IMG/VR virus record: IMGVR_UViG_3300024433_000034
Location: 1 to 28,982 of that record
Strand: one strand, 5' to 3'
Length of the DNA: 28,982 nucleotides
Source of the DNA: a virus
Below are positions 1 to 28,982 of the stretch, piece after piece. The translations under genes were made by a program, and so were the position numbers. The notes beneath the pieces were generated by a model. The model saw nothing but the letters and a program-made list of their open reading frames with translations, had not been told where the DNA came from and ran no database searches. Numbering within the stretch: position 1 is the first letter of the stretch; each line of letters opens with the position of its first letter.

Positions 1-52
1 TGTTACACAACAAGCGAATAAGTTTAACTATGTATGTAAAAAAAATAAAAAT

Positions 53-718
53 ATGAGAATCAAACAATTAAACAATAACGACCTTGAAACAATGATTGAA
101 GCAGTTGGTGTTCGTTACAGGGTTAAATGTGATGAAATAAACAATGTTTTAATTAGGCAAACTTTACAAGCTGAATTTGCTGCAATGTTAGTTATTGATT
201 TTAATAATGCATTTATTAAACATTGTGCAGGAAAATTTGTTATAAGTGAAAAACCTGATAACAATAAACCTTATGGTGATTTATCTTGTTTATTTATTTG
301 TGATGTATTAAAAGCATTTAAAATTTATAAAGCAAAAGAAATTGCAAAACCTCAATTAGCTGCACCATTATCTAAACAATTAGAAATGAATACTGCAACA
401 AAAGAAGAACTGCAAAAAGAACATTATGAAATTATTAATGATTGGTATAATAAACATGGTAAAGTTCCTTTGTTGGCAAATTGGAATGAAGCATTTATTT
501 ACATGTGGAGAACTAAAATAATTGAAATTGATGCTGATGAAGTTGAAATGTTTAAAGATTTAGTTGTTTATAATTTAAATGCAGAAATAAAGAAGTTAAA
601 AGTTGAACGTGCTAATTATGGCCATTTAAAAAATATTGTTGAAAACCCTGGACTTTTAAGAATGGAATGCAGGAAACAATTTATTATTAAATATTATAAT
701 CAAAAAACAAAAAAATGA
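53..718 (+). CDS. Hypothetical phage protein, 221 aa
   Basis: I do not recognise this protein. It is soluble-looking, rich in Lys, Asn and Ile, with no membrane segment or obvious catalytic motif. The C-terminal half (from about residue 115) is mostly helical and charged and contains aromatic stretches such as NWNEAFIYMW. The ATG follows an A-rich leader (AAAAAAATAAAAAT), typical of Bacteroidetes translation starts. It overlaps the DnaA-domain-like gene downstream by an ATGA junction, so the two are probably co-translated and may share a role in replication or its control; that is inference from position only. It is certainly open and complete here; function unknown. Confidence 0.8.
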   Translation: MRIKQLNNNDLETMIEAVGVRYRVKCDEINNVLIRQTLQAEFAAMLVIDFNNAFIKHCAGKFVISEKPDNNKPYGDLSCLFICDVLKAFKIYKAKEIAKPQLAAPLSKQLEMNTATKEELQKEHYEIINDWYNKHGKVPLLANWNEAFIYMWRTKIIEIDADEVEMFKDLVVYNLNAEIKKLKVERANYGHLKNIVENPGLLRMECRKQFIIKYYNQKTKK

Positions 719-1020
719 ATATAAAAAATGCAACACCAAAAGAATTAATGCCAATAATTAAAAATATCTGCAGCCAATTTTTAATAACATTTGAAGAATT
801 GATTGGTGATAAAACACAAAATCTTGATACGAAAGAAGCACGTGCAATTATTTGTTATTATATTTTTGCAGTTAATGGTTATAGTCCTGCATCATTAGGA
901 AGAATATTAAGAAAATCAAGAAGTAATGTTTACAACACATCAAAAAGGGTTTCTGATGAAATGGAAACAAACAAGAATTATAAATTGAAAATTGAACGAA
1001 TAATTAATTTACTGAAATAA
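715..1020 (+). CDS. DnaA domain IV-like DNA-binding protein
   Basis: A 101-residue protein whose middle and C-terminal part resembles domain IV of the replication initiator DnaA (the helix-turn-helix that contacts DnaA boxes). The visible pattern is an Arg-Ala-hydrophobic helix (EARAIICYYIFAVNGYS), then SLGRILRKSRSNVYNTSKRV, equivalent to the DnaA segment that precedes and includes the DNA-recognition helix, then a closing helix. There is no AAA+ ATPase domain, so it cannot be a full initiator. Such stand-alone domains occur in phages, where they may bind origin or operator DNA. It overlaps both neighbours (ATGA upstream, TAATG downstream) in a tight operon with the NinG-like gene. Family assignment is fairly good; the exact role is inference. 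Confidence 0.65.
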   Translation: MNIKNATPKELMPIIKNICSQFLITFEELIGDKTQNLDTKEARAIICYYIFAVNGYSPASLGRILRKSRSNVYNTSKRVSDEMETNKNYKLKIERIINLLK

Positions 1021-1667
1021 TGCCAAGATGTAAAAGCTGCAGACAAAAATTTGAACAATATGCATTTAATAATAAATATTGCAAAGAAATAGATTGTCAA
1101 ACTGAAAAAGCAATGATGCTTTTATCTAAGAAAAAAGAAAACCAAGCAAAAAAAGTTGATGTTAAATTTCAGGAAATGAAATTAAGAGTAAAAACACCTG
1201 ATAGGAAAAAAGAATTAGGTTTGCAAATAAGGTTGTTAGCAAGAAAAATTGACAATTATTTTAATTATTTATGTGTTGATTGTGGTAAACCTTATGGAAA
1301 ACAACAAGATGCTGCACATCTTCATAATTCAGGTGGAAATGAAAATATAACTTACAACCTTCACAATCTACATTCATCAAGAAGCCATTGCAACAGGTTT
1401 AGTTCAGAACATAAAGTTGGTTATAGAAAAGGAATTGAAGAAAGATACGGTGCAAAATATTTAGATTATATTGATTTTGAACTACCTAAAATTTATAAAT
1501 ATATTGGTTTGTTAGATAATGAAGTAATTGAAAAACTTGCAATTGTAAGAAAGTTAAACAGGGAATTTGAAACATTTAAATTATCAAATGCTATTGATGC
1601 ACGTTCAAACTTCAATAATATAATAGGAATTTATCCTGGATCACCAACTGCAAAAGAATTTAAATAA
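1020..1667 (+). CDS. NinG/Rap-like phage recombination protein
   Basis: This 215-residue protein fits the lambda NinG (Rap) family, structure-specific endonucleases that act on recombination intermediates. An N-terminal zinc-binding knuckle is formed by Cys4, Cys7, Cys21 and Cys26, followed by a basic linker. A second cluster resembling an HNH-type metal site follows: Cys85-x2-Cys88, His100 and His102 (AAHLHNSGG), then the NLHNLHSSRSHCN segment with His115, His118, His123 and Cys124. This order and spacing are typical of NinG proteins. Its start overlaps the upstream stop by one base. It lies with the DnaA-like gene in what looks like a replication and recombination block. Substrate preference cannot be read from sequence. 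Confidence 0.8.
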   Translation: MPRCKSCRQKFEQYAFNNKYCKEIDCQTEKAMMLLSKKKENQAKKVDVKFQEMKLRVKTPDRKKELGLQIRLLARKIDNYFNYLCVDCGKPYGKQQDAAHLHNSGGNENITYNLHNLHSSRSHCNRFSSEHKVGYRKGIEERYGAKYLDYIDFELPKIYKYIGLLDNEVIEKLAIVRKLNREFETFKLSNAIDARSNFNNIIGIYPGSPTAKEFK

Positions 1668-1728
1668 ATATTGATTAAAATTTGTAAATCAATTATTTTC
1701 AACTATATTTGGTTATTATTTAGAGATA

Positions 1729-1813
1729 ATGAGAACACAAAAAACAACATACTGAACAATTATCAAGGTTGCCTGAAATCAAATACAGGTATGCAATTGT
1801 TAAAAATCAATAA
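1729..1813 (+). pseudogene. Possible frameshifted micro-ORF (low support)
   Basis: The gap between the NinG-like gene and the next gene has no convincing intact gene. An ATG here opens a frame that stops after eight codons, but the next frame downstream reads QHTEQLSRLPEIKYRYAIVK to a stop. Removing one A from a run of six would join them into a 27-residue peptide beginning MRTQK. It may be a decayed gene, a sequencing error in the homopolymer, or chance. A TTG-started 66-codon frame across the same gap has poor composition and was not accepted. Confidence 0.2.
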
Positions 1814-1880
1814 AAACTTATTTAATAAAGTATTTAGCAAAAATAATTTTGTTAAAAATAATCATGTTTAAAAAATAAAA

Positions 1881-2102
1881 ATGGAAGAAGGAAAAATTAA
1901 AACAGATTACCAATTAATTGAATTAGGAATAAGACAACCACACTTAAACATTAATAGAAGGGTGTTTGTTAAAACTGAAGCAGAAAAGAAGAAATTGAAA
2001 GCGTTTAAAAAAACACATCATGCAAGAATACGTGATGCAGGTTTTAACAGAAAGAAGCGAATGAATTTAAGCGAAAGCCAACATTTAAAATTTACTTGTT
2101 AA
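1881..2102 (+). CDS. Small basic hypothetical protein, 73 aa
   Basis: Unrecognised. The protein is very rich in Lys and Arg, particularly in the second half (TEAEKKKLKAFKKTHHARIR and RKKR), with no Cys pairs or membrane segment, so nucleic-acid binding is plausible but unproven. The ATG is preceded by TTTAAAAAATAAAA, the same A-rich leader seen before other genes in this window, which supports the start. It follows a 213-base gap after the NinG-like gene. Confidence 0.6.
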   Translation: MEEGKIKTDYQLIELGIRQPHLNINRRVFVKTEAEKKKLKAFKKTHHARIRDAGFNRKKRMNLSESQHLKFTC

Positions 2103-2116
2103 AAAAGGATCACTGG

Positions 2117-2308
2117 ATGATAAAATTTGAAAGATTAATAACTGTAATTTGTTTGGCAATGCTATTAATTAAAGATTTTGCACTAATTAATATTAGTGTA
2201 GAATTTTTACTTATGCCAATTATTATACTTGGTTTAGTTAGGTTTATAATTACAGTTTTATCATTAATCAATTCATTATTTAATGATATTAAAAAACTAA
2301 ACAGATGA
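2117..2308 (+). CDS. Small two-helix membrane protein, 63 aa
   Basis: The frame extends upstream to a TTG, but the first ATG (MIKFERLI) is the better start. The protein has two hydrophobic stretches, roughly residues 8-21 (ITVICLAMLLIKDF) and 28-53 (VEFLLMPIIILGLV onward), with a short basic tail (DIKKLNR), consistent with a small integral membrane protein. It overlaps the following coiled-coil gene by ATGA, suggesting coupled translation. No family is recognised. Small membrane proteins of phages can be holins, spanins, exclusion factors or toxins, but nothing here decides between these. Confidence 0.55.
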   Translation: MIKFERLITVICLAMLLIKDFALINISVEFLLMPIIILGLVRFIITVLSLINSLFNDIKKLNR

Positions 2309-2781
2309 GCGATATAGAAGAAATAGTATTGAAATGTAAAATTGAAAAAGTTAATAATAAAACACTTCATAAAAATTGGTTTGGTTGGTTTGAAAGAAGA
2401 AAAGGTATTAATTTCAGTCTAACAAAACTATATAGAGAGCAAATGATTAACGGATTAGTTGAAGATTTCTACAGTGTGACAGATTACCAACAACAAACAA
2501 TAGACAAATTAACTAAAGAGGTTGAGGGGTTGAGAGAATTTAATCACGTTGAATTATTAAACAAAGCAAAAAACAAGATTATTGATAAAGAAAAATTAAT
2601 TGATAGTCTTAATGATTTATTGCAAAAGGAATTAATAGAAAACACTAAGCTAAAAGAACAATTGAAGGAGTGTAGGGAAAAGGAAGAAAAAAACATTAAG
2701 ATGTTTGCAGAATGGCTATATGGAAAAATTGACAAAGAGGTAGCAGAAAGGATAGTTGATGATTACTTAAACAGCAAGTAA
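2305..2781 (+). CDS. Coiled-coil hypothetical protein, possible single cassette gene
   Basis: A 158-residue charged protein not assigned to a family. Residues about 55-130 have the heptad-like Leu/Ile spacing and Glu/Lys density of a coiled coil (for example DKLTKEVEGLREF and LIENTKLKEQLKECREKEEK). The N-terminus has an aromatic cluster, NWFGWFERRKG. Its codon use differs from the phage backbone around it, with more GAG, AGG and GGG. The stop is followed at once by a 133-base attC-like hairpin, as in the island at 6.1-9.15 kb, so it may have arrived as a single gene cassette. The ATGA overlap with the preceding membrane protein suggests that both could have arrived together. Confidence 0.7.
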   Translation: MSDIEEIVLKCKIEKVNNKTLHKNWFGWFERRKGINFSLTKLYREQMINGLVEDFYSVTDYQQQTIDKLTKEVEGLREFNHVELLNKAKNKIIDKEKLIDSLNDLLQKELIENTKLKEQLKECREKEEKNIKMFAEWLYGKIDKEVAERIVDDYLNSK

Positions 2782-2785
2782 TTGT

Positions 2786-2918
2786 TTATAACGGCAAAGA
2801 ATATGAGTATGTGGGGCATTTGTGAAAATCAAGCTGATGAATTTATGGCATATTATTATAAGTCCATAGACCAACCGTTAAAGCCGTGCCGCCCCATTAC
2901 TTATATTTATTGTTGTAT
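2786..2918 (+). repeat. attC-like imperfect hairpin, long form
   Basis: It starts five bases after a stop codon with TTATAAC (RYYYAAC-like, fitting in the AAC core) and ends at GTTGTAT (GTTRRRY-like, two mismatches). The arms pair well: AATATGAGTATGTGGGGC near the left end against GCCCCATTACTTATATT near the right, with G-U pairs and a small bulge. About 70 bases of less structured sequence form the apex. This matches the general plan of a long integron attC site, but box agreement is weaker than at 8100-8155. A terminator or another structured repeat is the alternative. Confidence 0.45.
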
Positions 2919-2957
2919 GTCAATTTAACAACTACTAAACAAATAAAACAATAAGAT

Positions 2958-3212
2958 ATGGCAAAATATAGAGGTAACCAATACAATATTGATAATGGCA
3001 GTTATTCAAGGTTAAGAAACCCAACAACAGGAAAAGCAGAAGGAATTAAAAAAATTGCTATTGATGTTGGAAGAAATACAAAATGTCCTTGCAAATCAGG
3101 TAAGAAATTTAAAAATTGTTGTGATAAAAAAGGTGCTATTTATGTGAATAAACCAATAAAAAGTTCTAAATTAACCGCATTCAAAATAAAATTTTTAAGA
3201 ATCTTTAAATAA
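2958..3212 (+). CDS. SEC-C motif zinc-binding protein
   Basis: An 84-residue protein with a clear SEC-C zinc knuckle: CPCKSGKKFKNCC, with Cys43, Cys45, Cys54 and Cys55. This motif was first described at the C-terminus of SecA and occurs in many otherwise unrelated proteins. Here it lies in the middle of a small basic protein, and no enzymatic domain accompanies it, so the role may be protein or nucleic-acid contact. The start ATG follows AAACAATAAGAT. It is the first phage gene after the attC-like hairpin. The zinc-site call is strong; the function is unknown. Confidence 0.75.
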   Translation: MAKYRGNQYNIDNGSYSRLRNPTTGKAEGIKKIAIDVGRNTKCPCKSGKKFKNCCDKKGAIYVNKPIKSSKLTAFKIKFLRIFK

Positions 3213-3218
3213 AAACAA

Positions 3219-3398
3219 ATGAGAAAAGTAAAATTGTATAATAAAACAGGCGAATTTTTAGCTGATGTAAATATTAAAAATGAAGGAACTGCAGATGCCA
3301 TTCAATGGGGAAACATGTATTTCTTTTGGTGCAATCTAAAGAATCAATTCAGGGAAGCAAATGTTTATCCTGCTATTATTAAAAAATCTAAAAAATAA
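3219..3398 (+). CDS. Small hypothetical protein, 59 aa
   Basis: Unrecognised. It reads MRKVKLYNKTGEFLADVNIK, then EGTADAIQWGNMYFFWCNL, and ends in a basic tail. The alternating hydrophobic start looks like two beta strands followed by a helix, so it is probably a small folded domain. The ATG follows AAATAAAAACAA, and the gap to each neighbour is under ten bases, consistent with a real gene in a packed operon with the SEC-C and ParB-like genes. Confidence 0.6.
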   Translation: MRKVKLYNKTGEFLADVNIKNEGTADAIQWGNMYFFWCNLKNQFREANVYPAIIKKSKK

Positions 3399-3403
3399 AA
3401 AAC

Positions 3404-3934
3404 ATGGAAACAGAACATGTTGCAATTGGTAAAGTAAAACCAAATGAAGACAATCCAAGGATCATTAAAGATGAAAAGTTTCAAAAATTAGTCAAGTCTA
3501 TAAAGGAATTTCCAAAGATGCTTGAACTTAGGCCAATAGTTGTAAATAAAAATATGATTGTTTTGGGTGGAAACATGAGATTAAAAGCATGTATGGAAGC
3601 AGGATTGAAAAAAGTTTATATTGTCAAGGCCGAAAACCTATCAACAGAAGAACAAAAAAGATTTATAATTGCAGATAATGTTGGTTTTGGTGAATGGGAT
3701 TGGGAAATGTTAGGAAATACCTGGGATGAAGAACAATTGAAAGAGTGGGGAATGGACGTTTGGCAACCTGATGAAGTAATTGATGACATTGAAGAAGTTG
3801 ATGAAATAAGTGAATCAGTTAATTTTTCAATTAGATGTGAAAACCTTGAACAATTGGAAGCATTGCAGAGCAAATTAAATGTATCGGCAATGAAAATAAG
3901 TTATAAAGATTTTTTAGTTAAAGCAGCATTATGA
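3404..3934 (+). CDS. ParB/sulfiredoxin-fold domain protein
   Basis: A 176-residue protein whose first about 95 residues match the ParB N-terminal fold. They show the strand-turn NEDNPRI (residues 14-20), the RPIVVNKNMIVLGGNMRLKA segment (43-62) containing the GGNMR signature of the nucleotide-binding and catalytic loop, and VYIVKAENLSTEEQKRFIIADN (71-92). The C-terminal part is acidic and unassigned. Phage proteins of this type are commonly found beside terminase and DNA methyltransferase genes. Suggested roles include partition-like DNA binding, nuclease activity or modification-related function, and sequence alone does not choose. It lies just upstream of the packaging genes and its stop overlaps an ATG. 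Confidence 0.8.
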   Translation: METEHVAIGKVKPNEDNPRIIKDEKFQKLVKSIKEFPKMLELRPIVVNKNMIVLGGNMRLKACMEAGLKKVYIVKAENLSTEEQKRFIIADNVGFGEWDWEMLGNTWDEEQLKEWGMDVWQPDEVIDDIEEVDEISESVNFSIRCENLEQLEALQSKLNVSAMKISYKDFLVKAAL

Positions 3935-3995
3935 AAATAGCAGTTATTGATGTAAAAGGAATTTAAAAGCTGCAATAAAAAGAGCAAAAAAATAA
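3931..3995 (+). other. Micro-ORF with apparent frameshift (low support)
   Basis: An ATG overlapping the ParB-like stop (ATGA) reads MKIAVIDVKGI and stops. Shifting to the -1 frame at the AAAAGG run gives MKIAVIDVK followed by RNLKAAIKRAKK and a stop, a natural-looking 21-residue basic peptide. The slip site is not a canonical heptamer. This could be a decayed small gene, a sequencing indel, or noise filling the 101-base gap before the next gene. Confidence 0.2.
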
Positions 3996-4035
3996 TACTT
4001 AAATTTGATAAAAACAAAGAAATAACAAAGAAGGA

Positions 4036-4449
4036 ATGGCAAACGAAGAAAATTTAATACCTTATAAAAAAGGACAAAGCGGAAACCCAAACGGAAGGCC
4101 AAAGAAATCATTTGCAAGTATAAATGCAGAATTAGAAGCAAAAGGAATTACTAAGTTATCAAAAACTGATTTGCTTGATGCATACGCTCTTATTTTCAAT
4201 ACATCAGAAGCTGATTTAAAAATAATTGCTGCAGATAAGGAAACACCTTATGCTTTAAAGATTATTATTTTAGAAATGAATGTTAAAAAAACAAGGGCAA
4301 AAGCAATTGCAGATTATCGTGATTATTGTTTTGGTCGTGCAATGCAAAACACCGATTTAACAAGCGGTGGTGAAAAGTTGGTACAAAATATTATTAGTTT
4401 AGGTGCAGGTATAAAACCAAAGGAAGATGAAGAACAGAATGAAGTTTAA
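4036..4449 (+). CDS. DUF5681-like protein, putative small terminase subunit
   Basis: The N-terminus carries the hallmark YKKGQSGNPNGRPKKS (residues 10-25), the signature of the DUF5681 family found in many phages directly upstream of large terminase genes. The rest (137 residues total) is largely helical, ending in an acidic tail. Position immediately before the packaging ATPase, with only two micro-genes between, makes a DNA-recognition terminase subunit the best guess, though a helix-turn-helix is not obvious by eye. The start ATG follows AATAACAAAGAAGGA. The family call is good; the terminase role is inference. Confidence 0.65.
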   Translation: MANEENLIPYKKGQSGNPNGRPKKSFASINAELEAKGITKLSKTDLLDAYALIFNTSEADLKIIAADKETPYALKIIILEMNVKKTRAKAIADYRDYCFGRAMQNTDLTSGGEKLVQNIISLGAGIKPKEDEEQNEV

Positions 4450-4543
4450 AAATTTTTGTCTGCATTATGTACAGGCAAACAAACCATTTGAAAAAGTTTA
4501 TCTTTTAAGGTATGATAAAAGATTTACTTTATACTTAAATTAA
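4427..4543 (+). CDS. Possible small gene, 38 aa
   Basis: A short basic frame overlapping the end of the putative small terminase gene by 23 bases, reading MKNRMKFKNFCLHYVQ, then a tail with Tyr/Arg-rich segments (VYLLRYDKRFTLYLN). Composition is protein-like and the frame occupies an otherwise empty gap, but it has no recognised family. A non-coding tail of the upstream gene is the alternative. Confidence 0.35.
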   Translation: MKNRMKFKNFCLHYVQANKPFEKVYLLRYDKRFTLYLN

Positions 4544-4611
4544 TTGTCTCCACCGCGTGCAGCATGTTAACCAAACCCTTATAAACATTAACTTTTAAAA
4601 AATAGGTGATT

Positions 4612-4704
4612 ATGAAAACAATACTCAAAATAATATTATTAATTATAGCATCAGCAATTGTTTTTTTCTTTGCACTTGGTGTTTTTGTTGGTTTAGCAGG
4701 TTAA
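4612..4704 (+). CDS. Single-span membrane micro-protein, 30 aa
   Basis: After MKTILK the peptide is almost entirely hydrophobic (IILLIIASAIVFFFALGVFV) and ends GLAG, so it is a single transmembrane helix with a positive N-terminus. It has an A-rich upstream region (CTTTTAAAAAATAGGTGATT) and ends three bases before the large terminase ATG, which supports genuine translation. No function can be assigned; its place between terminase genes is unusual for a membrane protein. Confidence 0.5.
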   Translation: MKTILKIILLIIASAIVFFFALGVFVGLAG

Positions 4705-4707
4705 ACA

Positions 4708-6024
4708 ATGAAACTACTCCCAAAACAAGAAAATGCAGTTTATTATCTTAAAGATAAAACAACAACAGAATTAGTTTTTGGTGGCGCTGCAGGTGGTGCA
4801 AAATCTTCTTTGGGTTGTTTATGGTTAATTGAAAATTCACAATCATACCCTGGAACACGTTGGTTAATGGGAAGGAGTAAATTAAAAACATTGAAAGAAA
4901 CTACATTAAACACCTTTTTTGAAATGTCAACAAAACTTGGTGTAAATGATGAATGGAATTATAATGCAATGACAGGTGTTATTAAATGGACAAATGGAAG
5001 CGAAATAATTCTAAAAGATTTATTTTTCTATCCAAGTGATCCAAATTTTGATTCATTAGGTTCATTAGAAATATCAGGTGCTTTTATTGATGAATGCAAT
5101 CAAATAAATTTCAAGGCATGGCAAGTTGTAAAATCAAGAATCAGATACAAATTAACTGAATACGATTTAACACCTAAAATTCTTGGTACATGTAACCCCT
5201 CTAAAAATTGGGTTTACAAATATTTTTTTAGAGCAAAAAAAACAAAAGACATTGCACCATTTAGAAAGTTCATACAATCACTTCCAAAAGACAATCCATT
5301 TCTTCCTGATAGTTATATTGAATCTCTTAGCCAATTAGATGACATTAGCAGGGAAAGGTTATTGAATGGAAATTGGGAATTTGACAATGATAAATCAGCA
5401 ATAATTTCTTATAATGCAATTATGGACTATTGGAACGCAAAACATATTGTTGCAGGTCCAGGTGATGAAAACCATTTAACAATTGATGTTGCAAGAAAAG
5501 GAAAAGATAAAACAGTTTTCAGAGTTTGGAAAGGGTGGTTATGTGTTAAGCGTTACGAAATGGCAATAAGTACAATTCCACAAATTGTTGAAAAAGCACA
5601 AAAAATTCAAGCAGCATTTAAAATTACCAACTCAAATACAATTGCAGATGAAGATGGTGTTGGTGGTGGTGTTGTTGATGTTTTAAGATGTAAAGGATTT
5701 ATTAATAATTCTAAACCTCTTTATGATGCTGCAGCAAAAGATGGAGATATTAATTATAGCAATTTAAAAAATCAATGTTCAATTAGAATGGCCAAAAGAA
5801 TTAATGCAAAAACTGTTGGTGAAACTTGCAATGATAATTCTGTTATTGAATTGACTTCTGAAGAAATGGAACAAATAAAATATGCTGAAATTGATAAAGA
5901 TGGAAAAGCTGCACTTGTTACAAAAGATAAAATAAAAGCATTAATTGGTCGTTCTCCTGATGACTGGGATTCTATAATGATGCGTGAATGGTTTTCTTTG
6001 AGAGTAAAATATGAATCTTTTTAA
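4708..6024 (+). CDS. Phage terminase large subunit
   Basis: The packaging motor ATPase and headful or cos nuclease, 438 residues, complete. The Walker A-type loop is GGAAGGAKSS (residues 25-34), Walker B is GAFIDE (124-129, with Asp128 and Glu129), and the coupling motif is GTCNPS (160-165). The C-terminal RNase H-like nuclease has LTIDVARKGKDKT (Asp260), IADEDGVGGG (Asp314/Asp316) and SPDDWDS (Asp418/Asp419), giving the expected acidic metal-binding set. In phage head operons the portal usually follows directly. Here 3.5 kb intervenes, most of it the hairpin-bounded island, which suggests a later insertion. The natural C-terminus appears intact. Confidence 0.95.
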   Translation: MKLLPKQENAVYYLKDKTTTELVFGGAAGGAKSSLGCLWLIENSQSYPGTRWLMGRSKLKTLKETTLNTFFEMSTKLGVNDEWNYNAMTGVIKWTNGSEIILKDLFFYPSDPNFDSLGSLEISGAFIDECNQINFKAWQVVKSRIRYKLTEYDLTPKILGTCNPSKNWVYKYFFRAKKTKDIAPFRKFIQSLPKDNPFLPDSYIESLSQLDDISRERLLNGNWEFDNDKSAIISYNAIMDYWNAKHIVAGPGDENHLTIDVARKGKDKTVFRVWKGWLCVKRYEMAISTIPQIVEKAQKIQAAFKITNSNTIADEDGVGGGVVDVLRCKGFINNSKPLYDAAAKDGDINYSNLKNQCSIRMAKRINAKTVGETCNDNSVIELTSEEMEQIKYAEIDKDGKAALVTKDKIKALIGRSPDDWDSIMMREWFSLRVKYESF

Positions 6025-6064
6025 AATTTATTACATATTTTTACATACTTGTATTTATTATTTG

Positions 6065-6072
6065 TAAATTTG
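6065..6072 (+). promoter_or_regulatory. Possible Bacteroidetes -7 box (TAAATTTG)
   Basis: TAAATTTG fits the TAnnTTTG -7 consensus of Bacteroidetes promoters and sits a few bases before an ATG in the gap after the terminase. The -33 element is poor: the nearest TTG (6049-6051) is only 13 bases away. It could drive the island genes but is weaker than the promoter at 6507-6536. Confidence 0.3.
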
Positions 6073-6076
6073 TAGT

Positions 6077-6139
6077 ATGAAAATTCAATTAGAACAAATC
6101 AAAAGAACATTTGCTAACGTATTGTATAAAATGCGTTGA
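6077..6139 (+). pseudogene. 20-codon ORF that runs into the first attC-like site
   Basis: After the possible promoter an ATG opens MKIQLEQIKRTFANVLYKMR and then stops inside the short palindrome at the left edge of the island. It looks like the start of a longer gene cut off at the insertion point, with the stop supplied by the incoming sequence. It could also be a functionless leader peptide. No downstream continuation was found on the far side of the island. Confidence 0.3.
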
Positions 6140-6141
6140 GG
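6114..6141 (+). repeat. Short attC-like palindrome at the island's left edge
   Basis: CTAACG-TATT-GTATA-AAATG-CGTTGAG: the outer AACG pairs with CGTT and the inner ATT with AAT around a small loop. The right box GTTGAGG differs from GTTRRRY only in the last base. It is far shorter than the other elements and could be an attC remnant or a secondary recombination site where the first cassette joined. Chance is a real possibility at this length. Confidence 0.3.
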
Positions 6142-6158
6142 AACGAAATGAATTTTAT

Positions 6159-6398
6159 ATGGTGTATGCACCGTTAATTTTAGAAACTATGACTGAACAA
6201 GAGATAAAAGAAGAACTATGCCACTATGACCTACGAAACCCCGATGGTGTTAACTCTTATGGTTTATTAGATGCAGAAGAAATAAAAGAAGAAGGTTACG
6301 GAAACCACAAGAAAGAAGATTGCTCTTGTGATAATTGCTTTTATGGTAGAACCAAGATGGCAGAAGAACTTTTGAAGTATGTATCTAATGGTGCATAA
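6159..6398 (+). CDS. Hypothetical cassette protein, 79 aa
   Basis: Unrecognised small acidic protein. An upstream TTG in frame lies inside the short palindrome, so the ATG beginning MVYAPLILETMTEQ is preferred; a second ATG ten codons later (MTEQEIKEELCHYD) is possible. The C-terminal half has CSCDNCFYG, three close cysteines that may bind metal or be structural, then a short helix. The stop codon lies inside the left box of the next hairpin (GCATAAC), the arrangement seen in integron cassettes where the gene ends at the attC site. Confidence 0.55.
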   Translation: MVYAPLILETMTEQEIKEELCHYDLRNPDGVNSYGLLDAEEIKEEGYGNHKKEDCSCDNCFYGRTKMAEELLKYVSNGA

Positions 6399-6454
6399 CG
6401 GTTAGTATATGAACCGTACGCCTTTAGGCTATGGTTTTATATACCGTGTTAGTT
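6393..6454 (+). repeat. attC-like hairpin 1
   Basis: The left box GCATAAC matches RYYYAAC at six of seven positions and the right box GTTAGTT matches GTTRRRY at six of seven. Between them the arms pair in steps: GTATAT with ATATAC, AACC with GGTT, and GCC with GGC around a TTTA-like apex, separated by single unpaired bases, as expected of a folded single-stranded attC site. The left box overlaps the upstream gene's stop codon. It shares the ATATGAA inner-arm segment with the hairpin at 8100-8155 but differs elsewhere. Confidence 0.55.
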
Positions 6455-6506
6455 GCTTTTATTTTTGAGAGGTGGAAAAATAATTTAATCTTTTTTATAA
6501 TATTAC

Positions 6507-6536
6507 TTGTATATGTAAAATATATACGTATATTTG
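6507..6536 (+). promoter_or_regulatory. Bacteroidetes-type promoter inside cassette 2
   Basis: TTG at 6507-6509, a 19-base spacer and TATATTTG at 6529-6536 give a full match to the Bacteroidetes primary-sigma consensus (TTG, 17-23 bases, TAnnTTTG). Transcription would begin a few bases downstream, leaving a leader of about 25-30 bases before the 51-residue gene. Cassettes usually rely on an external promoter, so an internal one would let the downstream units be expressed independently of phage operons. Confidence 0.65.
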
Positions 6537-6570
6537 TAGGGTATTAACGAAGTAACTAAAACAAAAAGAT

Positions 6571-6726
6571 ATGAAAAACTTAGACTACAGAAACGAAATT
6601 ACAAGATTAGAAGATTTGTTAAACTCTCATAACTGCCCAATATCTTGGAGCGATATGAATAATAAGATAATAGAATTAAAAAAAGAGCATAACAAAGAGC
6701 AGGGTTTTAAAGTGTGGAATGTTTAA
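6571..6726 (+). CDS. Small hypothetical cassette protein, 51 aa
   Basis: Not recognised. It reads as a short helical protein (MKNLDYRNEITRLEDLL, then ISWSDMNNKIIELKKEHNKE) with an aromatic tail, FKVWNV. A helical-hairpin fold is plausible. It has its own well-formed upstream promoter and an A-rich leader (AACTAAAACAAAAAGAT) before the ATG, which supports expression. It is followed by an inverted repeat and a degenerate attC-like hairpin. Confidence 0.6.
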   Translation: MKNLDYRNEITRLEDLLNSHNCPISWSDMNNKIIELKKEHNKEQGFKVWNV

Positions 6727-6742
6727 GATAAGCAAATAGCGA

Positions 6743-6768
6743 AAGCTACGAGAGTTAACACTCGGCTT
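6743..6768 (+). repeat. 26-bp inverted repeat centred on GTTAAC
   Basis: AAGC-TA-CGAG-A-GTTAAC-A-CTCG-GCTT: two four-base outer and inner arm pairs around a self-complementary centre, interrupted only by a TA on the left. It abuts and shares GCTT with the next hairpin. It might be the terminator-like end of the 51-residue gene or part of a rearranged attC site. Confidence 0.5.
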
Positions 6769-6834
6769 GTTAACGGTTTATTGCCTGAATATATGACAGC
6801 ACGGAAAGACGGCATTTTTATACACACGACAAGC
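6765..6834 (+). repeat. Degenerate attC-like hairpin 2
   Basis: The outer ends GCTTGT and ACAAGC are exact complements and an inner TGCC pairs with GGCA, but the arms between are poorly matched. The left end contains GTTAAC followed by GG, as in other members, while the right box (GACAAGC) differs from GTTRRRY at two positions. It lies between two gene units, which is the main reason to group it with the others. Confidence 0.3.
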
Positions 6835-6844
6835 AAAAAAAATT

Positions 6845-7075
6845 ATGAAACAATACGGTGAGCAAATGGCTAATAACATTCTAAAACAAGCATTGGACAG
6901 GGATGAAGTTATAGAATTAGGGATAAAAGATATTGCTGCGGATAATATTGCAGATGTATTAATGTATAGATGTATTAGAATTTTAGACTTTTACGAGCCT
7001 GATATGCTACACGAAGCACCACAAGCAAGGGAACAAGTATTATATAAGATTAAATCAAAATTAGATGAGTTATGA
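6845..7075 (+). CDS. Hypothetical cassette protein, 76 aa
   Basis: Unrecognised acidic, helical protein starting MKQYGEQMANNILKQALDRD and ending in KIKSKLDEL. No Cys, membrane or catalytic motif is seen. It is the first of four genes joined by ATGA overlaps, so this unit is a small operon rather than a one-gene cassette. The ATG is preceded by AAGCAAAAAAAATT, which begins at the right end of the weak hairpin. Confidence 0.6.
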   Translation: MKQYGEQMANNILKQALDRDEVIELGIKDIAADNIADVLMYRCIRILDFYEPDMLHEAPQAREQVLYKIKSKLDEL

Positions 7076-7284
7076 TTGATGAAGAAAAAGTTAAAATAAT
7101 AGAACAAGGTAAACAAACGTCTATTTTTATAGATGATACTCTTCAGCAAGTTAAAACGCTTATTGAAATAAGAAAAGTTTTTTGTTTAAAGTTTAATTCA
7201 ACATCTAACGAGAAAAGTTGCAATACGATATTTTATGCAATTGAAGATATAAATAACAATATTAAAAACTTATTAGGGTTATGA
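7072..7284 (+). CDS. Hypothetical cassette protein, 70 aa
   Basis: Not assigned. A small, mainly helical protein with two cysteines (FCLKFN and KSCNTI) and a C-terminus rich in Asn and Ile (EDINNNIKNLLGL). Both ends overlap neighbours by four bases, so translation is probably coupled to the genes on each side. Joint acquisition with its three partners suggests a shared function that I cannot name. Confidence 0.6.
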   Translation: MIDEEKVKIIEQGKQTSIFIDDTLQQVKTLIEIRKVFCLKFNSTSNEKSCNTIFYAIEDINNNIKNLLGL

Positions 7285-7577
7285 CACAAGAAGATTATAT
7301 TTTAAACAGGGCTAAGAACCTAAAAAAAATGATTGTTAAGCGTAGAAAACTTAATGAGAGAATACACCTTTTTGAGCAAATGAGCGATAAGGCATGGCAA
7401 AAACTAAATGCAGAACTTCATTGGTTAAGCATGGAGATAGAAAAGGAAAAAGAAAGAATAGGGTTTGTATTAGGGCATTTAACTTTGTTTGAATTACAGG
7501 ATGAATATAATCCAAGTGGTTGGCATAGATATGAAGGAATAAAAGGTGAAATGCAAAATTTAAAACTTGAACGATGA
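7281..7577 (+). CDS. Hypothetical helical cassette protein, 98 aa
   Basis: Unrecognised. The first two thirds look like a charged helical hairpin or short coiled coil (LKKMIVKRRKLNERIHLF, then WLSMEIEKEKERIGFVL), followed by a more polar, Trp-containing segment (NPSGWHRYEGIKGEM). It overlaps the ribbon-helix-helix-like gene by ATGA. The coiled coil and the neighbouring DNA-binding-type protein would fit a small regulatory or toxin-antitoxin-like group, but no toxin fold is evident, so this stays speculative. Confidence 0.6.
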   Translation: MTQEDYILNRAKNLKKMIVKRRKLNERIHLFEQMSDKAWQKLNAELHWLSMEIEKEKERIGFVLGHLTLFELQDEYNPSGWHRYEGIKGEMQNLKLER

Positions 7578-7702
7578 AAAAGAAACTAATAGAAATACCA
7601 ACCGATATATTTAAAAAGATACAAGAGTTAGCAAAGGCAAACGAAAGGAGTGATAATAAACAGATTGTTTACTTGCTTAAAAAAGCGTTGGAAGAAAAAT
7701 AA
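7574..7702 (+). CDS. Ribbon-helix-helix-like small DNA-binding protein
   Basis: A 42-residue protein with the layout of an Arc/CopG-type ribbon-helix-helix monomer: a short strand (KKLIEIP), a first helix starting at TDIFKKIQELAKAN, a turn with SDNKQ, and a second helix (IVYLLKKALEEK). These proteins dimerise and bind operators, often as antitoxins or autorepressors. It ends the four-gene unit, overlapping the previous gene by ATGA, and its stop directly precedes an attC-like hairpin. The fold call is moderate given the small size. Confidence 0.55.
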   Translation: MKKKLIEIPTDIFKKIQELAKANERSDNKQIVYLLKKALEEK

Positions 7703-7785
7703 TTGCAACTAATGCACTAAGCTATGTTTTGTTATGCTCTACGCATGAATGAGGATAGCATAATAAAATATAACTGGTGTTAGGT
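7703..7785 (+). repeat. attC-like hairpin 3 with a 19-bp inner stem
   Basis: AGCTATGTTTTGTTATGCT (7720-7738) pairs with AGCATAATAAAATATAACT (7757-7775) across all 19 positions, counting three G-U pairs, around an 18-base loop. The right box GTTAGGT (7779-7785) fits GTTRRRY exactly. The left box is degraded (AACTAAT at 7707-7713, five of seven). Pairing of CTAA with TTAG extends the outer arm. Placement straight after a stop codon is as in the other members. Confidence 0.55.
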
Positions 7786-7819
7786 TTAGTTGAATAAATA
7801 ATAATTTAAAAAATAAAAG

Positions 7820-8095
7820 ATGAGTAAAGAATATAAAATTAATAGTTTTAATGACTTATGTAATTTAGTAAATGATAACAATTTAGATGTGTTAGCTGAA
7901 GATTTAAAGAATTGGTTAGTTAGTTATCATTTTGCTATTAAGGAAATACGAAAATTACACCCTGAAGTAACGGATGGAAAAACAAACACAGAAATAGCTA
8001 AAGGTTCTTTTACTTGGATAGATGACAATGAAACAAAAATAAAAGGTGTAGTAATTGAACAAAACGGAAAAACAGAGCGTGTAGATTTTGAGTAA
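7820..8095 (+). CDS. Hypothetical cassette protein, 91 aa
   Basis: I do not recognise a named family. The N-terminal half is helical (INSFNDLCNLVNDNNLDVLA, then an LKNWLVSYHFAIKEIRKL helix). The C-terminal half is beta-like and ends in an acidic tail (FTWIDDNETKIKGVVIEQNG onward). It is a single-gene unit flanked by attC-like hairpins on both sides, the clearest one-gene cassette in the window. The leader after the preceding right box (TTTAGTTGAATAAATAATAA and more A-rich sequence) resembles that before the methyltransferase. Confidence 0.65.
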   Translation: MSKEYKINSFNDLCNLVNDNNLDVLAEDLKNWLVSYHFAIKEIRKLHPEVTDGKTNTEIAKGSFTWIDDNETKIKGVVIEQNGKTERVDFE

Positions 8096-8099
8096 TTAA

Positions 8100-8155
8100 A
8101 CCTAACGGTTTGAATATGAAACGGCTTTTTCGCTGTTTTATATTTGATGTTAGGC
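8100..8155 (+). repeat. attC-like hairpin 4, best match to consensus
   Basis: This is the strongest element: the left box ACCTAAC is an exact RYYYAAC and the right box GTTAGGC an exact GTTRRRY, and CCTAAC and GTTAGG are perfect complements. The inner arms AATATGAAACGGC (8113-8125) and GCTGTTTTATATT (8132-8144) pair at all 13 positions with two G-U pairs, closing a six-base loop. Unpaired spacer bases between outer and inner arms match the bulged structure used by integron integrases to choose the bottom strand. Length (56 bases) is at the short end of known attC sites. Confidence 0.65.
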
Positions 8156-8182
8156 TTAGTTATTAAATTAAAAAATTAGAAT

Positions 8183-9142
8183 ATGAAAAATGGAAATGGA
8201 ATAAATGTAGTTAGTTGTTTTGACGGTATGAGCTGTTTACAAATAGCACTTGGACAATTAGGTATTAAAGTGAATAAGTACTTTGCAAGCGAAGTTGATA
8301 AATACGCAATGAAGGTTACACAAGCAAACTACCCCAACACAATACAGTTAGGAAGTGTTGAGTTTGTTACAAAAGGAATGATTAATAACGAGATTGATTT
8401 ACTTGCTGGAGGAAGCCCTTGCCAAGGATTTAGTTTTGCAGGTAAGCAATTAAATTTTGAGGACCCAAGAAGTAAACTGTTTTTTGAGTTTGTGAGATTG
8501 AAAAAAGAACTGAACCCAAAGTACTTCTTTTTAGAGAATGTGAAAATGAAAAAAGAATACCAAGATATTATTAGTAGTTATTTAGGTTGCGAACCTGTAA
8601 TTATAAATAGTGCTTTGGTTTCTGCTCAAAATAGAGTTCGTTTATTCTGGACTAATATACCTGGTATTGAGCAACCAAAAGATAAAGAAATTTATTTAGC
8701 TGATATTATTGAAAACGGGATAGTTGATAGAGATAAAAGCTATTGCATTGATGCTAACTATTGGAAAGGTGGGAACCTTAAACAATACTTTGAAAAAAGC
8801 AGAAGGCAATTAGTTTTCTGTGGTGCGATGCGTGGACGTTATATTGTAGATGGTAAGCGACAAGATGGGAAAATGAAAACAGCAGGATTGACTACTCAAA
8901 GAATGGAAATTAGGTATGACGGTAAAACAAATACTATCACAACCGTTCAAAAGGATAACTATGCTGTTTTTATAGATGGCTTTAGAAAATTAACACCAAT
9001 TGAATGTGAGAGGCTACAAACTGTACCCGACAATTACACAAACCACGTAAGCAATAGTCAAAGGTATAAAATGCTTGGCAATGGCTGGACAGTTGATGTA
9101 ATTACTCATATATTAAAAAAAATGTACTTAGGAAGGAATTAA
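8183..9142 (+). CDS. C5-cytosine DNA methyltransferase
   Basis: Transfers a methyl group from S-adenosylmethionine to cytosine C5 in DNA. The 319 residues contain the conserved motifs in order: motif I VVSCFDGMSC (9-18), motif IV GGSPCQGFS with catalytic Cys80, motif VI FLENV (116-120), motif VIII QNRVRLFW (149-156), motif IX RKLTPIECERLQTVPDNYT (268-286) and motif X MLGNGWTV (297-304). Motif I has GMSC in place of the usual FxGxG, a variant I associate with some phage enzymes. The variable target region is about 170-260, so the recognised sequence is unknown. It has no partner endonuclease, which suggests protection of phage DNA from restriction. It is the last gene of the island. Confidence 0.95.
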   Translation: MKNGNGINVVSCFDGMSCLQIALGQLGIKVNKYFASEVDKYAMKVTQANYPNTIQLGSVEFVTKGMINNEIDLLAGGSPCQGFSFAGKQLNFEDPRSKLFFEFVRLKKELNPKYFFLENVKMKKEYQDIISSYLGCEPVIINSALVSAQNRVRLFWTNIPGIEQPKDKEIYLADIIENGIVDRDKSYCIDANYWKGGNLKQYFEKSRRQLVFCGAMRGRYIVDGKRQDGKMKTAGLTTQRMEIRYDGKTNTITTVQKDNYAVFIDGFRKLTPIECERLQTVPDNYTNHVSNSQRYKMLGNGWTVDVITHILKKMYLGRN

Positions 9143-9149
9143 GCATAAC
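9143..9149 (+). repeat. attC left half-site only
   Basis: GCATAAC directly after the methyltransferase stop is identical to the left box at 6393-6399, and is followed by AAGCGG, but no complementary arm or GTTRRRY box is found before the next gene about 40 bases on. It looks like a truncated end to the array. Confidence 0.3.
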
Positions 9150-9187
9150 AAGCGGATAAAGAACACTACACATGTAAAAAATAGATT

Positions 9188-9442
9188 ATGATTATAAATT
9201 ACGAATATGGCATTTCATTTAATGGATTCATTTACGGATGGAAAGATAAAAAACTTTTTAGGTTGCCTCAAACTATAAATAAAAGATTTCTTCCAATAAA
9301 AGAACTCAAAATTATAAAGGTTGGTAATAATAAAGGCTATTTATTGAATCAAAAAAGACTTTCTTTATCACAATTAGAATCAATGACAGGTATAATAAAC
9401 TTCAAATATGAAAAGACTAATTCAAAAGATTGTCCATTTTAA
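9188..9442 (+). CDS. Hypothetical phage protein, 84 aa
   Basis: Unrecognised. The sequence alternates aromatic and basic residues (ISFNGFIYGWKDKKLFRLP) and has a repeated basic-hydrophobic pattern (ELKIIKVGNNKGYLL), suggesting a small beta-rich domain followed by a helix with LSLSQLESMTG. Codon use resembles the phage backbone rather than the island, so it is probably an original gene between terminase and portal. It is preceded by the half-site and followed by a candidate promoter for the head operon. Confidence 0.6.
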   Translation: MIINYEYGISFNGFIYGWKDKKLFRLPQTINKRFLPIKELKIIKVGNNKGYLLNQKRLSLSQLESMTGIINFKYEKTNSKDCPF

Positions 9443-9455
9443 TTAAAAAAAATAG

Positions 9456-9484
9456 TTTATGTATTATTTTTTTTTCTAACTTTG
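9456..9484 (+). promoter_or_regulatory. Candidate promoter for the head operon
   Basis: TAACTTTG at 9477-9484 fits the TAnnTTTG -7 element. A TTT at 9456-9458, 18 bases upstream, stands where the TTG is expected, so the -33 part is imperfect. It lies in the 88-base gap before the portal gene, a likely place to start late transcription. Confidence 0.45.
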
Positions 9485-9492
9485 TTCAAAAG

Positions 9493-9507
9493 CAATATTT
9501 AATATTG
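9493..9507 (+). promoter_or_regulatory. Possible operator: perfect 15-bp palindrome
   Basis: CAATATT-T-AATATTG is a perfect seven-base inverted repeat with a one-base centre, just downstream of where transcription from the candidate promoter would start. A repressor or activator site for late genes is plausible; A/T-rich palindromes also arise by chance in such DNA. Confidence 0.35.
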
Positions 9508-9530
9508 TTTGAAATTTCTGTTATTATCTA

Positions 9531-10844
9531 ATGAATAAGATTACAAGAACATTCAATACCATTATTAAAAATCTTGGTACAATAGCAGTTGATAATTATT
9601 CTTCTGCAAAACTTATCACCTCACAGATTTACAACAATGGTTTCCTTTTTGCTTTTCATAAGTTCAACACCGTTATTAAAAATGGCTATGCTTCAAATAC
9701 TGATGCTTATTCTATTGTAAGTAAAATTATTAAAACAGGTGCATCAATTCCTTATTTGATTGTGAATAAATTACCTGATGGAACTGAAGAAATTATTACT
9801 GAAGGTGCTTTTTACGAATCAGTAATGCGCCCAAACAAAAGACAAAACAAATTTGAATTTACTGAAGATGCATTAGGTTATCAATTAATAACAGGGAATG
9901 AAATTTTAACAGGTTTAGTTCCTGCAGGTTTTAAAATGATAACACAAGTAAATATTGTTCCACCTCAACTTGTTACAATTAAAAGAAATGGAAAATCTTT
10001 GTTTGATTATTCAATGAATTATATTGTTAATTGGAAAGATTGGAGTACAACAATTAAGGAAGAAGATGTAAAACACATAAAATATTTCAATCCAACAACA
10101 GAAGGAGTTGAATCAGGAATGGGTTTAAGTCCTTTACAAGCAGCCTATAAAACATTAGAAACTTCTAATGAATTAATGACTGCAGGAGCATCTGCATTAA
10201 AAAACAGAGGTGCAAACGGTTTACTTTCTTCTGATAGTGATAGGCCAATGGACAAAGAAGAAAAGGATGACTTGCAACAAACAACAAATGTAAAACTTGG
10301 TCAAGCTGACAAATTTAATAGAGTAGTTGCAACAACTGCAAAAGTAAAATATACACAATTCGGTTTAAGTCCTTCTGATTTAAAAATGGTTGAAAATGGA
10401 GTACTTACATTAAGACAATTATGTAATGTTTGGGGTGCAGATTCTTCAAATTTTAATGATCCTGCAAATAAAAAGTTTAGTAATTTAAAAGAAGGTCAAA
10501 AATCTTTTTATGTAAATGCAGTATTACCACCATTAGAAAGGCATTTATTAGGTTATAAGGAATTAGTTATTGCAGGATGGAATGAAGAAGATGGTGCAAA
10601 TTATGATATTCGTTTGGATTTATCAAATATTGAATCATTACAAGCAGACCAAAACCAAAAAGCACAAAAACAAGTTAATCTTGCGAAGGGAATGACTGAT
10701 GTAATAATGAGAGTTGGTGAAGGAAAGATAAGTGCAGCATCAGGTGTTAAATTACTTGAAATGAATTTTGATTTAACAACTGCAGAAGCAGAAGCATTAA
10801 TTGCAGATACTACAAACCCAACACCAACAGGAAATGAAAACTAA
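9531..10844 (+). CDS. Phage portal protein
   Basis: The dodecameric portal forms the DNA entry channel at one capsid vertex. The 437-residue length and sequence fit the HK97-type portal family: an N-terminal segment with YSIVSKIIKTGASIPYLIVN, a core containing EFTEDALGYQLITGNEIL and MGLSPLQAAYKTLETSNEL, and later GVLTLRQLCNVWGADSSNF and FYVNAVLPPLERHLLGYKEL, all typical portal landmarks. The C-terminus is Thr/Pro-rich. It is the first gene of the head operon, followed by protease and capsid genes. The ATG follows TTATTATCTA rather than a purine-rich site. Confidence 0.92.
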   Translation: MNKITRTFNTIIKNLGTIAVDNYSSAKLITSQIYNNGFLFAFHKFNTVIKNGYASNTDAYSIVSKIIKTGASIPYLIVNKLPDGTEEIITEGAFYESVMRPNKRQNKFEFTEDALGYQLITGNEILTGLVPAGFKMITQVNIVPPQLVTIKRNGKSLFDYSMNYIVNWKDWSTTIKEEDVKHIKYFNPTTEGVESGMGLSPLQAAYKTLETSNELMTAGASALKNRGANGLLSSDSDRPMDKEEKDDLQQTTNVKLGQADKFNRVVATTAKVKYTQFGLSPSDLKMVENGVLTLRQLCNVWGADSSNFNDPANKKFSNLKEGQKSFYVNAVLPPLERHLLGYKELVIAGWNEEDGANYDIRLDLSNIESLQADQNQKAQKQVNLAKGMTDVIMRVGEGKISAASGVKLLEMNFDLTTAEAEALIADTTNPTPTGNEN

Positions 10845-10923
10845 GGTTAACATAAAAAAATTAAACAAGGCCAAAGCAATTAAAGAAAAGATTGTTGAAG
10901 GAAATAAAACCGTAAAAAAATGA
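10834..10923 (+). CDS. Basic micro-protein between portal and protease, 29 aa
   Basis: A short frame overlapping the portal end and finishing in an ATGA overlap with the protease start. It reads MKTKVNIKKLNKAKAIKEKI and then VEGNKTVKK, so it is strongly Lys-rich and helical. It exactly fills the portal-protease gap with translational coupling at its downstream end, the best argument that it is real. Function unknown. Confidence 0.45.
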   Translation: MKTKVNIKKLNKAKAIKEKIVEGNKTVKK

Positions 10924-11735
10924 AAATAGACGTATCTAAATTCAAAAGCAATAAAGAACTTCATAAATTTATTATTGATAATAAACATGATATTATTGCA
11001 CAAAAGAAAGAAGAAGTTAAACACTCAAAAGGTGTTCCATTTTCAATTGGTGTTGTTGGTAAAGATGAAACCAAAAAAGCATTAACCACAATTTCAAAAG
11101 AAGATTTGGATGAAGATGTTATTGTTGTTGAAGCAATTATTAACACAACAAATTTAGTTGATAGCCACAAAGATTTGCATGTTGCGGGTATTTGGAATAA
11201 ATCACTAAAAGAGAATAACAGAAGAAAGCATTTACAAGAACACAAAACAACTTTCGATAAAATTATTGCATCAGGTGAAGATGTTGTTGCATCAGCAATT
11301 GATACAACATTTGAAGCACTTGGTGTTAAAAACTTAAAAGGAGCAACACAAGCACTTCTTTATAAATCTACAGTAAGGAAAGAAAGAAACCCTTACATGT
11401 TTAGTCAATACAAAAACGGTTGGGTTGAAGAACATTCAGTTGGTATGCAATATGTAAAAATTAGTACTGCAGTAAATGATGAAGATTATAAAGAAGAATT
11501 TAGTAATTGGAATAAATATTATGATTTAATTGCAAATAAAAGTGCAGTTGATGAAGATGGTTATTTCTTTATAGTACATGAAGCAAAAGAGATTGAAGGA
11601 TCTGCAGTTGCTTATGGCTCAAATTATGCAACACCTACTTATTCAGTACAAAATGAAGGGAAGCAGCAAATCAGCACTTCCCAAAGTGAGCAGCCAAAAG
11701 GCACTCACGAAAAAGATTTTTTTGCAGGATGGTAA
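10920..11735 (+). CDS. HK97-type prohead maturation protease
   Basis: Predicted to cleave the capsid delta domain during head maturation. The core is VVEAIINTTNLVDSHKDLHV (residues about 70-89), a strand-loop typical of the family, then RRKHLQEHKTTFDKIIASGE, where His residues are candidates for the catalytic His. EEHSVGMQYVKI supplies the candidate Ser in the usual strand, and AKEIEGSAVAYGSNYATPT matches the closing E-x-S-x-V-x-x-G-x-N pattern. About 60 N-terminal residues precede the core and a polar tail follows. At 271 residues it is somewhat longer than a minimal protease. Its position between portal and capsid is as expected. Confidence 0.8.
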   Translation: MKIDVSKFKSNKELHKFIIDNKHDIIAQKKEEVKHSKGVPFSIGVVGKDETKKALTTISKEDLDEDVIVVEAIINTTNLVDSHKDLHVAGIWNKSLKENNRRKHLQEHKTTFDKIIASGEDVVASAIDTTFEALGVKNLKGATQALLYKSTVRKERNPYMFSQYKNGWVEEHSVGMQYVKISTAVNDEDYKEEFSNWNKYYDLIANKSAVDEDGYFFIVHEAKEIEGSAVAYGSNYATPTYSVQNEGKQQISTSQSEQPKGTHEKDFFAGW

Positions 11736-11807
11736 CAAATAAATAAATAAATAATAAATTAACCAGGTGAATTAAAAACAAAACGTTCACCACAAAACAA
11801 AAACAAA
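11736..11807 (+). promoter_or_regulatory. Capsid gene leader with AAAT repeats and a hairpin
   Basis: After the protease stop come about four AAAT repeats, then a hairpin (GGTGAA at 11766-11771 with TTCACC at 11786-11791, 14-base loop), then an unstructured A-rich stretch (ACAAAACAAAAACAAA) up to the ATG. A 5' hairpin that protects mRNA plus an open A-rich start region would suit a highly expressed gene. A similar arrangement precedes the tail-tube gene. Confidence 0.45.
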
Positions 11808-13280
11808 ATGAAAAAAGTAAAATTTTTTGCAATTGCAATGCTAAGTTTATTAACGGTTGCAGTTGTTACAGGAGCAACAGGCTTTGATGCCTCAACACTA
11901 TTTGATAGTGTATTATTCGCAGGGGGTGCAGGTGTATCTGTTGCAAGTTTACCAATTTGGTTCAAAATGGTAAATGAAACAAAAACATTCTTTAAATTAT
12001 CTGAAGATGAAATTGCAAAATTAACATCAGAAGAAAGAAGCATGTATTACAAAGCATCAATGGAAAGCATTGAAAAAACAGTTATTGGTTTAGAATCACA
12101 AATGAAAGATTTGAATGGTGATACTGCAAAAGCTGAAAGTTTAGCAGCACAATTATCTTCTTATAAATCAATGTTTGATTCTTTGAAGCAAGTGCAAATT
12201 AATCAAGGTGAACTTATTACTAATTTAAAAAATACAGGTGATACATTAAGTACTCCAAAAACTTTTGAAGGTTTAGTAAAATCAGCATGGGATTCTGCAA
12301 CAGGTGATGACAATTTAAATAAAGCATTATCAGATAAAACAGGTATTCAATTTTCAATTAATAAAGCTGAACAAACTTATGGTGATATTAATGCAGGAAG
12401 TGATTTTGCACAAATGAGAGCAGGCGTTATTGACAAACCAATTAGAGCGCCTAAAATTCGTTCATTGTTTCAATCAGTACCTGTTTCAACTGAATTTTAT
12501 AAGTATGTTGAACAAAATACAGTTGTACGTGATGCACAAAATGTTGCAAAATGTGCTGCAGTAACTTCAACAACAAAAGAAACTTTAGTTGTTAATTCAA
12601 TTGAAACGAAAGTTGTAAAAGATATGATTGATTTCTGTAGAGCATTTGTTTCTGATTATCCTTTTATGATGTCAAGAATAAACCTTTTAATTAATCAATC
12701 TTTAGCATTAAGAGTTGATGCACAATTATTATTAGGTGATGGAACAGGTGAAAATTTAAATTCAATTGATTCAACTGCTTCTGAATTTAGTGCTGCAAAT
12801 GTTGCATGTCCATTAACAACTTCAATTCAGGCTGCAAATATGGTTGATTTAATTCTTGGTATGCAAACGCAAATTATTGAATTAGGGCAACAAAATTCTT
12901 ATGATCCTGATGTTGTTGTAGTTAACAAATGTGATTGGTTTAAAAATGTTGAATCTTTAAAAGATTTAAACAACAACTATTTAGATTCACGTGTAAACAT
13001 GGTAAACGGAACACCTTTTATTGGTGGAATGATGGTAATGTGGTCACCAATAGTTGCAACTAATACACTTTATGTATTTGATTCAATGAAAGGTGAAGTG
13101 ATTGATAGAATGAGTTTAGAAATTGATGTTGCTTTTGAAAACAAAGATAACTGGGAAAAAGAAATTGCAACTTTAAAAGGGTTGGAAAGATTAAATTTCT
13201 TAGTACCAAACAACAACAAAAATGCATTTATGAAATCTTCAGATGTTACTGTTGCAATCGCTGCAATTAACAAACCTTAA
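11808..13280 (+). CDS. HK97-fold major capsid protein
   Basis: The main head shell protein, 490 residues. Residues about 60-145 are a charged coiled coil (SIEKTVIGLESQMKDLNG and following), the delta or scaffold domain normally removed by the protease. The capsid fold follows, with landmarks such as RAPKIRSLFQSVPVSTEFYK, DMIDFCRAFVSDYPFMMSRI, QSLALRVDAQLLLGDGTGEN, and the late GTPFIGGMMVMWSPIVATNT strand. The first about 50 residues are odd: MKKVKFFAIAMLSLLTVAVV looks like a signal peptide or membrane anchor, followed by a second hydrophobic Gly/Ala/Ser stretch. The leader and terminator around the gene suggest strong, separate expression. Confidence 0.88.
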   Translation: MKKVKFFAIAMLSLLTVAVVTGATGFDASTLFDSVLFAGGAGVSVASLPIWFKMVNETKTFFKLSEDEIAKLTSEERSMYYKASMESIEKTVIGLESQMKDLNGDTAKAESLAAQLSSYKSMFDSLKQVQINQGELITNLKNTGDTLSTPKTFEGLVKSAWDSATGDDNLNKALSDKTGIQFSINKAEQTYGDINAGSDFAQMRAGVIDKPIRAPKIRSLFQSVPVSTEFYKYVEQNTVVRDAQNVAKCAAVTSTTKETLVVNSIETKVVKDMIDFCRAFVSDYPFMMSRINLLINQSLALRVDAQLLLGDGTGENLNSIDSTASEFSAANVACPLTTSIQAANMVDLILGMQTQIIELGQQNSYDPDVVVVNKCDWFKNVESLKDLNNNYLDSRVNMVNGTPFIGGMMVMWSPIVATNTLYVFDSMKGEVIDRMSLEIDVAFENKDNWEKEIATLKGLERLNFLVPNNNKNAFMKSSDVTVAIAAINKP

Positions 13281-13299
13281 TAACTATTAACTACCTAAA

Positions 13300-13325
13300 C
13301 CTCACTATGAAAATAGTGGGGTTTT
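13300..13325 (+). terminator. Rho-independent terminator after the capsid gene
   Basis: CCTCACTAT, a GAAA tetraloop and ATAGTGGGG form a nine-base stem with one G-U pair, followed by TTTT. It would end or reduce transcription just after the capsid gene, giving that message extra abundance over the connector genes downstream. Confidence 0.8.
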
Positions 13326-13361
13326 CGTGGTAAAAAGAATTATTAATTAAAAAAATATACC

Positions 13362-13817
13362 ATGAAAATCGTAAAATTCAAAAAAGCCCATGTTTCAGGA
13401 ATCGAAAAAGGTGCAATTAAATCACTTGATGAATCAATAGTTGAAAGGTTAACCAAATCAGGATTTGTTGAAGAAGCAGATGAAAAACAATTACTGGCTT
13501 ATAATGAAAAAGTAAGTAAAAGGAAACCTGAAGATACACTTGCAAAAGCAAAAGAGGAAGCAAATTCATCAAATGGTGATTGTGAAGAATGTGGTAATAA
13601 TGCAGAATGTGAAGAATGCAAAGAAAAAGAAGCTGCAAAAGAAGCTGCAGCATCAGAAGAAAAAATTTATCACATATTAACACAAGAAGATATTGATGCA
13701 AATGAATTATCTGCAGAAGGTTTAAGTGTTGGTGATGAAGTGGAAATGAATGCTTCTGATGAACTTTTAATTGATGCTGATGGTAAACTAATAAAAAAAG
13801 ATTTGGGAAACGTGTAA
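13362..13817 (+). CDS. Acidic post-capsid protein with a cysteine cluster
   Basis: A 151-residue protein not firmly assigned. The N-terminal about 50 residues (MKIVKFKKAHVSGIEKGAIK onward) look like a small domain often encoded just after phage capsid genes. The middle is strongly acidic with four cysteines in two pairs, Cys74-x2-Cys77 and Cys83-x2-Cys86, a likely zinc or disulfide site. The C-terminal region (HILTQEDIDANELSAEGLSV) is a separate beta-like segment. The zero-frame product ends DLGNV, but an A-run near the end may shift some ribosomes into a longer reading frame (separate entry). It might be a head decoration or connector protein. Confidence 0.6.
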   Translation: MKIVKFKKAHVSGIEKGAIKSLDESIVERLTKSGFVEEADEKQLLAYNEKVSKRKPEDTLAKAKEEANSSNGDCEECGNNAECEECKEKEAAKEAAASEEKIYHILTQEDIDANELSAEGLSVGDEVEMNASDELLIDADGKLIKKDLGNV

Positions 13818-13894
13818 GCCTTGAATCAATTCAGGGCAAAATACAGGAAGGAATCAAATTTTTAAGAAGCATTAAAATAACAGTAAACAAATAA
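13793..13894 (+). other. Candidate -1 frameshift site and extension
   Basis: Near the end of the post-capsid gene the codons ATA AAA AAA GAT contain the slippery heptamer A-AAA-AAA followed by G. Slipping back one base gives an open frame of 31 more residues, RFGKRVSLESIQGKIQEGIK then FLRSIKITVNK, with a stop three bases before the next gene's ATG. The extension has no start codon of its own, is basic where the parent is acidic, and removes an otherwise empty 80-base gap. A one-base sequencing error in the seven-A run would produce the same picture. Confidence 0.45.
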
Positions 13895-13897
13895 ACT

Positions 13898-14413
13898 ATG
13901 TCAATTTTAAATATTACATATCAAGATTTTACAAACCCCTTAATTTTTATTCCTACAAATAAACATACTGAAGCAGATTTGCAAGTTTTTATTGATGAAT
14001 GGGAAACTGAATATTTGGAAGATATGTTAGGTTGTGATTTGTTTGCATTGTTTTCTGCAGATTTATTGAATGGAGTTCCACAAACACAAATTTATATTGA
14101 CATTTACGAAAAGTTTTGTTATGATGAATCTGATTGTGGTTACAAAAACAAATCTGAAGGAATGGTTAAAATGATTCAAAAATTTGTTTATTGGAAGTAC
14201 ATGAGTGAATCAAAAGTAAAAGCAACAAATACTGGATATGTTGTTAATGAAAATGAAGTTGCAAGAATTGCAGATTTTAGTGAATCAAGAATTTACCAAA
14301 TTTACAACCAAGCAATTAAAAGTTATAAAGGAATACAAATTTACATTTGTGATAATTTAAATGATTATTCTGTTTATAATGGATCGAAAAAAGGAAAAAC
14401 AAGTTGGCTATGA
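13898..14413 (+). CDS. Putative head-tail connector (adaptor) protein
   Basis: A 171-residue protein whose layout fits phage connector adaptors, which bind the portal after packaging. Its N-terminal strand and DLQVFIDEWETEYLEDMLGC, followed by a helical bundle (EGMVKMIQKFVYWKYMSESK) and NENEVARIADFSESRIYQIY, resemble a family common in Bacteroidetes phages (I think DUF6712-like). Position after capsid genes is right for such a role. There are several Cys residues but no clear metal site. Overlap by ATGA with the next gene supports one connector operon. Confidence 0.5.
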   Translation: MSILNITYQDFTNPLIFIPTNKHTEADLQVFIDEWETEYLEDMLGCDLFALFSADLLNGVPQTQIYIDIYEKFCYDESDCGYKNKSEGMVKMIQKFVYWKYMSESKVKATNTGYVVNENEVARIADFSESRIYQIYNQAIKSYKGIQIYICDNLNDYSVYNGSKKGKTSWL

Positions 14414-14751
14414 ATGAACCAAAACAACATAACTTCATCTTTGGTGATGGGGTTTTACATAATGCAAGTGTTTCAGAAACTTCAGAATCAATAAGAAGTT
14501 GTTATAAGTATGAATGGAGTATTGCACCAATTACTGCAGGTTTAACATCAGCAAAAGGTGAATATACTGTTCAAGTTTCAAATGATAATCTTAATTGGTT
14601 TGAATATAATAACCTTTCAACAGATGTTTCAATTGAAGATGCAGTTGATGACATTCATTTGGCGTGGGTTTACATGCGAATAGTGTATGATGCAAAAACC
14701 GAATCAACAGGAACAGTTCAATTTGAATTAACTCAAAAACAACAATCATAA
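14410..14751 (+). CDS. Hypothetical virion protein, 113 aa
   Basis: A TTG lies two codons upstream in frame, but the ATG overlapping the previous stop (ATGA) is the better start. The protein is mainly beta-strand in pattern, with GEYTVQVSNDNLNWFEYNNL and AWVYMRIVYDAKTESTGTVQ, reminiscent of a beta-sandwich as seen in neck, decoration or tail-associated proteins. No family recognised. Only one base separates it from the next gene. Confidence 0.5.
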   Translation: MNEPKQHNFIFGDGVLHNASVSETSESIRSCYKYEWSIAPITAGLTSAKGEYTVQVSNDNLNWFEYNNLSTDVSIEDAVDDIHLAWVYMRIVYDAKTESTGTVQFELTQKQQS

Positions 14752-14752
14752 A

Positions 14753-16045
14753 ATGGGGAAAGTTATTCATATTGATGGTGCAGGTGCAGGTGGTGGTGGA
14801 ACAGGGACAGGTTACATTGGCATTTTTACAAATTATAATGATTTAATTGCACAATTTCCAACTGCACCGCTTTTATCATTGGCCTATGTTGAAAATTCAC
14901 AGGGAACACCTTGGCTTCCTGGCTCTATGTTAGGAACATTTTATTCCAAAGGAACTTATATTTGGAATGGCATTGAATGGAGTTCTGATGTTGATGAAAT
15001 TGCAAAAGCACTTGAAGATATTAATAATGAAATTGCAGCGTTGGGTTTACCTGAAATTTTAACAGTTGACAATACAACATTAGACGGTCAAACAATAGAA
15101 GCCTTAAATGGTATTGGTGTTCTTGATTTGAGAGATGGAATTAATGATAGTGTAAAGTTAATCGGAGCAAATGCAGGTATTTTAATTAGTGGTTCTTTGG
15201 GTGTTATTTCGTTTACTAATAATGCAGATAATTTAAATGATTTAACTTCAAGTGTAACAAATAGCAATTTTGGAACTTCTTTAGTATTAGAAAATAAAAA
15301 CGTATTAATTGACAAAACAGGTTTAGTTGGTTTAGTTTACAATCAAGATTTTAATTGGAATTTTGACAAAGATTTACCAAACTTTCCAAGTCAATTAAGT
15401 ACGCAATTAGGTAATTATATTCAAGGGGTTGTTAATTCTGTTTCATTAGGTGGTAAATATACAATCGTAAAAACAAATGAAACTGCATACATTAACCAAT
15501 TAGGATTCAACAAAGGTGAAGCATTTGAATTAATATTAGAAAATTTCACACCAACTGCAGACAGGCTTCAGGCTTTCCAAAATGCAGACGGTATAATTGC
15601 TTTGCTTTCTGACTTAGTTCATAGTACTGCTTTCTTAGTTTATGAAAATGGTGTTCCAAATACTGCATTAACTCAAAATGTTTGGAATTACTTTGACATG
15701 TTGACTGCTACTTTAGAACCAAATACATTATTTGAATTTGAACAATTAGCAGGGTTTCCTGAAACATTAGTTTACAAAGGAACAGACACAAAAGTTGTTA
15801 GGATTGTTTCAACAACTGGTTTAAGACGAATTGGTGGAGGTATTAATTCTTATCAAATGCGATGGGTTTTAAATGGTGTTCAAATAGGTGGTTCAAAACA
15901 ATTTGAATTAGGTGGCACAGATAGTGAAGTAACATTAACAGTATTAGTTGAATTGGCTTTTGATGACCAAATTTGGCTTGAAGTAAGAAACATTACAAAC
16001 AATAATGATGTGAGATTATTAAGTGCAAACATAACAGTAAAATAA
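14753..16045 (+). CDS. Putative fibre-like virion protein, 430 aa
   Basis: Three regions are visible. The N-terminus has a glycine-rich linker (DGAGAGGGGTGTGYIG, about residues 8-23) and a segment with FYSKGTYIWNGIEWSSDVDE that I associate with phage fibre or spike proteins. A middle part of repeated Asn/Asp/Thr strands (SLGVISFTNNADNLNDLTSS) could form a beta-helix or trimeric shaft. The C-terminal about 150 residues are beta-rich (YQMRWVLNGVQIGGSKQFEL) like a jelly-roll tip. Such a layout suits a host-contact or head fibre; its location among connector genes favours a head-side fibre. All functional parts are inference. Confidence 0.5.
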   Translation: MGKVIHIDGAGAGGGGTGTGYIGIFTNYNDLIAQFPTAPLLSLAYVENSQGTPWLPGSMLGTFYSKGTYIWNGIEWSSDVDEIAKALEDINNEIAALGLPEILTVDNTTLDGQTIEALNGIGVLDLRDGINDSVKLIGANAGILISGSLGVISFTNNADNLNDLTSSVTNSNFGTSLVLENKNVLIDKTGLVGLVYNQDFNWNFDKDLPNFPSQLSTQLGNYIQGVVNSVSLGGKYTIVKTNETAYINQLGFNKGEAFELILENFTPTADRLQAFQNADGIIALLSDLVHSTAFLVYENGVPNTALTQNVWNYFDMLTATLEPNTLFEFEQLAGFPETLVYKGTDTKVVRIVSTTGLRRIGGGINSYQMRWVLNGVQIGGSKQFELGGTDSEVTLTVLVELAFDDQIWLEVRNITNNNDVRLLSANITVK

Positions 16046-16046
16046 A

Positions 16047-16589
16047 ATGATTCTACAAATACAAAATACAAAAGTTTTAGCAGATTTAGATGCATTAAAT
16101 TCAGTTTTAGAACCTGCACATGGAGAATATTATTTTATTCTTTCAGAAGCAAAAACATATTCATATTATAACAACCAAAGAAATGAAGATTTAGGTTTTT
16201 GGAGTGTTGATTTTGATTTGCATATTTATGAAAAAGCAAGCATTTTAAGTGTTGATTATACAGATGTAACAGAATTTTATCCTGATGCAATTGGTCAACC
16301 TTTAGATGAAATTAAAGAAACTTATCGAAAATATGAAGCAGATGGTCTTGATTATAATAATAACTTCAGGGCAAATTTAGTTCTTCAATATAAAACAGGA
16401 ATATTGACTGCACCACAAATTTATGGAATAGAAGCAAAAGTGAAAAATGTTAGGGGACTTGTAAAAAATGGTGATTGGTTAACTGCACAAAATGCAATGT
16501 TATCAATTGTTGTTGATTCTAATTTCAGCCAAATTATGCATGATGAAGTTTCAGATTATATTAACAATTATATTATTAACAATTATTAA
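16047..16589 (+). CDS. Hypothetical virion-region protein, 180 aa
   Basis: Not recognised. Mixed alpha/beta pattern: an opening strand (MILQIQNTKVL), EPAHGEYYFILSEAKTYSYY, then a central acidic part (SILSVDYTDVTEFYPDAIGQ) and a helical C-terminus ending DYINNYIINNY. It follows the fibre-like gene by one base and could be its chaperone or assembly partner, a common arrangement for fibre genes, but this is positional inference only. Confidence 0.5.
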   Translation: MILQIQNTKVLADLDALNSVLEPAHGEYYFILSEAKTYSYYNNQRNEDLGFWSVDFDLHIYEKASILSVDYTDVTEFYPDAIGQPLDEIKETYRKYEADGLDYNNNFRANLVLQYKTGILTAPQIYGIEAKVKNVRGLVKNGDWLTAQNAMLSIVVDSNFSQIMHDEVSDYINNYIINNY

Positions 16590-16599
16590 AAATTTAATC

Positions 16600-16731
16600 A
16601 TGAAAAAAAAAGAAATCAATTCACAAATTAAATTGCTGCAATCAAAAGTTGAATCAAAAAACTTTCCTGCAGGAATAATTAAACAAATGGAAATAAGAAT
16701 TGCTGATTTGAAAGCAATGCTGACAGCTTAA
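16600..16731 (+). CDS. Small helical protein, 43 aa
   Basis: The frame is open further upstream inside the preceding gene, but the ATG after an A/T-rich leader (TTAAAAATTTAATC) gives MKKKEINSQIKLLQSKVESK and a second helix, MEIRIADLKAMLTA. It is a short charged helical hairpin with no known family. It lies just before the holin-like gene. Confidence 0.45.
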   Translation: MKKKEINSQIKLLQSKVESKNFPAGIIKQMEIRIADLKAMLTA

Positions 16732-16741
16732 AATTATAAAA

Positions 16742-17167
16742 ATGAAAATTATCTTATTACAATTACTTCAGGTTTCAGGCATGAATGATGTGACTTTCAC
16801 ATTTGGTGACTTAATCACAATTGGTGGTGGTGCAATAGCAACCTTGACTGCTTTCTTAAAATTACAATATGACCAAAGGGCAGATTCAAAAGCAACAATT
16901 GTAAGATTTGAAACAATGGACAAAGAAATGAAAGGTGAATTTGCTTCATTAAAAGAATCATTAATTGATGCCAAGACAAAAAAGAATTCAATGAGAGCAG
17001 AACTGAATGGAGTAATTGAAAAGAAGGACGAAACAACACACAAAAGAATTGATGCTGTCAGAAATGACTTAAAAGACTATACAAATAAAACAGACCAAGA
17101 ATTCAAAGAATTGAATGCAGGTTTGTCAGAAATTAAAGGAATGCTTACACAGATTTTGAACAAATAA
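16742..17167 (+). CDS. Membrane-anchored coiled-coil protein, holin-like candidate
   Basis: A 141-residue protein with one clear hydrophobic segment (FGDLITIGGGAIATLTAFLK, about residues 21-40) and a long charged coiled coil to the C-terminus (ending FKELNAGLSEIKGMLTQILN). Single-span proteins with coiled-coil tails next to cell-wall-associated genes in Bacteroidetes phages are often suspected holins. The next gene is a DUF1353 protein, which fits a lysis-related pair, though no endolysin was recognised. An internal ATG 13 codons in (MNDVTFTFGD) is an alternative start; the outer one has the better A-rich leader. Confidence 0.5.
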   Translation: MKIILLQLLQVSGMNDVTFTFGDLITIGGGAIATLTAFLKLQYDQRADSKATIVRFETMDKEMKGEFASLKESLIDAKTKKNSMRAELNGVIEKKDETTHKRIDAVRNDLKDYTNKTDQEFKELNAGLSEIKGMLTQILNK

Positions 17168-17168
17168 A

Positions 17169-17588
17169 ATGATTGAAGTTAATTTAAACAATATTAAATC
17201 ACATCTTAAACTTGGGTTAATTCATATTAACATGGTTTACCCTATAAGAAAAGATGCACATTTCAGAGTTGATGCACCAATAAAAGTGACACTTTCAAAT
17301 GATGCTGTTATTTATATTGAAAAAAACTTTGAATTTGATGGAAGTTCTTCACCCAAATTTTTGTGGTGGTTGTTTCCTTCTTATGGAAACTTCTTCTTTG
17401 CTGCTTTAGTTCATGACTTTCTTTATGTAAAGCAATACATGAAAGAAGAAATTGGAGTCAAAGAAGCTCAAAAATTTGCAGACAATGAAATGCTTGCTTG
17501 GTCAAACAAATTGAATAATAATAAATTAGATAATCTTTTACGGTTTTGGGCTGTTCGATTATTTGGTAAAAAAGTTTACAAGAAATGA
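17169..17588 (+). CDS. DUF1353 family protein
   Basis: A 139-residue protein with the DUF1353 signature. FEFDGSSSPKFLWWLFPSYG (residues 54-73) matches the usual FDGAS-x-P pattern, and AALVHDFLYVKQY (78-90) carries the conserved His-Asp-x-Leu-Tyr motif. The family is widespread in phages and thought to include small hydrolase-like or metal-binding proteins, but its activity is not established to my knowledge. It follows the holin-like gene by one base and overlaps the next gene by ATGA, so it may take part in lysis or in virion assembly. Confidence 0.75.
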   Translation: MIEVNLNNIKSHLKLGLIHINMVYPIRKDAHFRVDAPIKVTLSNDAVIYIEKNFEFDGSSSPKFLWWLFPSYGNFFFAALVHDFLYVKQYMKEEIGVKEAQKFADNEMLAWSNKLNNNKLDNLLRFWAVRLFGKKVYKK

Positions 17589-18280
17589 TGAAGCCCACAG
17601 TTGACATAGTAAAAGACTTAGTTTCACAACTAACATTCACAGAAAAAATTATTTCATGTGTAGTTGTTAATGGTGAAGTTTTCATCACAGTTTGTTCAAC
17701 ACATGGACTTGTGAATAAAGGAATCTTTTTCATTGGTGGTGTTGAAACAAAAATCTTAAGGGTTATTGATGGAAACACAATTGTAATTACTGGCAATGCA
17801 TGTCCTGTTGAAACTGAAATTTTCATTCCTGCACCTAATTACTTTCATGGTACTGTGAAGGCTTCAGACAGCCAATTGACGAACATAACACAGGGACGAA
17901 AGAAAACACCTATGGTTTACCTTTACGAGGTCTTAAAAGAGGTTAAAACACGAAACCCTGAAGCAGTTGTGTTTCGAGAGGTGGACATTATCCTTTTCTT
18001 TTTAGAAGATGACCTTGTAAAAGGTGACCTTACTGAAGACAGATATGTTAAATATATTAGTCCAATGAACACCCTTGCAGAAGATTTTGTCACATTATTG
18101 GAACAAAGTCCAATCATTGCAAGTATAGAAGAAGATAACTACACAACAACACCCCATGCAAAAGCAGGATATTATGACAAGCTTGGACATGTAAAGAATA
18201 TTTTTAGCATGGAGTTGTCAGGCGTAGAATTAAGAATAAAATTGCCAATAAAAAGAATTGGCTGTGAAGATTGTAAATAA
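17585..18280 (+). CDS. Putative tail completion or neck protein, 231 aa
   Basis: Located directly before the predicted tail-tube gene, where phages of this type encode tail terminator or completion proteins. The N-terminal half is beta-rich (SCVVVNGEVFITVCSTHGLV, then GGVETKILRVIDGNTIVITG). A middle segment (PMVYLYEVLKEVKTR, then REVDIILFFLEDDLVKGDLT) is helix-strand, and the C-terminus is beta (MELSGVELRIKLPIKRIGCE) ending in a Cys pair. Two adjacent ATGs occur at the start; the first overlaps the previous stop. Assignment rests mostly on position and size. Confidence 0.45.
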   Translation: MMKPTVDIVKDLVSQLTFTEKIISCVVVNGEVFITVCSTHGLVNKGIFFIGGVETKILRVIDGNTIVITGNACPVETEIFIPAPNYFHGTVKASDSQLTNITQGRKKTPMVYLYEVLKEVKTRNPEAVVFREVDIILFFLEDDLVKGDLTEDRYVKYISPMNTLAEDFVTLLEQSPIIASIEEDNYTTTPHAKAGYYDKLGHVKNIFSMELSGVELRIKLPIKRIGCEDCK

Positions 18281-18336
18281 ATAAATAATAATAATAATTA
18301 AACCTGAAGCTTAAATGCTTCAAAAAACTTAAACTT
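18281..18336 (+). promoter_or_regulatory. Tail-tube gene leader with A/T repeats and a hairpin
   Basis: The preceding stop is followed by AAT/AAAT repeats, then TGAAGC (18305-18310) pairing with GCTTCA (18317-18322) around TTAAAT, then AAAAAACTTAAACTT before the ATG. The order of repeat, hairpin and A-rich start is the same as in the leader of the capsid gene. Lacking a T-run on the + strand, the hairpin is unlikely to terminate this transcript. Confidence 0.4.
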
Positions 18337-19299
18337 ATGTTTGAACCATGTACATGTGGAACAGGAGGTAAAAATACAGGATTGCCTTCATGTGTCCCAA
18401 CAATCAAAAGAAGTGCAAAGTTAGTTATCGTGCAGACAACTGCAAATGATGGAACTTTGAACTCAATTAAAAAATCTGACTTTGTCAATGGAAAGCTGCC
18501 TGAAGCTTTTATTGATGCAAAAATCAATGAAGTTGATGCTTCAAAAAGGTGGTATGTTACACCTAAAATTAACAACGTAACTGACACAAGAGCAGAACCA
18601 ATCACTTTTGAAGTTGATGGAATTGCAAAAATCATTGAACAGGGAATAAGAACTTTCTTAGGAACTTTTTATGATAAGTTAGGAAGTCCACAATTTGCAG
18701 GTGTAATGAATTCATTTACTTGTATTGATGTAAGCTATTTTGAAATTTCAGTTGATGGTGACATTGTTGGAATTGATAACGGTGACGAAATGTTGCCAAT
18801 AGCAATTGAAAGTGGGACATTGTATGCAGGTGTTGTTCGTGGGACAAAAACTGAATTAAACGGTGTAATGTTAACATTTGCTGTTCAGGAATTAGTAAGA
18901 GATGAAAATCTTATTCAAATTGCTGCAGATTCAATTGAACCAAACATGTTGTTAAAACGTGGTTTAATTGATGTAAATGGTGAAGCTTTGGCAGCACCTG
19001 CAATAACTGCAACAACAGTAAGAATTGATTTAGGTCTTGAATATGGGAACTTTCCAAATGCAATTCCTTTTGAAGGTTTAGTTGCTGCAGACTTAAGTTT
19101 TGACGGTGGTGTGACTCCTGCAACGGTGTTCAACACAACTCAATCTGCAAGTGTTGCAGTTTCTTCAGTAACGCCTGTTGTTGGTGAAGTTGGTCAATAT
19201 GATGTTGTTATTGCTGTTGGTGGTATTGCTGCAGATGTAATCACAGTTGCATTGTTCAAAACTGGTTATCAAATGAATGCATTTACTTACTCAATATAA
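18337..19299 (+). CDS. Putative major tail (tube) protein with C-terminal Ig-like domain
   Basis: A 320-residue protein in the tail-tube position, before two small genes and the tape measure. The core shows strand-rich sequence with RAEPITFEVDGIAKIIEQGI and SYFEISVDGDIVGIDNGDEM, in keeping with a tube fold. From about residue 222 a Thr/Val/Ala-rich segment (ATTVRIDLGLEYGNFPNAIP to the end) looks like an added Ig-like domain of the kind often displayed on tail tubes. The N-terminus has a Cys/Gly-rich start (MFEPCTCGTGGKNTGLPSC), unusual for a tube protein and possibly structural. The structured leader suggests high expression. Role is inferred; mass spectrometry of virions would settle it. Confidence 0.6.
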   Translation: MFEPCTCGTGGKNTGLPSCVPTIKRSAKLVIVQTTANDGTLNSIKKSDFVNGKLPEAFIDAKINEVDASKRWYVTPKINNVTDTRAEPITFEVDGIAKIIEQGIRTFLGTFYDKLGSPQFAGVMNSFTCIDVSYFEISVDGDIVGIDNGDEMLPIAIESGTLYAGVVRGTKTELNGVMLTFAVQELVRDENLIQIAADSIEPNMLLKRGLIDVNGEALAAPAITATTVRIDLGLEYGNFPNAIPFEGLVAADLSFDGGVTPATVFNTTQSASVAVSSVTPVVGEVGQYDVVIAVGGIAADVITVALFKTGYQMNAFTYSI

Positions 19300-19305
19300 T
19301 ATATT

Positions 19306-19476
19306 ATGAAAAAGCTTACTAAAAAAGAAGAAGGTTTTGCAAAAATACTTAACCCTTTGGCATTTACAGGAGTAAACAAAACAGATTTCAAGAAACAATA
19401 CAAAGGGAAACTTCCTTTTGATTTAGATGAAGCTTGGGACTGGATTGTAGAAAATAGAAAGCCAAGTAAGAAATAA
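19306..19476 (+). CDS. Small hypothetical protein, 56 aa
   Basis: Not recognised. It reads MKKLTKKEEGFAKILNPLAF, then a Lys-rich middle and DLDEAWDWIVENRKPSKK. Charged and Trp-containing, it is probably helical. It lies between the tail-tube and chaperone-position genes, six bases after the former and three before the latter, so it is likely a translated member of the tail operon. Confidence 0.6.
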   Translation: MKKLTKKEEGFAKILNPLAFTGVNKTDFKKQYKGKLPFDLDEAWDWIVENRKPSKK

Positions 19477-19479
19477 GTA

Positions 19480-19959
19480 ATGCAAGAGAAACTGTTTAAA
19501 TCGCTAAGGAATGCACAAGAGCTTGACGCAAGTCGAATGTTCAATGCAGTTCTTAGTGATAACGGTTTTCAACAATGGATTCTTAACTTGAACAAAAGTC
19601 AATTGTTTAATGGTGAAAATTCAATTGGTGTGAGCCTTGATAAAATTGGCGGTGGTTATTCACTTACAACAGAAGTTTTGAATGAAGGTGAATATTTTGA
19701 CTTTCAAGGTGAAGCAAGACAAAAAGTTGCAGGTCAAGCCCCTTTCCTTTTGGATAGTGGTGAATATTACAACAGTTACACATTGAAGCTTGGGAATGGA
19801 CTCTTTGTTATTGATTCAAACCCCATAAAAGGCAATGACAACCTTGAAGCTAAATATGGTAATCAGTTGGAAGGTTTAAATGATGAAAATTTACAAAAGT
19901 TAATTGATGTTATTCGTGAAAAATTTATACAAGAAACTAAAATCAAGCTTGCAGCCTAA
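19480..19959 (+). CDS. Tail assembly chaperone-position protein 1, 159 aa
   Basis: Lies between tail-tube and tape-measure genes, where tailed phages encode chaperones that coat the tape measure. It begins MQEKLFKSLRNAQELDASRM and has a beta-like middle with Gly-rich turns (LDKIGGGYSLTTEVLNEGEY), ending with a charged helix (IREKFIQETKIKLAA). It overlaps the next gene by 53 bases in a different frame. The assignment is by location; the sequence itself is not diagnostic, and it could be another tail component. Confidence 0.5.
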   Translation: MQEKLFKSLRNAQELDASRMFNAVLSDNGFQQWILNLNKSQLFNGENSIGVSLDKIGGGYSLTTEVLNEGEYFDFQGEARQKVAGQAPFLLDSGEYYNSYTLKLGNGLFVIDSNPIKGNDNLEAKYGNQLEGLNDENLQKLIDVIREKFIQETKIKLAA

Positions 19960-20422
19960 GAAACAAGCTAAGGTTTACAGCTCAATTGACGACCTTCCAC
20001 AATGGAACTGGTCAATGATTCACAAAAGTGGCAACTTAGCTTACATCAAAAAATTAAAAAATTACAGGAACATAGCTGAAGACAATTCTGAAACATTGCA
20101 ATCAATATGGATTGAAATTTACAATGAATATATTGAAGAATTTGGCTTGTCAAAAGAGTATAAAGACTTACTTGAAAGAAAAAAAGAAATTGCAAGAATG
20201 AAAAATGAATTCATAAGAACTGACAACAGTTCATTATTGAATTTTATTAAGATTGAAGAACTTGAACTTGAAGCAACATTTGACAAATCTGAAGCAATGA
20301 GTTTTGAAAGTGTTGTGATAGGAATTGAAAAGATTCAAAAAATTAGATTACCAATAAAAGAAATTACTGTTTATGAGTTCAACAATTATTTAAGAACTAT
20401 AAAAGACCAAAGCAATGAGTAA
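19907..20422 (+). CDS. Tail assembly chaperone-position protein 2, 171 aa
   Basis: The ATG (MLFVKNLYKKL) lies inside the end of the previous gene, in the +1 frame relative to it; a TTG precedes it directly. The protein is helical and charged (SETLQSIWIEIYNEYIEEFG, then LLERKKEIARMKNEF), similar in character to phage chaperone or tape-measure-binding proteins. It ends in an overlap with the tape-measure start. It may be made by re-initiation or by a +1 or -2 frameshift from the upstream gene; no canonical slippery site was seen, so separate initiation is preferred. Confidence 0.5.
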   Translation: MLFVKNLYKKLKSSLQPKKQAKVYSSIDDLPQWNWSMIHKSGNLAYIKKLKNYRNIAEDNSETLQSIWIEIYNEYIEEFGLSKEYKDLLERKKEIARMKNEFIRTDNSSLLNFIKIEELELEATFDKSEAMSFESVVIGIEKIQKIRLPIKEITVYEFNNYLRTIKDQSNE

Positions 20423-23400
20423 GACAATAAAAGGTGCAGGTGACATTTATGAAAAAGACCTTTATGGCGACTTAGGGAAGTCGGCAAAAGAAGCTTTGCC
20501 ATTGATGGAAAAGGTAAATGAAGTGTTGAAGGCAACAACAGTTTCAAATGATGCTTTGATAAAATCTGAAGCAAAAGACGTTGCAGGACTTGCAAAGGTC
20601 AATGAAGGTCTTAAGAAAACAAATGTTGCTTTTGAACAAAAATTGAAACTTGACAAACAAATTATTGCTGCTCAAACAAAAATAAGTCAAGGAAGGACAA
20701 AAGAAGGTCAACAATTACAGACATTAAAAACACAATTGCAATTTGAAGCAAGGGAAAGAAAGAAAGTTTCAAATGAGACTTTAAAGCTTACAGGTGCTTA
20801 TGCAAAAGAGTCTGCAAGATTAAAAGAATTAAGAACAAAATATAAAGACTTAGCCATAAGTGAAAAAGGTGTTTCAAAAGAACAAGCTATCTTATTAAGA
20901 CAAGTCACACAATTAGATTCTAAGCTTAAGAAAATTGACACAACTGTTGGACAATCACAAAGAAATGTTGGTAATTATAGAAACAGTTTAAAAGGTGTTG
21001 CCACAAGCATGAAAGGAATTCTTTTTGCAGGTGGTGTTGCAGGTGTTGTGCTTGGAATTGGACGTGCTTTCAAGGATGCTTTCAATAGAGTAAGAGAGTT
21101 TGACAAAGAAATGAACAACCTTGCAGGTATTTCAGGATTCACAAGAAAAGAACTTTCCCAAACAGAAGAAAATATCAAAAGGGTTGCAGGGGCTTCAACA
21201 AAAACTTCAAATGAAGTTGCCAAATTAGCAACAACACTTTTTGCTTTGGGTAAATCACCAAAGGAAGTGAACAGACTATTGAAGCCTGTGAATGACCTTT
21301 CTATTGCACTGGGGGCAACTTCAGATGAATCAGGTGAATTGCTTGTCGGAACATTGAACGCCTTTCAGAAGGGTGCAGAATCAGGACAACATTTTGCAGA
21401 TGTTATTGCAAAAATGAGAACTTCAACTTCATTGGATTTTGAAAGAATCAAAGATTCACTTGGATTTGTTGCAGCAACTGCAAATGTGATGAACTTGACA
21501 GTTGGTGAAACAGGTGCTTTGATTGGTGTTCTTCAAGATAATGGTGTGAAAGCAGCAAGAGCAGGAAGGCTTTTGAATAGTTCATTTATTAAGTTAGCAA
21601 AAGAAGGTAAAACTTTGGAAGGTTCACTTGATAGAATAAACAAAGCACAAGACAGAGGTGCAGACTCAATGGAGTTGTTGCAGATAGCTGAAGCAGATTT
21701 TGGAACACAATCTGCTTCTTTAGGTATTATTTTGGCTAACAATCGTGACAGGATTGCTGAACTTTCAAATGAATTTGATAATCTTTCAGATGGTAGTTTA
21801 AAGAAATTGACAGACGAGCAATTGAAGTCAATGGACGCACAAATAAAAATCTTAGATTCAACTTGGGAAAAATTCATTCTTTCTCTTGATAGTGGTGAAA
21901 GTGCAGTTGGTAACATGACAAGGGGCGTGACACAGTTTCTTGGTGCAGCAATTACAGGTTTTATGAATCTTGATTTGATTGCAAAACAAACATTTGATGG
22001 ACTTATAAACTTTAGAAATGAAGAGCTTTCAAGAACTCTTGATGGTGGTTGGGTTACTGAAACAGGTGTGAATATTAACAAAATTCGTGAAGAGTTTGAC
22101 AAAATTCCATTGACTAAAATTGCAAAAGATGTTGACAAGGTTCGTGAAACATGGATTGACCTTCTTGGTGAAGACAGAACAGACGCTGCATTGTTGTTTA
22201 CTCAATACATAAGAGAAAGGTCAGATGCTGAAAAAGATTTGGCAGAAGAAAACAGCCGACTTGAAGAGAGTGAAAAAGATGTTGGTAAAGAGCAAAAAGA
22301 AAGAATAAAATCAACAAAAGAGTTGACAGGGTTAATTGAAAAACAATCAAAAGTTGTTTCAGACTTAAACACAGAAATTCAAAGAGCAACTTCAGAAGAC
22401 GACATTTTTGACTTGTCAAATAAAGTTGATATTGCAAAAGAAGAGCTTGACAGGTTGAACAGAATTGTTTCTTCAAGTCGTGAAGAGTTTGACAAAAGAA
22501 GCATAAGTTTAATTGAAGACGACATTGACAGAGCAATTGAAGGTGAAAAAGCAAAAAGTGAAGCTGTCTTAAAGCAAATAAGAAGCAATGCAACAACAAC
22601 AATTCCTGAAAAACAACAATTGATTGCACTTGAAACAGAAAGACTTAATAATTTTACAAGAAGCCAAGAGTTGAAAAGAGAGCAGGAAAGAATCAAACGT
22701 GAATCTGACTTCTTTAAAGCAAGCATTGACCAAAAAAGAACAGGATTTAAAACAGAAAAAGAATTTGAAGAGTTCAAAGCAGCTCAATTGCAAGGGTTAA
22801 GAATAAGTGACATTGACCAAGAAATTGCAGCTTTAAAAGAATTTGGTGACGAAAAAAGCAAGCTAAGAATTAAACAACTGGAAGCAGAAAAAGAAGGTTT
22901 TGTGAAGTTTGCAGAACAAAATGTAAAAGATTTTGGTGAATTACAACAGGCTATCTTAGACAAGATTGAAGAAGCAATTGCAAAAAGAAGTGAAAAAAGA
23001 ATTGAAGAGTTTGACAAGCAAATTGCAGGTTCTGAAGACCATGAAAACAGATTGAGAACATTAGCAGACAAAGGTTCACTTGCTGCAGAACAATCAATTG
23101 TTGAAGAAGAAAGAAAGCAGCAACAGTTGCAACAAGCAAAGCAGAAAGAAGAAAGAAAGCAGGAATTAATCACTTCAGGTTTTAAAGTGTTTTCTGCTTT
23201 ATTAGAACAGGGAAAAAACCCTTCTGAAGCAACACTTGAAACTGCAGCAATTCTTGGTGCATTGCCTGCAATCATTGAAGCAATTCCTGCATTTTATGAA
23301 GGAACAGAAAACACTGGAACAGTTGCAAGCCCTCTTGACTCTAATGGTGGGCGTTTGTCAGTTTTACATGACAATGAACGTGTAATGACAGCCAAGCAAA

Positions 23401-23702
23401 ATAAAAAAATGGGTAACACAAGCAATGAAGAAGCAGCAAGCATTGTTGAAAAGCACAACAAAGGAATGTTTGGTGAATTGTATGAATTTAATCAACAGTC
23501 AATTGACGGTGGTTTAATGGAGTCAATAAACATGAACGGTCTTAATAAAGGAATTGAAAGAAAACTTGACCAATTAAACCAAAGCATAAAATCAATTGAA
23601 ATTCCTGAAACAACTGTTTCTGCAGATGAATTAAGAAACATTTTAACAATAACAAAGAAGACTGCAAGCAAAATACAAAGACAACATTCTAAATTAAATT
23701 AA
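20415..23702 (+). CDS. Tail tape measure protein
   Basis: A 1095-residue protein that sets tail length. The N-terminal about 190 residues are long helices. A hydrophobic Gly-rich segment follows (about 200-216, ILFAGGVAGVVLGIGRAF), then the conserved tape-measure core with EFDKEMNNLAGISGFTRKEL, LSIALGATSDESGELLVGTL and GFVAATANVMNLTVGETGAL. Most of the rest to about residue 930 is charged coiled coil. A C-terminal domain contains SNGGRLSVLHDNERVMTAKQ, which matches a segment common to such proteins. By the usual rule of about 0.15 nm per residue the tail would be about 165 nm. It overlaps the previous and next genes. Confidence 0.9.
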   Translation: MSKTIKGAGDIYEKDLYGDLGKSAKEALPLMEKVNEVLKATTVSNDALIKSEAKDVAGLAKVNEGLKKTNVAFEQKLKLDKQIIAAQTKISQGRTKEGQQLQTLKTQLQFEARERKKVSNETLKLTGAYAKESARLKELRTKYKDLAISEKGVSKEQAILLRQVTQLDSKLKKIDTTVGQSQRNVGNYRNSLKGVATSMKGILFAGGVAGVVLGIGRAFKDAFNRVREFDKEMNNLAGISGFTRKELSQTEENIKRVAGASTKTSNEVAKLATTLFALGKSPKEVNRLLKPVNDLSIALGATSDESGELLVGTLNAFQKGAESGQHFADVIAKMRTSTSLDFERIKDSLGFVAATANVMNLTVGETGALIGVLQDNGVKAARAGRLLNSSFIKLAKEGKTLEGSLDRINKAQDRGADSMELLQIAEADFGTQSASLGIILANNRDRIAELSNEFDNLSDGSLKKLTDEQLKSMDAQIKILDSTWEKFILSLDSGESAVGNMTRGVTQFLGAAITGFMNLDLIAKQTFDGLINFRNEELSRTLDGGWVTETGVNINKIREEFDKIPLTKIAKDVDKVRETWIDLLGEDRTDAALLFTQYIRERSDAEKDLAEENSRLEESEKDVGKEQKERIKSTKELTGLIEKQSKVVSDLNTEIQRATSEDDIFDLSNKVDIAKEELDRLNRIVSSSREEFDKRSISLIEDDIDRAIEGEKAKSEAVLKQIRSNATTTIPEKQQLIALETERLNNFTRSQELKREQERIKRESDFFKASIDQKRTGFKTEKEFEEFKAAQLQGLRISDIDQEIAALKEFGDEKSKLRIKQLEAEKEGFVKFAEQNVKDFGELQQAILDKIEEAIAKRSEKRIEEFDKQIAGSEDHENRLRTLADKGSLAAEQSIVEEERKQQQLQQAKQKEERKQELITSGFKVFSALLEQGKNPSEATLETAAILGALPAIIEAIPAFYEGTENTGTVASPLDSNGGRLSVLHDNERVMTAKQNKKMGNTSNEEAASIVEKHNKGMFGELYEFNQQSIDGGLMESINMNGLNKGIERKLDQLNQSIKSIEIPETTVSADELRNILTITKKTASKIQRQHSKLN

Positions 23703-25450
23703 TGTCTAACTTAAGCATAAATACTGAACAGAAATACTTGCTGAATGGAGTGCAGGAAAACGCCCCTGAAGGTTGGGAAGATGCAACAATTGTTGCTGAA
23801 TATGTCAATGACAACAATCAACCTTCTTTGTCTATTTCAGAATACACATTCCCATTGGAAGCAAGAGACAAAGTGTTTAACTGGTTTCATTCAGGCAAAG
23901 CATTTGAAGGAATGCCTTTTGAATTAATTCTTTATAATGACCAAGCACAACAAATAAGCTTCAAATCATTTTTGGATTTCACAAAAAATTATCAAGAGCT
24001 TTTGCAAGATGGGCGTGTTTCAGTTGGTATTCTTGAAGAAGACAGTGTTGAAGACCTTTATATCAAATTAGGTTCAATTACATTTGGCTATCTTGAAAGC
24101 ATTGGTGCAGTTACACAAGCAGACTATGTGACAATTGACTATGTTGTTGAAAAGAAATTCAACATGATAGAACTTCTTATTACTTCAATTACACTTTATT
24201 TAATGATTAAGGAGTTAGCAGAAGCCATTGAAAGAACTTCAGACGCTATTGCAGAAGCTGCAGGAATAACTGCTGCAGGATTCACAGGAACAGTTGGTGC
24301 TGCTATCTTGTTAGTGTTGAAAGCAATCATTGCAATTGCTTACACTGCAGTCTTATTAATTGCCATTATCAATTTGGCTCAAACACTTTTGAATTCATTA
24401 GTACCACCAAGAAGAGAGCATAAAACAATTTTATTAAGACATGCACTTGAAGTTGTTGCTGCTCACTTAGGTTATGGACTTATTGCACCAAATGCAGAAT
24501 TTGACAAAATTCATTATTTACCAAGCAATCCAAGACTTGATGAAAAAACAGTTCTTGGTTTTATCAATGCACCTGAAGGAACACCAACAGGAATTCCAAA
24601 TGTTGTTGATTATGGCTATAATTGTGCAGACATGTTCAACCTTGCAAAAGAATTGATTCGTGGTAAAATTGCAATCATTGGTAATGACATACATGTAAGA
24701 CCACAAAATGATGCTTTTTGGGTTCAACAATCAACTTGGAACATGCCAAGTAAATTGATTGAGTCAAAAGGCTATAATCTTGACGACCTTAAATCAACAA
24801 GAATTGTGAAATTTTTAACAGACTTGAATGATGACTGGACAATTGACGAATACAAAGGAACAGCTTATGAAATTAAGACTGACTTGATAACAGTTCAGAA
24901 TCCAAAAGCAAGCCTTTTAAAAGGTTTAGAAGAGACAATCTATAATGTTGCACTTGGCAACAGAAAGAATGAATTAAATGCAATTGAAAAGCTTATTAAA
25001 TCAGTTGCAGGTTTCATTGATGGTGTGACAGGTGTTTTTGGTGGTGGTACAAATTTCTTAAGTCAAGTCACTTCAAGAGTTGGTTTGTTGAAACAATCAC
25101 AAAATTGGCATTCTGTTCCTAAATTACTTTATTTGTCAGGTGGTGCTTTGCCATTAAATCACAGAGACTTGTTTTCTTCAAAAGTTCTTTGGGACAAATA
25201 TCTTAATTATGACAGTTTTATTGCAAACAATTATTCAAAACAAAGAGCTATTTATGAAGGTGTTGAAATTCCTTTTGGAATAGAAGACTTCAAACAGTTA
25301 TCTGTTAACCCTTATTTTTTATTTAATGGTAGTATTGCAAAGATTATTAACTTTACATGGACAACAGGAAGGGACAAAGCAACAATTTCTTTTTGGGTTC
25401 AAGAATTTTATACAAACAATTTAGTTGAAACATACATAAACCCTGAATGA
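23702..25450 (+). CDS. Tail tip or baseplate hub-like protein with hydrophobic insert
   Basis: The 582-residue protein follows the tape measure, the place for distal-tail and hub proteins. The first about 145 residues form a beta-rich domain (PSLSISEYTFPLEARDKVFN onward). Residues about 155-235 contain long hydrophobic stretches (MIELLITSITLYLMIKELAE and AAILLVLKAIIAIAYTAVLL), unusual for an external tail part and suggestive of a membrane-inserting segment. The remainder (KLIESKGYNLDDLKSTRIVK, FTWTTGRDKATISFWVQEFY) resembles hub proteins. It overlaps its neighbours by one and four bases. The exact tail role is uncertain. Confidence 0.55.
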   Translation: MSNLSINTEQKYLLNGVQENAPEGWEDATIVAEYVNDNNQPSLSISEYTFPLEARDKVFNWFHSGKAFEGMPFELILYNDQAQQISFKSFLDFTKNYQELLQDGRVSVGILEEDSVEDLYIKLGSITFGYLESIGAVTQADYVTIDYVVEKKFNMIELLITSITLYLMIKELAEAIERTSDAIAEAAGITAAGFTGTVGAAILLVLKAIIAIAYTAVLLIAIINLAQTLLNSLVPPRREHKTILLRHALEVVAAHLGYGLIAPNAEFDKIHYLPSNPRLDEKTVLGFINAPEGTPTGIPNVVDYGYNCADMFNLAKELIRGKIAIIGNDIHVRPQNDAFWVQQSTWNMPSKLIESKGYNLDDLKSTRIVKFLTDLNDDWTIDEYKGTAYEIKTDLITVQNPKASLLKGLEETIYNVALGNRKNELNAIEKLIKSVAGFIDGVTGVFGGGTNFLSQVTSRVGLLKQSQNWHSVPKLLYLSGGALPLNHRDLFSSKVLWDKYLNYDSFIANNYSKQRAIYEGVEIPFGIEDFKQLSVNPYFLFNGSIAKIINFTWTTGRDKATISFWVQEFYTNNLVETYINPE

Positions 25451-25665
25451 TGGAACTTATCGAACAGTTAAATAAAATGTTGAAAGATTATTCTGTTTTA
25501 AACAAATCGAATAATGAATCTTTTGAAAAAACAATGAAAGACATTGATAAAATTGAAGACAAAGAAGCTTCAGCATTTCTTAAGGAATCAATAAAGGATG
25601 CAAAAAGCGGAAAATTAGACATTGCAGGATTTATTAAAAGTTCTGAAAAATTTAATAAATTATGA
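25447..25665 (+). CDS. Small acidic helical protein, 72 aa
   Basis: Begins with two successive ATGs (MMELIEQLNKMLKDYSVL); the first overlaps the upstream stop. It is fully helical in appearance, with many Lys, Glu and Asp (KDIDKIEDKEASAFLKESIK), and overlaps the next gene by ATGA. It may be a small assembly factor linking the hub-like and appendage genes, but no family is recognised. Confidence 0.6.
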   Translation: MMELIEQLNKMLKDYSVLNKSNNESFEKTMKDIDKIEDKEASAFLKESIKDAKSGKLDIAGFIKSSEKFNKL

Positions 25666-28121
25666 GCATAAACACAGTTATAAGGTCACAAGAGTTTTTG
25701 AATGAATTCAAAAATGACATTGGATTCACTGCAAACTTGGGTGACTTCACAAATAATTTCACAGGTGCAGTGATGGAAAGAGTAAAGTCAATAACAACCA
25801 TTGATGTGAATTGGAGTGACTTCATTTCTGTTTCAAATCCATGGACATTTGACGCAACAGTTGGAAACGAGTCAATAACTAGAACAACTGGAAGTTGGGA
25901 GACAGAAGGCTTTTCTGTTGGTGACAAATGCAAATGGTTGCAGGGTGGAATTTTCTTTGCTGACATTACAATTCTTTCAATTTCTTTGGACGGTTTAATA
26001 ATATTTTATCAACTTGATTCAGGTTCAATTACAAATTCAAGTGACGCTTCACTTTTTGGTGTCAGTGATTTAACTGCATTGATTTTTAAATTTGGTTTGA
26101 TTGGTAATTCTGAAACATTTAATGTTGAATCAAAAGTAAGTGGCAATGACCAAGGCTTCTATGGTTCAAACATTGGTTTTGATACAGGTGGCGGTGTTAG
26201 AGATTTAAATTGGGTTAACATGCAAAGACTTGGTTCTTATGCAGATTGGCAAACAGGAACAATGCGTGTTCGTTATCAACAATCTTTTAATGGTTACCAA
26301 AGATTTGAAATTGAACATGTGTTCATGATTGTTCCTTATTATTTAGATGGTGAAATTTCAAACCTACAAAACAAAATTATTCCTAACTTATTAAATGGAA
26401 CAAACACATTAAAATATGCATACAATGCAAGCTTTAGAACTGTTTTAAGTAACCCAAACACACAAAAAGATGTGACAATTGACAACAATCTTGGTTCTGT
26501 TGCTTGGTTTGGTGAAAATTTTAATGGCTTCAATAATGATTATGAAATACTTTCAATTGATTACACAAGCCTTGTCACTTTATTACCTGAAGACGGTCTT
26601 GCAATTGGTACTTCAACAGAAGTTGAAATTTTAGTAAAAGTAAACAATGGAAAAACTTTTGCACCTTCTTCAAGATTTGGTGTTTATGTTTCTTATTTAC
26701 CTGAACAAAATGAATATCAAAATAAAACAACAGATTTACGTGATAACTTTATTTATGACAGAGCAATGCAAAATGCTTTGCTTTTACCTGTAAATGGTGA
26801 CACTTTTATAAAAAATGTAACAGGAACAGTTCAGGTTGACATTACAACAATGTTGATTAGGTTTGAAGTTGACTACACAGCTGCACAAAAATTCAAACTT
26901 GCAGGAATAGTTGGGACAACTGGTATTCCAAATTATTTAATTGGTGTTGGTTTGGGTGACAATGCTTTGACTTCAGGCAATGCTGACAGGGTTGTGTTAA
27001 TTGCAGACGTAAACCAATATGACCAAACACTTGACATTTCAGATTTAATGCAATTCAAGACTTTCAAATTATACCCTCACAACAAACAAATTCCTGTTGG
27101 CGGTTCAACAAATTTGACTGCATGGAATGAAGACGGTTTCACAGTTGCATTTGATTTTGAATTAAACTTGAATAAAGCTGCACTTTTAAATACTTTAGAT
27201 TTTAAACTAATTACATTCAACACAGTGACAGAAGAATATTTTGAACTTGATTCTTATTCCTATAATAACATAGGCAATGCAATTGTTTCAGGTGGTGTTC
27301 AACAATTAAACGAAAATACAACAAGGGGCTACATTTTAAAAAGTGGTGACCAGTTTAATGAAGTTACTTTAAACACTGGGACTTTGTCAGGTGCAGGTTT
27401 TCAAGGTTATAATGGAACATTTTCACAAAAATTTTCATGGCAAGATTGGATTCAAAATATAAATGCAGATTCAATTTTTTATGATGCAACAAAACCACAA
27501 AACAACTTGAACTTTAAAGGCTCTAATTATTCAGATTTAAATAATTATGAAATAAGAATGTCAGTTCTTGCAAATGTTTATGGTGAACAGAATGCATTAA
27601 TTTCAGGCAATACAGATTACTTGTTTAATTCACCAAATATAACTTTATACGATTATACAAAAGATGGTAATATCACACCAGTTTGGAGTGGTGTCATTGA
27701 GACATTTAACAATTCAAACCTTTCAAATTTAGGGGGTGCAATTTTAACAGGTCAAGACACTTTGTTCAGAACTACATGGACAAATTCAGGTGGTGCAGTT
27801 GTTTCTTTAACAGGTATTTATGGAATCAACAGAATTGAAGAAACAGGACAACTTGGGTACGAGATAACAGAAATGTCAAGCATTAATGAACCTGCAGCAA
27901 ATCAATTATTGACACCAAATTCAGGAACAAAATTGTTTGTTTATTTAAATGCAGGCAATGTTGTAATGGAGTGCTTAATTGATGGTTCATTAGTTGCTGC
28001 AGGGCAAAGTTATAATTTATCTTCAAGAATACATGATGACAATTTAATTATAGAAGGTAAAATTACAGAACAAAGTGTATTGAAAAATACAGAAACATCA
28101 AATCAAAAAATTGTGGAATGA
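25662..28121 (+). CDS. Large beta-rich tail appendage protein, 819 aa
   Basis: A tail-tip protein of mainly beta composition, rich in Asn, Thr, Ser and Gly with few Cys. Several Ig-like or jelly-roll-like modules are suggested by alternating strands, for example WTFDATVGNESITRTTGSWE near the N-terminus, EILVKVNNGKTFAPSSRFGV in the middle, and KLFVYLNAGNVVMECLIDGS near the end. It could be an upper baseplate or receptor-binding component. I see no enzymatic motif. It follows the hub-like gene in the same operon and overlaps the next gene by ATGA. Confidence 0.55.
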   Translation: MSINTVIRSQEFLNEFKNDIGFTANLGDFTNNFTGAVMERVKSITTIDVNWSDFISVSNPWTFDATVGNESITRTTGSWETEGFSVGDKCKWLQGGIFFADITILSISLDGLIIFYQLDSGSITNSSDASLFGVSDLTALIFKFGLIGNSETFNVESKVSGNDQGFYGSNIGFDTGGGVRDLNWVNMQRLGSYADWQTGTMRVRYQQSFNGYQRFEIEHVFMIVPYYLDGEISNLQNKIIPNLLNGTNTLKYAYNASFRTVLSNPNTQKDVTIDNNLGSVAWFGENFNGFNNDYEILSIDYTSLVTLLPEDGLAIGTSTEVEILVKVNNGKTFAPSSRFGVYVSYLPEQNEYQNKTTDLRDNFIYDRAMQNALLLPVNGDTFIKNVTGTVQVDITTMLIRFEVDYTAAQKFKLAGIVGTTGIPNYLIGVGLGDNALTSGNADRVVLIADVNQYDQTLDISDLMQFKTFKLYPHNKQIPVGGSTNLTAWNEDGFTVAFDFELNLNKAALLNTLDFKLITFNTVTEEYFELDSYSYNNIGNAIVSGGVQQLNENTTRGYILKSGDQFNEVTLNTGTLSGAGFQGYNGTFSQKFSWQDWIQNINADSIFYDATKPQNNLNFKGSNYSDLNNYEIRMSVLANVYGEQNALISGNTDYLFNSPNITLYDYTKDGNITPVWSGVIETFNNSNLSNLGGAILTGQDTLFRTTWTNSGGAVVSLTGIYGINRIEETGQLGYEITEMSSINEPAANQLLTPNSGTKLFVYLNAGNVVMECLIDGSLVAAGQSYNLSSRIHDDNLIIEGKITEQSVLKNTETSNQKIVE

Positions 28122-28982
28122 TTATAACAGAACTAACAAACAGTATTCCTTATGTTTACCAAAGTGGTAATGCAATTAAATTATTAGGAAAATCTTTACC
28201 TGAAATAATTACACCTGCATTAAATGATTCTTGCATTTGTGATTTTATACAATGTCAATATATTGAAAGAGTTTTTGCAAGTCAATCACCAAATAATGAA
28301 TGGTGGAAAAATGATATGAACGAATTTCTTTTTAAAAGATTAGTTGCAACAGATACGGTTGGAATTGAATTATGGAAAGAAGGAATTAAAATTGCAGACT
28401 TGAATACAAATACTTATGGAACATTTTTTAATGGTTTTGCATCAGGTAGTTCAGAACAACAACTTTATGTTGGTTATTTATTGGAATGGGAATTGGTACA
28501 ATCTGCATTTGGAAATGGAAACTATCAAATAAAAGCACAATTAAACATTGTAGGAAATGCAACAACTTATGAAAGTAGATTGTTTAGTTTAATTACATAT
28601 TCAGATGTTGCAGCAAATAAAACAGTTAGGATTGAAAGCACTCAAAACGGAAATATAATTGGTGGTAATTTTGATTTTACAGGTTTGAATTGGTATCAAT
28701 CACTAAGAGTTCCAGGCGTATTTGGAAATCCAACACCAACTGTTGAAACAGATAATTATGTGAATTCTAATCATGAAAAAAGACAAATAACGGCCAAAAA
28801 TTCAAGGGAATGGAGTTTAGAAACAGGTTTAATTAATTATGAAGTTGCAACAAAATTACTTTATAATAAAATGTTGGCAAATGAAATTTTAATTACTGAT
28901 TATTTAATTAAAAATGAATCAATTTTTAGAAGAATAAATGTAATGCTTTCTGAAATTGAAAAACCTGAAATTAAAAATACAC
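28118..28982 (+). CDS. Tail-region protein, partial (C-terminus outside the window)
   Basis: Opens with MIITELTNSIPYVYQSGNAI at an ATGA overlap and stays open for 288 codons to the window edge, so the true end is unknown. The visible part is beta-rich with Cys residues (NDSCICDFIQCQYIERVFAS) and contains NWYQSLRVPGVFGNPTPTVE followed by SREWSLETGLINYEVATKLL, consistent with a tail or baseplate component. Codon choice shifts back toward GAT over GAC relative to the genes before it. Confidence 0.7.
   Translation, partial: MIITELTNSIPYVYQSGNAIKLLGKSLPEIITPALNDSCICDFIQCQYIERVFASQSPNNEWWKNDMNEFLFKRLVATDTVGIELWKEGIKIADLNTNTYGTFFNGFASGSSEQQLYVGYLLEWELVQSAFGNGNYQIKAQLNIVGNATTYESRLFSLITYSDVAANKTVRIESTQNGNIIGGNFDFTGLNWYQSLRVPGVFGNPTPTVETDNYVNSNHEKRQITAKNSREWSLETGLINYEVATKLLYNKMLANEILITDYLIKNESIFRRINVMLSEIEKPEIKNT

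Follow-up and report, generated by a model that had tools for sequence, protein, structure and literature searches.

A hallmark of the integron cassette, consistent with its circular form, is complementarity between its end and its beginning. In class 1 and sedentary chromosomal integrons such cassettes form gene-site-gene arrays, in which the sites have GTT/AAC boxes, fold as hairpins and point the same way as the gene, and which are accompanied by an integrase, IntI, and an attI site. According to a published description (PMC8138268), integrons cannot function without an insertion specific to IntI. In the IntegronFinder 2.0 study (PMC9024848), the Bacteroidetes were found initially with In0 only, and later with one complete integron, in Salinibacter. 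Clusters of attC sites without an integrase (CALINs) have been reported in phage genomes, including Polaribacter phage P12002L, where the cargo includes methyltransferases (Qi et al. 2023, Front Microbiol 14:1091391; PMC9892861). Integron integrases recombine the bottom strand of an attC site, and IntI1 was shown in that study to recombine one of two tested P12002L sites; that these sites are the same as the matches of the model described below is inferred.

The window analysed here, i.e. the whole 28,982-nucleotide viral stretch, is proposed, with a probability of roughly 0.92, to contain a further CALIN, in which four to five integron-type cassettes, each made up of one or a few genes and an attC-type hairpin site after them, have entered a Bacteroidota phage between its terminase and portal genes, without an integrase. 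Its features are as follows.

2781-2923, + strand: lone attC-type site beyond the cluster, 3' of ORF 2305-2781 (45.3 bits with covariance model R1, the top window match)
4708-6024, + strand: terminase large subunit (TerL), left flank (PF04466, E=2.3e-15; viral-contig relatives 56-74% identical)
6025-9443 (end approximate), + strand: cassette cluster, the whole insertion, absent from relatives
6107-6174, + strand: attC-type site, degenerate, at which the array begins on the left (R1 27.9 bits, E=5e-4)
6159-6398, + strand: cassette 1 gene, an ORF for a Cys-rich small protein of 79 aa, start at 6159 or 6192
6388-6459, + strand: attC-type site 1, R'' GCATAAC, R' GTTAGTT (R1 40.5 bits)
6449-7780, + strand: cassette 2, five small ORFs; ends complementary at 6/6 positions
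7702-7790, + strand: attC-type site 2, R'' mutated to ACTAAT, R' GTTAGGT (R1 36.8 bits)
7780-8150, + strand: cassette 3, with gene 7820-8095 (91 aa, function unknown); ends complementary at 6/6 positions
8095-8160, + strand: attC-type site 3, R'' ACCTAAC, R' GTTAGGC (R1 40.0 bits; fold z=-4.0)
8150-9149, + strand: cassette 4, with C5 DNA methyltransferase gene 8183-9142 (PF00145, E=6e-46; phrog_116)
9143-9149, + strand: half site, R'' only (GCATAAC), ending cassette 4; the rest of the attC is lost
9188-9442, + strand: 84-aa gene, right end (relative with 43% identity in viral contig L005)
9531-10844, + strand: portal protein, right flank (49-72% identical to the portals of L019, L022, L027, L030, L050 and L080)

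Related phages have an empty site at the location of the cluster. In the six viral contigs listed for the portal, the portal gene directly follows that for TerL, the gap being 90, 91, 108, 125 and 137 bp in L019, L022, L030, L050 and L080, respectively; phage 11b and phi10:1 have gaps of 35 and 58 bp. Thus, with TerL and portal adjacent (35-137 bp) in related phages, the 3.4 kb present in the window is an insertion, and the preliminary description's expectation that phages carry nothing here, and that relatives would have an empty site, is borne out by these relatives. Positions 9436-9540 align to the entire TerL-portal intergenic region of the relatives, starting at the TerL stop; the insertion occupies the proposed place but is longer than the 6136-9149 given at first, running from 6025 to about 9443. 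Of the claimed difference in composition from the backbone, the part that holds is the tetranucleotide profile (0.43 versus a median of 0.29); G+C content is no different (30.8% versus 30.9%). The suggested Bacteroidetes (Bacteroidota) host fits the TerL relatives, which are phages of Cellulophaga, Flavobacterium and Polaribacter. Other TerL-portal insertions (L036, L037, L046, L047) contain no site of the attC-type family. Because the contig comes from a metagenome assembly, the evidence for the insertion rests on one assembly only.

A generic box-and-stem scan was dropped as too unspecific in AT-rich DNA, and a family covariance model, R1, was built for this reason from 30 hairpins of flavobacterial genomes and other viruses, with no window sequence among them, and run with filters off. 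The window has five R1 sites, four inside the cluster and one outside, every one of them on the + strand; the next-best match has 17.3 bits (E=0.08). R1 was made in this analysis and is not a published attC model, a reservation that applies to every site recognised with it; an Rfam search of the window gave no matching family. In a pattern search of genome contigs, a strict full-hairpin pattern returned no contigs and a looser one 29. Significant scores from a model independent of the window uphold the attC architecture first suspected, as does the placement of every hairpin 3' of a + strand gene. The arms pair in the R1 model, those of site 1 having the family form TAACGGTT.GTATATGAA..CG / GGTTTTATATAC..TGTTA, and the top strands fold better than shuffled sequences (z = -2.2, -2.5 and -4.0). 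The RYYYAAC and GTTRRRY boxes claimed for the hairpins are exact only at 8100-8155; at 6393-6454 (site 1) each box has one mismatch, and at 7703-7785 (site 2) the R'' box is mutated from AAC to AAT, departures that count against canonical sites. The "related leaders" (TTAGGT/C-TTAGTT) noticed after two hairpins are present, but they are the R' boxes, i.e. the starts of cassettes.

A search for tyrosine recombinases (PF00589) over the whole 28,982-base contig, which is possibly a fragment, found none encoded. Thus the cluster lacks what a complete integron requires, intI and attI beside the array, and, with four sites in 2.1 kb, has what a CALIN requires, i.e. at least two close attC sites and no intI; an attC cluster without an integrase is what had been proposed. 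The P12002L CALIN (PMC9892861) resembles it in having several attC-type sites of the same family, small cassettes, methyltransferase cargo and no integrase, and the TerL proteins of the two phages are distantly related (34%). By contrast, the window is from a different phage, and its cluster occupies another position, the interval from TerL to portal, which relatives leave empty; its sites, in addition, are recognised by a Bacteroidota family model, and the direction from gene to site is quantified. Phage CALINs being already known, the window is a further case. Compared with class 1 and sedentary chromosomal integrons, it has the same gene-site-gene order, boxes, folded hairpins, complementary ends and site-gene direction, but neither IntI nor attI.

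The hallmark of complementary cassette ends holds in the window: end and own start are complementary at 6/6, 6/6 and 6/6 informative positions for the three cluster pairs, and at 5/6, read from the sequence, for the methyltransferase cassette. The right box of the degenerate site, TATGCACCGT, is complementary at 6/6 to the R'' side of site 1, which follows it; the ends of cassette 3 have ten consecutive complementary letters (GTTAGGTTTA / TAAACCTAAC), and the end of cassette 4, TAAGCATAAC, agrees with its start, GTTAGGCTTA, at 9/10 letters. Among virus sites, 31 of 41 neighbour pairs reach at least 5/6, as against 2 for boxes within the same hairpin (shuffled mean 2.3, maximum 8), and 17 neighbour pairs are exact, as against 0/46 within hairpins. 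In Lacinutrix the corresponding figures are 186 of 191 neighbour pairs and 21 within hairpins (shuffled mean 16, maximum 29), 176 of the 191 being exact. The same rule holds in class 1 integrons, used as a control.

This pattern bears on two rival accounts. Were the hairpins ordinary intrinsic terminators, their position directly 3' of stop codons and their good folding would be explained, and attC sites are themselves thought to hold weak terminators (cited in PMC9892861). However, no T-run follows the hairpins, the family arms show conservation between different phages and different genera, and complementarity joins the two ends of a cassette rather than the boxes of one hairpin, which rules out terminators as the sole explanation; nor do the TerL-portal gaps of 80 TerL relatives (748 kb) contain any R1 match, there being merely 11 in these sequences overall, so that neither conservation at this spot in all relatives nor genome-wide occurrence as terminators, either of which would have refuted the original proposal, was encountered. 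The terminator account is thus very improbable. Equally improbable is it that the hairpins, instead of being cassette sites, are copies of a Bacteroidota MITE or dispersed palindromic repeat moved by a transposase. The family is certainly widespread, with matches in 36 of 148 Bacteroidota genomes at E<=1e-7, and also occurs as single copies, as at 2781-2923 of the window; but such an element should have self-matching ends and target duplications, whereas the variable ends match the end of the previous copy, and the arrays run gene-site-gene on one strand, starting at a recombinase. It is rejected on the end-complementarity test.

The sites of the window belong to a family that also serves cassette arrays of other phages and, on a far larger scale, arrays in the chromosomes of marine flavobacteria. 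Lacinutrix neustonica (NZ_CP113088, 835.8-1005.1 kb) has 194-195 family sites across 169 kb, with the same hairpin family and cassette-end complementarity as the window, but with far more cassettes, an adjoining recombinase and sites that point against the genes. Sites of the window score 28-45 bits, far below chromosomal sites (up to 151), a point against the proposal. ORF mapping places the site directly 3' of its cassette gene, and on that gene's strand, in the window and in all 46 classifiable virus sites (46:0), whereas chromosomal sites are opposite (172:2); simple copying from such arrays is therefore not how the window cassettes arose. The literature on integrons of Bacteroidetes and Flavobacteria, most subscription papers being outside the search, yielded no account of the flavobacterial arrays.

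The recombinases adjoining these arrays are XerA-like and lack the approximately 42-residue insertion of integron IntI: 57 residues separate two catalytic-domain motifs in 14 flavobacterial recombinases (a fifteenth could not be scored), versus 99 in three IntI, and residues 200-247 of IntI4 are unmatched. They score 194-209 bits with the IntI model TIGR02249, under its curated 265 bits, and 209-230 bits with the XerA-type model NF040815 (cut-off 220). It is conceivable, though unlikely, that the source of the window cassettes was instead a host carrying a canonical IntI integron, their likeness to the flavobacterial arrays being one of attC structure only. In their direction relative to the gene the phage sites are indeed canonical, and they resemble class 1 attC sites in a longer R''-side spacer (offset 0 to -3 in 11/12 of the latter, mostly -2 to -4 in phage sites); acceptance of one P12002L site by IntI1 (PMC9892861) fits such an origin. 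Against it, long arm sequence is common to window sites and the flavobacterial family, no IntI above the curated cut-off was found in the flavobacterial genomes, the sole such match being in a Moraxellaceae bin, and none of the arrays found in this analysis has a canonical IntI next to it. We lean, by a narrow measure, towards an integron-like system of their own shared by Bacteroidota and their phages, in which XerA-like recombinases without the insertion move attC-type cassettes and build flavobacterial arrays of up to about 190 of them, and of which phages run a separate, reversed-direction version, sometimes with their own recombinase (as beside the arrays in three phage contigs, G021, G027 and G032), the window being a frozen piece. 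Flavobacteria, reported as almost without complete integrons (PMC9024848), thus carry very large cassette arrays of the window's site family; if the neighbouring recombinase moves them, cassette shuffling would not require the insertion called essential (PMC8138268). With gene direction strictly reversed between phage and chromosomal cassettes (46:0 versus 2:172), it becomes testable whether phages maintain a cassette pool of their own.

Recombination of the window sites is inferred, not demonstrated. In the likeliest mechanism, a tyrosine recombinase, supplied by the host or by another phage in a co-infection, would fold one strand of a site into a hairpin and join circular cassettes to an attC-like site. 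The first cassette would have entered at a non-standard site 3' of terL, by off-target insertion through the recombinase or by ordinary recombination, and later cassettes would have been added next to existing sites, an event presumed from the observed complementarity of each cassette's ends. The cluster is now partly frozen, as the left site is degenerate, the right site halved and one R'' box mutated.

Cassette cargo probably benefits the phage, by inference; the methyltransferase may hide the DNA of the phage from the restriction systems of its host, which is likewise inferred, and the recurrence of methyltransferases as cassette cargo fits counter-defence. The enzyme was rejected as a marker of the cassette system, with relatives in at least about 600 viral contigs and no convincing family hairpins nearby in the best 80 loci. 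The cassette 1 protein has no Pfam match and one relative, 57% identical, in viral contig L265. Cassette 2 holds, in 1.3 kb, more ORFs than is typical (6571-6726, 6845-7075, 7072-7284, 7281-7577 and 7574-7702), a point against it as an ordinary cassette; the last of these (42 aa, ribbon-helix-helix) resembles RHH_5/Arc, below the cut-off. Gene 7820-8095 has no relative in the scan of viral contigs, and a separate such scan returned none for the gene at 9188. The latter is probably a former cassette gene; its relative in L005 sits directly after a site array.

Between the genes for the terminase large subunit (TerL) and the portal protein, the 28,982-base IMG/VR virus contig, which may be incomplete, has eight small genes and one C5 DNA methyltransferase gene.

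4708-6024, TerL (PF04466)
8183-9142, C5 DNA methyltransferase, within the TerL-portal interval
9531-10844, portal, identified via relatives

By TerL, the closest isolated phages are Cellulophaga phi10:1 (61%) and Flavobacterium 11b (55%), with Polaribacter phage P12002L more remote (34%); since the nearest of these infect Cellulophaga and Flavobacterium, a Bacteroidota host is likely. The preliminary description anticipated an empty site in related phages, and this is what they have: gaps between TerL and portal are 90, 91, 108, 125 and 137 bp in the viral-contig relatives L019, L022, L030, L050 and L080, respectively; the isolates 11b and phi10:1 have 35 and 58 bp. The right flank of the window (9436-9540) aligns with the entire intergenic region of L019 and L022, from the TerL stop on, so the inserted stretch spans approximately 6025-9443. 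The place tolerates cargo, because a few relatives (L036, L037 and L046/L047) hold other insertions there, without sites of the family described below. The latter insertions measure about 0.9-1.8 kb.

Searching with a pattern derived from two of the window's hairpins gave 17 viral contigs, and a variant of it gave 29 genome contigs, nearly all from Bacteroidota, the majority being Flavobacteriaceae. The common form is AAC-GGTTTGTATATGAAACGNNGC ... GCNNTGTTTTATATAC-NN-TGTT, with a variable loop. A covariance model, R1, was built from an alignment of 30 family hairpins, all of them from outside the window (flavobacterial genomes and other viruses) and oriented by our own polarity rule; its E-values are rough. 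Run without speed filters, R1 gave five window matches with E<0.001, the next having E=0.08.

2781-2923, plus strand, outlying site
6107-6174, plus strand, left site of the cluster
6388-6459, plus strand, site 1
7702-7790, plus strand, site 2
8095-8160, plus strand, site 3

The proposal that the window hairpins are of attC type is thus upheld by an independently trained model, as is their not being a conserved feature of this spot: R1 gave 11 matches in 80 TerL relatives (748 kb), none of them in the TerL-portal gap. In 29 viral loci, a selection overlapping these relatives, there were 59 matches, among them a row in L002 and several sites in P12002L; in an evenly drawn sample of Bacteroidota genomes, 36 of 148 have sites at E<=1e-7. 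The top R1 match in the window, 2781-2923, is a lone attC-type site outside the cluster, flanked by an ORF (2305-2781) before it and a SEC-C-like gene (2958-3212) after it.

In integrons, the R'' box ending a cassette is complementary to the bases that open the same cassette; within an array, those opening bases are the R' box of the preceding site. Scored over six informative letters, all three neighbour pairs in the window cluster match 6/6, and the ends of the methyltransferase cassette, read from the sequence, match 5/6. In viruses, at least five letters match in 31 of 41 neighbour pairs less than 1.5 kb apart, compared with 2 when the boxes of a single hairpin are set against each other and a mean of 2.3 (maximum 8) for shuffles. 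The values for the chromosome of Lacinutrix neustonica are 186 of 191 pairs, 21 for own hairpins and 16 (maximum 29) when shuffled; class 1 integrons from plasmids obey the same rule. Neither of the rival readings, terminators or MITEs, predicts such complementarity, which is the strongest evidence that the sites belong to cassettes put together through site-specific recombination; that recombination took place is itself an inference.

The left site is degenerate, a mutation has turned AAC into AAT in the R'' box of site 2, and at the end of the methyltransferase cassette only an R'' half site is left (9143-9149). The available contig encodes no tyrosine recombinase, in keeping with the earlier suggestion of a cluster lacking an integrase; the cluster is a partly frozen CALIN. 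In viral contig L005 a relative of gene 9188-9442 directly follows a site array, and the window gene may be a further cassette that has lost its own sites.

The complete Lacinutrix chromosome (NZ_CP113088) has 195 R1 sites at E<=0.001 in the 220 kb examined, of which 194 were analyzed, one cut by a fragment end being excluded. The array (loci L243-L251) occupies 835.8-1005.1 kb on a single strand, with no R1 sites in the 20 kb on each side, and begins about 0.4 kb past a XerA/IntI-like tyrosine recombinase gene (834.6-835.4 kb) that is disrupted by stop codons. Intact recombinases of 376-401 aa are present at the array start in Winogradskyella (L159), Psychroserpens (L160), Polaribacter (L157) and Tamlana (L158). 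Four recombinases were scored, from loci L143, L146, L159 and L160: they reach 194-209 bits against the IntI model, whose cut-off is 265, and 209-230 bits against the XerA-type model, whose cut-off is 220. Array-side recombinases lack the IntI-specific insertion, having 57 residues between two conserved motifs versus 99 in three IntI proteins; residues 200-247 of IntI4 are unpartnered in the comparison. That they act on the sites is inferred from position only.

Three array-bearing phage contigs (G021, G027, G032) encode a XerA-like tyrosine recombinase of 267-283 aa adjoining the sites.

L259:7312-8112, same strand as sites, XerA-like recombinase
L260:9712-10515, same strand as sites, XerA-like recombinase
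L261:9682-10530, same strand as sites, XerA-like recombinase

G021 is a phage by its head-maturation protease and tape-measure genes; G027, with a virion structural protein and DnaB helicase, is consistent with one. DNA methyltransferase genes also lie between sites in two phage contigs other than the window (L262:18592-19206 and L259:8994-9764), which makes methyltransferases a recurrent cargo of phage cassettes.

Site polarity was assigned by the TATGAAA arm and longer spacer marking the R'' side, and gene direction from ORFs of at least 60 aa. In viruses (L002-L018, P12002L and the window) 46 genes run with the site and none against, as for class 1 attC, whereas in chromosomes (L102-L130, L157-L160, L243-L251) 2 run with it and 172 against (Fisher p=1.7e-45). 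This contrast, together with the phage contigs having their own recombinase, makes it probable that the window cassettes come from a phage-side pool, not straight from the sampled flavobacterial arrays; the cause of the reversal is unexplained.

Qi et al. 2023 (PMC9892861) described 17 phage CALINs and methyltransferases among their cargo, so the window is a fresh case of a known kind; IntI1 recombined five of six tested phage sites with attI1, including one of two from P12002L. P12002L has more family sites than those two, i.e. several on the minus strand at 30901-39718 and one at 14494-14633 (plus strand), certain of which adjoin annotated DNA methyltransferase genes. What appears new is the tie of the window cluster to a Bacteroidota site family whose arrays reach ~190 cassettes, the presence of a non-IntI recombinase next to flavobacterial arrays, and the reversed gene-site direction between phages and chromosomes; descriptions of such arrays, recombinase or reversal were not found in the literature searched, though their absence is unproven. 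For Bacteroidetes, IntegronFinder 2.0 (PMC9024848) gives only In0 for its first study and one complete integron later, in Salinibacter. A true IntI (384 bits, above the cut-off) is encoded in a Moraxellaceae (Gammaproteobacteria) bin (G015:C98:1832-2770, L131); this bin also contains one Bacteroidota-family hairpin (L123), perhaps a binning mix.

Follow-up and report, generated by a model that had tools for sequence, protein, structure and literature searches.

What is the short inverted repeat at positions 8100-8155 of this virus record, to which of its neighboring genes does it belong, and what might move it? The DNA analyzed here, which we call the window, is 28,982 bases long, and everything we say about genome context covers those bases. 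The window is a phage record encoding a terminase (PF04466), a portal (PF04860) and a tape measure protein. It represents a tailed virus of flavobacteria-like bacteria, with Flavobacterium phage 11b and Cellulophaga phage phi10:1 as relatives. Between the genes for the terminase large subunit (4708-6024) and the portal (9531-10844) lies an insert with a cassette cluster (6025-9530, plus strand). The terminase-portal gap is 3.5 kb in the window versus 35-127 bp in eleven relatives (35 bp in phage 11b, 57 bp in phi10:1 and 90-127 bp in nine virus contigs). Three sites that we call E0, E2 and E5 all fall inside this insert, E5 being the repeat in question. The original prediction had described it as an attC site between two cassette genes in a cassette cluster, and both the insert and the score of the site against a held-out covariance model bear this out.

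We confirmed that E5 (8100-8155, plus strand) is a real, attC-type site between two cassette genes, using its boxes, its folding, a strict-box scan and the held-out covariance model. Sequence inspection and the scan agree that both terminal boxes, each of 7 bases, match the RYYYAAC / GTTRRRY consensus exactly, as predicted: ACCTAAC at 8100-8106 and GTTAGGC at 8149-8155. The box criterion that we used for attC membership calls RYYYAAC the R'' box and GTTRRRY the R' box; we name the boxes by attC polarity, inverted relative to the genes, and in E5 the plus-strand ACCTAAC is R' and GTTAGGC is R''. The cut would fall between A8105 and C8106, and G8107 and the stem follow. The inner arms, GAATATGAAACGGC and GCTGTTTTATATTT, give 14 paired positions on the plus strand, three of them G.T pairs that turn into A.C mismatches on the bottom strand; the stem lies where it had been placed, and its supposedly complete pairing does not extend to the bottom strand. 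The box-to-arm spacers, both expected to be 5 bases long, measured 5 on the left and 3 on the right, and are unpaired, and the plus strand folds as a hairpin with the unpaired central spacer that characterizes attC sites.

Folding with DNA parameters gave -9.7 kcal/mol for the plus strand (z -4.6; equaled by 0/200 shuffles) and -5.2 kcal/mol for the minus strand (z -2.3; equaled by 10/200 shuffles). The plus-strand fold is preferred because the three pairs that are G.T there are A.C on the other strand. The bottom strand had been named as the one to fold, and this has to be reversed, as it is the plus strand that is more stable and that bears the bottom-strand signature AAC-G. A search for extrahelical bases at the expected places, which had been suggested as a check, revealed none in the inner stem of E5, and folding and the aligned sites show conserved G.T pairs instead. 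This counts against our reading; attC sites from which the extrahelical base has been deleted still recombine (PMC2727003).

Covariance scoring favored the site. A model trained on 20 sites, taken from other viruses and prophages and none from the window, scored E5 at 31.8 bits (E 2.8e-5), and the best match outside E0, E2 and E5 had an E of 0.17, E-values that are rough because the calibrations were short. Strict boxes combined with 12 or more contiguous stem pairs occur once in the window, at E5, versus once in 400 dinucleotide-shuffled windows. The held-out model is the clean test, since a further model, R2, was trained with E5 and E2 and its scores for both are inflated. We also tried a two-box energy scan as a site finder, which recovered E5 along with coding false positives, so strict-box shuffles and covariance models were used instead. 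E5 had been put forward as the single strongest piece of evidence for cassettes, but it is outscored by the site at 6393-6454, and the comparison with relatives carries more weight than either.

The remainder of the insert is likewise laid out as sites followed by genes, all on the plus strand. E0 (6112-6171), whose right box is one base short, was in the training set of neither covariance model and reached E 2e-5 with the held-out one; its cassette gene (6189-6398) encodes 69 aa from the ATG at 6189. E2 (6393-6454) is the top-scoring site in the window (E 2e-7, held-out model) and precedes a multi-gene unit (6571-7702) of small ORFs (6571-6726, 6845-7075, 7072-7284, 7281-7577 and 7577-7702) for which no family match was found. 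From its sequence, we propose that this unit ends at GCAACTAAT, whose complementarity to GTTAGTTGC in E2 covers 8 core bases and is not unique in the window. E4 (7707-7785) is a degenerate attC-like site in which AAT replaces AAC, and the degeneracy of this neighbor of E5 counts against our reading. Its GTTAGGTTTA end matches the E5 box at 11/12 bases, the best among 2148 candidate boxes in the window, and its cassette gene (7820-8095) encodes 91 aa with a weak match to phrog_26841, of unknown function. The cassette gene of E5 (8183-9142) encodes a C5-cytosine DNA methyltransferase of 319 aa, with a full-length PF00145 match and a PCQG motif, and it is the only PADLOC match in the window. At the 3' end of the E5 cassette stands the box GCATAAC (9143-9149), complementary at 10/12 bases to GTTAGGCTTAGT after E5, a match tied with two other places in the window. 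A possible attC-like site with a long loop, E1 (2786-2917, plus strand), has a 158-aa gene on one side and a SEC-C gene on the other; it was not scored by the covariance models.

With three sites at E below 3e-5 in the held-out model and no intI nearby, the cluster has what defines a CALIN (at least two attC sites, no intI nearby): it is an integron-less cassette cluster in a phage, of a kind published in 2023 (PMC9892861). No integrase was found among the window ORFs read or tested, in a record that may be incomplete, and no intI was seen in the window, which sets the cluster apart from a complete integron with intI, attI and a Pc promoter. At the end of the array stands the motif AACAAGCGGATAA (9147-9159, plus strand). 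DNA repeats across the whole window are mostly chance in AT-rich sequence, and one of them, D16, yielded this motif; the only two exact copies of AACAAGCGRATAA in the window, at 9-21 and 9147-9159, both mark array ends, where each comes immediately behind an AAC that resembles a box. A related motif, AACAACGGATAAAACAAG, stands at two array ends of the Polaribacter phage P12002L. A search for the array-end motif beside host IntI genes gave no convincing match. Judging by these sequences, the array ends marked by AACAAGCGRATAA are possibly docking sites.

That the gene of E5 is the downstream methyltransferase, and the polarity of the unit therefore inverted, had been missed at first. Four markers agree that it is the 5' end of the phage sites that holds the recombining R' box: the AAC-G context, spacer asymmetry, the more stable strand and natural crossover points. 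This polarity is inverted relative to bacterial cassettes, and it follows that the folding strand is the coding (plus) strand and not the bottom strand. A G follows AAC in 20/20 aligned phage sites (G8107 in E5), in each case at the 5' site end and on the coding strand, and AAC followed by G is the signature of R' on the bottom strand (PMC2727003). Spacers of the phage sites are mostly 5-6 / 2-4, the mirror of those in arrays adjoining true IntI genes, which are mostly 2-3 / 5-6 and in which genes run in the standard direction 16 times versus 2. The same site strand is the more stable one in 31/32 phage sites and 55/61 chromosomal sites. The downstream gene is co-oriented with the folding strand at 33/33 viral sites versus 5/60 Flavobacteriaceae chromosomal sites (Fisher 3e-20); sites from one contig are not independent, and with one site per contig 16/16 are co-oriented. 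On the Flavobacteriaceae chromosomes, sites of the same family have an opposed downstream gene in 55/60 cases. Six more site listings from three phage records, partially overlapping the earlier set, agree on polarity. Because gene direction was tested and the standard order (gene then attC, the gene parallel to the attC top strand) was not found, we do not class the units in the window as standard cassettes. attC clusters in phages, this phage group included, and their methyltransferase cargo have already been published (PMC9892861); a literature search that covered few subscription papers or preprints found no paper describing a uniform inverted cassette polarity in phages.

Related phages provide a record of how such units move. 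In a pattern scan, such sites turned up in 14 virus stretches and three stretches of a bacterial genome collection, two of the latter looking like prophages by gene content. Both helices covary across 20 aligned sites, with 8/15 pairs changed on both sides and a covariation score of 0.229 versus at most 0.076 for slid versions. Unit ends are complementary in other phages too, as in the window, and 13/20 downstream proteins scanned in other phages and prophages match DNA methyltransferase families above the Pfam curated cut-off, as does the downstream methyltransferase of the window. Two otherwise different phages (L002 and L003) have in common a 214-aa gene and its site, and the identical stretch begins a little outside the box that precedes the site and extends to the box that follows the gene. 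The Polaribacter phages P12002L and P12002S are ~99% identical over shared blocks and differ by whole units of site plus gene; the breaks adjoining sites fall at RYYYAAC, the 5' end of the site, and none at GTTRRRY. Elsewhere in this pair (L086 and L087, ~23.2-24.7 kb, reverse complement), 80-bp blocks are swapped between two places in the structural region. No second copy of the E5 unit was found in another context, which counts against our reading, and the mobility of E5 itself is therefore something we infer rather than demonstrate.

We also looked for an enzyme. Tyrosine recombinases (PF00589) were absent from 13 phage records and IntI (TIGR02249) from 400 Flavobacteriaceae genomes, and both results count against our reading. 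TIGR02249 scored above cut-off in 105/396 genomes of a phylum sample, and 306 virus stretches in IMG/VR encode confirmed IntI relatives; among the best 80 of these 306 IntI-bearing contigs, none had a phage-type attC near IntI, and no donor was found there. In E. coli, IntI1 recombines P12002L_attC2, a site of phage P12002L and one of several phage sites with published recombination by an integron integrase (PMC9892861). A covariance model of host attC sites adjoining IntI, R1, gave no significant score to the window sites, which counts against our reading; it caught the outer stem only and is uninformative for phage sites. attC-like single sites occur in 65/301 genomes of the Flavobacteriaceae, the family in which 400 genomes lacked IntI.

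We favor the reading, with a probability of roughly 0.78, that E5 is an attC site of integron type, lying in a phage cassette cluster that has no integrase and whose units are moved by an integron-type recombinase in trans. The E5 unit would consist of the site and the downstream cytosine methyltransferase gene and would end at the next RYYYAA. The coding strand would be the one that recombines: it would form the hairpin and be cut at RYYYAA^C, at the 5' site end, by a tyrosine recombinase of integron type provided in trans. Units would then travel from phage to phage, either as circles or through exchange at individual sites, joining head to tail, and the cargo, mostly DNA methyltransferases, may shield phage DNA from host restriction.

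The most serious competitor, though a clearly minor one, is a distinct recombinase, host Xer-type or other, that moves flavobacterial phage units through attC-like hairpins in place of an integron integrase. The lack of IntI in 400 Flavobacteriaceae genomes and in the phage records, the clean exchange between near-identical Polaribacter phages, and the lack of phage-type sites near the gene in the best 80 of 306 IntI-bearing virus contigs would all suit such an enzyme. Against it stand the recombination of P12002L_attC2 by IntI1 (PMC9892861) and the frequency of IntI elsewhere in the phylum sample, and a donor could be hidden by sampling or host range. Exchange by homologous or illegitimate recombination in the short conserved boxes, with no site-specific enzyme, seems unlikely. 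The boxes are shared sequence, phage genomes are mosaic, and Qi et al. suggest such routes in some cases (PMC9892861), but in several unrelated pairs the breaks lie no more than a few bases from AAC and only at one end of the site, while the longer conserved stem and the GTT end go unused.

Similarly improbable, and already disfavored, is a standard polarity, with E5 assigned to the 91-aa gene upstream of it and recombination on the bottom strand: it is the usual integron arrangement and the chromosomal sites of the same family fit it, but in the phages the crossovers, the asymmetry of the spacers, the AAC-G context and the stability of the strands all favor the reverse. We give the least credence to an RNA element, a terminator or mRNA stem-loop between phage genes with an incidental likeness to attC. 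The stability of the coding-strand fold, G.T pairs that would be G-U in mRNA, and the position of E5 between co-directional genes are what such an element would show. However, the Flavobacteriaceae chromosomal sites fold better on the same site strand though their genes run opposite to it, so that there the fold is absent from mRNA; in addition, whole-unit exchange breaks at the boxes, and Rfam had no match in the window.

An integron-type attC site served in trans remains our preferred reading. More speculative, and of low probability, is a reading in which flavobacterial phages keep a cassette pool of their own. It would consist chiefly of methyltransferases that counter restriction, their genes would be inverted with respect to attC, a recombinase other than classical IntI would move it, and its units would dock at a conserved array-end site. 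A non-classical mover is considered because the host family appears to be without IntI, and with such inverted genes, cassettes from bacterial integrons would insert antisense. Unit exchange between phages whose shared blocks are ~99% identical offers a concrete route for swapping anti-restriction genes among phages, and raises the question of which recombinase acts in a family of bacteria whose sampled genomes yielded no integron integrase.

Among the closest known systems is the CALIN of P12002L (Qi et al. 2023, PMC9892861), which, like the window, belongs to a flavobacterial tailed phage without an integrase; its attC sites come from the same sequence family and lie between genes for DNA methyltransferases. 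The insert of the window differs in lying between terminase and portal. That paper reports divergent attC directions, whereas we find a uniform inverted polarity in P12002L, P12002S and other phages. Bacteroidota chromosomal arrays with IntI (L150-L169) share with the window their boxes, unpaired spacers, stem and head-to-tail arrangement, but have GC-rich sites, often with longer loops, an intI, and genes in the standard direction (16/18). The attC-like single sites of Flavobacteriaceae chromosomes (L170-L251) resemble the phage sites in matching the same covariance model and in strand stability; unlike them, they have flanking genes of opposite direction (55/60), in a family sample without IntI. 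In 2023, attC sites on phages were described as occasional captures (PMC9892861). Our comparison suggests that phages share a cassette pool, which has a polarity of its own and is distinct from host cassettes though the sites are of one family.
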